64,000 nt of DNA from positions 2,564,501 through 2,628,500 of the forward strand of contig OX359189.1 of assembly GCA_947172415.1 (NCBI GenBank). Reading direction: 5' to 3'. This stretch comes from Chondrosia reniformis. Taxonomy: Eukaryota > Porifera > Demospongiae > Chondrillida > Chondrillidae. Position 1 is the stretch's first letter; each line of letters opens with the position of its first letter. Below the pieces are notes generated by a model. It saw nothing but the letters and a program-made list of their open reading frames with translations. It did no database searches and was not told where the DNA came from. Positions 1-64,000 of this stretch are shown in pieces. Both the position numbers and the translations under genes were made by a program.

Positions 1-99
1 CCATTTTAATTTTGGCGCGATCGCTGACATCTCGCAATTTATAACGACGCCTTTCGCGCGAATTGCTCAGTTACCAAAATATTTGCAATTGCACGCTAG

Positions 100-3000
100 A
101 TGGGTGACTTTGAAAGGAAGCGCTTAGAGAGAATTAAAGAAAACGAGGCTTATCTGAAAACGCTAGGTTAGAGACATGGATGAATGCTAGCGCATTATCA
201 AGCAATTGCATTTCTAAATAATTAGTAGTTAGTTAGCAGCTAATTAGTCTTAGTATTTGAACATCACATTAATGGATTATACGTGCAGCCGTGTGCCCCG
301 TAACCATATGACTAGTTGGCTTCCTTTTTGTATATATACCTTGGGTACATTAACAATAAATGTACCCGCACTCAATTCAAGTCATTGATATATATCCAGG
401 GATTCCCTTTATATATATATAGCTAAAAGAATTGTGGCTACATCTCTATCTCAATATTACTTTAAGTGACTAGGGTTGGACATGTCTATATATGTAAATT
501 CTTTTTGGAAAATTAACTTGAGGGATCCTAAACAGATTGACAATATATATTCAATGTGATGTTTCATCTCACTGACATATAAACACATGTACACCCACTC
601 ACTCTTCTTCCTGTCCACAACATATAAACATATGTGGTCCATATAACCAGAATCATGTAGCTACCATGTCCTACATGATGGAGACCGTGGATTGGACTGG
701 ATTGAAACATGCAGTAATAATTATTCACAATACTATATTCTTATATATATATTTCATATAATGTTACCTTATTAAACTCTACAGGCCTTGACTTGAAGAG
801 TAGGCAAACTGAACTGAGCTTGTTCACAAATAGTAATCCATTGACCTCAGGACGAAGCAGGAAAAGGAAAAAGACGACATGCAGTGATGACGATGATGAT
901 GAATGGGTGCCTGGAATGGAAGAAGCGCCTAAAAGGAGATCAAAGAGAAATAGTGGGTTATGTGCAGCAATCAAAGACTTTCATAGTCATTTCGTATAAA
1001 ATAAAGGAACATATATAGTTATATGATATAGATGTGTACATAAAATTTAAATTTCTGTTATTATGTTTAGTTTCAAATTCAGAAAAGTTAACAAGGTTTA
1101 GTGTACATATGTAGTTTACATTACTATATATTGTGTTCCTTTTTGATGTAAAGACATAAAGCCAGTTTCTTACAACGTAAACTCACTTTTTGAGGCAAAT
1201 GGTAAAGGACCACAAAATAGAAGAGCTCTCAGTGACATCACACAAACAGTTGTGAGTATATATACATGTATATGGTCTTTTGAGATATATACTGTAAGTA
1301 CAGTTATGTAAGTACAGCTATGTATAATAAATGGTGACCATTCCCAATGATTTTTATTTTGCCTTAGCCCAGTTAGTGACTCTCCTTATATGTACATACA
1401 TACATAAATATACACAAGCTGTGTTTGGCAATGTAATATTGTGTCATTATCATATATCCATCTATATAGACAAAAAAGATAAAAAGAGTTCTAGAGCAAG
1501 GTTCAATAGTAAATGATGAGAAAGACTGTCTCAGTAGACACTACAGGTCAAAAGTAAAAAAGCAGAACCAGGTGGAGTTCACAGATGAACAACTTCCAAA
1601 CTACTTCCTGTTCACTGAAGAATTAGACTTTTATGGCTTTACTGAAGAGCAGTGCGATTTGGCCTATGAAATGATGCATAGTGATCTTCAATTAGAATGC
1701 GCTAGGACTGAGAATGAATGGATGATTGACACAGATCTCTTTGATTCAGAACAAAACATGCAGGAGGAAGGATTTGATGGCTTTATTATTGAAGAGTATG
1801 TATATATAGGGTGCATGCGCTAAATGTATTATACTGTATTTTATAAGTAATACATAGGTACAAGCATATTACATACAATACTTTTACTAGTAACTGAGGT
1901 CGCGATTGCTAACCAATATACCGATTGCAATGTCTGGTCTGGACAACCGACCCAAAAAGTACTGTACAATATAATTATATTGATCAATAATTGTGATTCC
2001 GATATAATATTTGAAATTAAGATAACTCTTATGTCACATACTTACGTATATGTATGTATGTATGTAGCTTGGCTGAACTATATGATGATATACAGAAAAG
2101 TTTTGAAACTTTCAAATTTTCAAAGCGCATATCAGCAAGGAACAAAACATATGAAGAAGAAGAACTATCTGACGAAGATGAATATCTCTGTAAGTTATTT
2201 CATACATAATCAGCATTATATATTTACACATGTCATACAGATATTGTGTATGATGAAACAGATATATACCTTTGCAACTATATACACATGTATATACATT
2301 GACTTACAATATACTCTAGCTATATATACGTATATATATATAACTCCATTTTGTTAGATTGTGAGGAATGTGGCCAGATTAATCATGGGGACTGTCCAGT
2401 CCACGGTCCTCTGATGCCACTAGATGAGACACTTGGTTGGGATGAGGCGTCAAAGATACATACATCTCTCCCCATTCCAAAACAGTTGACAGTTAAAAAG
2501 TCATCAATTGCAGCAGCTGGTTTAGGAGTATTTGCTAATGAGTTCATCCCCAATGGTACTCGATGTGGTCCTTACAAGGGGATCCAGGTGGCAAAGACAG
2601 AAGTTGGTGTAGATGTCAACACTAGCTACATGTGGGAGGTGAGATGCATGTGAATATGCCCGGCTATATACGTATATGTGTACACAAATGTATTGATATG
2701 ATATACAATTACGTATGTCTAGACTGTGAACAAATCAAGAATATTCTCTATGCGCTATTAATATAATCATCAAGCATTGATTGGACAGTTTTCAATTTTT
2801 CATTTTAGATGTATATAATATTCTATTTTACTTACTATACTACGTATTTCATATACGTACTTCCAAAAAGATGGATTAAATATAATACACATTGCAGTTA
2901 CATATTATATACTGTTTTTTTACAGGTAAAACGCTTTGGAAATCCTGCTTACTATGTTGATGGTCGAGAGGAGGTTAACTCCAACTGGTTAAGATTTGTA

Positions 3001-4723
3001 AACTGTGCATGCGATGAAACCCAGCAGAACATGGTCGCCTTCCAGTACTGTGGACAAATATACTATCGGACATACAGAAATGTATACCCTGGAGATGAAC
3101 TAATGGTTTGGTATGGAGAGGAATATGCTAGGGAACTTGGCATTGAGATGAACTATGATGTTGATAGTGATGATGAAGATAATGGTGAGATTACGTATAT
3201 ATACAAGTACTTCCTATGACTTTAATGTAGCGGGAAAATTTTGCAATCGAACATTTCGTGGTTTTAATTTCGTGATTCCCCCACAGTAGCTCACATATTA
3301 TTTTGGGAGAAAATTTTGCAAATTTGGTCAATTAAATCACGAAAATCGCAATCATTAAACCTTGCAAAATTTTTCTGCTATATGGTATACCTTGTGTGCA
3401 CTGTACATGTTCATTATATGTGTATTTGATAGAAAATAATTGATCACTGGGAGATATTACACCTGACCAACCAATTGCAAGTGACCAAAGTCCTATTAAA
3501 AATGACAACTCTATTTGTTGTTTGTATACATTGCAATTGGGAATGACTATAGTAATTTGAACATTTCCGCTACATACTACATGTACCTGTAGATGTGATA
3601 AGGATTATTTGTTGCATTCATAGCATCAGTAATACTAGTATTTAAAGAAAGTAAATGCTTCAACCTGGAGATCTTCATCAGCAATGAATCATAATTCAAT
3701 TACCATACTGTATGCATGTCCTATAGATAAACAGATTGAATACATACTTTAAAATAACAGCTTCAAATACATATTATTATCTTCTATACAAATTGCATCT
3801 AAATATTAATTTAGTGTTCGCTCTATCTATCCATTTTATAATATTTTCCTTCTTGTTTCTTTTAAGCTTTTCTTCCCAATTACAAATGCCAAAGATGTGA
3901 ATCCTCATTTGTTGAACACTCTTCGTTCAAGGCTCATTTAAGAAGTAACTCACTGTGCAATGAAGCAAATCCTCAAGTGTTCCAATGTAAAAAATGTGAT
4001 GTGACATTTGGAAGACTATTTGAGCTGCAGCACCATATTAGGAGACACCTTTACATAGCCACTTATGGAGATGAAAATACTAGATCAGAGACGAGCAGTA
4101 CCAAGAATAGAGATTACACCACAAAAGAGGTTAAAACTGATAATAAAACTTGTGAATACTGTGGAAAGAGATTTACACTGGCAGGTGACCTCAAGAGACA
4201 TCTCAGAATACACACTGGAGATAAGCCATACAAGTGTACATATTGTGATCAAGCATTTACAAGGGCACATCACCTCAAGGCACATCTCAGAATACACACT
4301 GGTGATAAGCCATACAAGTGTACATATTGTGATCAAGCATTTACACTGGCACATCACCTCAAGACACATCTCAGAATACACACTGGTGATAAGCCATACA
4401 AGTGTACCTATTGTGATCAAGCATTTACACTGGCACATCACCTCAAGACACATCTCAGAATACACACTGGTGATAAGCCATACAAGTGTACCTATTGTGA
4501 TCAAGCATTTACACAGGCAGGTAGCCTCAAAGGACATCTCAGAATACACACTGGTGATAAGCCATACAAGTGTACCTATTGTGATCAAGCATTTACAAGG
4601 GCAGGTAACCTCAAGGCACATCTCAGAATACACACTGGAGATAAGCCATACAAGTGTACCTATTGTGATCAAGCATTTACAAGGGCACAAAGCCTCAAAG
4701 GACATCTCAGCAAACACATATAA
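100..4723 (+). CDS. PRDM9: PRDM9-like PR/SET-domain zinc-finger histone methyltransferase, 8 exons
   Basis: Exons at 100-166, 785-993, 1162-1251, 1470-1795, 2068-2189, 2358-2638, 2926-3184 and 3867-4723 join in phase to give 736 aa. The N-terminus has [15 protein letters not shown], then a DDDDDEW segment. Exon 5 ends [10 protein letters not shown] and runs into [17 protein letters not shown], matching the zinc knuckle before the PRDM9 SET domain. The SET core follows: [49 protein letters not shown]. Exon 8 holds a degenerate finger, a solitary C2H2 finger and seven tandem fingers. In vertebrates PRDM9 trimethylates histone H3 at sites chosen by its fingers and places meiotic recombination hotspots; that role here is inference. 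I see no KRAB domain, and exons 2-4 match nothing I recognise. The exon 3 and exon 4 acceptors are the least certain. Another PRDM paralogue is possible, but knuckle and SET sequence favour PRDM9/PRDM7. Confidence 0.87.
3228..3392. mobile_element. MITE in intron 7 of the PRDM9-like gene
   Basis: The ends are inverted repeats: GCGGGAAAATTTTGCAA at the left and TTGCAAAATTTTTCTGC at the right. The interior also has matching halves (TCGTGATT against AATCACGA). There is no coding capacity. This is a non-autonomous DNA transposon of about 165 bp. Confidence 0.7.
4149..4720 (+). repeat. 84-bp coding tandem repeat: seven C2H2 fingers
   Basis: Seven zinc fingers in tandem, each 28 residues (84 bp), share the linker [13 protein letters not shown] and the core TYCDQAFT. 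Fingers 2-6 are identical except at helix positions -1, 2, 3 and 6. Those residues read R-HH-A, L-HH-T, L-HH-T, Q-GS-G and R-GN-A in the order -1, 2-3, 6. Finger 1 (L-GD-R) and finger 7 (R-QS-G) also differ in the framework. Third-position differences are few, which indicates recent homogenisation. Confidence 0.93.
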
Positions 4724-5078
4724 ATTATAATTATTTTAAATGAAAGAAATATGAATATACAGTAATTTCTTGAATTGGATTTTATTTTTAGCATAAATTT
4801 AATTTTATGATTAAATCTTGATTTTGATTTAATACATGTATCATTATAATTATAGCTAAGTATACATGCAAGTATCTATAAAATATTTACAATAATACCT
4901 TAAATACCCATGAATAATCGAAGTAAGTCTGAAACATCATGAAGAGGGAAAACAAAGAAATTGCTGGGAATTGAACACAGGACCAGTAATTTTATTATGA
5001 CGAATGGTAATAGTATAAATAACCTGAGTACAGTTTAGTTAAAATTATTAGCAATTTCATTGTCTCTTGTATTAAAGA
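4724..5078. other. Convergent intergenic spacer with a SINE fragment
   Basis: The 3' ends of the PRDM9-like gene and HYOU1 face each other across about 355 bp. The spacer is AT-rich. The segment 4930-4990 matches part of the tRNA-derived repeat seen at 20035-20135 (shared TGCTGGGAAT and GAAGAGG blocks). I see nothing else in it. Confidence 0.6.
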
Positions 5079-8000
5079 TTAAAGTTCAATACGACTATCT
5101 TCAGTGTTGCCATTATCCTCATCATACTTTGCTTGGCTTGTGTCCTCTCTTACTGCATCTTCCTCCTCCTTGGCTGTCTGCTCATTACTTGGTAATTCCA
5201 AAGGTTTCTCCTCGTTATCAACCTGTGAATCGGATGTATCTATCTCTTCATCCTTTGGTACATTTTCACTTTCTAAAGTCTCTGCATCTGTTTGATCTTG
5301 CTTTTCATTGGAATCTTTGCTATCTTCACTGTTCCAAAAGCTTTCATCAGGTACACTCTGAGCAGAATCTTCAGATTGCTCAGCTGTGGTATCGTTTGAA
5401 GCATTTGATGTCACATTTAAAGTCTCATTTGCAGATTGTGGTTTGGGTTTGGGTTTGGGTCTGTACAATTTTAATTTATTCAATAAATACATGAGTTCCC
5501 TGTCTAACTTTCTCATTCTTTCATTTATTTCTTCTACAGTTAGAACTGGTTCTTCACTTAGAGCTGTTGCCCTCTGCTTTTCCTCAGTCGTATTAAACCA
5601 TGTCTACTCAATAGAATAGGGCAACACAGTAAATATAATTATATTATTATAATAATAGTATTGAGTATTTTTACAGGTAAGAGTGGAGTTCTTACTTCAG
5701 TATCTATAATCATGTCTACCAACACTTTTCTTTCCGTTTCCGTAAACACTTGATCATCTTCACCAAGTACAAGTGACAGGTTGTCCATTCGCAAAACAAA
5801 GGTTTTGGATACGTTCAGTGTTTCCTTCAACTTCTGAACTGTCACAGGAACCTCACGGTATTGATACAAACGATAGAAAAAGGATTGTGTAGCCTTATGT
5901 AGGCCTGTTAGCTTCCCACTCAAGACCTACAGAACATACAATTATTGAGATTGTGTTATCATATGCAAAAGCATCAACACTAATTTATATAAAACACAGT
6001 TACAATGTTTAAGCGCTATCCTCATTATATAATGTACGTACGTATAACTGCAAGCTATTGCAATGTGAAATTTAAAAAATCTTGCTATACTGAAGTATAA
6101 AGTTAAAAAAATATGGTCTATAGTTGGTGGATCTATAAATGTTTATCAACTAAAGTATAAAAAAGGGGAAGTAATGAGAAAACCTATGTAAGGGTATCTG
6201 TTAATACAATACATACATACACGGAAAAGTTGCAGCATATATATAGTAAATATCACTACATAAAAAGGATTGAAGTACTCAGAGTGACTTTTCATCAAAT
6301 GTTATAGCATGAAGTTTACTATACAGATCCTGGCAGGAATACTAACCTCAGTATCGGCCACTTCTCCTTCATCAAACAACCACTCTGATGCTGCAGACAG
6401 TACCTCCATAATGGCGGTCCGCTGTTCCTCGGTAGATATAACTTTTGCTTCCTCACCATCCATGAAATCTTGAGTTTCAAAAATAAAGGATTCCAACGAG
6501 TTTTGGGCCTATACAAACAAAACATCTAGTAACATCCAAATATTTGCATATTTATTTAAAATTTGTAAGGTACGTATGTATGTATGATAGAATCTAGTCT
6601 ATGTTCATAGGAAGAACCTGCTTACATATCATGAGTATCAGCATATTCCCAACTGCTTAGCTGGTAGGTACTTAACTCTGTTAAAATTAACATTGAATAT
6701 ACAATTTGTTTGGAACTAAAGTTTTGTGGTTGGCAAAGGATATGACTTTGCAGTGCAGTTCTACTGTACATATGCAGATTGAGTCACTTTGACATGAAGA
6801 ATGTAACATATTCAACAATAACAAGTCTAAAGGTATATATACTGATCATGGGAATGAATTGTATAAAAATAACACTACCAAACACACTCAGCAGATGTAT
6901 ATACGTACGTACCTTCTCTCTGGCCTTCTTTGCATCGTCCTTCTCTTGTAGTGCTTTCAGTTTATCCTTGGAGACTTTCACAGCTTCTTTACCTGGCGCA
7001 GTCATGTGCCGTACATCTATAGAGCTAGATAGAGCTTCCTTTACAGTGACTGTCTTTACAGTTTTAACTAATTTCTTTTTGGGTTTTTCCTCAAGTGATT
7101 CCTCAGGTGTGTCTGGAACTTCAGGTTGAGTGGGAGCTGAGGGCTATAAGAAAAGCATTAATTACATACATAAAGTACATTATATACAGTGAAACCTGTC
7201 TAATGCGGTCGGCTTGGTGCCAGCTGAACTTGGCCTAGAGAGGTGGCTACATTATACGTATGTACCCTTATATACAGCCTATAAATATACACCATTTTTG
7301 TATGTTTTACTGTACTACACTATAACAATGTAAGTAATCGGGCTGCCAGCTTTCGTAAACAATTCTTAATTTGGGTACAGAAGATTAAAAATACATAATA
7401 CACTTAAATATTTACTTCCCATAAGTAGTGCCTATATCTGGTATACCTAAAGTGAACAAGTGAGGGACAATACTCCAATCAGTTGACTATTACACAACAA
7501 TGAACAAATTCATTACACTTCTTTGTTGGGAACTGAACCTCAATAATTAGCTACCAGTGACTACTTTGAGGAAGACTATCCTTATATTAGTAAGTGGACG
7601 TATCAAGGTACGTAACTGATTACTCTTGTGTAGATATGTATGTATGTCAAAATATATAATAATAGCTGAAGAACATACTATGAGATTCTCGATTTAAAAG
7701 GCATTTGCTGAATGTACGCATGTACCTCTGAATCTTGTTCATCCTTCTGATTTTGATCATTATCACTTGTGCCTTCTTCTTTGCTTGGCTCATCACCCTT
7801 GTTCTTTTCTACATCTTCCATTTCTGGATCTACTTCCTCTCTTTTGCTTTCAGTTTCTGGGTCTACTTCACGTCTATCTTCTTCACTTTCAGTTTCTGGG
7901 TCTACTTCATGTCTATCTTCTTCACTTTCAGTTTGTGGCGCAGCAGTGACCTCTTCTTCATCCTTAACTACTGGCTCTTCCACACTTTCACCTTGGCCTT

Positions 8001-11000
8001 CAGATTCTTGCACTTCGTCACCTCTTACATCGTCATCCTGATGTTCACTCTCAGCAGATGAGTCACTATCAGTTTGTGTTGTATTATTTGGTTGACTTTG
8101 GTCAGAATCCTGATTTACAGTAAAGTACGTTAAAGGAAAGAATGAAACAAGATATGTGAGCATTGCTAGGTCAGATGTTGAGCAAGGTCAGATATTGAGC
8201 AAGCAAGATTAGATATTGAGCAAGCAAGGTCAGATATATTGAGCAAGTAAGGTCATATATTAGCAAGAAAGGTCAGATATTGAGCAAGCAAGGTCAGATA
8301 TTGAGCAAGCAAGGTCAGATATTGAGCAAGCAAGGTCAGATATTGAGCAAGCAAGGTCAGATATTGAGCAAGCAAGGTCAGATATTGAGCAAGCAAGACC
8401 AATTATTGTATTCTGCTAATAGCATCAAATAGTTTAGAAGTGAATAATCACTGGAAAGCAGTATTGCCCACTAGCCAAGTGACTGAAGTGTTATCTGGGT
8501 TGGTGTACTACGTATGTATTAAGATGTCAAAGAATCTGGACCCCAAGCCAAGATAAGGCTTCAGTCATTTGGTAAGTCAGCGTAACACTTCCCAGTGATT
8601 ATTCACTTCTTCATTATGTTCGGTTTTAGTGAAAATAACTCTTTTAGTTCATAAAATGTGTACTGATCTGAAACAAACAATTCACTTACTTGATTAGTAG
8701 TCTCATCTTCTTGGTCTTTGGCCATCTCAGAGGACTCCTCTTCCACAGGAGCATCTTCTTTGTCTTTATCCTCATCCGCCTTCTCTGCTTCAGAACCAGA
8801 AAAGAAACTTGAAATTGTCTCACTAATTTCTACAAATACACACGTACAACATTCATAAAAGACACCATCATGTCAATTAAAGAAGTTATACATTAGCCAA
8901 TGGGTAAACCATAAATATGAGGACTGTAGTATTAAAGTCAATTATAGTAAAATGGCTATGTATGTTTAAGTAATAGTGTATTTAGATCATACGTATGTTT
9001 GCATGAATATGCTGAAAAATGCAACACTCCTGTACATACGTACGTATGTATGTAAAGGCTGATTATTGGACTTATGATTAACACTGTACTTCTTACTAGT
9101 AAAGGTCGATTTTTCCTCTTCCTCTACCATTTCCTCAACTTCCTTTTCAAACACTTGTTCCACCTAAATTACATACATAGTACAGGCAGCATAGTACAGG
9201 CAGCATAGTACAGGCAGCATAGTACAGGCAGCATAGTACAGGCAGCATAGTACAGGCAGCATAGTACAGGCAGCATAGTACAGGCAGCATAGTACAGGCA
9301 GCATAGTACAGGCAGCATAGTACAGGCAGCATAGTACAGGCAGAAGTTGGGCATGTTCACATTATCGTATATGAAGCACTACCCAGTCCCTGAGTATATA
9401 CTGTAGGTATGTAAATCATAACACAAACCATCAGTTTGTAGTAAGTAGTCATAAAGCTACATCTCTCTCCACTGTCTTAACTAATCTATGGATGCTGAAG
9501 GCTACAGTTTTAGAATATAACCTCTATTTACATCCACATATCTGTAAATGTGAATTGATAAGTAGTTTTTTTTGGCTGGGATTTTCATTGCTACAGCCAT
9601 AAAGCACTATAACTGTTGTCGTATATCCCAACTCTAAACATTTGTAACTATGCATGTATCTCTCTATTAGCATGCATATGACGACTCAACTCTTCGATGG
9701 AGCTTACCTCATTCAGTAGCAACAGGCCATTGTGGTCAACTTCAAAGTGAGCCTTGACCCCTTTGCCCACTGCACCCTCGTTCTTAGAGAAGGCCTCAGC
9801 TATTCCACCGACAGTCACTTCTAATAGCAGTGACTCTCCGATGCAACTAAACATTGGAACACAAGACAGCCATAAGTATGCAATATACAGTATACGTACT
9901 GTACAGTATATATACACAAGTGATAGATACTTATAAGTATAAATAAATAAATAAATAAATAAATAAATATAAGCATATATGTACAGTACACACTAAATAT
10001 TTTGAGAATAACATTTGTATTGCAAAGTCATAAAATTATTTACAATAAATTATTAACTTCAAGAACTACGACTACATGAACAGCATATACCGCATGTCTG
10101 ATACTAGTACCTTCTGTCAAATTCTGTAAACTGATCGAGTCCCGTGTAACTGACCCGGAATGCAAAGTCATCAGTCATCTTGTTGAATGTCATTACCTTC
10201 TTCTGTGGAATTGGATTGCTCCTCCTAAACAACATTCTCTTAACATTCTTTGTGTCTGCTTGTCCATCATCCGTTGTTTCCAACTTCCTATCAAAACTGA
10301 CCTGAAATAAGACAAGGCAGAGATGTTCTAATTAAAACTGAAATATATGCATTGTATAAACCCGAGAATGTACGTACGTATGTACGTAGCTGTCACTCAA
10401 TCAGACGTAATGGTTAAGATGGTTGACTATATTATAGTAGTCACTGTGAAAAGGTCTCAAATTATTTTCCTTTAATATACGTACATTATCCATTTCAGCA
10501 CTTATTTACAGTACATACAAAGATAAATTTAAAATAATACTGGTCAAATACGTACATATGTATCATGTACTGGTATATCATAAACTGATTATTGTCTCAT
10601 AAAACTACCAGATTCCATACTAATATTTCCTATCATTATTATTCTTAATTGGATTGGTATATTATACTGTAAATACAGTAGAAACTCACTTCAATTGGAT
10701 AAACATTTGCACCTTTGATTTGAAACTTCTTGACCTTAAACCCTTTACTTAAGGCCGCTCCCTGGTACACTGCACCAAGAGCAATGGCTTCGTCTGTATT
10801 TAGACTCTTTCCCAATTCAGATCTGGAATACCAATTGTATAAACTTGGGATTACAACAGTTGGCCAGAACAACATTATAATAAGAAATAAATGATATTCA
10901 CAAATTAAATGTTCGACCACTTAAAGATCTACGTAGCTGTTGCTAATGTTTACTTACTTCTTTACAGCTTTAAGAAGTTCTTCTTGCACTTTTGGCGACC

Positions 11001-14000
11001 GTGTTCCGCCACCAACCAAGATTACAGAGTCTATTTCTACCTGCATAGCATAAAAGCTAGAAGTAAAGTGGTACAGATTTCTTAAACCTTATTGGAACCA
11101 AAAGGTGAGGAGGTGAACATGGGGGAGGGAGGGGAGGTGGAAGTTGGGATTGCTTTTAGCTACAGAAAGTTTAATAATAAACCAATTAAACCAACAGAAA
11201 CATGCATTAAATTGTAATTTATACACAATGTGTACATAATAGCATGGAATAATCTAAAACACCCTTTTTGTCTACAAAGCTAAGGAAACAAAGTGAATGG
11301 AGTAATACATATTTTTAGGACTAATTACTAACCTACGTACATATACAGTTTTGTAATATTATGTAAGCTACGTATTTGGATTGCTCAATCATTTGAACTA
11401 CATTTTCTTATTACATTATCATATTTGAATGGGCAACAATACATAATCTTAAAGTAATGGACATTCTATTCAAACCACAACTATTTAATCACTGATATCA
11501 TTCACAGGAAACAGTTGAGAATGGCAGCAATGACAATGCATTGTTCTACCAGAGAACCACACAAATAGGCAAGACTGAGGAAAGGAGGTGTGCAGTACCT
11601 ACCAGTGTCATATCAGCAGCCTCTAGTGCATCCTGAACTGGATTCTTAACTCTCTTGTACAAATCACTGCACAAGTTCTCCAAAGTCTCTCTTGATACCT
11701 TTACTGAAAAGTCTAACTCCTCAAACAATCCTTCGATCTACGGATAAACAAGATACGTAGTTGTGTCAGCTGCTGAAAAAGACCCTCAGGGTCAAAATGT
11801 TTGACGACCGGAAAGATTCGCCAGCTGCCTCTTTAGACGCTCAAAAATATCGAAAGATGAATCTTTTAAAAGATAAGTTTGACACATTTTGGGAGAATCT
11901 TTTAATGGATTACACAAAGAGGATGGTCTTACCTGAGCTACGTGGTCAGTATTAGCACTAAGGACCATTTTAACTCGTTTAGCTTCCTTCAGCAGCTTGG
12001 CCATGGAGCGTGGAGACTTGGTAATGTCTCCCTTAGCTCTCCCTTGTGCCTGAAACCACAAAGAATTATATACTGTAACACTTAGCTACAATACTCTATA
12101 AATATTCACATGTCTGGCAGTGTGGAACTATCCATGTTTACCACTAAAACTGTATCTTTGAAAGATTATAGCATTGAGGTAATTGTAAAACAGGAAAAGC
12201 TGAAAGTCACAGAACTTCAACAATTAACTTGTAATACATACGTAAATAGCTAATTAAAGGTACATACGTATGTATGCAATCGTTACCTGAAACTCCTTGA
12301 GTAGATGGTCTCGTAAACGAAAATCTATTTCAAGTCCACCCAGTGTCCTGTCAAACCCCACCCCCTAGCATTAACAGTAGCAAACCAGCAAATTAGTAAT
12401 AACGCAAGCAATAAAAACTTGATTTACCTTAATTGAAAGTTGTGGTACCATTTCAGCCATCCCTCCTTCCTTGACCTGAACCGTCTTGTACTCAGCAATA
12501 GTAGCAGTGGTACTGGTGGCTCCCATGTCATAGAACATCAAATACTATATACACACACAATATATGGAATACATTCATCATCTTTTTTGAAAGTAGTTAA
12601 TAAGATTAGCAGTGTTCATGTACTAAGCTTAGCTATATGAATGTACTCCCTAAATACTGATACGTACCTCTTATAAACGCATGTAATTAACAATATTGTA
12701 CAAAAGAATAGAATAAGGATTTCTTCTAACTGCGTCGAACTTATCTTTGGAAAGGGTCATCTTTCGACTTTGGGAGCGTCTAGAGATGCAGTTTTTTCAG
12801 AGTCACTGAAGAAGACCCCCAGGGTCGAAACGTCTGGCAGAAAGAAGATTAAAAAAACTGCGTCTCTAGACGCTCTCAAAGTCGTGACCCTTTCCAAAGA
12901 TAATATTGTACAAATGTTGTAAGATCTTAAATTTAGCGAACAACACAGGCTTGTGTGCATACAAATTAATGGTTCATATACGCAGATACAGAGCTTAATA
13001 GGATAACAATTGTGGTAATTGCCCATCTTCTGATTAACAGGTTTTGTGTAACTTAATTACGTCTCACTTGATGATGCCAGTAAAATAACGTTCGTTTGTA
13101 AAAAATGTGCATTGGGATGTATGTAGGTTCCCAAAACTTATCAAACTAAAAGGATTACCAATACATGGATGTACATATTTGTACATACATACGTAAGTAC
13201 TTTATGAATTGAGGGGGATTTTAGTACCAGTTCAATGGAAGAGTTAAATTAAAAAGTGAGTTTCTACAGCTGATAATAACCAGCAGACGACATACGTAGC
13301 TGATAAAATAGTTGGTTCACAGCTGATGCTGACATCTCACCTGTGGTGTTGCATTGAATGAGCTTCTTCTGAACACTCCATATTGCAAGGCAGCAGCCAC
13401 GTTCTCATCCATCAGCTGGAGTACATTCAATCCGACCAGATTAGCAGCTCTGACAGGGTCATGAAAACAAGTAATTGTAAATAGTCAAAAATTACATACA
13501 GTAAAACCTCTCTTATCCAGGCAGTGGGAGACCAAAGAGTGTTCTCAACTCTGAGTTTGCCCGTATCTCAGAAACAGCACTGAATATAACACACTTACAT
13601 ACATGTACTATATATAGGCATAGCTGGACTACAAACTTAAAATTTGCATTTTCTTCCACACTGCTTTAAATTCAATGCCATCGGATCTCCTGTTTATTGA
13701 AACTTAAAAATTAAATCTAGTGCTAAAAATTACAGTAATTCATGTGATAAAATGGCTGCTCATACGGAAAACAAATGCCCGGTAGGAGGAAGTGCCTGTA
13801 ACTTGGACGACTGGATAATTAAGGTTTGACTGTATTTTTATTATTTCACCTACGTACACACAGATGCACATGTTATAATTTAACACAGAATATACCACTA
13901 CATGGTATAAAACTTGGAGATACTAGGTACGTATATCCCATAAGGCATCCCATTCAAATAGCAACAGTTGTGTTGACAGAAGAAGTCCGTACGGTCAATT

Positions 14001-17000
14001 GCTGAAAGCTGCAAATTAACTTTTGATTTGCACCGTATGTATTCTTTAAAGGTTGCTTACTGTAAAACAGCTGTTCTTTCTGCCTGAGTGTAATAAGGTG
14101 GAACAGTTATGACAATGTTGTTGATTGGCATTCCTAAGTAGAGAATGTCAAAAAGAGTTTTGACAAGTTACGTATACTTCAGGTACGTTGTATTTTCCCC
14201 TGAAACACTTATAATATACAATTTATACGTATTATATGTATGTCAGGTGCATGTCAGGTGCATGTCAGGTGCATGTCACAAGGCTTGCAGAGCTGCTACA
14301 TACCTGCATAGTCCTCAGAGAATTGTCTTGAATTGTTTAATAGCATTCCCAGTAACTCCTCAATAGTAAATGCAGTGTCTCTAAAAGTGGAAAAGAACCA
14401 CATCAAGTGTAACCATAGCAACACAAAGCTAAAGGTAGTCTAACGGTGAAAGACAATATACAGTATGTACGTATGTATGTATGTATGTACAGTTCTACGT
14501 ATAATGAAATAACACAGTATATTATATATACAAGAGGATATAACTAAATATGAGAGTTGACAACAGTGCCTCATATGTATACTAAACATTTGTATACATG
14601 TAGACAGGTTCTGTGCACTCTACCATTAATGATTTCTGTCACCTGGATGACTGGGAGACAATCAATGGCTTCCATTTTATTAGGACTATCCTTCAGTCAA
14701 AATAAAATGGCCGTTGATTCACTTTCTAACTACATTATTTACTAAATATGAAAGCAGTGTCTACTCCATCAATGAACTAGCTATAGCTTGCACCAAATAC
14801 AACAGGTAGAGCTTAAAATTTCACTAAAGCAGTGATTTTAACCTGAAACAACTACGTAATTACACACGCACTAATACACTTGTGGCTTGGAATTGAAAAG
14901 TCAGTCAAAGCTGTCTGATTTGGAAAAAAATCAGAAAATTATATTGAAAATATATTGAAATTTCTTAGATCAAAGCAAAAGATCTATGTATTATATCTAA
15001 ATTACTTATTATTTATTTGAATCTTAAAGAAAAGGCAACATCTCATTGGAGGACAGAAAACGACTTCATTCTAATAGGGTATTCATTACTGACGGGATAC
15101 ATTAAGGGATAGCTTCTATTTTAATTTCAACATTAATTGAAAGGGCCAGTGATTCATTGGCAATTGCTAAGTAACAGACTATGTGGGTCTATTCCAGTGA
15201 TGAATGAATTTTATGAACTTTTATGGGTACCTGATAATCAGAAATGAAATCTGAAAATCAAACTTGAATCCAGTATTCACAAAGGATTATATAATAACAT
15301 GGACAACCTACATATATACTCCACATTGCTTAAGGTTAACATGATTAATTCCAGGAACTTACTCATTTAGTCTATACAGTACTGTTCCTCTGTCTGGATC
15401 CGCTTCTAAAACATTAAACAGAAACCTCTTCTTGTAGATTTCAACTTCAGGACTATCAAATCTCCTCCCAATGAGGTTTGGTACGTAAAGGAAGGATGCA
15501 GAAGGAGATTTTAGACTCTGTGAATAAATTACAAAACATATTTAATAAAAAGTTACTCCACAGCTTAAAGTCATAGCCAAAATATCTGAACATCTACACA
15601 CTACTATATGAATTATCATCATCATCATTTGACTTGGATTTTACCCCATCCATTCATGTCTCTTGAGGAGTGCAATAAACTATTGGATGAAACTGCAGTT
15701 CACCTAAAAGGAGCCAGAGTCTCCCCATAGCCACTCAAAAAGATGGTTGAGCCATAGACAGCTGTTTCATCCTTATTAGGACTCATCAGTATGGCATGTG
15801 ATGGAAGTTTGAGTGGCTATTCTGATAATAATCAAAGTTTTAAGATTGTCTTTAGATCTCAAAGTCTCTTATTATTTCAATATTACATGAATATTGGCTG
15901 TCGTTATGTTCATATATAGGTTTAACCTATGTGTAATGTAAAGGTAAAGTAACCTCTTTCAATAGCATTTTAATCACAGAGCTGAAATGCATAGCATATG
16001 CACCATAGTGGGTTCTGGTGCCATACACAATTGTGGTTGAAATCTTTAATGTAAGTTTAATTAGACATTTTAAGGCTTTCTTATTTCAGTTGTGGTTAAT
16101 TATCACCCATTAGTAAATGGCTAATTGGTACAGTCACTTGGAAGTATGACCACATCAGGATGGATCAGCAAGGAAGTACAGATATGAAGTTCCTGAGTTT
16201 TCAAGGGTTGTAGCATTTATTTAGTTTATAAATGGATGAATGTTACAATTATATGTACACTACAGTGGAAGAAGTGGCCTTATAAATATTATATGTAAAA
16301 TTACATACACATATACAAGTATAGGAATATACGAGCCAAATGATTTAAATAACTTGTAACCCGAACAAAAATATTTTCTTATTAATTGAATGTAAGATAT
16401 AAGAAGTTATAACAAAACACACTTCATGTACGTACATATGAAATAGTTGGGGATATTTGTGGCATTCATAATTAATATGGGAGGTATATATTTGAACATC
16501 AGCAACACTTCAAAATCAGGAATTTGGATGTTTTAGTATTCTCCAACAATGAACTCTTTTCAAGCCACTCCCTTTCTTCAACTCATTCATTGCTGGAGCA
16601 CGAGTTGAAAAGTCCAAATTTCTGCTTTTTTGAAGTGTTGCTCAAATATATATCTCCCATGCACACACATATGTAGTACTGTCTCTGGTATGTATTATAT
16701 TATATATACATCAAACTGGGCACTCACTGCTGCTAATGCATTATCTCCAAAGGTTCTTTCACCATTCCTCAATGAGATGGCCGTGGGCGTCTTCCTCTGA
16801 GATTCTCTACAAATAATTCAATGATTTAGATGAAGAAAATACAAGCTTAACTAATTTTCTAAAAAAACTACGTAAATCTAAAATAAGTGATAAAATCAAT
16901 CAAAACATGTTATAAAAATATCAAGAGAGGAAGCATTACTAAATTAAACATATGAATATCATTAAGTTAAGAAAATGCTATGTACGTATGTACATATATG

Positions 17001-17901
17001 ATTCAATGTTGACTTCCTCTCTGTAACTAAATTATTCAGTAATATTAATGAATAATTATACACACACTGGAATAAGACATACGTACTTGTTTAAAACTGT
17101 TTCCATGGGAACCCCTGGCTACAGAGAGAATATATTTATAGGTACATGTACATATACGTATGTATTAATATCTATACGTATGTACATTAACATGAAGCAT
17201 GTCACAGTACTTATGTACTACTGAAATCGTTTTATGAAATTTGCCTCAAATTAATCTCTACAATCTTCATACATAAGAACATAGAGAATGTGTCCTACAA
17301 TACAACTCCACAGATCACCGTAGCAACATGAATTTAGTATAATAATTCACTACAAAGTCACTTGACAGGAACTTGGCCAATAAACAAATTGTAAATAAAC
17401 AAATAAACAAATAGTAAATAAAGGGGTCGTTTATATGCATTATGCCATTACAAGTATATACGTAGTAAGGATTTTAAGACACTATTCAATACAGGGGTGA
17501 CTGAAATAAAGAGATGAATGTGAGAGTGAGAGAGTGTGAATGGCATCGTAATGACACTAGAACATTCACTCAATCGAAATGACTCAACAGCTGTCAAAAC
17601 TGTGTTTAGTTATACTCACGAACTTATCTTTTATCACATTTACAACATTGTCACATTGTCATTATTCATTTTACTATTTACAATATCTTAGCAATTTAAA
17701 AGTCTTGCATATCAATACCTAGCACACAGAGCAATCAACACTTACCTTTACCAAGGCTACCTTCATATACTCGCTACCTAAATCCAAACTGATCACTCCC
17801 AATCCATGACCTTCCGCCTGTTGGGAGATCAGTAAAATAAATAGACTAAAACTAAGCAGGGTTCTCCATAAAGACGTCGATTTTAATCTGTTCGTCTTCA
17901 T
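5079..17901 (-). CDS. HYOU1: HYOU1 / GRP170, ER-lumenal Hsp70-family chaperone, 22 exons
   Basis: Large Hsp70 relative that acts in the ER as a chaperone and as nucleotide-exchange factor for BiP. Exons in gene order: 17746-17901, 17087-17118, 16728-16806, 15363-15517, 14304-14380, 14061-14133, 13341-13449, 12428-12544, 12287-12364, 11933-12049, 11603-11737, 10958-11040, 10690-10822, 10111-10301, 9708-9846, 9097-9163, 8690-8829, 7726-8109, 6913-7143, 6347-6508, 5696-5926, 5079-5603. All phases agree, giving 1137 aa (human about 999). A signal peptide (LLSFSLFILLISQQAEG) precedes the ATPase motifs DLGSEYMKVALVK, MFYDMGATSTTATI and VILVGGGTRSPKV. Exons 17-18 form a long acidic loop, longer than in human. 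The C-terminal domain has ESFIFETQD and LDRELMYLLNKLK. The protein ends RIEL, a plausible KDEL-type retention signal. Confidence 0.95.
7186..7250. mobile_element. Fragment of a pogo-type MITE end
   Basis: A single terminus reading CAGTGAAACCTGTCTAATGC after TA, similar to the ends at 13499 and 37586. I could not find its partner end. Confidence 0.45.
8160..8398. repeat. 21-bp minisatellite in a HYOU1 intron
   Basis: About eleven head-to-tail copies of a 21-bp unit built on GAGCAAGCAAGGTCAGATAT. The left units are degenerate and the right units nearly identical. It lies in the intron before exon 18 and has no coding role. Confidence 0.9.
8437..8609. mobile_element. Foldback MITE in a HYOU1 intron
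   Basis: The ends are inverted repeats GAAGTGAATAATCACTGG and CCAGTGATTATTCACTTC. Imperfect pairing continues inward for roughly 60 bp per arm. No ORF. Weaker relatives of its ATCACTGG end occur at about 3445 and 59724. Confidence 0.75.
9178..9345. repeat. 14-bp minisatellite in a HYOU1 intron
   Basis: Twelve nearly perfect copies of the 14-bp unit AGTACAGGCAGCAT. Because 14 is not a multiple of three, several frames read through it as repetitive cysteine- and leucine-rich peptides. Those are artefacts. Confidence 0.93.
9938..9968. repeat. AAAT simple repeat
   Basis: Uninterrupted tetranucleotide run in the intron upstream of HYOU1 exon 15 (in genomic order). No further content. Confidence 0.85.
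11765..11900. mobile_element. Diverged copy of the foldback element
   Basis: It shares the block GACCCTCAGGGTC and an AGATAAGTTTGAC arm with the hairpin at 12741-12903. It lies in the intron between HYOU1 exons 10 and 11. Only part of the second arm is recognisable. Confidence 0.5.
12741..12903. mobile_element. Long hairpin (foldback) element in a HYOU1 intron
   Basis: The left arm begins TTATCTTTGGAAAGGGTC and the right arm ends GACCCTTTCCAAAGATAA. Pairing is nearly continuous for about 55 bp per arm, including GCGTCTAGAGA against TCTCTAGACGC. The loop contains GACCCCCAGGGTCGAAACGT, a motif echoed at 33655-33680. No ORF; a non-autonomous DNA element. Confidence 0.8.
13499..13832. mobile_element. 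pogo/Tigger-type MITE in a HYOU1 intron
   Basis: Terminal inverted repeats CAGTAAAACCTCTCTTATCC and, on the other strand, CAGTCAAACCTTAATTATCC, both flanked by TA. The CAGT-AAACCT start and TA target are typical of pogo-like transposons. About 334 bp and non-coding. Confidence 0.78.
16478..16660. mobile_element. MITE with long inverted ends in a HYOU1 intron
   Basis: GGGAGGTATATATTTGA at the left pairs with TCAAATATATATCTCCC at the right. Inside, CAACACTTCAAAA pairs with TTTTTTGAAGTGTTG. No ORF; about 180 bp. Confidence 0.78.
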
Positions 17902-18011
17902 TTTATGTCTCTTCCGATAAGTTATTGGGAACTCAATGTACCATTGGTATATACCACAGCTTTGGCAGCAAACCAAAATTTTCAACGTGTACACTGATGT
18001 TAGCAAATTTG

Positions 18012-18034
18012 ATTGGTCAATTTTCACGACGTCA
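18012..18034 (-). promoter_or_regulatory. CCAAT box plus TGACGTC motif upstream of HYOU1
   Basis: On the gene strand, TGACGTCGTG lies 11 bp before ACCAAT, about 110 bp upstream of the HYOU1 start codon. The first is a CREB/ATF-type bZIP core close to the unfolded-protein-response site TGACGTG; the second is an NF-Y-type CCAAT box. ER chaperones are commonly driven by such pairs. The spacing is not that of a canonical ERSE. Function is inferred. Confidence 0.4.
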
Positions 18035-18384
18035 TAGCAAACCACAACCGTTTACATTAAACACGCCTGGAATGTGTATCATTTATATACTTCAAATAAT
18101 TGTTTATTATTGTGACATGCCATATATACAAAGAACTGAAATCAGAAAAAGATGGTTCATGATCAACCAGGTTTGGTTTACAAGTCACATAGAGTAAGAT
18201 CATCAAATACTGCTGCATCTTGAGTGGGGTGAGTCGGGGGTGTTTTTGTGTGCTTTATAAAAGTGGATGTTTTTACATACATTATACAAAACTTAGCGAC
18301 TTATGGTATGAATACATGAAGTATATGAGATATATGGATACAGATACGACAGAATGGTCTATATATATGAGACTCCAAGAAGGC

Positions 18385-19997
18385 TTATGTCCACAGAAAT
18401 TTGCTGTCTTGTAATAGATTGGCTAGCATCTTGTTATAGGGTGCAAAGAAGTTCCTTAGCAATGAACTTGTTTCAGGTTTCATTCCAATTCCTTTTCTAG
18501 CTGATGATTTTAAAATGGGGTTTTCATTAACTCTAACTTTAACCAATCTATCAATTGTTCTTAGTACAGCTGGAGTGGGAGGACTCATTTCTAAAAAGTC
18601 AAACATCCTTAGTGCTATTCTTGTGGCATTGTTTTGTAAATCTTCAGCTCTTAAAAAAAGAAAATTCTTTTGAGGGATGTGTCTCATCCAATACTTTATA
18701 TAATAGTAGTAGAGGGCTGATCCAAAGTAAGTCTGGTAGCATGTACTTTTTACTTGTTTATACTGTCCATATTCTTTGTAGCAGTTGGCTGGGTTATTAC
18801 CTCGTCTATAAAGGCACTCTGAAAAAGCACTTAGGTCATTCTGAACTGCTTTGTGTAGGCTGTCAGGGTTGAGCCGTTTGCGACAACCAAATCTGGAGAA
18901 GAAATAATAAGAAGATTCTGTCCGGTATACTGGATCTCTCATAATAATTATATACTTGGAACTAGGGTTTAACTGGTAATGAATATAAGGAATACCATCT
19001 GTGCATACTTCATCCTGACTCAATTTCATTAGCTGTGCATGCACAGTCATAACGCTGGCATCTCTGGAAATATATAATTTGGGTTTTGTTGAATCACTTT
19101 AGCTGCCTTAGAAAAGTGGTACAGATACCTTAAAATGTACGTTGTGTTTAGAGGAAAGATGCCATAAACATATTTTTGGCCACTGCTCCACCAGTTAATT
19201 TCCTTCATTTCTGGCTGTTGGTACTCTGGATGGTGGGTCAGGATAGAATGTAGAGCTGTTGTACCACACTTTGCAAACCCAAGGATTGAAAAATATGGAA
19301 GACACACTAATTCCTTTCCCTTAGAAACAGTTTTCATTCTAGACACTGCCAAGTCACTATATTTTTTTATGTTTAGATATTTCTCTGGTTGCCTTCCATC
19401 CATTCTAAAGGCACTCTTTACGATAGGATCCACATGATATCCAGCATACCAACATGGATTTTTGAAACTTGGGTCAAATGTTTCAGGAATCAGTTTTTTC
19501 AGTGAATTTAGAATCTTTGTAACTTTGGGCTTTTCAGATGGTATACATGAAATTTTGTCACTGTCTATAGAATCTCCACTGTTCAAGGCATCATAACGAG
19601 AGATAATTTCCTTGCTACTATTTGGTACCTTGTCCAAAGTCAATTCCTCAGTTGCAACATGATCTAACATTGTTTCTTTACTGTAAGTTAATGTAACAGT
19701 TACTGGAATTGTACTTTTAGATATTACCTTCACTGGTGAAGTACTGACGTACCAACCATAACTCACACTGCTATTAGTTTGTACAAACGTAATGTTCCTT
19801 TCCTTAAGATTCGGCTTATTGAAGCTAAGATCAAAATGGTCTGTTGTTGATGTCCACTGCAGCTGTTTCAGTACAATTGTGTCATTCAGATTTATGAACA
19901 GGATAAAACATATGAAGAGACCGGCAAAGAGAACACTGAAAAATAATTTTTTAGGAGTTAGTTTTAAATTAATGTTTCCAATTGCAAGCATCTGCAT
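18385..19997 (-). CDS. Golgi carbohydrate sulfotransferase, CHST15 (GalNAc4S-6ST)-like
   Basis: Type II membrane sulfotransferase that would transfer sulfate from PAPS to a glycan in the Golgi. Two exons, 19129-19997 and 18385-19063, are separated by a 65-bp intron with a GTATCT donor and TTTCCAG acceptor; they join in frame (515 aa, human CHST15 about 561). After a short basic N-terminus comes a membrane anchor (LFFSVLFAGLFICFILF) and a stem region with several N-glycosylation sequons. The 5'-phosphosulfate loop is GFAKCGTTALHSIL and the 3'-phosphate motif is KYIIIMRDPVYRTESSY. Cysteines are conserved around CYKEYGQY. I start at the ATG at 19997 because the upstream extension has no ATG. Substrate cannot be fixed from sequence; chondroitin-type sulfation is the family guess. 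Confidence 0.83.
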
Positions 19998-20034
19998 GGG
20001 GAAGGATACATAAATATTACTCAAAGATTCTCAA

Positions 20035-20135
20035 ACATCGTGAAGAGGAAAAAACATTGAAGAATTAGCAATTGCTGGGAATCAAACCCAGGACAGCTGG
20101 TTAGGACCACCAGTGCTCTGCCACCGAGCTACATA
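20035..20135 (-). mobile_element. tRNA-derived SINE head
   Basis: On the minus strand, TAGCTCGGTGGCAGAGCACT resembles a tRNA 5' half with an A box. About 35 bp later, GGGTTTGATTCCCAGCA resembles a T arm with a B box. The body continues AGCAATTGC and then a GAAGAGG-complement tail. A partial second copy lies at 4930-4990. A degenerate tRNA pseudogene is the alternative. Confidence 0.6.
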
Positions 20136-21407
20136 TACTACAGCAATGCTCCATTCATGTTAAACAAAATTAGTTAGTCTTCATTCACACTAATTAAAGT
20201 GGAGATTCAGTTATCAGAATTACAATCTGATAATCAAAGACCCAACCCATAACCAGATGGATTAATTACATTTGATAATTACATTTATCAAATGTAATCA
20301 TCATCACCATCATCATCATCATCATCATCATCATGGCTTTGTCTCCTATGCAGACAGTAGCCCAAAGTATACAAACATGGCATTAGTATATATGTGATAG
20401 TTTAATCTGTCATACTGCTACAAATAAATAAATATAGTCATTTGGCCAATTCATTATGATATATTGTCCTGCCATTGTTTTCACAGGTTTTACACCTTCA
20501 AGTTTACATAAGTTAACTTCATTTTTCAGTCACCTTTGGCAGTTTAGAGAGTTCAAAAGTTCAAATAGGTTTCATGCCCCTCTCAAGCATTCGATCCTGT
20601 GAACTAATGAAACTCTAACTATATTGTATATACAGTTAGTCTAGATGTTGTATTTACAATATTTTTCAATATCTCAGACATTAAAAGATCGTGCCAGTAT
20701 TTTGTATCAGAAGAGAAAATCTTCGGATCGAAACTCCCTAGATATAGGCTTGCTGGCAATATAAATCCCATGAAACAACGTTAACTAGACGATTTCGTAC
20801 GTACGCTCAAGAACCTTTACTATTGAATTGTAGCATAGTATTTTGAAAAACATCTTAATAACCTCAAAACATGCATCCAAGGATTCACAAAAGATCAAGG
20901 GTCACTGATGAAGGGTGGAATTCCTAGAAACAGCTGTCTGACCCAGTGGAGCAGAAGAAGGAAGAGAAGAAAAGACTCTTGTATCTTTATCCAAAACTCT
21001 CTCCAGGTTTAGTTCCCTATAGGCTTTTTTACAGAATAGGCACAGCATATAGGAAAATGGTCATGGTGTACTAGACTTTTCAAGTCTGCAGGAAACATCG
21101 GTTAATAGAATTAAGGTCGACCAAATAGCACTACAATTGGCAGATCTCTACAGACACAGCGCATTATTAATCATAGCTACTTGCCTTTAGATGTATCTTT
21201 AGCTCGCTTTGACTCAAACTTTAACTCTTAAACTTGCTGATTATATAGCGATGTCATGAAATATGGCACTTTGCAGGAATGTTGCGGTAACATAGTTACT
21301 TATATACACCGTTTGGTAAACTTGAAACTTTGTAACCGTGAAGCTATATAGTTTTGATATATATTTTGCATATACATATAAAGCAACTATATATATAGAT
21401 TAATTCA
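20136..21407. other. Gene-free stretch with dispersed repeats
   Basis: Contains an ATC trinucleotide run (20287-20334) and, at 20880-21060, a member of a repeat family marked by GAAACAGCTGTCTG and GGTTTAGTTCCCTATAGGC. Other members lie at 59180-59370 and 59885-59990. No ORF that I can support. Confidence 0.6.
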
Positions 21408-21929
21408 CATTTAATGTCCACACGCTCCATCAATGCTTAGAGATAGTACATGCCACACCTCATGATGGGGCAAGCCATGCATGTAGTGTGCCATGTAACC
21501 CTGTATACCAGTTCTTCCTAATCAGGAACCAGGGGTTATATCTTTTAGCCTGTGCATATTATGCAATAAGCTGGCGGAAGGCTGGGGTAGGCAGCAAACT
21601 TATACCGCTAAATATTAGGGGGTATAAAGTTGCCTAGCAACTCCCGCAATACGATATAGATTTTAAGGTGCAGGCAGGGCGAATAGGGAAATTGTAATAA
21701 TTAAGCCCAGCTTTCTTAAGTCGATGTTTTGGAACCTATATGGTTTATCCACAAAGTTATGAATGACCAACTAATATGACATGGCAACATATCAATTACG
21801 AGGTTAGAATTACAAATACCTTAAGGCCAATTGCGACCTATTACCTGGGCTTGACTACATGATAAGTCTGCCTGCACCTACATACATAAAATGAGTGCTT
21901 TGGAAAGATGAGGTACCACCGCATGCTGC
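21408..21929 (-). repeat. Split repeat B2 (element 3' end)
   Basis: 522 bp, offset by exactly 1363 bp from B1 at 22771-23292 and nearly identical to it. It forms the outer 3' end of the Ngaro-like element. Confidence 0.9.
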
Positions 21930-22202
21930 ATACCCACTGGTGCCTGATCACATCCGAAGATGGAGAGAAAAGAAACCCCTGGAACCTGACAGGATGGGAC
22001 CAATTAGGGATGATACATAACTAAATAATATATGTGCCAAGAATATGTATAGCAATCCATGTACAGACAGTTGAGTGAATTATAGGAACTTGACTATACT
22101 ATAACCATACCTTTCCACTTGACAGACCTATAACATATATAAAATGAAGAGAGCATACATACGAATTATACGGGACTCAGCACCAAATTATGAATTGGAT
22201 TC

Positions 22203-22273
<71 letters not shown>

Positions 22274-22492
22274 CTTAATGGAAATCAAGGGATCGATCAA
22301 ACAATATGCTATTACATCATGAATTCATTGATGCTTATTTGAATCCTTAATTGGAGACATGCATGGCTCCTGGATTGAATAAACGAATAAAGACTTAAGG
22401 TTATCAAGTGGGATTATAGATATATTGAAACTCTAGATGGTTTATATGCCATAAATATTTTGGGAATGAACCAACCATATAGGGAGGGTGGG
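21930..22492 (-). other. Spacer between A2 and B2 with poly(A) tract
   Basis: About 560 bp that are not duplicated elsewhere in the element. It contains a 65-nt T run on the plus strand (22205-22269), that is poly(A) on the element strand. In described Ngaro elements A2 and B2 abut, so this is either a later retroposed insertion or a lineage-specific feature. Confidence 0.6.
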
Positions 22493-22775
22493 ATTTTTCA
22501 ACACTTGGAGCTAACGTTACGTTGCTAGGATGAATGACTTAGGTTACTAAGCGAGACCTAGCGGCTGTGCGCCTGCAGAGCTTTTTGAATGCATACATGA
22601 CCAATGTTTGTAACTATTGTAAATACAACTCCTATTGCGCAATCGTAGATAATATGCCTTATGCTATATATGCATATGTCTATACGTATATAGATAATCT
22701 GTAGATATACAATATACACATTGAGTAATACGCTCTGTTCATTAACTCTGTTTAACTTAAGGTTAAATCTCATTT
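22493..22775 (-). repeat. Split repeat A2
   Basis: 283 bp matching A1 (29376-29658) at a constant offset of 6883. It directly abuts B1, sharing the junction bases CATTT. Confidence 0.9.
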
Positions 22776-23292
22776 AATGTCCATACGCTCCATCAATGCT
22801 TAGAGATAGTACATGCCACACCTCATGATGGGGCAAGCCATGCATGTAGTGTGCCATGTAACCCTGTATACCAGTTCTTCCTAATCAGGAACCAGGGGTT
22901 ATATCCTTTAGCCTGTGCATATTATGCAATAAGCTGGCGGAAGGCTGGGGTAGGCAGCAAACTTATACCGCTAAATATTAGGGGGTATAAAGTTGCCTAG
23001 CAACTCCCGCAATACGATATAGATTTTAAGGTGCAGGCAGGGCGAATAGGGAAATTGTAATAATTAAGCCCAGCTTTCTTAAGTCGATGTTTTGGAACCT
23101 ATATGGTTTATCCACAAAGTTATGAATGACCAACTAATATGACATGGCAACATATCAATTACGAGGTTAGAATTACAAATACCTTAAGGCCAATTGCGAC
23201 CTATTACCTGGGCTTGACTACATGATAAGTTTGCCTGCACCTACATACATAAAATGAGTGCTTTGGAAAGATGAGGTACCACCGCATGCTGC
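22771..23292 (-). repeat. Split repeat B1
   Basis: Inner copy of the B repeat, 522 bp, downstream of the recombinase ORF. It shows about three differences from B2. Confidence 0.9.
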
Positions 23293-23621
23293 CAAGAGGC
23301 ACGACCCTTACTGAGAGGGGAGAGCCCCCCCAAAGCATGAAGAATTTAAACTGAATTACCTGTTTATGTCAGCTAAATGATGCTTCCAAACCAGTTTGCA
23401 TAAATTGCTAAAGACTGGAATTTCAACATGGATAAATAAATAAATAAATACGTAAATTGCTGACTGTATATATAGTAAATATTACAGTCATGAACAATTA
23501 TTATAAAGTTGATAAAATGATTGTGCACCTGTCAGAATTATATGGGACTATGTATGTATATAGGATAATAAAATTGATAATGATAATAATGATAAGCCAT
23601 TAATGGTTGGGAACTGTGGGG

Positions 23622-24641
23622 TTAGGTGGCCAGTGCTGAAGAGACTGAAGCCAGTTCTTCCCTCGAAGTACGAATATAAAGTTGGTAGGCTGAGCTCTCC
23701 CAGCGTCCCAGCATCTTTATTTTGGAGTCTGAAATGCCAGCCTTGAGGGCCGTGGTGGCAGCACCAATCCGGAAACTATGCCCAGCATATAAGCTATCGT
23801 CTATACCTGTAGCTTTTAAAGCCTTTCTCAAGCAAAGGACAAGGCTTACTCTGGTCAAAGGTTTCTTATTTTGGAATAAAAATAGGGGGCCATTATGAGG
23901 ACCACGAAACTGCAGGTATTTCATTAGGGCAGTGACTGGACATAAGGGTTTTCCAGTTTTTTGCAAGTAAACTGTAACCCCTTTCCCGAAAGGGTCAGTT
24001 TTTGATTGTTTTATCTTCACAGCTAATGTGGAGACATTAGATGCAGATGAAATACCTTTGGTGGAGCTAGCCGAAATGTCAGCTATAGACAAGTGCTGTG
24101 AACTATTATATGAGGTGTCTGAGGGAATAGTGAACTCGGCACACCTAAGAAAGCCAAAAAAACCTAAGCAGGCAGCAGCCCACAACATGTGATTATCTTG
24201 ACTGGTGGTGTCCGTGCACCATACTTGCTTGAGCGCCAGTAGGATGGAAGGTGTGATGGGTAGACGACTTTTTTGATTAGAGCCATCAAAAGCCTTTACT
24301 CTTTTTATTCCTCTGAGAACTAACTCGACTTTAGGGGTGTGCAGACTAACTAAGGGGAGGCTAAGACTAATCAGTAGATTGCGAATAGCTGATAGGTAAA
24401 GTCTAATGGTAGAGATGGCGAGACCGTCTGTACCAAGTTGGGATATAAAGAGTAGAATCGTATGTTCAGAAGGCGGATAAGGCAAAAGATTATGAGAACT
24501 ACAGAAAGATAGAAAGCGTTTTTGGCCTGAAGTGTAACATTTCTTGGTGTTGGAGGCTAGACCTTCTGAATAAAAGTGGAGAAAAGCATCCTCCACCTGC
24601 TTGAGGTCCAGTCTGGCCTTTCCTCTATTAGGAGTGCCCAA
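23622..24641 (-). CDS. Tyrosine recombinase of the Ngaro-like element
   Basis: Phage-integrase-type recombinase that in this family inserts a circular DNA copy instead of a DDE integrase. An N-terminal SAM-like DNA-binding region is followed by a catalytic domain carrying the usual Arg, His-x-x-Arg and C-terminal Tyr signature (GHSFRIGAATTALKAG region). It overlaps the reverse-transcriptase ORF by 85 bp in another frame, as overlapping ORFs commonly do in these elements. Confidence 0.85.
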   Translation of the reverse strand: MGTPNRGKARLDLKQVEDAFLHFYSEGLASNTKKCYTSGQKRFLSFCSSHNLLPYPPSEHTILLFISQLGTDGLAISTIRLYLSAIRNLLISLSLPLVSLHTPKVELVLRGIKRVKAFDGSNQKSRLPITPSILLALKQVWCTDTTSQDNHMLWAAACLGFFGFLRCAEFTIPSDTSYNSSQHLSIADISASSTKGISSASNVSTLAVKIKQSKTDPFGKGVTVYLQKTGKPLCPVTALMKYLQFRGPHNGPLFLFQNKKPLTRVSLVLCLRKALKATGIDDSLYAGHSFRIGAATTALKAGISDSKIKMLGRWESSAYQLYIRTSREELASVSSALAT

Positions 24642-26302
24642 AGGGAGTCTGGGATAGGGCTCGGATCTTTGAAGATGTTTGAGACCTGGGGGCCGAGATT
24701 AGACAGTAAATTTCTTGATATACCATCCGCTACTGTATTATGAATGCCAGCAATATGTCTGGCAGATATTGTGAAGTGATATCGAGCAGCAAAGAATGAC
24801 AAGCATCTGAGAAGATGCATGGCGATGCCCGAGGGTTCCTTTGAAGACCCTTTCCTGACAATTTCAACCACTGCCATATTGTCAATGTGAAATTGAACAT
24901 GTTGGCCAGACCAATGTTTACCCCACATTGCGCACGCCAGGACCACCGGTACCAGCTCCTTGGTCATGATGTTTATTGAGAGCCAATTGGCTGGCCACTG
25001 GCCTTGTAGCCAGAACCTGCCCCAGACAGCTCCACATCCAAAGTTACCTGAGGCATCGGTGAATACATTTTCCGATGGAATTAGTTGTTGGGTCAGTTGT
25101 AGGAATGAAATACCATTCCAGTGATCTACAAAAGTGACCCACCAGGCTAAGTCTGACCGGAATTCGGTATTCAGTCTAATGTGGTGATGTGAAACTTTTG
25201 TGACAGATAGGAGGTTTATCATGCGGCGCACAAAGGAACGACCTTGTGGCACCACCTTGCAGGCAAATTGAAGAATGCCGATTAAGTGTTCTAGGTCCTT
25301 CCTAATACAGGACTTTCTGCTTTGCCAAATGGTAAGTTCCTGGCGCAGACGAGATAGTTTATCAATAGGCAGTTGAGCCTGGAGCTTCTCAGTGTCAATT
25401 TCAATGCCTAGAAAAGTCGGCCTCTTGGATGGACCCTCAATCTTTTCTGTGGCTAATGGGACCCCCAGGTGCCCACACAGAGAAATCATTTTATCAAGGT
25501 GAAGCTGGCAATTTGGGGAGTCTGGGGGACCGACCACGAGAAAGTCATCCAAGTAATGGAGGAGATGAGGGATACCATCTTTTCGAAGTATCCACTCTAA
25601 GGCATCCGCATAGGCATTGAATAGCATGGGGGCTGACCTCAGGCCAAATGGAAGCTGGTTATCTAAGAATCCTTGATTTTTCCATTTCATACCCAAAAGG
25701 TGGCGATCTGAGGGATGAACAGGAATGATCCTGAAGGCAGAAGATATGTCAATTTTTGCCAACAGTGCCGACCTTCCCAGAGAAAGTATGATGCGAGCAG
25801 CATCCTCGATAGAGGAATATGCCATACTAGCGTCAGCAGGATCTATTCCATCATTAACGCTATGGCCATCAGGGTAAGAAAGGTCTACAATCAGACGCCA
25901 TTTACTGGGTTTATTATGCTTAGGGATGACCCCAAAGCGGTTAAACCTGACCGATGGAGGTAAATCTTTGGGGTTAAATGGGCCAGAAATGTTGCCCAAC
26001 TTTAATTCTTCATCCAGATATTGCTGGACTACATCAGGGTGAGAGGTAGCAGACTGCATATTGGATTTTGCGGACTTGCTCGTAGACTTAGGGTTGAAAC
26101 CTATCCTAACACCTTCTTTTAGGCCACTTAGTAAATGACTGACCCAGGTCTTGTTGGGGTGATCCTCTAATAAAGCTGACCAAGCCTCCACATGAAGTGG
26201 GGTCCTGATCAACAGAGAGGCCTTAGGTAAGGTAGGGGGGCTTACACCTGCTTGCTGAGTACACTGCAAGTGGAGAAAACGCGATGCCAACATAGGTGCC
26301 AC
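24557..26302 (-). CDS. Reverse transcriptase / RNase H of the Ngaro-like element
   Basis: Reverse transcriptase with the catalytic YLDDF box, followed by an RNase H domain (VFTDASGNFGCGAVWG). It is of the DIRS/Ngaro type and lies between the gag-like ORF and the recombinase ORF on the same strand. Confidence 0.87.
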   Translation of the reverse strand: MAPMLASRFLHLQCTQQAGVSPPTLPKASLLIRTPLHVEAWSALLEDHPNKTWVSHLLSGLKEGVRIGFNPKSTSKSAKSNMQSATSHPDVVQQYLDEELKLGNISGPFNPKDLPPSVRFNRFGVIPKHNKPSKWRLIVDLSYPDGHSVNDGIDPADASMAYSSIEDAARIILSLGRSALLAKIDISSAFRIIPVHPSDRHLLGMKWKNQGFLDNQLPFGLRSAPMLFNAYADALEWILRKDGIPHLLHYLDDFLVVGPPDSPNCQLHLDKMISLCGHLGVPLATEKIEGPSKRPTFLGIEIDTEKLQAQLPIDKLSRLRQELTIWQSRKSCIRKDLEHLIGILQFACKVVPQGRSFVRRMINLLSVTKVSHHHIRLNTEFRSDLAWWVTFVDHWNGISFLQLTQQLIPSENVFTDASGNFGCGAVWGRFWLQGQWPANWLSINIMTKELVPVVLACAMWGKHWSGQHVQFHIDNMAVVEIVRKGSSKEPSGIAMHLLRCLSFFAARYHFTISARHIAGIHNTVADGISRNLLSNLGPQVSNIFKDPSPIPDSLWALLIEERPDWTSSRWRMLFSTFIQKV

Positions 26303-26820
26303 CCTCTGAGATGTGGGAATGACAGAATGACCTAGAATGTGGAAAAAATGGCTCTCCTAACCTGACGCTAGCGCAAAGCATCCCTAAACCATGCTCATAT
26401 AGTTATTAATTTTAAATGGTCTTGCATGTGCATATATGCATGGGAGTGAATAATAGCTTTATATAATATTACTATCATTATTAGAGTGCCCCTGCATATA
26501 TACAATGAATGTATAAAAGTGAAACAAAAGTGGTTAAGGGGCACATTAGATATACTTGGACAACCTCTATGTGGGTAAAGGCTACTGCTGAAAAGTGCCT
26601 ACCCTGGCTACTATGGTTAGCAGCATTATATGGTGTTACGCTGGCATTATATATAGCCATGCATACGTATAAAAAAACAATTTGCGACTTGTATGTATCT
26701 AGGATAAATCGCAATATATTGGAAACTCATATATAAGATGAATAAATAAAACAGTAAATACTCAGAGTTGAGTTAGTGTTGGGCTGAATAAGCATGCACT
26801 GGATACTATATAATCCAGAG

Positions 26821-27615
26821 TTAAGCCTTCTTTTGCTGGCTGCCTGAGAGAGCTTTGGAGCCAGCTGCAGAAGGGCAAGTAGTAGCCCTATGCTGTGGGC
26901 TACGGCAGACTGAGCAGACATGGGTCAGCCTGCATGTCTTAAAGGGGCAATAGTTGCCATCATTCCACTTGTCACAAGTGGGGGCCTTCCTCTTTTGAGG
27001 GGGGTGATTAGCTGGTTGAGACGTGGTGGTGGTGGTGGCTTTAACTAGACTAAGGGCCCACAGCTCTTGATCTAGCCGGCCCCACTTGAGAGATGGGTCG
27101 GCCACGACATTGGCTCTGAAAGAGCGCTCATATGCAGCCCAGGCTAAACTGGGATGGTCCCGTGCCAACCGGGCCACAGTGCCAACGAAGGTAAGTAGAT
27201 CTCCCCCAAGATGAGGGTTGACCGAGAGAAGGGCCTGGCTATAAGTGCAAAATGCAAGCACCCAGTCGGTAAATTTTTCAATGGCTGGGGCTTTCTTTTT
27301 TTTTCCTTCTGGGTAGAGGATTGAGTCCTGGATTTTTTCTGGAAGGAGTTCTGATAACTCCACATAGTGATTAGCTTTTATCTTCGAGAAGATGTCTGCT
27401 GGGATGGTTGGCAATCCCCCACTCAACACCAGCCCCACATTTTCTGTGGATGGCTTGCTGCTGGTGGCTGGGTTGCCTTCTTTGATCTTAGATTCAGTGG
27501 AACCAGCCAGCAAATTGACTACAGGTTCAAAATCCTGAGTCTCATTGTTTTCATGGGTTACATCTGCAAAGTGAAATGAGCGTACAACACGTGAAGAGCC
27601 CATGCATGAGGTCAC
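26821..27615 (-). CDS. Gag-like ORF with zinc-knuckle region
   Basis: Position (first large ORF after the leader) and a cysteine/histidine-rich C-terminus (CDKWNDGNYC, CSVCRSPQHRATTC) mark it as the nucleic-acid-binding gag-like product. A short coiled-coil-like ORF at 29156-29344, next to A1, may belong to the same product; I leave that open. Confidence 0.7.
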   Translation of the reverse strand: MTSCMGSSRVVRSFHFADVTHENNETQDFEPVVNLLAGSTESKIKEGNPATSSKPSTENVGLVLSGGLPTIPADIFSKIKANHYVELSELLPEKIQDSILYPEGKKKKAPAIEKFTDWVLAFCTYSQALLSVNPHLGGDLLTFVGTVARLARDHPSLAWAAYERSFRANVVADPSLKWGRLDQELWALSLVKATTTTTSQPANHPPQKRKAPTCDKWNDGNYCPFKTCRLTHVCSVCRSPQHRATTCPSAAGSKALSGSQQKKA

Positions 27616-27979
27616 TCAACTATACGTGATAACATATGCATAGTATAGTGGATGAGGAATAGAAGTACCGTGCTGTATATCTGAGATATCAGCTTAATAG
27701 AGGTGGCCATCAAATTGGCCATATGCATGCCCCATGTATATAGCTGAGCCCACAGTGACATGACTGGGGACTCAGGCATGACACTAAACTTGCTAAGAGC
27801 TCCCCAACTCAAGGTAAATAGCCCATATAGATAAATGATCAGGGCACTGTCTCAGCCAAACCAGATTCCAGGCCTGTCTGAACCAAGAGAACACTGACAA
27901 AGTGGGGCAATGTAGTTGGTCCGATTAATTTCACGACCATGCAAGGAACCACGTATCTGCCATGAGGAAACTAGCTCAT

Positions 27980-28680
27980 GGCATGACATTAAAATCAGTG
28001 CCGAGGGGACATAGCCTCAAGGCAGCTATCGATAATGGCCTAATCAGAGGCCACCAAAATGTAATGTCTGAGCCCGGAGACTAAAATGCTCCAGACATGA
28101 CAATAAAATCAGTGCCGAGGGGGTCATAGCCTCAAGACAGCTATCGATAATGGCCAAAATAAGAGGCCCAAAATGTAAAGTCTGTCCCTGGAGATGATGC
28201 TCCAGACATGACAATAAAATCAGTGCCGAGGGTTTATAGCCGCAAGGCAGCTATTGATAATGGCCCAAATAAGAGGCCCAAAAAATGTAATGTCTGAGCC
28301 CGGAGACTATAATGCTCCAGACATGACAATAAAATCAGTGCCGAGGGGTCGTAGCCTCAAGGCAGCTATCGATAATGGCCAAAATAAGAGGCCCAAAAAT
28401 GTAAAGTCTGAGCCTGGAGATGATGCTCCAGACATGACAATAAAATCAGTGCCGAGGGTTTATAGCCTCAAGGCAGTTATCGATAATGGCCAAAATAAGA
28501 GGCCCAAAAATGTAAAGTCTGAGCCTGGAGACTATATTGCTCAAGGCATGACAATAAATCAGTGCCAAGGGGTCATTGCCTTGAGGCAACTATAGATAAT
28601 GGCCAAATAAGTGGCCATAAATATAAATTTATGAGCCCACTTGAGGAGACTGATGCTCAAGGCATAACAAGACTCGAAAT
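27980..28680 (-). repeat. Tandem repeats in the element leader
   Basis: Five to six imperfect copies of a unit of about 110-120 bp containing AATCAGTGCCGAGGG, GCAGCTATCGATAATGGCC and AATAAGAGGCCCAAAA. They lie between A1 and the gag-like ORF. The unit includes the ATCGAT palindrome. Confidence 0.85.
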
Positions 28681-29375
28681 GAATGTGGCTGACACTGATA
28701 AATGACAGCTCTAAAGATTAGATAAGATGAAGCTGATAAGCTACCCATAACAAAACTTATGTTAGCCAAAGTTAGGAGATTCTGACTTAATGTTAATGGC
28801 CTCAGATAGTAAAGACCATGTAGTGTGACCCTTCATGTAAGAGTGAACGGTCAGAGAATTTATTCTTGAATGGCTTTTCAAATTAAGCCTAGGGGCCGTA
28901 CATGACCATATAAGCGCCCCGTAAACGTATTATACTCGGCGGCCGCTATACGTGCAGTAAGCATTGTGAACTAGCTAGCTCGATTACAGACGTGAACAAC
29001 TCCACACACGGGCGCGTCCGTTTTACATAATACCATTACGTACACTACAGCCGAAGAAATTAAACTGGGACGCGGCCAGTATATCAACGGATAACCGAAG
29101 CCTGAATAATAGATTCCGGCTGAACCTTGAACCGCCGCGAGGAGGAGTTTTACGTTTACAACCGTAATGCAGATACGAGGGACTTACCGGCCGACTGAGG
29201 GACTTGAGACTTCTCCTGTTGCAAGACCGCGACCTGCTGGATTAGCGATGCCTGTGCCTTGCGCTGTTCTTCCAACCCTTCCTTTAGGGATTTGAGGGAC
29301 TCTAATACTGCTGTGAGGTCGTTCGAGACCGGGGGAGTAGCCATAGTTGTTCAAGACGACGGAAAAAGGAGGACA

Positions 29376-29658
29376 ATTTTTCAACACTTGGAGCTAACGT
29401 TACGTTGCTAGGATGAATGACTTAGGTTACTAAGCGAGACCTAGCGGCTGTGCGCCTGCAGAGCTTTTTGAATGCATACATGACCAATGTTTGTAACTAT
29501 TGTAAATACAACTCCTATTGCGCAATCGTAGATAATATGCCTTATGCTATATATGCATATGTCTATACGTATATAGATAATCTGTAGATATACAATATAC
29601 ACATTGAGTAATACGCTCTGTTCATTAACTCTGTTTAACTTAAGGTTAAATCTCATTT
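29376..29658 (-). repeat. Split repeat A1 (element 5' end)
   Basis: 283 bp, identical to A2 wherever I compared them, including a fortuitous 71-aa ORF that is the same in both. It forms the 5' end of the Ngaro-like element. Confidence 0.9.
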
Positions 29659-30205
29659 TATGAGGAACAATTAAAAATTATAAAAATAGATATATTCAAG
29701 ACTTGCAAAATTTTAAATTGTTAAAATGTTCCAGTGCAATTATTTTAATGGTGTATATAGCCATGTAGATATAACTGTGTACCTGCTCCATACAACCAGC
29801 TTTGTGACATTGGAGTAAGTGAAAAATTACAAATCTTTACAAAGCTACAAGTACTTCACAGCAGGTTGGGAGAAACCCTACAAAGATCTTTGCTACGTAA
29901 TTGGGAAAGTTTCTCACTATCATCACCTCCATTGAAACCCTGGGTGATAATTAATTAAATGCGAACTTCATACAGGTTGGTTTTATAGGTTACCCATGCA
30001 TACTAACAGTGGCTTCCTTGGAATGTAGGAGGAGTGATCATGGATTAGTCACAATTTAAATATTTATTGTCGCCTCTTAAGACCCATTGACATGATAGAA
30101 GCATGCAGTAACATATATATTCCCTGGCGCTAACTAGGGCCTACACGTAGATTCCTTGGCTAATTGGGCAATCAGTCAAACGATTATCGCAGTTTAACCT
30201 GAAAA
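29659..30205. other. Upstream region of kanadaptin
   Basis: About 550 bp, AT-rich, between the retroelement and the kanadaptin start codon. It presumably holds the promoter. I see no recognisable motif beyond AT-rich sequence. Confidence 0.4.
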
Positions 30206-33200
30206 ATGGCCGAATTTAAAGTTCCTCACATAATTCCGAATACACGGAGGACCCCGAGAAGTCAAACAAATATTACAGAAGTAGCAGAAGACCAACATAC
30301 GGTCGAAAGCTCTAGAGATGGCAGCGGTAAAAGAATCGAGAGGCCTGGCGAGCAAGGTGTAAAGAGGTTTGCGTGTTTCATTCTTGAAAATTATTGGAGT
30401 GTCCGTTGTTTAGTTTTACCATTGCTATGAAGCTCTGAATTTGATTGGTGCCTTTTGATATCAATATTGGAGTACATTTCCATTGGTAACCTAGTTAAGG
30501 GACCACAATCTGCCAGTTTTTGTAACGATATATTTACATAAAATTGAATACTGCATTAGACATTGCTATCCCTGATTTAATCCTCTAAGTCCAGTTTGAG
30601 TAATAACTTATGAAGAATCTAGAACACCATATTCCAAAAATATGGTTATCATACCTATGAACCAAGGAAGTCAATTAGAACAAAATTTTATAGAATGTTA
30701 CTCTGTGTTTGTTGAAAATCTTGGAGATATGTGACAGGTTCTTATTCAGTTGGTCTTATCTGAGAGTACATATAATGACATTTGTGTATGAGCTAGTGCA
30801 ATAGTCTATGAATAATATAAGGGAACCCTAAAAAACCTGGGATTCCCCCTCTAGAGTTTATTCCTCCCCTAAAATCCCCCCCCCCCCCAAATGATTAACT
30901 GAAGTTCATATTCTCACGTATACAGTTGATAGTAAAAGTACTGGAAGTACTCAGGACTTGATCCATGTATGTGTACATATGTACTTACTTAGTGCTATAG
31001 AAGAGGGTTACCATGGTGACTATGACTTGAAATCGAGTGCTTGTATTGAAAGTCAGCTTAAAGAAGACAGTGAGGATGATGGTCCTGCACAGCCCCCTCA
31101 GAAAGAGGATGTCCCTGCACTATCATATGCTACACCTTACTGGAGTGGGGAGGTTACCGAGGACTATACCCTAACGGTCATCAAGAACGGTGTTGAGGTT
31201 GATAGAGTGGAACTAAAGGATAGACCCTTCACTCTCATTGGAAGGCTGCCATCTTGTGATGTGTTCATGGAACATCCCTCCATATCTAGATACCATGCAG
31301 TCTTGCAGTATAGACCAGCTTCAGAGAAAGATGGAGGGAGCCACAGAGCAGAACTGACCAGTACACAAGAGGTACGTACGTAAGTAGACATACGTACGTA
31401 GGTCTGCAAAGAACCACACTACGTACGTATGATCGGTGGAATAAGTGTAATTAGAGACTTGTATAGAACAGTTGGTTGTATTAAGAGTTACGTACATATG
31501 GGCCTTCATATATATCATAATACTTGTGGTTTAGTCTTAGAGATAAGATGGTGCCTGTGACCAGATGTCAGATATATGTAGGTATTGTCTTTTGCTTTTG
31601 ATTCATTTGTAACAATTTAAATAACTTGAGAACTTGTGACTTGTGCAATGGTGAATCTACTGTAGAACAGGCTTTCACTGTCCTTACAGGAAGGATTTTA
31701 CATTTATGATTTGGGCAGCACGCATGGCAGTTGGTTGAACAAGAACAAGCTTGACCCCAGGGTATACTACAGAGTAAGGATCGGACAACTGCTGAAATTT
31801 GGGGGAAGCAGTCGCATGTTTGTGCTAGAGGTACGTGCATATTGATATCCAATCTATGTAGTATAAAGAATAACACAGGGAGTCTGAGAGAGAGAGTGTC
31901 ATTAGTGATTTAGGGGTCTCTCCATAACTCACAAAACTATATATTATTGGATTTACAGTCTGCCTTGTAATATTGTGTATATTGCATAATCTCATTCATC
32001 TTAGTAATCCTGATCACTTATGTTTAATTACTATGTACTTAGGTGTAGCTTTTTTGCACAGTCAGTTGGTTGATTTAAGTTGTTGTGCAGAGTTATTTTT
32101 TTACCCTATTGAACAACCATATCACATGTGCATAATGATTGTTGTTTATGTATAAAGTCTCCGGAATGTAATCAAAACAAGGTGGAAATGGAAGCGGCTC
32201 AGGAGATCAGAAATTGTACAGAACTGAAAGAGAGAGCTGTAGAACATACAGCTAAGGTTGAATCACAGATTGCTGAGGAGTTAAAGGCAGAAAGAGAAAA
32301 GGAGAGAGATGGAGTGATGTGGGGAATGGGTGAGCCGTATGTGTAGTTATGTACATTTGGTAACAGCCAAAATCATCCCATACAGTTGATTATAAGAATA
32401 GTCTTGCATTGAAGGAAATCTTGAATTGATTAAAATATGTTTGATTAGAATTGCACATAAAACAAAAATTGAGGGGAATCTAATTCCAAATTACTTTATT
32501 CAAGAGGCTTGCGAATGTTTTCAGAGGGACAATGTCCCCCCCCAAGAGAAACCCTGGATGTTGTTACCCCCACTGGTCCCAGTCTCTATTGATTTAGATG
32601 ATTCCTCCACTGGTAATGTCTTGGGTAGTTACAGTTGATGATGCAGTGTATACGGCGTGTTCATTTCAGATCCAAATTTGTAGACTATGATTTTGAAATG
32701 GAAACCGAGGCCACATACAACATGGATGACATAGACCCTGAGAGAGAGGCATATTACAAGGACGATCCCAAGAAGGTGTTGAAGAAGTACTTTGATAGAG
32801 AAGGTATGCATATGAAATGTATATATAGAGATGAAATTATGCACATACAGTGTATGTGTTTTTAACTTGCTACCTTCAATATACGTAGTACAATAGCACA
32901 AAAGTGCTATTTTAGTGATTTTAAATGGAATTTTTCATATTGAAACTTTCACAAAGACACAAATTACATATATTGACTGTATATTATGCAAATCTTGTAT
33001 AACCATATTATAGCAGTACTATTGTTTAATAAGAACTAAAAGGCATGGTATCCAGGAGTACTCGACAACCAGTTTCCACTGTACATGGTAGTTATGTGTT
33101 TTTGTTATGTTTAAATCTGTATTTCTTCTCCTTTAGGATTGGATTTAGAATATGAAACTGAAGATGATGGACAAAGTTTCAACAAAACATTTACAGTTAA

Positions 33201-36200
33201 AATAAAGTAAAGCACATTATGTATGCATGTACGTACGTATGCAACTGGCCTGTAATGGTATTTTATTTCTAGATTAGTAGCATAATGTAAAAACGACATG
33301 CAAAACACCTACGTAACTTAATGTACGTATCATTATTACGTTGTATACCCGTTCCATAAATAAACTTAATGTATTGCATCATCTATAGGTTGCCCATAGA
33401 AACAGGAATGGGGAATCCCCTGTATGCAGAGGTGACCAGTGCTGGTAAGAAGAAGGAGGTTATGGCAATGTGTGCATTGGAAGCCTGTCGCATCTTAGAT
33501 GCAAACGACATGTTAAGACCCTCTGGAGCAGGTACATGCATTGTTTGTTATTATACATATGTATGTGAATTGATAAGGGGTTTTTGTTGCGTTCATAATG
33601 AGCGTACTAATTTATTGAGACTCAGCAACAATTGTATTTAAAACAAATTGAACGTTTCGACCCTGAGGTCTTCGTCAGCATTATGCTCACATATGTATGT
33701 ATATAGACTTATCAGATATGAAAAAATTAAAAACCAAAAAATGTAAATTTGCTGCATTGCAAAGAGGCACAAATCATGGCTCTGAATCTGTAGTGGCAGA
33801 ACGTCTCAGTCTGTCATCAGCAAATCCAAAATCAATCCAAATGCTAAAACTCAGCCTTAGACAACCTTAGGGTTCTGCCATTTTAATTAAAACACTTAGT
33901 TTGGTGATTGAGCATTGGTAACACTAATTATAATGAACAGAATGCTTTAGCCTTCAGGTCTCCCTCAGCAGAGCTGCAGCACTGCTTGTATATATGTATC
34001 TCTCTACAGGTAGAAAACGGAAATTAAAGAATTGGGAAGATGATGATTACTATGACAGTGATGATGACACCTTTCTTGATCGGACAGGAGCAAGTTAGTT
34101 CTGTTTGCTTCTCGAGATGATGAGCACTTTTTATTGTTTCACTGACAAACAAAATTATATATGTATAGTCAAAAGTATACAATGTTCACTGCAATTCTTT
34201 AGCTGCATGTAATAGACTAACCTCCTTAGAAAACAATCATTTGACTGGACATTTCATAGCAATACCTGCTACCAGTGTACCTAATACCTGCTACCAGTGT
34301 GTCTAATACCTGCTACCAGTGTGTCTAATACCTGCTACCAGTGTGTCTAATACCTGCTACCAGTGTGTCTAATACCTGCTACCAGTGTGTCTAATACCTG
34401 CTACCAGTGTGTCTAATACCTGCTACCAGTGTACCTAATACCTGCTACCAGTGTGTCTAATACCTGCTACCAGTGTGTCTAATACCTGCTACCAGTGTGT
34501 CTAATACCTGCTACCAGTGTACCTAATACCTGCTACCAGTGTGTCTAATACCTGCTACCAGTGTGTCTAATACCTGCTACCAGTATAGGCTACTGTAGTT
34601 GTAGCTTAAGTGTACATATCTTTTATGCTGTATATGTGTGCAGTTGAAAAGAAAAGGCAACAAAGAATGCAGAAAGCTGGTAAAATGAAAAGTAAAGCTG
34701 AGACATTTGAATCTCTAGTAAGTTGATATTTTCCTTACACTGTGACACTGCAAACAACAGATAAACCAGCAGGCTGTAGTTCTTACCTGCATACATGTCT
34801 TTCACAATTTTACATTAATATATAAAGGCAAGCAGTTCCTGACTTAGCCTTTGAACATGTATGTGAGAACTGATGGTGAATGGGAGGACTGATGTTAATA
34901 GTTTTATTTCCAAATAACTTCTAGAAAACTAAGTTTTTGGATTATCAAAAGGAAATTGAGGATCTGGAGTCTTTATTAGAACAGTCTAGAAAAGGTTAAT
35001 CACTGACAGACAGCATGAACGTATTCATATATGGTTAACTAGTCTCAGGGACCTACTACCCTTTCAATGGTTGGGACTCCCCTTTGGATGTTTGGTTGGG
35101 AATTCCCCTTTGGATGATTGGTTGGGATTTCCCTCCAGATGGTATGAATATCCCCTGGCTATACATTTATTCCTCTATCGCTAACTTATTACGTATGTAT
35201 ATTCTCAGTATATAGTGATGGCACTAGTATGTTAATACCATAAGATACGTACACACCCAGAACATTTTAATCTTTCTATCTTTCAAATATGAATAGAATC
35301 ATTCCATTAAGTTGATATTACTTATCTGTAGCTGAGACAGTGGGCCAGTTGGGGGATTCCCTGGACTCGTTTATGAAGGGATTGGACAAGAGGATGAGCA
35401 AATCTGCCAAATATGAGACCAGACAAAAGATTCATCATCTAAGAAAGGTTATTGAGTTGTGCATTTATTAATAGTAATTGTGTTATCCATTTGTAACTAC
35501 ATACGTACGTATATACCAGCCACATGCCAACCACATGCCAACCATATGAGTGTCTTCTACTTGTAACCCCTTGAGCCTCTTCACTTTTTTGTAATGCCTT
35601 TACGAGTGTCTTAAAGTGTATGTTGTTCTCGTCCCAAAGATGTAAAGTGTCCTCATTATTGTCTCCTCAGAAGTAATGTCTGTATTATTGGAATTGGAAT
35701 CATGATTTATGAATCAACCTTTCACTTTGTTGTACCCCCTTTCAAAGGATGATCATTAATTAGAATTTTATTGTAGTTTTGTCAAATTTACAGATTTTTA
35801 TAAAGCAAACCTCTCGTTAGTATGCATATGTACGTACATGTTTTATAGTGTAATACGTATAAGCTTGCTCTAAGATGATTTGGTTCTAAAAAGTAATAAA
35901 TAATTAAAAGTAAAATTTAATAATCAGAGAGTACGGTAGTACTCTCTAAGTAGGGATGGCCCGAAAAAAAATGGATGCCGTATTCAATGTATTACGGGTT
36001 AACACCTTATAAGTAGGCAGCGAATGCGTTTTTACCTCTTTTAAACTCATAATGTGTCTTTTTGTACGATTTCAATTGAGGGAAACTGTTTTCAAGAGCG
36101 CATAAAGGCTCTAAGCTTGTAAAACGGTTTCAGGCCTACTTCCGGTTTTCCTCATTTTCTTATTATTATTATTCTTCTTCCTTTTATTTCACGCTAGTGC

Positions 36201-38453
36201 ATAAACGCGCTTGTAGATTAATACATCTTAGGGGCATATCGTCTAAACGTTTTAGCAACTAGGGAATAGGCACCTTTCTGTCTTCAAACGATTTGTGCAA
36301 AGACGGTTTTCTGTGGCGCGTAAGAAAATTGGAACCTTTTTGTCGCCATTTTCTAATTAGGAGTTCTTGGTCATATCCTCTTTATCTTCGACTATGACGT
36401 TATTTCGAGTTATTGCTAAAAAAAACTTACAAAATAGTTTTAATAAGTATAAAAAAGAAGGAATACAAGTAAATAAAAACATTTAAAAAATGAAATGAGA
36501 AGTAGGGATGGCAGTCCCTGCAACAGTACCTATCACATCTAGAAAAAGCAATGAAACAAGACAATGATCATATAATAAGGCTAACAATACACAAATGGAA
36601 TATATACTGCCTCAAATTTCAGTGACTTAACAATACACATCACTTCCATGTTTGGGTGCACTATCCCTACTTCAGCCATCATGGTGTGCCCAAACATGGA
36701 AGTGATGTAGGATGGCAGTGCTTGCACCAGTGACTAGTATAACTGGACAAGGTAGCAAAACAATACAGTGGTTATGCAATAAATATATATGGTTATGCAA
36801 TCCATACCAAAGTGGCATACTGAAATTTAAATGACCTAACTGTACACATCACTTCTTTGTTAAGGTCCATTACCATATATGGAGCAGGAATGATTACTGT
36901 CTTTGATACATTAAGTGTACCACATTAATTGGTACTTACGTATATGTATGCATTTGTGTATTCCTTCTAAGAGTAATTGCTGGTACACTTTTCCATCAAT
37001 TATAGGAAGAAGAGAGTTTGTTAAAGTTAATTAATATAGCTCGACCTATTGGTACTCCGGAGTTCAAAAGGTAATACAGTTCATTTTCTTTCTTGTATGC
37101 AAGCTCTTTAATTGTATCTTTGTATGTGTATGTAGTACTCTAGATTTACTTGTAAAATCTGACCGCACCTCAACACTAGATCGCACCTCCTCATCTGACC
37201 ACACCTCCTCATCTGACCGCACCTCCTCATCTGACTGCACCTCATCACTAGATGATAAAATTAAACAGCCATCACTGGAGAATACTTCAAGGGGTGGAGT
37301 AGGGAAAATACATGTTTCTACCAAATTAAGGGAAACAGGAAAAGACGAAGCGGATATGACCACCAAGACCCATTCTCGGGGGAGAGAGTGTGAGATTATA
37401 TCTGAACCTAAGCCTGATACAACGGAATTATCAGAACATCAAAAACGTCCACCTCTACCCAGTAGACAAAAGAGAAGAGTAGTAGGACCCTCATTTGTGG
37501 TTGGTCCTGTGTTTCCTTTGAAGTCTCCCACAACAGAAACACCAGATTCACAAGACACGGAAGAGGTATGTCGATAAGGGAAATACAGTGGAACCCCTCT
37601 AATCGGGACACTATGGGACATTTCCAAACTGTCCTTATTATAGGGGTGTCCACTTTTCAGGGGTTTTATTATGCAGAGCCTAAGGCTCATTCATATATGT
37701 CCTATATATGTATAGGTAGTTATATACGTATATGCCTTCAGCATATACACTCACACACTATGCAATACAGGTGACAGGTAATCGAATTGAAAGTAAATCG
37801 TGGCGCTGAACTTGGTTTGGGATTCCATGTGCATACCGTCTGTATGGTCCTAAAGTTTACTGTGATCGATTGAAGAAGATCCTTTAAAAATCCACCAGCT
37901 GAAATGTTATTTCCTTTCTACTGTAATTATTGTCCGCTTTAAAGACTGTATTGTTTTCTATTGTATTGATATACGTACGCTGTACAAGGATATATGTCCG
38001 CATTACGGAATATCGAGGTGTCCGTAAATCAGAGGTTAGTTAAATACGTATGTCTACAACAATCAACAATCGGGACCTTATATTTTTGTCCGGATAATCA
38101 CAACGTCCGCATTTCAGAGAGTCCCATATAAGGGGTTACACTGTATACTAGATTTAACAGGATATGTTTGATTGGCAGTGTTATGATCATTCACTTGTAT
38201 TTTATCACTTTCTTAATACTGTTTGATTTAATGATTCTTTATATCCTTTTGTAATATGATAGGATGTTAAGTACCCCAAGGACTATGTATCCTGGCTACC
38301 ACCTGAAGGTAATGGTATATACGTATACATATATACTGTATATGTGTGTGTGTAGCTCTGTTAAACTGACTTAGTAAGTCTCTGTGTGTACTTTTGGCTT
38401 TAGGTCAGTCTGGAGATGGGAAAACAAACTTAAATGAAAAGTTTGGATATTAA
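30206..38453 (+). CDS. SLC4A1AP: Kanadaptin (SLC4A1AP), FHA-domain nuclear protein, 16 exons
   Basis: Exons: 30206-30356, 31001-31371, 31690-31830, 32158-32329, 32505-32612, 32684-32803, 33137-33206, 33389-33531, 34010-34093, 34644-34717, 34925-34994, 35332-35447, 37006-37070, 37136-37565, 38263-38308, 38404-38453. All phases agree (736 aa). The FHA phosphothreonine-binding domain spans exons 2-3 (FTLIGRLPSCDV, HPSISRYHAVLQ, GFYIYDLGSTHGSWLNK). A dsRNA-binding-like segment follows (SAGKKKEVMAMCALEACRI), then NWEDDDYYDSDDDTFLDRTG, a coiled coil, a low-complexity SSSD-T repeat and the conserved tail DYVSWLPPEGQSGDGKTNLN ending EKFGY. The family was named for kidney anion exchanger binding in mammals and is mostly nuclear. 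The exon 6 acceptor was chosen because it keeps frame. The last four exons recur at 41723-42706. Confidence 0.95.
34258..34590. repeat. 22-bp minisatellite in a kanadaptin intron
   Basis: About fifteen copies of a 22-bp unit containing AATACCTGCTACCAGTGT, with alternating GTGTCT and GTACCT variants. They lie between exons 9 and 10 with no spacer sequence. Confidence 0.93.
35945..36890. repeat. Composite of dispersed repeats in kanadaptin intron 12
   Basis: From 36495 to about 36680, and again from 36710 to about 36860, there are two copies of a repeat of roughly 180 bp. Its marks are AGGGATGGCAGT, AACAAGACA-TGATCAT and ACTGAAATTTAA. Other copies lie at 41160-41385 (inverted) and 56755-56935. 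An AAGTAGGGATGGC block also starts at 35952, followed by about 540 bp absent from the duplicate at 41.4 kb. Non-coding. Confidence 0.65.
37586..38143. mobile_element. pogo/Tigger-type MITE in kanadaptin intron 14
   Basis: Begins CAGTGGAACCCCTCTAATC and ends with the inverse pattern (GGGGTTACACTG), flanked by TA on both sides. It is 558 bp and non-coding. The orthologous position in the duplicated unit (about 42409) lacks it and retains a single TA. Confidence 0.88.
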
Positions 38454-39755
38454 TATTATTCAGAACCACTTATTCTCTTTCTTAAATTCATTGCTCTATA
38501 CATACATACATACCTTATATCCACAAAACATCCATTATATGAGTAAATAAAGTCTTTCTTTTTAATGTGACAATCTCTTTGAAGACTGCTGTCATTACAC
38601 AAGTAGAAATTATGATCACATGATCAGAGCTATAAGTGTAGAATATGTGGATTTCATTAGGTTATGTACAGTAGTTAACATGCATGTTTTATCAGAAGAA
38701 AGGTATTATTAAGTGAAGCTAGTAGTGAACGTATATGACCACAATTAGCATAGGAATTGTTACCTAGTAGACTAGAGACAGTGGAGAGTGTTGAGTCTGG
38801 TAAAATTAATTAAGCTTAAACAACAGATACAGCATTTAGCAAAGGCTATGAAAAAAGTCAATGTATACCCATTGTGCTATATATACGTACCATACCTTGA
38901 GTCATAATGTCTCCTCTACATATACCCTGGATTGCACAATTAAACTCCAAGAGGCTTGATCTTGAAATACCCACAGTCATCAGATGGCATCCATATATAG
39001 TGCTAGATCTTGTGTCAAAGATTCAGCACACTAAGATCAAGAACCTATCCCTCTACCTCTCCTTGAATGGCTCCCTTCTACTATCCTTGCACCTTGTTAT
39101 AGTGCCCTACGTTTTGAATGTTTTATTTAACTTGTAATATATATAGGAGGATCTAAATTTCTTAAATTGGTCACATCATAGGGCTTTTACAGTATAATAA
39201 TATTGTACTAGTGTACTGTATATAGACACCAATTCTGCCATGTGGACCATGCACTTGTTGACTGCATGATTTGTTTTAGAAATGTGCCATGTATGTATAT
39301 TACCTGTAGAGTCTATAGCTGGTGTGATAAAATTGACAATTGGTATATAGTGTGACTACTGCATCAGCTTGGATGACCTCAATATGTACAGTTAAAATGT
39401 AATGTAATTTAATTCCTGATTATAGTTATTCAGTTATTTAGCCTTTGCACATACAGCTGTATGTACGTATATATAATTGCATTTGTAATTTGACCTACCA
39501 ATTTGTAGTGTATATATACCTGTACAGCACATGTAGTGATACATGCTTGAACTTGGTTGTGTGGTGATCACCTGCATGGGTCATTTACGTACACACTTGC
39601 AGTATATACGTATATATAGCTGCCTTGTACATATAGCACTTGCAATTGATTGATAATACACATTACAACTATGCTCTATGTAGAAAGTATCGCGTACATG
39701 GGTATATTTAAAGGCTACTTCAGATTTACTGTAGATGTTAAAAGTCTTAGTTTTT
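38454..39755. other. Convergent spacer of unit 1
   Basis: Non-coding sequence between the 3' ends of kanadaptin and the first TRAF-like gene. It aligns in patches with 42707-44567. No independent gene seen. Confidence 0.55.
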
Positions 39756-41000
39756 TTATAACTGAACCGCTTGAATCCTAAAGAAAAGGCTGTCATTTGC
39801 AACATAGATGGTTCCTTCTTCAGGTGTGAATAATTTTGAGAGAAGAATGAATTTAGATGAGCCCCATCCAGTCTTTCCCCTTATTCCCGTGACAACTCTT
39901 TGCCCAATTGTAGCATCTTCAATAAATTTTGATGAATGCTTGATATGTTTTTTATTCTTTGCCTGGTTTAACAGGAAAAATGTTATGCTACCCTGAAAGG
40001 GCCAAGTGAGGAATTCATCTTCATTTCCTTTCATCATGTAGACATAGGCTGACAAGTGTGTTCCCTCACCTGATTGGAGGCCATTTTTGTACACTCGCAA
40101 ACACATTTGATACCCTCCAGGATGACTTAGAAATGCCTCCGAGTACCACACCTGTGGAGCTGTGGAAAATCCTTCCATTTTAATGATCCAAGGCGGGATT
40201 GGGTAAGAACTGTGGTTTACAAGCCATTCCTTGACTGGAGGAAGTAGGGGAGTGGTAAGAGGACTTGGTAGAAGATGTGTGACTTCATTCAGGCAAAGTG
40301 TCAATTTAACAACCATATCCATTGACAGTTGCAAGTGGTGGTCCTTCTTATCGTCTAGGTGTTTTTCCATTTCATCCTCTGGTATCTTCTCTTCACATCC
40401 AATTGAATGATATTTACAACTTATTTTCCTCTTCCCACAAATTGCCATGTGAGATTCGATGGATTTTCGCTTGATATCAGTGACATTACATTTGTTAGGA
40501 CATATCACTGGAACCATGGGACATTTGGGGAGATGCTGTCCAGTGATTTCATCGAAACGGCTACATATGAGGCAATGTGGACATTTATAATTACGTTTGA
40601 TGCATACTAATTTATGACTGGGCATGTCTTCCCGTTTTAGCATCATTTTGCATCCATTTGAGCATTCCAATAGTGCACAATTACATTCATCTTTCAAATG
40701 CTTTTCAAAATCTCTCAATTCACCAATCCATTTGCAACCCTCTTTATAGTTGACACACTTCACTTTTAGATTATTGATCTGCCTGGCATGAAAGTGATCT
40801 TGCATTGAAGTGCATTCTTGTCTACAAACTGGACATGAGCTACTTCTGAGACACTTTTGACAGAAGAGATGGCCACAGCTTGTCAAAACAGGATCATTGA
40901 CCAGCTCCTGACATATTGGACAAACTAAAGCTTCAAGATTCTTTTTAAGTTCATCAACAAACTTAAAATCTTTACTTTGGTAACTAAACTCAAACTCCAT
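39756..41000 (-). CDS. TRAF-like RING/zinc-finger/MATH protein, copy 1
   Basis: Single-exon gene of 414 aa. A C3HC4 RING (CPICQELVNDPVLTSCGHLF to CPVCRQEC, residues about 32-68) is followed by TRAF-type zinc fingers rich in C-x-C-x-H patterns (about 100-235). The C-terminal third (about 265-414) is a MATH/TRAF-C domain with IKMEGF, GYQMCLRVYKNG and DSLFFRI. Proteins of this layout are ubiquitin ligases and adaptors downstream of TNF- and Toll/IL-1-type receptors. It converges on kanadaptin and has a tandem paralogue at 44568-45806. The lack of introns suggests retrocopy ancestry or a sponge-type expansion. Assignment to a specific TRAF number is not possible. Confidence 0.9.
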   Translation of the reverse strand: MEFEFSYQSKDFKFVDELKKNLEALVCPICQELVNDPVLTSCGHLFCQKCLRSSSCPVCRQECTSMQDHFHARQINNLKVKCVNYKEGCKWIGELRDFEKHLKDECNCALLECSNGCKMMLKREDMPSHKLVCIKRNYKCPHCLICSRFDEITGQHLPKCPMVPVICPNKCNVTDIKRKSIESHMAICGKRKISCKYHSIGCEEKIPEDEMEKHLDDKKDHHLQLSMDMVVKLTLCLNEVTHLLPSPLTTPLLPPVKEWLVNHSSYPIPPWIIKMEGFSTAPQVWYSEAFLSHPGGYQMCLRVYKNGLQSGEGTHLSAYVYMMKGNEDEFLTWPFQGSITFFLLNQAKNKKHIKHSSKFIEDATIGQRVVTGIRGKTGWGSSKFILLSKLFTPEEGTIYVANDSLFFRIQAVQL

Positions 41001-41149
41001 TTTCCTTTAAATCACATGAGCTACTATTTATGGTAGACACACCCTCAATCTTATACTACGTATGAATAATTCATATATTCATATACAATTCTAAAAACAT
41101 ATATAAGCTAGTAGAGGACAAGGCATATCAATTATGATCATATACAATA

Positions 41150-41395
41150 CTAACAATACACATCCCTACTTCAGCCATCATGGTGCGCCCAAACATGGAA
41201 GTGATGTGTATTGTTAAGTCACTGAAATTTGAGGCAGTATATATTCCATTTGTGTATTGTTAGCCTTATTATATGATCATTGTCTTGTTTCATTGCTTTT
41301 TCTAGATGTGATAGGTACTGTTGCAGGGACTGCCATCCCTACTTCTCATTTCATTTTTTAAATGTTTTTATTTACTTGTAGTAAATAGAAGTAGG
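41150..41395. repeat. Inverted segment at the start of duplication unit 2
   Basis: This stretch reads as the reverse complement of 36480-36680 while both flanks stay collinear. Inverted CCCAAACATGGAAGTGATGT blocks, present on both sides in unit 1, could have mediated the flip. Confidence 0.75.
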
Positions 41396-41722
41396 ATGCC
41401 ATCATGGTGTGCCCAAACATGGAAGTGATGTAGGATGGCAGTGCTTGCACCAGTGACTAGTATAACTGGACAAGGTAGCAAAACAATACAGTGGTTATGC
41501 AATAAATGGTTATGCAATCCATACCAAAGTGGCATACTGAAATTTAAATGACCTAACTGTACACATCACTTCTTTGTTAAGGTCCATTACCATATATGGA
41601 GCAGGAATGATTACTGTCTTTGATACATTAAGTGTACCACATTAATTGGTACTTACGTATATGTATGCATTTGTGTATTCCTTCTAAGAGTAATTGCTGG
41701 TACACTTTTCCATCAATTATAG

Positions 41723-42706
41723 GAAGAAGAGAGTTTGTTAAAGTTAATTAATATAGCTCGACCTATTGGTACTCCGGAGTTCAAAAGGTAATACAGTTCA
41801 TTTTCTTTCTTGTATGCAAGCTCTTTAATTGTATCTTTGTATGTGTATGTAGTACTCTAGATTTACTTGTAAAATCTGACTGCACCTCAACACTAGATCG
41901 CACCTCCTCATCTGACCGCACCTCCTCATCTGACCACACCTCCTCATCTGACCACACCTCCTCATCTGACTGCACCTCAACACTAGATCGCACCTCCTCA
42001 TCTGACCGCACCTCCTCATCTGACCACACCTCCTCATCTGACCACACCTCCTCATCTGACTGCACCTCATCACTAGATGATAAAATTAAACAGCCATCAC
42101 CGGAGGATACTTCAGGGGGTGGAGTAGGGAAAATACATGTTTCTACCAAATTAAGGGAAACAGAAAAAGACGAAGCGGATATGACCACCAAGACCCATCC
42201 TCGGGGGAGAGAGCGTGAGATTATATCTGAATCTAAACCTGATTCAGCAGTATTATCAGAACATCAAAAACGTCCACCTCTACCCAGTAGACAAAGGAGA
42301 AGAGTAGTAGGACCCTCATTTGTGATTGGTCCTGTGTTTCCTTTGAAGTCTCCCACAACAGAAACACCAGATTCACAAGACACGGAAGAGGTATGCTAAT
42401 AAGGGAAATATACCAGATTTAACAGGATATGTTTGATTGGCAGTGTTATGATCATTCACTTGTACGTATTTTATCACTTTCTTAATACTGTTTGATTTAA
42501 TGTTTATATCCTTTTGTAATATGATAGGATGTCAAGTACCCCAAGGACTATGTATCCTGGCTACCACCTGAAGGTAATGGTATACTGTATGTACATATGT
42601 GTGTATAGCTCTGTTAAACTGACTTAGTAAGCCTCTGTGTGTACTTTTGGCTTTAGGTCAGTCTGGAGATGGGAAAACTAACTTAAATGAAAAATTTGGA
42701 TATTAA
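41723..42706 (+). pseudogene. Partial duplicate of kanadaptin (last four exons), frames still open
   Basis: Exons at 41723-41787, 41853-42390, 42528-42573 and 42657-42706 copy kanadaptin exons 13-16 with all splice sites, phases and the terminal EKFGY-stop preserved. There is no FHA domain or start region, so it cannot encode a full protein by itself. The SSSD-T coding minisatellite is longer than in the parent (second exon 538 against 430 bp). It could serve as alternative 3' exons of the upstream gene or be an intact-looking relic. Confidence 0.85.
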
Positions 42707-44567
42707 TTATTCAGAACCACTTATTCTTTTTGTTAAATTCATTGCTCTATACGTATGTACATCCACAAAACATACATTTTGAGTGAATAAAGCCTTTCTT
42801 TTTACAACCTCTTTTTGAAGACTGCTATCATTACACAAGTACAAATACGTAATAATGACTGCAGAGAAACTAAGTGTAATGGTTTATCATGCGCATTTAT
42901 TTAACGAGGTTATGTAGCTAACATGTTTCAGAAGAAAGGCATTATAAAGTGAAACTATATATAGTAGTGTAAATGACCAAAATTGCATAGGCTTTGTTAC
43001 TTAGTGTATTAGAAAAATGTAGAGTGATATGCCTGGTAAAATTAAGCTTAAACAGTTGATACAACATTAAGCCTGTGTAAGGGTTATGATGAAAAAGTCA
43101 CGTATCTGTATATAAGACTGTACATTTTGTGCTATGTACATACCATGCATACTACTGATTACATTATACAGTTTACATGCATGCATCTTAAATAAATTAA
43201 GTCATAATGTCTCTGGATCCTCTAATCTGGATTGCTATATTATAATCCAAGAGGCTTGATGCCTATGTATGTAGTACAGTCATCAGATGGGATCTACGTA
43301 TATGTAGTGTCTGGTCTTAAAGAATTCATGCAGCACATTAAAGTCTTTTCATGTCCCTCTACCTCTATATATACTAGAATGGCTGCATGCATGCCTGTCC
43401 TTATCCTTCTCTATCAATTCCCTCTTTTTCTTGTGTGAAGCTACATATATATAATTGTACGTGTGGTTTTTGTTTTCCACTTGGTTTAGAATATATATAT
43501 AGAATAAGTTGTCATATGTATTTTACATAATGATTAAGAAGAATTGAAAATCATCTTCAGCTGTGCACGTGCGTGCCTTGCACAATATATAAACTGAATA
43601 GTGTACATGTGATTGCTAATTGTCTATATATACTCCTTCCACTGATCATATGTGTTAATGTTCCTTTTACTATATAGTAGACAGGACATTTTTAGATTTA
43701 CGTGTACTTTACAGATAATATAGCATTAAACGATTGGTAACAGAGTTGTAAATATGATAGGAAGTCATAGTGAGTCTTGTGGGGACAGGTTGCATTTGAC
43801 CAATTACGTACAGGCTTGTGAAGGGTCTGTTGACGGGGAATGTGCTGACAGAAGGCAGGATAAGAGAAGAGTCTATAGTTTCCTTGAGGTGTGGATGCTT
43901 GCCACTTCAGATTGAAAAGGGCAGAATCATCCATCCTAAGGTGGCATTGGAGGACCGGGTCTGTAAGTTGTGTAACTCTGGTGAGATTGAGGATGCCACA
44001 CACTTTATTCCAAATGCTCCATTTTTTCACAATTTAAGATGTAAAATATTTAATGAATGTATTATATAACATTATTTTTATTCTCTAAGCAATGAATATA
44101 CCAAAGTACATTCCTACCCTAATAGACAATTCACCAGTTGTATTACACTACAAATCATGCATTTATAGCTTATAAATGTATACAATTCACTTTCCCCCTC
44201 ATTCTGATCAACCTATCCAATTGCAAGCTGCTCTAATGGTCTTTTTAGTGTAACTTATAAACCCTTGTGGTTGGGCCATCTTTACTGGATTCAATTTTGT
44301 ATAGCATGTCACTATAATAAATTTTATTATTATATATACGTACGTAGCTGCTTTTTGTACTATAAAAGTGTACAATACAACAAAACAGTTTTACATGCTC
44401 TATGTAGAAAAAGTATCTCACATAAACAAAAATATGTATGCACAGTATATGTACTATAGCTATAGTACGTACGTATATATATATGTACGTACTGTAGCTG
44501 CAGCGATACCTTTTCTACATAGAGCATGTATAACTCAAAAGGCTCTTACAATATGTCTTTAGCTTTT
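42707..44567. other. Convergent spacer of unit 2
   Basis: Non-coding counterpart of 38454-39755. It additionally carries a LINE fragment (43818-44069). Confidence 0.55.
43818..44069 (+). mobile_element. LINE 3' ORF fragment (zinc-binding RT tail)
   Basis: An 83-residue ORF resembles the C-terminal zinc-binding segment after the reverse transcriptase of non-LTR retrotransposons: SLRCGCLPLQIEKGR, then ERV-type DRVCKLCNSGEIEDATHF. Upstream RT domains are missing, so this is a 5'-truncated relic. I see no equivalent in unit 1. Confidence 0.6.
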
Positions 44568-45806
44568 TTACAACTGAACCGCTTTAATCATAAAGAAAAG
44601 GCTGTCATCTACAACATAGATTGTTCCTTCTCCTGGTATGAGTAACTTTGGGAGTGGAATGAATTTTTCAGAGCCCACTCCGTTCTTTCCCCATATTCCT
44701 GTCATAATTCTTTGCCCAGTGTTTTCTGTAAATGCGGATGAACGCTTGATATGATTTTCATTCTTTGCTTGGTTTAACAGGACAAATGTTACACTTCCCT
44801 GGAAGGGCCAAGGGAGGAATTCATCTTCATTTCCTTTTATCATGCGGATAAACACTGACAAGTGTGTCCCCTCACCTGATTGGAGGCCATTTTTGTACAC
44901 TCGCAAACACATTTGATACCCTCCAGGATGACTTAGAAATGGCTCAGAGTACCACACTAGTGGAGCTGAGTAAAATCCTTCCATTTTAATGATCCAAGGT
45001 GGGATTGGGTAAGAACTGTGGTTTACAAGCCATTCCTTGACTGGAGGAAGTAGGGGAGTGGCAAGAGGAGTGGGTAGATGATGTGTGATTTCATTCAGGC
45101 AAAGTGTCAATTTAACAACCATATCCATTGACAGTTGCAAGTGGTGGTCCTTCTTAGTGTCTAGGTGTTTTTCCATTTCATCCTCTGGTATCTTCTCTTC
45201 ACATCCAATTGAAAGATATTTACAACTTATTTTCCTCTTCCCACAAATTGTCATGTGAGATTCGATGGATTTTCGCTTGATATCAGTGACATTACATTTG
45301 TTAGGACATATCACTGGAACCATGGGACATTTGGGGAGATGCTGTCCAGTGATTTCATCGAAACGGCTACATATGAGGCAATGTGGACATTTATAATTAC
45401 GTTTGATACATACTAATATATGACTGGGGATGTCTTTCCGTTTTAGTGTCATTTTGCATCCATTTGAGCATTCCAATAGTGCACAATTACATGCATCTTT
45501 CAAATGCTTTTCAAAATCTCTCAATTCACCAATCCATTTGCAACCCTCTTTATAGTTGACACACTTCACTTTTAGATTATTGATCTGCCTGGCATGAAAG
45601 TGATCTGGCATTGAAGTGCATTCTTGTCTACAAACCGGACACGAGCTACTTCTGAGACACTTTTGACAGAAGAGATGGCCACAGCTTGTCAAAACAGGAT
45701 CATTGACCAGCTCCTGACATACTGGACAAACTAAAGCTTCAAGATTCTTTTTAAGTTCGTCAACAAACTTAAAATCTTTACTTTGGTAACTAAACTCAAA
45801 CTCCAT
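44568..45806 (-). CDS. TRAF-like RING/zinc-finger/MATH protein, copy 2
   Basis: Single-exon gene of 412 aa, about 90% identical by eye to the copy at 39756-41000, with the same RING (CPVCQELVNDPVLTSCGHLF), TRAF zinc fingers and MATH domain. All zinc ligands that I checked are kept, so both copies look functional. Differences cluster in the MATH domain, the receptor-binding part in TRAFs. I use the ATG matching copy 1; a start five codons upstream (MVYRK) is also open. Confidence 0.9.
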   Translation of the reverse strand: MEFEFSYQSKDFKFVDELKKNLEALVCPVCQELVNDPVLTSCGHLFCQKCLRSSSCPVCRQECTSMPDHFHARQINNLKVKCVNYKEGCKWIGELRDFEKHLKDACNCALLECSNGCKMTLKRKDIPSHILVCIKRNYKCPHCLICSRFDEITGQHLPKCPMVPVICPNKCNVTDIKRKSIESHMTICGKRKISCKYLSIGCEEKIPEDEMEKHLDTKKDHHLQLSMDMVVKLTLCLNEITHHLPTPLATPLLPPVKEWLVNHSSYPIPPWIIKMEGFYSAPLVWYSEPFLSHPGGYQMCLRVYKNGLQSGEGTHLSVFIRMIKGNEDEFLPWPFQGSVTFVLLNQAKNENHIKRSSAFTENTGQRIMTGIWGKNGVGSEKFIPLPKLLIPGEGTIYVVDDSLFFMIKAVQL

Positions 45807-45959
45807 TTTCCTGTAAACCACGAGCTACTATTTTATGGTAGGCACACCCTCAATCTTATACTATGAATAATTCATATATTCATATACAATTCTAAATATA
45901 TACGTATATATATAAGCTATATAGTAGAGGACAGGGCACATCAATCATGATCATTAATT

Positions 45960-46455
45960 AATGTTTGAGTCATGCAAGTGATCATGAGAACTCCAACCAT
46001 AGCTATATAGACAGTGATTAGATGACAAATTATAAATAACATTTTTCTAGCACTTTCTTGTGCAGAATCATGCACTATTAACTGTATATACTATGCAGAT
46101 TTACTTTCCTCTAGCCACATATTGTCAGGAAGAGGTTCACTATTGTAATTCATTTACACTTCCTTTGAGGAGTGCTTGCAGTGTGTAACACTATGTATAT
46201 ATGTACTCTACGTATGCAGGTATATTATATCTCAAAATGCAGACATACTGTACGTATATATACTGTACATAGGTAATCAAGATAGTGATATCAAACTTAA
46301 TTTTTTCACAATATGAACATTAACTGAATGCAGTCTACATTACTATCAAAATATCTTAGCCAACAAATATGTATAAAGTTTATATATTATGCATAGGAGC
46401 TACAGTATTTCACCACTGTGATCAGAACACGCAGAAATTAGCATTTTCTTGCAGT
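45960..46455. other. Gene-free spacer
   Basis: AT-rich sequence beyond the duplication and before the beta-trefoil-like gene. Nothing recognised. Confidence 0.5.
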
Positions 46456-49400
46456 TTAAAATTGTTTTCTCTACATGTAGAAGAAAATCAATAAAGGAAT
46501 AATACTATAACAGGAAACTTCATTAGGAAGGACTGGACACTCACCAGAAACACAACCTTAAAGAAGGCAGCATCACTGGTGGCAGGGGTCATGGTTGGGG
46601 AGGTAACCTGGCCGCTGGGAAGGGCACCGATGTGGGATCCAGGGAACTGGGAGGACTGGAGGGCTACAAAGTTATCCAACTGCATCGAAGGAAGGAAGTC
46701 ACATTCTGGTCCTCCACCCTACAGACCCATAAAGATGGTTGCATCAGGTAACAGGAAATTGTTTGGTATTAGGTTTAATGAGTAGCAGATGCACTTGTAG
46801 CAAAAGAAGACATTAACATTGATCAGCCCTTCTCCACTAATCATGAGGAAGGTATGAGTAAGTTAAAAAAGAAGATTAAATGTTAATCCTTTGATTTGCT
46901 GGTATATACACCCATTTACAACTCTTTACCTACCTGATGGCCTTTTTATCATACGCATGTAAATATAATAACACAAACATCTTCTGATGACAGGTGATGT
47001 TTAATTATGGTTAAGGGATAAAGTATATAGTCAAACATTTTATTAGCCAACTTTCCTTTTCATAAATCTGTGAGTATACATGTACTATAATAATTATGTA
47101 TATATAATATAAATGCAGGCAGACTGCAGAATAACTCTCAGAGGTTATGTAAACATTTGAAAGGAAGTTAGTATAAGACAGCGCTATACATGCACATTCA
47201 CAGTAGCCAAATTTAGTCATGGTTTACACATACGCAGAGTGATGCAGACTTTGAAACTTAATTCAAACCTAATCTCTGTGTACTCAAATAACAGCTGCTA
47301 TAGTACCACATGACGTTAAGTAAGGAAAATTGTTCTTTAAAGAGTAAATACCAATACAGTAGCTCTTGTTTGAACAGTCACATTTGACAAGAAGCTGAGA
47401 GTTTTTGTTACAAGTACATAATTCTACTACCTATCTATCACTTTTACGTAACTCCATTGAGGAAGGCTTAATTAGAGACCAAAATGATATTTATCATGTA
47501 ATTAGTGATTGGCTGAATTTCATTCTCATTAATCAGAATCCTATAAATCGGGGGGGGGGGGGGGGGGGGTGTGGGGGGTGGTGAACCTACTGCATCTGTA
47601 CAGAAGCAGTTGACTTAAAACTTACAGAAGCGGCTAGGTAGATGGGAGGCGGTTGGTTTGGCATGGTTGGGCCCCCCTGAACGAGGCCAAGGTACCACAA
47701 GGTGTTTGCCATGTTGCGGAACTTGAGACTGCCAGGGTGCTCCATCGAAGCAATCACCAAGTACTCACCTACACACATCACGGTTGCAATAAAGGATATT
47801 GACATCATGATTATTTAGTCAGTACGTATATACCACTTTAGAGGGAACTAAACACAGAAAGACACAAATACTGAAAGATGTGTTGGTTTAATCCCCAGTG
47901 CTCTGTAACTAAGAACAATTGCCAGAGAAGTACCAGTTGTACCTCTGAGGTTACAAGCTACTGGTCAGTGTTCACTAGACTCATACAAGTGGCTTCTATA
48001 ATTCTGGTGGGAGTATAATGGTAGTCAACAAACCTGCCCTAAATGGTGTTAATTCTAACCGTCTAACATGAGCCCTATTTGAACCAATTTTACCTTGGCT
48101 ATTTAATCCTTGTTATCTGCATTGTGAAGATACATATGTTGAAGTGAATTGCTATTGCAGTCAGTGTTAGCTATACTCAATTCGGTGATTGAAACTGTTA
48201 TTATAAGACTAGAATTAAACTGAATATATTACTTACATACCAGTGTACCCAGAAAGTTGACAAAACTTTCAATTTGAAGGATTCAACTGGAATACGCATG
48301 TACAATATGTGATTCAGTATAAAGAATAGGAATAATGATCTAGAGGCCTGCCTACTCATTTCATATTGTAAGAAGTAATGTCATATACTTCAGTACTATC
48401 TGCAGAGGTTTGTAAAAAGCACAGAACTGTAACTCACAGCTTGATCCTCCGTCTCCTGAACAGTCAATTGTTCCATTCTCTAAGATACGAAGGAACTTAT
48501 TGTTAGATTTTGACCTAAGTTTCACAATATTTCCATTCTGCAATGCATTCTGTGGTGAAAAGATTTTATAACAATACATTTTCAGTCATACGAACATGTA
48601 TGTATGTGCGTATGAATAGGTATATTTACTATTATGAAATAATCACCATACATATTTATCTGCAAAACTTCAATATGAAGAGAAGCTTAAAAGATCGACA
48701 AGTGTATGAGACACGACATGTATTCATGTATTAAATACACAATTTTGTTCTTCAAAAAAGGTAGAGTGTCTTAGACTTAGAAATGTGGTCCAAGAGTGTC
48801 TTAGACTTAGGAATGTGGTCCAATAGTGTCTTAGACTTAGAAATGTGGTCCAAGAGTGTCTTAGACTTAGGAATGTGGTCCAAGAGTGTCTTAGACTTAG
48901 AAATGCGGTCCAAGAGTGTCTTAGACTTAGAAATGTGGCCCAAGAGTGTCTTAGACTTAGAAATGCGGTCCAAGAGTGTCTTAGACTTAGAAATGCGGTC
49001 CAAGAGTGTCTTAGACTTAGAAATGTGGTCCAAGAGTGTCTTAGACTTAGAAATGTGGTCCAAGAGTGTCTTAGACTTAGAAATGTGGTCCAAGAGTGTC
49101 TTAGACTTAGAAATGTGGTCCAAGAGTGTCTTAGACTTAGAAATGTGGTCCAAGAGTGTCTTAGACTTAGGAATGTGATATCTTACTTGAGGGATTGTGT
49201 GGATTGATTTGTCGATGTCCTTCTCGACATCTTTAGCAGCTTTCTCAACAGACTTTCCAATATCACCCTAGAGCACACAAAAACCTCAGGTGATGATAAA
49301 TCCAGAAAACTATAGTCCACATTACTTAGTAACTTACAAATAGCTTTCCAAGCTTCAGAAGGGGTTTTCAAATTCCCAGAATCAGAGTCATAAAGAAAAC

Positions 49401-49688
49401 AATTGTGGAATTAATCATCATTTCACATTTCATATTTAACATAATATATCCACGGTCTGTACAACTTATAAGTTGTCAGATACCAAACCTATCATATTAT
49501 TACTGGAATCTAACTTAGCAAGAAGATAGATCTAAGTTACAGGAAGTCCAGTAATCTTTTCCTTATAATTAGGTCAACAAGGGAAAATTCCATACCAGCA
49601 CAGAGCTAAAACGGGTAAAATTAATTCAATGCATGAACAGTGTTAATGGGATTACAAATACTTTATATTAAGTACAACTCACCGACAT
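46456..49688 (-). CDS. Small probable beta-trefoil protein, 6 exons
   Basis: Exons in gene order: 49683-49688, 49187-49267, 48438-48549, 47626-47768, 46545-46718, 46456-46470; all in phase, giving 176 aa. Exon 2 is a charged helix (GKSVEKAAKDVEKDIDKS). The rest has three repeats of beta-trefoil style: NIVKLRSKSNNKFLRI with SGDGGSSCEYLVI, then GSLKFRNMANTLWYLGLVQG with GGPECDFLP, then NFVALQSSQFPGSHIGALPS with DAAFFKVVFL. Such spacing is seen in fascin-, ricin- and FGF/IL-1-type folds. No signal peptide is visible, so it is probably cytosolic or unconventionally secreted. The two-codon first exon and 15-nt last exon are the weakest calls. I do not recognise an orthologue. Confidence 0.68.
47549..47579. 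repeat. G-rich tract
   Basis: A run of about 20 guanines followed by GTGTGGGGGG, in an intron of the beta-trefoil-like gene. It could form a quadruplex or be a sequencing or assembly weak spot. Confidence 0.7.
48763..49175. repeat. 30-bp minisatellite
   Basis: Nearly fourteen copies of a 30-bp unit with CCAAGAGTGTCTTAGACTTA, varying at a few positions (GTGG/GCGG, AAATG/GAATG). Intronic. The length is a multiple of three, so ORFs run through on both strands, but neither resembles a protein family. Confidence 0.93.
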
Positions 49689-49778
49689 TCTTCCGATCTC
49701 TATAAACAGGGATGGAGATAAAATTACAAGCGAGTCGAAAATGGCTGATTCAGGGATCGTGGGTTTAGGAATGTAGGC
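49689..49778. promoter_or_regulatory. Putative bidirectional promoter
   Basis: Only 90 bp separate the divergent start codons of the beta-trefoil-like gene (minus) and the GPR157-like gene (plus). Both 5' UTRs and the core promoters must lie here or overlap the coding starts. No TATA box is evident. Confidence 0.55.
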
Positions 49779-51704
49779 ATGAGCCACGCCCATAAAATGG
49801 CTGCTAGGGAGGAGGAGCTGCCTCGACGTATCGTTGCTATTGTAATCTGCAGTTTATCTGTCATCGGATCGCTATTTATCATTTTATCGTTCTGTTTCGT
49901 AAGAAAACTGCGAGGTAAACTTCGATCAATCTTGGTCTTCATCTCCTTAATGGACATTTTCTACTCGGCAGCTAATATTTTCGGAGCCGGGGTTAATTTC
50001 AAGCAATACTTTAATCACAGTACGTATTCTCTGGACGCTTCATTTACTATTAAAAATCTCTGCATTGCACAAGGTATTTTTGCGCAGTATGGGACGCTTG
50101 GAAGCATTTTTTGGACTGTTGCATTATCGCTATATCTCTATTTGAGTGTGGTACAGTACCTCAGAGGAAGGACGGAAATGGTGCTAAAACTAGCCTATTA
50201 TGGCAGCCATTTTGTCTGCTGGATTATTCCCCTATACACAACGGTATGGTCGCTAGCAGAAGGACGATTAACTTTCTCTCCACTGGAGAGCTTTGGTGGT
50301 TGGTGCTCTGTGAAGGGTGATGTGAGGCATGGCCAGCCAGTCTGGTCCAGTATGAAGTTTGTTGACATGATCTGGATGAACATGTGGATAATCTTGGCTT
50401 ACATTCTAATATTAATATTTTGCCTGGCTGCTTTTGGACTCATCTTACATGAGGTATATATATTTGTGGACTGTACATTTGACAGTGCTTCATTGGGTCT
50501 GTACCCTAGTGCCTTTTTTGTTTTGCACGTGTGCACCTTAATATTAATAATAATAATAATGAAGTATCAATTTTAACTAAAACATAGAATATTATGAGTG
50601 TTAAAATCAATACATATTCGTAAATTCTTAATGGTTGGATGTTACTATAGCCAAATTAACTAGACTGTGTATTGTGTCTGGCAAATGTAGATTGTCTGTC
50701 TGGTGCATGTATATTAAACTTTTAAATTATTAAAGCCTATTATTCAGTAATTAAGAAGTACTTATTCCCAATTAATTTGTAAAATGTCACAGTTCTATTT
50801 TTAATATACCATTCATTTTTCTCTTTCTTAGAAGAGGAAAATGCATTCTACACAGACTGTTATATCAGTTGGTATGCCGTGGGGAACATTTAAATTGATT
50901 GCCATTCCTTTGATCTTCATTCTACTGAGAATGTGGAGTGCTCTTACATCATATTATTACATATATTCAAGCACACATATAAAGCCTCCAGAAGCCCTGG
51001 ATTACCTGTCTGTAAGTATGCATTCACAGAAACTGTATGAGTATATATGTGTGCAACTCTTTATAGATAGTAATTCTTTCCTATAGTCTAAGAGTTTATG
51101 ATGTAAAAAAAGTGTAAATGCATAAACAACGTAGAGTCTGACAGTTATTCTTTATATATACATCCTATTATAAGACCCTCCTCCCTAGGTCGTTCCTATA
51201 TACATAGCCAACCCCTTTTTGGTAGGATTTCAATAAGTAATAGAAAGAACCAAAGTGACACCAGATAGCAATATTACTCTTCTGATCAGGAGGTGATTAG
51301 GAAAAGGGGCTGGCTGTGCGGGACTACCCAGGCAGAGTTTACTTTGGTGATTTTGCTGACAAGACAGTTGTTCTACTACGTTTAGTGTAGTTTGGTGGTT
51401 GAAATATTGGCAGATTGCTCTAAAAATCACCAATATTCCGCCACCCTAATAAATTCACCACCTAAATTTCCGGCTATACTGGAAAGGCTACTTCCCTTGA
51501 TTACATATTGGTCTTAGTTTATAGATCAATTTAAGAATATTAATTATTAATGAAACTACACTAATTTAAAATGTTCTGTATGTCATTTACTTTCAACAGG
51601 CTATAGGAGACTCAAGTCAGGGATTTTTCAATTTCATACTTTACTGCTTGCTGACAGAGAAATTCAGAAATGCAATATTTGGCCCTTGTAAAGCATGTTG
51701 CTAA
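49779..51704 (+). CDS. GPR157: GPR157-like seven-transmembrane receptor, 3 exons
   Basis: Exons 49779-50453, 50832-51011 and 51600-51704 give 319 aa (human GPR157 about 335). Seven hydrophobic segments are visible. Family-typical stretches include FWTVALSLYLYLSVVQ (TM3), GGWCSVKGD in the second extracellular loop, LIAIPLIFILLRMWSAL (TM6) and GDSSQGFFNFILYCLLTEKF (TM7 and tail). GPR157 belongs to the cAMP-receptor/adhesion-like class; in mammals it signals through Gq at cilia, which is only suggestive here. The C-terminus is short and cysteine-rich (GPCKACC), possibly palmitoylated. I use the first ATG; the second, seven codons in, is equally possible. Confidence 0.88.
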
Positions 51705-53732
51705 GCATCGACTTTTCTCTCAGTCTAACCACTTTTATGAGTAAACATTGTAAACAGTTACTCTACAGCTATACATGCTCTGTGTATATATTTGTATCTG
51801 CTGTAAATATATGAAAAAATAAAAGTTTGTTTCTATATAATTATATATAGCTACCATTTTGCAACCAATACCTTAAGGTATACATTTATAGTATTAAAAT
51901 TTTCAGTATACATACGTATTCCTCCTATATTTATTTATTCATCCGTCCTGCATGTATATAGCTATAGTGCAATAAATCTTATTTATATAGTAGACATTGA
52001 AGTCATATTTAAATGTCCCAAGAAGCAATTATATTATAATTACATATACAAACTAAAATTTGCCCTCACTCTCACCATACATTAAGTTTGTATTAAGTTT
52101 CTTGTTTAAATAGAAACACAAAACCTTATAGGCCTACCTGGACACATCACTATGGTGGTTGCGGTTCCCATAGTGGTTGGTAGCACTTAGACTCTGAAGC
52201 TGTCTCTGAATTGGTTGGATTGAGAGATATAGGGCAAATACGTATCTGTGAGCACATAAAACTCATTAGATATGATTCCTACATGGTTCTGACACCAAGT
52301 CAAAACTTCACATTTGTGCATTTAGCAAAGTTACAGCACTAAATATATATACTACTGCTATATGAAGTAAATGTATGGAGAAATGTACATATATGGCAAA
52401 TTTAAGTACATTAATTTTGTATACCAGTAATTAACGTACAATTTAGTGCTGTAACTTTATCAATTGGGCAAATACGTATATATATTAGGCTTAAACTTGG
52501 TGTTAGCATTCCCAGGCATGCACCAATGAGTTTAGAATTATTGTTGTATTAAAAGTCTTCAATCCAATTCCCTACTATGTTTGTTGACAGAGAAGTTTAG
52601 ATGAATAAAAACATATTTGTGCAACAAGGATTCATCAGAATTTCTATTTTCACATGATTAGTCATATATACATAAAATAAATATTTATGTTTATAAAAAT
52701 GTACATAAACATGTCTGTTAAGAACGTTCTCTTTATACCATACTTTTCAACATCTATGATAGTCAACTGAAAAAGCATGCAAAAAGAGTTCACTTTGAAA
52801 ACCTGCAGTAAGACAGGGAAATATATGATATTGATAATATAACACACATATACTATAGTATTCCCTATAGGAGGGATAATATATTCAAATGTACACGTAC
52901 GGTAGCCCTATATGGCATTTGTATATAAACATAGTCACCAAACATTCAATAGCAAATAGCAATGTCCAACATATACGTAGAAATCATCCATAAAGCTATT
53001 ACACAAAACTGTATATGCACATAAACATATATATATATATACAATTACAGACATATATGCATCACTGTTAAATACATAACATTATAATATCATGTATTCA
53101 TATAGATTATACTGTATGTTTATGTACATTGGCATATGTATATACAGAGTGTGCTGAGTAGGCAATAATTATTAACTAAGCAGTTATTCCCAAAAATGTC
53201 TACTTGATCATGTGTGCAGTTAACATAGTCCCTTGTCTTACAAAAAATGATTTGCTGGTCAACAGACTTTTAACTTACTCAAGATCTGACTGCCTGAATA
53301 CGTATACAGGACCACAGTATACCCAATCCCTGTGTACAAGAACATATGCGAAATCAAAAATTATTTGTACCACCAAACTTATCTGGATGATTCACAGCAT
53401 AAATATATCACAGAATTGAGTTTTGTAGAAGTTTGCTTAAATGAAGACCAAGTCAGTGAATAGTTGCACTGTTTGTGAATACTGAAATATTAAAACTGAA
53501 ATACTGATGTGTGCTATTCACCCAGATCATGATCAATTAAGGGATACAATCATCATTAGCCAACTATAATCTATGTACATATATACATTTAAAAACATGA
53601 TGTGTTAATTAACTTACAAGTAAAATGAGATTTCTGCTTGGCAGGAACATCTTAGAGGCTACATATCGTATATTAGGAGATGTGAATATGCACACATGCA
53701 TGAGAAACAATTTTCATCAAAAATAAACTAAC
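51705..53732. other. Gene-free region with dispersed repeat fragments
   Basis: About 2 kb without a gene that I can support. 52030-52100 and 52310-52510 match pieces of the repeat at 62345-62860 (AAAATTTGCCCT, CACCATACATTAA, GTGCTGTAACT). It may also hold 3' exons of the glycoprotein gene to the right; 53621-53664 on the minus strand is one weak candidate. Confidence 0.5.
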
Positions 53733-54864
53733 CTGAAGAGTCTTTAGAGTTATTTAGTTCATCTGAAATAGTGGGATCAGCTGGAGTTGTGAGATTGAGG
53801 TCACCTGGAATTGTGAGGTTAAGTGGTCTAGAATAATATATTCTTTTTCTGGTACGATGTTCGCACTTGATTTTAATATGTAAAGAATCAGGTCGGTTCT
53901 GTTTGTGGACACTGATGTTCAGATAAAAACAGAAGTCATAGTCCGATAGTGAACAAGTGATATTTGCTCTAGGCTCTGCTGATAGAGTTACTCCAGCGGT
54001 GAGGTTCTTTGTGAAGCCATCCACATGATGATGCACTGCAGCTGTGATAGGTTTAAAAGGGACAGTCCCCATTCCTACCACTCTCCAATAAATGTCACTC
54101 GTTAGAGTCCCACGCAGCTGGCAAATAAATGTGAAATTATCCAAATCATTTTTTGTAGCCAAAGGGAAACTGGATTCCTTGACTTGGCTCAGGTCAAGCT
54201 GCACATCATCATGCATAGAATTTTCATCTATACACATATACACACATATAGATTAGCTGGTATCCATAAATGCTTGATATTCATGATCAGGGTATAATTA
54301 TGATATAAGAAACACAACAGTACTAGAAGAGAGTAGTGTATAGCTGCATACATAAGTATAAAATGAGACAATGAACATTGTTTATTTAAACTATATACAT
54401 AGATGTACAGATTAACAAACCAGTTAAAGGTACTTCAATGATCTGTGATTTTTTCAAGGTGTTGCTTTGAAACTGTCTATATGCGCAACGCGCTGTAACG
54501 ATTTGGTCGTTTTGACCACTAATATGTAATTTCAAACACTTTCTGCCTTCTGTGTTTGTCACATTAGTCATATGTGCAGTTCCATCAGTGAAGTTGAACG
54601 TTTGATTTAATTGGTGTGCTTGAGTGATGTTACCGATCGTCCACACGCAGTCCATTGCTTCAAAAGAATGACAACATTCAAGTACGGCATTTGGTCCTGT
54701 TAGTTGCTTACTGGTTATGTTGATACTACCATCGAATTCGGCTATAAAATAAAAAAGATACACTGTCAGTTAAAGGAACTTCAATATATCCATAGAAACG
54801 TACCAATACTCAGCATTAGGAGTATACTCATGAGAGAGGCAGAGAGCAGTTTAGTAAACAGCAT
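53733..54864 (-). CDS. Secreted or surface glycoprotein, unrecognised, 3' end unresolved
   Basis: Exons 54804-54864, 54421-54741 and 53733-54227 join in phase. Exon 1 encodes a signal peptide (LLSASLMSILLMLSIG). Exons 2 and 3 each look like one extracellular domain of about 105-165 residues, with paired cysteines (VLECCHSFEAMDCVW ... GRKCLKLHI ... TARCAYRQF; FTFICQLRG ... ITCSLSDYDFCFYLNI). Many NxT/NxS sequons are present, and the spacing is compatible with Ig-like or similar beta-sandwich modules. The end of exon 3 is a Pro/Thr/Asn-rich stalk (LNLTTPADPTIS), suggesting a membrane-proximal stem with a downstream transmembrane exon that I could not place. I do not recognise the family. Confidence 0.65.
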
Positions 54865-54958
54865 ACTTTAGAAATTCGAATATATAATATAAGAAGTTAC
54901 CTTTGGAACTACAGCTTCACTGTGCTTTATAGTCATCAATTGCAAGGAACTTTTGAAA

Positions 54959-54968
54959 GGGACTTTCC
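54959..54968. promoter_or_regulatory. Perfect kappaB-type motif upstream of the glycoprotein gene
   Basis: GGGACTTTCC is an exact match to the NF-kappaB enhancer consensus. It lies 95 bp before the glycoprotein start codon and is followed by AGGGGAAACACC. A degenerate copy (GGGACCTTTC) occurs at about 55372. Function is inferred. Confidence 0.4.
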
Positions 54969-54990
54969 AAGGGGAAACACCATTATCGAT

Positions 54991-55355
54991 TACGTACTAG
55001 TCTGACGAAATCAGTATGGGGTGCCAAACGTGTCAAAATGTAGCATTCTCTCTGTTAGGGATATCAGGCTCTGATATGAAACATATCATGACCTGATATA
55101 TATGCATACATATCATAAGCTGATATTAAAACATATCATAAGCTGATATGAAATTAAAATATATCATAAGCTGATATGAAAACATATCAGGACCTGATAT
55201 CATAAGCTGATATGAAAACATATCAGGACCTGATATCATAAGCTGATATGAAAACATATCAGGACCTGATATCATTAATTTTAATTGAGGGCGAATAAGC
55301 CCCGCCCCTAGTGCAACAGCTAGATACGGGTCGAGAGTCGTCGGACTAGTACGTA
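54991..55355. mobile_element. MITE-like element with internal palindromic satellite
   Basis: Eighteen-bp inverted ends, TACGTACTAGTCTGACGA and TCGTCGGACTAGTACGTA, pair with one mismatch. The interior (about 55062-55275) is a tandem array of a unit of about 36 bp containing CATATCAGGACCTGATATC, itself palindromic. A direct repeat (GGGAC-TTTC-AAGGGGAAAC) flanks both sides. Confidence 0.7.
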
Positions 55356-55799
55356 CTGTTACATTTTGAAGGGACCTTTCAAGGGGAAACACCATTACCG
55401 CGTATGCGGTTACTATTAAAACAAACTCCTCGGTGTGGTAATAGCCCGAGTCAAATGATGTCCAGCACTACTCAATTACGAAGTATCAGATTTAGGTATA
55501 TATGATTCCCCAGGCCTAGGCCTATATTGGTTTCAGAAAACGTTGCAATTTGCAAAACTCTTTGGATATGTTTTATGGATGTCTGTGTATGCTGACACCT
55601 TTGAATTCATATATATCTGTCTATATTTGAAAGAGTTGCAGCACTAAATGTAATGTATAGTGCATATATAAGTTCCGTTAGGGAAGTGAGATGGAGCTTT
55701 ATATAAACACACTCAGTAATTAATATACAGTGTGGTTCAATACCTCAGATCTATGACTCAATCTAAATTTTCCTAATGTGACGACTTCCTGTTTCCTAT

Positions 55800-56296
55800 A
55801 GAAAAGAAGAATTTGGCACTTGCAGCCTCTTGTTCAGCTATCACTTGAGATAGACAGCTAATTGTCATACCATTGCTGTTTGTACTGTTGTGAATATGGA
55901 GCATAATTATCTCTGTCATTTATATATTAAACATCACTTCTGGTTAATATAAGCCTCCAGATGGACTTGCTTACATTTCATTGAGTCAGCAGAAGGATCC
56001 ATGGTCACATGCAGGTCACATGCACACATACGTATGTATAATGTAGCATGAAAAATCTAATACACCATTCTCCTACATTATATGTCTACTAACATGCAGT
56101 TAGTGTTATTATTATATGAGAAATAGGCTCTTGAAAGGCCAAATATTCTTCCATGTATTATTTCCTGGACCACCATTATTGCCCCAGCTACATATTATGG
56201 CATTGGTAATTGCATTGTGAATTCTTTTTCATTGTATGTAGCTATAGGTGACTCAAGTCAAGGGTTCTTCATCAACTGTTTGCTGACTGAAAAGTA
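55800..56296 (+). pseudogene. Decayed GPR157 paralogue (exons 2 and 3)
   Basis: At 55860-55990 the translation IVIPLLFVLL-stop-IWS followed later by KPPDGLAYIS matches exon 2 of the receptor at 49779-51704 (LIAIPLIFILLRMWS, KPPEALDYLS). It has two in-frame stops. At 56240-56296, GDSSQGFF-INCLLTEK-stop matches the last exon with a deletion. Exon 1 was not found. This is a relic of a tandem duplicate on the same strand. Confidence 0.8.
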
Positions 56297-56444
56297 GAAA
56301 GGTCATGTGGCCTTTATTAAAAGACATACGTATACATGCAATAAACCCAATTACAAATATATATACGTACGTTGTTTATATATACAAAATATAGTTCCTA
56401 TAGGAATGCTTGTAAATACAGTATTATAACACTCTTGTAAACAA

Positions 56445-59400
56445 TTACGTTGCGTTAGCTGTCTGTAACACTAAAATTCTTTTAGCAAGAGCGGCATTAC
56501 GTTGCTCAAGATTCTGGATCTTGTAAGCTTGTCTTTCTATAATATTATCAGCGTTGGTGCCATCCCTAATAATAATAAGGGAAGCAGTGATCAAATGAAA
56601 CAGCACATGATACCACAGAATGCTATGCTTTTACTATAGCCATTAAACCAGATAGCAAAGTAAGTAGTTTATTTCAAATGTAGGTTTTAACAGATGAAAC
56701 AAAGCAAACTTAACAATGTGATCCAAGGGTGGCATTTAAACTTAATATATAAAAAACATTTAAAAAATGAAATAGGGATGGCAGTACTTGCAACAGTGAC
56801 TAGCACATCTGGACAAAGTAAGGAAACAAGACAGTGATCATGCGATAAGGCATACCATACAGAAATGGTATACTGAAATTTAAGTGACTTCGACGTATAC
56901 AACACTTTTGTGTTTAGACACATCATCTTAGCTACATTAACTCATAACTCAAACACATACAATAGTAGTACATTCTTTATGTCACACTACAGACTTAGTT
57001 CAATGGAAAAAAGGAATAGGATTTGATAGGATTAGAATTACAAGATCAAAAGATACGTATCTTCATCCCGATCAGGATGAATCCCAGGACTTCATAAGAG
57101 GGTACCAGTAGATGAATAAAAGACGACCTAGAAGGAATTAAACCTATAGTGAGAACTTTGGATGAGGATACAAGAGTTTTCTCCTTCTACTTATTTTCTT
57201 TTCCACTGGACCAGATGACATCCTGGCATAATTACATTAGGTGATAAGAAATATGCTTAATATTAATATGCTTCATCCCGGTGCATGGCACACTTACGTA
57301 CCTGTAGCCAATGGTAGGCGGGAGATTACTGACATTGCCACTGTCATTGGCCATATCCTCCAATATATCAGGTGCCTCCTGCCTCATGTTAAACAACACA
57401 CAGATCACTGCAATATGGAAGTATGCATGAGTAACATGAATAGTTGGCAACTCATATAAGACATTATTTTAACAAGTTATACATTGCATGTATAGCTTGT
57501 ACAGTACTTCAAAAGCTAGAGCAAGTATTTATCATCATACATATGTACATAATTGCAAATTCCCTACATCACACAACAGAACTCTCATAGAGCAAGGACT
57601 TCTTCGAACTTATCATTCTGGATGGATCATCTTACTGACCCTTCAAGCAGCTAGAGAAGTAAGTAGTTTGTTAATTTATTTATTGTCAGAAACTTATTTG
57701 AAAGTTTTGGTTAGAAGATGTTTTCTTTCATAAACACTTGTTGCCTCTTTCATGGTGAAAATATTTCGGGGAAAGTAAAAGAGTAAATAATGTTATAAAT
57801 TGTGACAAGTGTCTATAAAAACACTTCTGACCAACTTCAGTGAAGACTTATAGGGTTAAAACGCTGACCTTCTGACAAATAAATACTGCACTGTGTCACT
57901 AGATGCTCAAAAATTCTAAAGAGGATCCATCCTTAAGATAACGTGACTCACCAAAGAAAGCAAATAAAACAGATACACTGATCAATGCTTCTATTCCGGC
58001 CACTATATACAGTACATATCCAGGTCTGAAGTACTGCCAGCTACAGAGCATGTACTGTTTGTAGTACACCACACAGAGCAGCAAGAGCAGCAAGGCATTG
58101 GCTGAGAGGTGGAAATGAGATTACAAGCATGGTGAGAGTCAAGACAGGAGATCCAGAAAATAAGTATAAATGAGAGAAAAAAAGAGTGACCACCAGTAAT
58201 TATATAAATACAATGCATGGAGGGAGGTAGGTAGAATATCATATGTTATATACCATTCAGCAAATCAATAAATTAAATATAAATATAATATACGTACGTA
58301 CATACCAAAAGTGAATAACAGTAACACATTCATTACAAGAGGGAAATATGGCAGGAAAATCAGAATATACGAATGAATGAGACACAAAGTAAGAATGACT
58401 TAAATACAATACTATCTTAGCTCAGTAACAGCTATATAAAGACTGGATGGGCTTAATTCCCAGTGATTGCTCAACTTTGTGTCTCCTCCTCTTGTATGAT
58501 TATTGAAACACTTGTGGTTGATTGTTCATATAAAGGTCAAATGTGTACAGGTCAGGTGACAGAGGTTATACCAGGTTTCACTGCGTATTAATCAAACCTA
58601 CCTACAACCCATGTGGCCAGGGGACAGAGTGCCAACCTCTTTGCTACTTTTGTAAACTTCTGATATCCTCTTTCATTCATACAATCCAGTCCCCATTTTA
58701 CAATGAAGGTTAACATTGATATGGCGATGCCCAAAGCAATGTGTCCAATGGCAAAAAAAGACAGAAATGAATCAGGTTGATTGCTCTTGTTACAAGATTC
58801 CCTGTATCCAGGTATTGCGAGGCCTTCTCCTAGTCCCAATACAACACCAATGTATATTAACTACGTATGAGAGAGGCAAGATCAAGTCAGCTGGATTGTA
58901 CATATATAAATATCAACCTAAACATAACATAAAAACACTTCAGTGTCAATCAATCAGCCTTATTTGACACGGTTAGTCCTTTAACCTTATTGGCTACTTC
59001 ATAGTGGATGAATTTATATTCACAGTAAGTATTAAGAGTAAAAACCTTTACGCAACAATGTTCATATAAGCTGAATACATTTATTGAACAAATATGAATA
59101 CAAATTAATAGCACCAGCAGTGCTTCTTTGAGGGAGGCAGTTAAGTGAGCTTCGGTTCCACCCATCCATCAGCTCATTGTGTTCCTCACGGGAGACATGA
59201 ATCAAGGACTTACAAATGTTCAGGAAGAAGACAAAGATTCCCAGGATTAATGATGAAGGATGGAATTACCAGAAACAGCTGTCTGGCCCAGTGGAGAAGA
59301 AGAGAAGTAGAAGGAGGAAAAGTCATCCAAAGCTCTTATACTAGGCTTAGTTCCCCATAGGCCCATAGAGTAAACTCTAAAGTAGATGTATAGCCTTGAC

Positions 59401-61398
59401 AAAATCTGAACTGGATGGGGTAAAATCAAACGATGATGGGGATAGTAAGTACAAGAAGATGGGGCTGACATGTGAGGAATGGGTATAGAAGAGAATAAAC
59501 ATTTTTAAATGTAAATATGGAGGTGACACATTAAAGATATCTGTGAATGTTCAGTACATGGTACAGCATGGTATCATAGGATTGGCTTCAAGTCTTGGCA
59601 CCTTTAAACCTTTTCCCTCAAATTGGTGTTTAAAAAAATTGTGGTTAATTATCTCCGGTCCATCCGATTCACGTGTATACAAAGGTTACATATTCCCGCA
59701 CATGTATATCTACGTATGTCAATCACTGGGAGATATTACACCTGACCAACCAAGTGACTGAAGTCTGTAATTTTGTTTTGGAGACTGAAGTCCTATGAAA
59801 TGGTAATTCTTATCTGTGTATACCTTCCAATCTGATTTGTAGCTGAATTTTGAAATGCAATGTATGTAGTTTGTACTATTTATGTACTGTTTATGATCCA
59901 GTAGAGAAGAAGAGAAGTAGAAGGAAAAAATTTTGCATCTTCACTAAAGCTCTCATTAGGTTTAGTTCCCTATAGGCCTTAAGCAGCATGTAACAAAAAT
60001 TGCATACTGATTATTGTAGCAATGTGTATATCATTGATATTTTAACTTTATTTTAGTACACAGTCGACAGAGCTATTGGTATCACTAATAACCATTTTTA
60101 TTACATACGTACATACATAGGCACACAAACAAATCTAACACATCATTTTCCTACATGCTATCAAGTAAAAGGCACATGGGGAACTAAACTTGATGAGAGC
60201 TTTGGACGAGGATACAGGAGTCTTCTCTTTCTTCTTCACCACTGGGCCCATGTATATGTATAGTCTCCATTTTTGGGTCCGCTCATACAATTGTCACAAC
60301 TGGTTGTGTTGTACATGGTATAAGGTTATATAGTAAAGTGCCTACTATTATTATACTGAATTATTGGACATTGCTTTAGTAGCACCTGTCTCTTGGAGTA
60401 AAATTCCAACCCTGGCTGCGAAAAGAAGAAGAGTTGCATTTCTGTAACAGTGAAGGAGGAAATTTGCCAAAGAAAACGTGAGAATCCTAAAATGACCCAG
60501 TCTGAACTGTCCCAATTTGCTTCGGATTGCTTTGATTTATCGATTGGGCGGTCAGATATTCTCCGGGACAATGCCAAATGGATGGTGTATTGTTAGATTT
60601 GGTTATCCAGCAACCTGGGTTATCTGACATTTTTTCAGGAAACAGATGGCGTCAGATAACCCAGGTATGACTGTACATTAGTTATGCACCCCAGACAGTG
60701 TGGTCTTATATCATTATAAAACCACAAGTGTTACATTTCAGCTAATGGCAATTGCTGATGCATGCAATAAATAAGTCAATTAAGTAAACCCATATAATAG
60801 GAGGTGAGAAGGAAACGATAGTTTAATGGACTGCAATGGCTACAGACTCCTAACATACAACAAATCTTGGAGAATAGATATAATACACAGAGAGTATTTA
60901 TTACTACTGATCATTGATCACCATCATGCTATAATACCATTGTCTAGGCAAATAAAATATGGCCGATGTGGATGTTGAACTGGCACTGTGACCTGACTGT
61001 AGTCACACACACACACACTTACATAGAGCACTCCATGAAGAGGTGTAATCCAGTGCAGCCGTGTACGCTTGAACTGGGTGAGAGTCGTTGATTGCTTGAC
61101 TGATTCAAGACTGAAACTATCTCCCAAAAGTCTCTGTTCCGCAACACCATCGTCAGTATGGATGGCGCTATCGTCACGATTGTGGTTGACGAAAGAGTAG
61201 GCCTTTGAAATTGAAAAAATACAAAAGGAATCATTTAAATTGACCTTTAATCCCGATATGAATGTTGATGATTCTGTGAGAAAGGTTAGCTATTTATTTG
61301 TATGGTACGATATTGGGTATAAATGGTTGCTAACATTAACAGTTTACTGTGTGACTCACTCCTGTACCGCCTTTGTCTCCTTCCACAAGGCTTACCAT
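56445..61398 (-). CDS. TMEM192: TMEM192, lysosomal/late-endosomal membrane protein, 6 exons
   Basis: Exons in gene order: 61396-61398 (ATG only), 61023-61202, 58602-58860, 57952-58101, 57302-57407, 56445-56565; all in phase, giving 272 aa (human 271). A polar N-terminus of about 55 residues is followed by four hydrophobic segments (LIYIGVVLGLG, SFFAIGHIALGIAISMLTFI, NALLLLLCVVYY, VLYIVAGIEALISVSVLFAF) and RGYQKFTKVAKRLAL, which matches the conserved family loop. The C-terminus ends in a coiled coil (IIERQAYKIQNLEQRNAALA, then KRILVL) like the human protein. TMEM192 forms dimers in lysosomal membranes. The one-codon first exon is inferred because no in-frame ATG exists in exon 2 and ATG-GTAAG fits phase 0. 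Confidence 0.9.
56755..56935. repeat. Dispersed repeat copy (family of 36.5 kb)
   Basis: Shares AGGGATGGCAGTACTTGCAA, AACAAGACAGTGATCATG and ACTGAAATTTAAGTGACTT with copies at 36495-36860 and 41160-41385. Located in the last intron of TMEM192. Confidence 0.75.
59180..60270. repeat. Cluster of one dispersed repeat family in a TMEM192 intron
   Basis: Copies at 59180-59370 and 59885-59990 (plus) and 60180-60255 (minus) share GAAACAGCTGTCTGG-CCAGTGGAG and TTTAGTTCCC-TATAGGC. Further members lie at 20880-21060 and 57120-57220. No ORF; SINE-like or MITE-like. Confidence 0.65.
60616..60672. repeat. Hairpin at a transposon-like end
   Basis: ACCTGGGTTATCTGAC and GTCAGATAACCCAGGT are exact inverted repeats separated by about 22 bp. 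The right side continues ATGACTGTA, resembling the pogo-type ends elsewhere. Confidence 0.7.
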
Positions 61399-62267
61399 CG
61401 CTCATATAGTCTCCTATCGCCTATCACGAGTTTCTTAACCACAAGTAATTGATATTCGAAGCCATCCGAGCAATAAACACTCATTACGCCCAGGAAATCT
61501 TGCAGTCGACGTTAGAGTAGCTACCATACCTTATAAACTTGTGGACATGATCATTTAGACATGTGCAAAGCACATACAGTCCTAGAATGAAATCCTACCA
61601 AAATTTATCTCTTTACTTCTATCATGCAAGGACATAAAAGTCTTACGTCATATATACGATGTATAAAGGCCGCTGTATTCAACCTTAACCTTATCACATT
61701 ATCACTATCTTGTTTCATTACTTTGTTACAGGTGTGCTATATGGTCATGTGCCTGCGATCAATTTTTGATTATATATACTATATATATACGTAGATCTGT
61801 ATCAGTTGCAATTACCTATACTATTAACAGCAAACTAAAATATAGGTGTCTATTCTTGAAACAACCTCGTATTCATTCAATAAATCTGAAAAGAGACATT
61901 ACCAAAAATCTCACCTCGTGTAATTCCCAGCTTAAGTATGTAGCATATTAGGTTGAAAATTATGCAACTCAGTATCAACCAAGTGTATGTGCATCCCTGA
62001 TTGAAGCTTACTTTCTTGTATAGTAATAATGCATTCAAAAAGCAGTATACATGTACCTATATATGTACTAGTTATACCACACTTGAGTGTGGAATAATTA
62101 ATATATATCACGTATGGCTTGAATCAATTGTAAAGTGATGATAAGTAAATATGAATACTGGTGATATAACATTTATAACTAGTTCAAGTGTGAAATATAA
62201 TATCACTAGTTCAAGTGTGAAATATAATATCACTAGTTCAAGTGTGAAATATAAGGTTTATTACACC

Positions 62268-62302
62268 CCAGATATCACCTGGTTGCCCTGGCAACGTGAT
62301 AT
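62268..62302. repeat. Interrupted palindrome containing an X-box
   Basis: ATATCAC-ctg-GTTGCC-ct-GGCAAC-GTGATAT is an almost perfect dyad. The core GTTGCCCTGGCAAC (62282-62295) fits the RFX-factor X-box. It may be a site or the end of a small transposon. Confidence 0.5.
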
Positions 62303-62344
62303 ATATATATATATACACAAAAATTGAAATGATACATTATATAT

Positions 62345-62860
62345 ATATGAAGCTAATACTTTGTGTCAGCATTCACAGACACCTATAGAGTATGTCAAAT
62401 GCGTTTTTGAAATTTTGATGGAACTTAAAATTTGCCCTATCTAGATCTCTCACCATACATTAACTTTGGATACCAGAATTTAATGTACATTGAGTGCTGT
62501 AACTCTATAAAATGGAAAGATATGAAGCTAATACTTTGTGTCAGCATTCACAAACACCTATAGAGTATGTCAAATGTGTTTTTGAAATTTTGATGGAACT
62601 TAAAATTTGCCATATATCTCACCATACATTAACTTTGGATACCAGAATTTAATGTACATTGAGTGCTGTAACTCTATAAAATGGAAAGATATATGAAGCT
62701 AATACTTTGTGTCAGCATTTACAGATACCTATAGAGTATGTCAAATGTGTTTTTGAAATTTTGATGGAGCTTAAAATTTGCCCTATCTCTCACCATACAT
62801 TAACTTTGTATACCAGAATTTAATGTACATTGAGGTATGTAACTCTTTAAAATGGAATTA
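62345..62860. repeat. Tandem repeat of about 172 bp, three copies
   Basis: Unit starts at 62349, 62524 and 62695. Each contains GAAGCTAATACTTTGTGTCA, ATAGAGTATGTCAAATG, CACCATACATTAACTTTG and GAGTGCTGTAACTCT (the third copy is diverged at its end). Related pieces are dispersed at 52.0-52.5 kb and at about 55630. Confidence 0.9.
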
Positions 62861-63465
62861 TAGCTAAATGTTTTATTTATCATGACCACATATATATATC
62901 AATTATATATCTACTGTATATACCTGCACATTATTCCCTCTTTATAATGTGGTTCCTGATTCATTGTATTTAAGGATTGTGTTTAGATTATCACTTGGGT
63001 TATAGCTATAGAATAAAAACTGCTGGTGTGTGACTCTCTTTGCTCTTCAGCTCTTCTGTAGTATAAGCTATGTATATGTATAATATCAGGCGTATCATTG
63101 TAACTCCCTTGGGTTTTGAATTTGTACTCCCAGCTTTTGTTACAATAATTACTTGGCGTACAATGATCACATTCTAACTTACAAAAATCATCAACTTAGA
63201 AAACTTGCAAGTCTACATACTCAGTAACTAAATGGATCTAGAAAAGTTACAACTGTTTGAACTCTAGTTTATTTTGTTATTCTACGTATCTCTAGCTATG
63301 ACTGGTGAGTGATGAATTCACTTCAAAACAGAAGAACAACCACGTGGCTCTAAATTCAAGAGATCATAAACAAAAAGTGTATATAATTACATTGCAGGTC
63401 CATTATTGTGAATGTAAGCATGTACACTTGTATTAAGAGAAATACACATGTACAATAATATATCT

Positions 63466-63866
63466 TTAATTACCTTGGATTGGTATAAACTTGAAGATCT
63501 TATCAAGGCCCTTATTGACAAACATATTGTTGGGATCAACCCCAGCTTCTTTCCTTATTCTTTTGAAATGTGACAGATTTTCTCCAAATCCTTCCTCAAA
63601 ATATGACAAAGGATCTTCTAAAAGTTGCCACTGTTTGCCCCAATGAGGTATGATCTTTGGACGACCATCATCTTCATTATTATGCTTCCATTTCCCAGCT
63701 ATTGTCTTAAAGAAATCACTGCTTTCTGGAGTGTACTTCCATGAAAGTATCTCTAAAGTGGCTGTACTGCCGTTGCCAGTTTTACCAACTATCGCTGGTG
63801 AGAGCAAAGTGTTATGACTGACTCCAAAGAAGCGCATGTCTAAACAACTGCTCAAAGGCCATATCC
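63466..63866 (-). CDS. C-terminal exon of an aldonolactone-oxidase-like FAD enzyme (partial)
   Basis: An open exon of about 133 residues after a TTATAG acceptor. Its end, PHWGKQWQLL ... HFKRIRKEAGVDPNNMFVNK, matches the C-terminal ALO domain of L-gulonolactone / D-arabinonolactone oxidases and related FAD-linked oxidases, where HW(G/A)K lies near the flavin. The FAD-binding domain should lie beyond the right edge. The stop is at 63466, but an AG-GTAATT donor just before it leaves open a further small exon. Confidence 0.62.
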
Positions 63867-64000
63867 CTATAAATTGCAGACAGTACAGTACTAGTCGAAC
63901 CTTGCTAAGATAAAATTCAAGGGACTACATACCCAGAAATTTCATGTTTTCATTCAATTCATGAAATTTCAATGTAAAGTATATAATATATGTTACAAGG

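Follow-up and report, generated by a model that had tools for sequence, protein, structure and literature searches.

A predicted PRDM9-type gene with a contact-diversified zinc-finger array in the demosponge Chondrosia reniformis

Mammals and salmonids are known to place their recombination hotspots by PRDM9, and a 2026 review, 'Why recombination hotspots?' (PMC13186367), follows this function back for about 420 million years. The review also places full-length PRDM9 homologs in cnidarians and sponges, with reference to Oliver 2009 and Ponting 2011, and calls retention of function in these older homologs unknown. Oliver 2009 describes Prdm9 fingers that evolve in concert in Nematostella vectensis, Lottia gigantea, and Capitella; positions -1, 3, and 6 were under positive selection in Nematostella, as was one codon in Capitella.

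The gene presented here is similar to these three in that it belongs to an invertebrate and carries homogenised fingers; its helix positions -1, 2, 3, and 6 vary, and can be set, by description, beside the three positions named for Nematostella. The initial annotation of this locus had considered the combination of homogenised frameworks and diversified contacts a hallmark of vertebrate PRDM9, and had inferred that a PRDM9-type system may exist outside vertebrates. The pattern is not a hallmark of vertebrates only, and a case outside them is not new, as Oliver 2009 had already reported concerted evolution of the fingers in three invertebrates and the review places full-length homologs in sponges. 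The sponge passage of the review names no species and does not mention finger evolution. PRDM9 outside vertebrates is already known, while no report of a fast-evolving finger signature in a sponge PRDM9 was found in the open literature, among the matches listed.

The locus and its predicted gene

The window, by which we mean the whole stretch of DNA that was analysed (64,000 nucleotides; G000:C1:2564501-2628500), originates from Chondrosia reniformis, a demosponge, which confirms the earlier suggestion of a possible sponge lineage. The genome comprises 117,379,552 bases in 15 contigs, and its assembly (odChoReni1.1, GCA_947172415.1) consists of 14 chromosomes and the mitochondrion; COX1 was located on contig C15.

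Within the window, a gene of 8 exons was predicted, in which GT-AG introns of consistent phases join the exons into a frame of 721 residues. Its start lies approximately 3.8 kb upstream of the last exon, which carries the zinc-finger array. The gene model is a prediction from sequence, which is least certain at the end of exon 2 and at the true 5' end. The coding exons are as follows:

100..166, forward strand: coding exon 1, placed by splice sites and phase; residues 1-22 and the first base of codon 23
785..952, forward strand: coding exon 2, a basic/acidic stretch with the end DEWVPGMEE...KRRSKRN; its donor GTGGGT looks weak
1166..1251, forward strand: coding exon 3, from the gene model
1470..1795, forward strand: coding exon 4, from the gene model; acidic linker
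2068..2189, forward strand: coding exon 5, with an SSXRD-like tail directly before the PR domain
2358..2638, forward strand: coding exon 6, with the zinc knuckle CEEC...CPVHGP and the first half of the PR/SET domain, including the equivalent of Y276
2926..3184, forward strand: coding exon 7, with the second half of the PR/SET domain, including the equivalents of Y341 and Y357
3867..4723, forward strand: coding exon 8, the last, in which the seven-finger array follows two isolated zinc fingers and a linker; stop codon at 4721-4723

The C-terminal C2H2 tandem array sits on a single exon (array 4151-4723, exon 3867-4723). The span of 3867..4723 that had initially been assigned to the array is therefore right at its end, which is the stop codon, but not at its start, which is that of the predicted last exon, the array itself running from 4151. 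Pfam matched residues 301-423 of the 721-residue protein to its PRDM2_PR model, which marks a PR domain, and detected C2H2 fingers in nine stretches.

At positions 11-19 of the window, 5' of the first ATG, TTTGGCGCG resembles an E2F-type promoter site. Several other repeats were found in the window. Tandem Repeats Finder detected a perfect 14-bp minisatellite at 9176-9343 (12.0 copies, 100% matches), and longer tandem arrays are present at 27982-28627 (111/226 bp) and at 48763-49177 (30 bp, 13.8 copies, 96% matches). Short palindromic repeats (ATATCA...TGATAT) are clustered at 55071-55275; their periods overlap and range from 13 to 51 bp, among them a period of 36 at 55161-55275 (3.2 copies, 100% matches).

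The PR/SET domain and family assignment

Relatives of the PR/SET region were ranked by bit score among the sequences of solved structures. In this ranking, PRDM9 was the closest (149.4 bits, E 1.4e-42), followed by PRDM14 (99.7 bits, 1.8e-27), PRDM12 (92.5 bits), and PRDM11 (87.5 bits). When aligned to the human PRDM9 chain 4ijd, 72 of the 171 aligned residues were identical (42%). All three catalytic tyrosines (Y276, Y341, and Y357) align to a tyrosine in the predicted sponge protein; their numbering was derived from an assumed construct offset of 194 for 4ijd, with which the tyrosines land exactly at these positions. Ahead of the PR/SET domain, a zinc knuckle (CEEC...CPVHGP) could be aligned to that of PRDM9 (CEKC...CPNHGP). 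The earlier designation of the locus as PRDM9-like, made on the array, holds and is better founded than it was, since the predicted gene that contains the array also encodes a PR/SET domain of PRDM9 type with the three catalytic tyrosines.

Mammalian PRDM9 (Meisetz) carries one or more isolated fingers after its PR/SET domain, as does the sponge gene, which has two. The two are also alike in the PR/SET domain with its three tyrosines, in the knuckle that precedes it, and in the C-terminal array with homogenised frameworks and diversified contacts. In contrast to mammalian PRDM9, the sponge gene has no detectable full KRAB or SSXRD domain, and its array contains seven fingers.

A second PR/SET gene was found in the same genome (L017; G000:C1:7288627-7289631, at about 4510-7005 of G000:C1:7284001-7294000). 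PRDM9 was the best match to this gene as well, with 103.1 bits against 79.1 for PRDM1, the next. It contains no tandem finger array; only single finger-like motifs, CPLC...H and CSCC...H, are present downstream of its PR domain. L017 could be a sponge copy of PRDM11 or PRDM7 type. PRDM11 has a PR domain related to that of the window gene and no detectable fingers, and L017 resembles it in having no tandem array. As L017 is also closest to PRDM9, similarity of the PR domain alone cannot pick the PRDM9 ortholog or draw the borders of the family in sponges. This leaves some room for a reading in which the window gene belongs to another PRDM subfamily, of the PRDM11, 12, or 14 type, which gained its array independently and became PRDM9-like by convergence. 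We consider such convergence very improbable, as PRDM9 leads the next PRDM of solved structure by 50 bits, and the PRDM9-type knuckle and the adjoining SSXRD-like stretch, although the latter is weak, point the same way. The window gene is preferred over L017 as the PRDM9 ortholog because of its array, its larger margin, and its SSXRD-like stretch.

The zinc-finger array and the pattern of its contact residues

Tandem Repeats Finder placed an array of 84-bp repeats at 4188-4718 (6.3 copies, 93% matches). In register, these are seven 84-bp C2H2 fingers, which run from 4151 to the stop codon at 4721-4723:

4151..4234, forward strand: array finger 1, contacts LGDR; its framework differs in part
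4235..4318, forward strand: array finger 2, contacts RHHA
4319..4402, forward strand: array finger 3, contacts LHHT
4403..4486, forward strand: array finger 4, contacts LHHT, a set identical to that of finger 3
4487..4570, forward strand: array finger 5, contacts QGSG
4571..4654, forward strand: array finger 6, contacts RGNA
4655..4723, forward strand: array finger 7, contacts RQSG, followed by the stop

The DNA of the array was found once in the assembly. Across fingers 2 to 6, the 28 residues are invariant save those at positions -1, 2, 3, and 6, exactly as the initial annotation had described. If 4 of the 28 columns varied at random, they would be exactly these four with a probability of 1 in 20,475. 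Finger 1 carries four amino-acid differences in its framework, while finger 7 diverges after the helix and terminates in the stop codon.

Nucleotide differences were counted by the method of Nei and Gojobori over all 10 pairs of fingers 2 to 6, pairs which are not independent of each other. Of the differences at the contact codons, 43 were nonsynonymous and 3 synonymous (pN/pS 4.36), and the framework codons showed 14 pairwise differences, all of them synonymous. As pS is alike in the two sets of codons (0.107 for contact and 0.095 for framework), the contrast is one of replacement changes, with pN at 0.467 and 0, respectively. An outcome named in advance as speaking against a PRDM9-like reading, namely substitution at the same rate in contact and framework codons, was not observed. 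When finger 1 was added, the framework showed 34 nonsynonymous pairwise differences and a pN/pS of 0.26, and the contact ratio was 5.23.

According to Baker 2017, gene conversion breaks the tree that underlies ratios of the pN/pS type. A statistic in the style of that paper was also computed, namely the share of the amino-acid diversity that is found at contact sites. This share was 0.60 for fingers 1 to 6 in Baker's 28-residue frame, and 0.69 when counted from the first cysteine. Within a 21-residue core, fingers 1 to 7 gave 0.64 and fingers 2 to 7 gave 0.82, while for fingers 2 to 6 the share was 1.00. Human and mouse PRDM9 are listed at 0.687 and 0.910, respectively, in the table of Baker 2017.

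Other zinc-finger arrays of the Chondrosia reniformis genome served as controls. At least 41 places in the genome match the array, 30 of which were taken as loci and scanned for fingers. Five of these loci contained runs of fingers, including the target, and 8 had no new run of at least three fingers spaced by 28; a stricter initial finger pattern led to fewer runs being detected among the loci. Besides the target, three arrays with five or six evenly spaced fingers each were detected; their framework identities were 0.26, 0.28, and 0.36, versus 0.84 for the target with its seven fingers. The contact-diversity share was computed for two of these three control arrays of at least five fingers and amounted to 0.29 and 0.26, in a control set that is small because 17 of the 30 loci had no frame holding two CX2C fingers.

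One locus (L025; G000:C11:7497664-7498830) contains two five-finger genes on opposite strands within 1.2 kb. For each of the five fingers, the two genes have identical contact residues, and their frameworks differ, which is the reverse of the PRDM9 pattern.

The array of the predicted sponge PRDM9 combines a homogenised framework with an excess of contact diversity, as measured in one array of one assembly. A similar appearance might arise in a minisatellite-like fashion, if unequal exchange homogenised the repeats and the differences fell on contact codons by chance or under relaxed constraint, with no selection involved. The array is indeed small, fingers 3 and 4 are identical in protein, the independent changes are few, and the pairwise counts are not independent of each other. 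Relaxed constraint alone, however, would bring pN/pS near 1, where 4.4 was observed, and the closely similar pS values are accompanied by replacements in the contact codons only. Together with the exact match to the four contact columns, this makes such an artefact, in our judgement, a far-fetched explanation of the array.

The N terminus, candidate partner genes, and proposed role

No match to the Pfam models of KRAB and SSXRD was obtained in the protein or its pieces, nor in the genome as a whole; the control genomes gave no match to these models either, which makes the genome-wide negative a weak one. When compared with the stretch of the second KRAB helix of human PRDM9, the first 24 residues of the sponge protein were identical at 11 of 24 positions without gaps, and none of 200,000 shuffles was as good. 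Homology of the N-terminal start to helix 2 of an ancestral KRAB A box is plausible; we put it no higher, as comparable helical motifs occur in unrelated proteins. The phase-1 end of exon 1 falls inside the codon for G in TLGL, at the TLG/L position where KRAB A exons end. A scan of 10 kb, made up of the first 2 kb of the window and the 8 kb that precede it, did not find the part corresponding to KRAB helix 1; the best score was 18, no better than the 21 on the other strand. Immediately before the PR domain, a weak SSXRD-like motif scored 19 against PRDM9, versus 16 for the next best position, when the LYCEMC part that follows it was left out. SSXRD is also weakly predicted in some PRDM9 copies of fish. 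In a 2022 survey, all 666 aKRAB-A entries belong to Bilateria.

Vertebrate PRDM9 copies that lack KRAB and SSXRD have apparently lost hotspot specification. As these KRAB-less copies seem not to place recombination, a reduced KRAB predicts that the sponge gene has no hotspot function, contrary to what is expected from a fast-evolving array. Either a reduced KRAB suffices, or an unseen exon completes the domain, or the sponge gene has another role.

Candidate partners of PRDM9 are encoded elsewhere in the genome. At two loci (in the regions of C3:8606889 and C11:1889708), CW and PWWP pieces share a strand and a span of about 1.6 kb or less, which is the plan of ZCWPW1/2. The CW domain of the C11 gene was closest to ZCWPW2 (42.4 bits, with MORC3 at 30.8), and its PWWP piece scored 24.2, slightly below the Pfam cut-off of 25.6. 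In the C3 gene, CW and PWWP were closer to MORC3 and NSD2 than to ZCWPW1, so that its place among the ZCWPW1/2 genes is tentative. The presence of ZCWPW1 and ZCWPW2 tracks that of PRDM9 in vertebrates. In addition, a TP6A_N exon, representing a SPO11-type gene, and one HORMA exon were found. These CW+PWWP, SPO11-type, and HORMA sequences would fit with sexual meiosis and a PRDM9 toolkit.

We propose that the gene is the PRDM9 of this demosponge and that the motif bound by its array sets the sites of meiotic recombination, which we regard as probable. The gene fits PRDM9 in its clearly testable sequence features, and the role in recombination is inferred from membership of the PRDM9 family. The gene would be transcribed as modelled and expressed in the germline, where the array would most likely bind a DNA motif. 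The PR/SET domain would then methylate H3K4 and H3K36 on nearby nucleosomes, and readers of these marks with CW and PWWP domains, along with the SPO11 machinery, would act at the marked sites, so that the motif would place meiotic recombination. Copying between repeats, by gene conversion or unequal exchange, may hold the frameworks of the fingers uniform, while selection that favours novel specificities of binding would alter the base-contacting residues in a Red Queen turnover.

A less likely, though still realistic, scenario is that the gene encodes a chromatin regulator of the PRDM9 family that lost the placing of recombination, or never had it, and whose array either runs an arms race against another target, for instance transposable elements or satellite DNA, or still bears the fading signature of a past hotspot function. 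Neither a full KRAB nor an SSXRD was detected, and satellite DNAs were proposed as a target in Oliver 2009. Furthermore, the KRAB-less alpha2.2 copy of salmon, whose hotspot function is believed lost, still shows a contact-diversity share of 0.471. Against such a regulator, the sponge gene has kept its three catalytic tyrosines, and among 227 vertebrate orthologs, no substitution at these tyrosines occurs in a complete copy. The two CW+PWWP genes in the genome likewise argue for the placing of recombination, which we continue to favour.

For Chondrosia reniformis, RNA reads (ERR10177766) already exist alongside an assembly at chromosome level and its alternate haplotype (GCA_947172445.1). With a gene that combines catalytic residues, candidate partners, and the contact signature, the age of PRDM9-directed recombination becomes testable in one species, and the same gene probes the rule, derived from vertebrates, that KRAB is required. 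Judged by its sequence features, the sponge gene suggests that a fast-evolving PRDM9-type system may be as old as animals.
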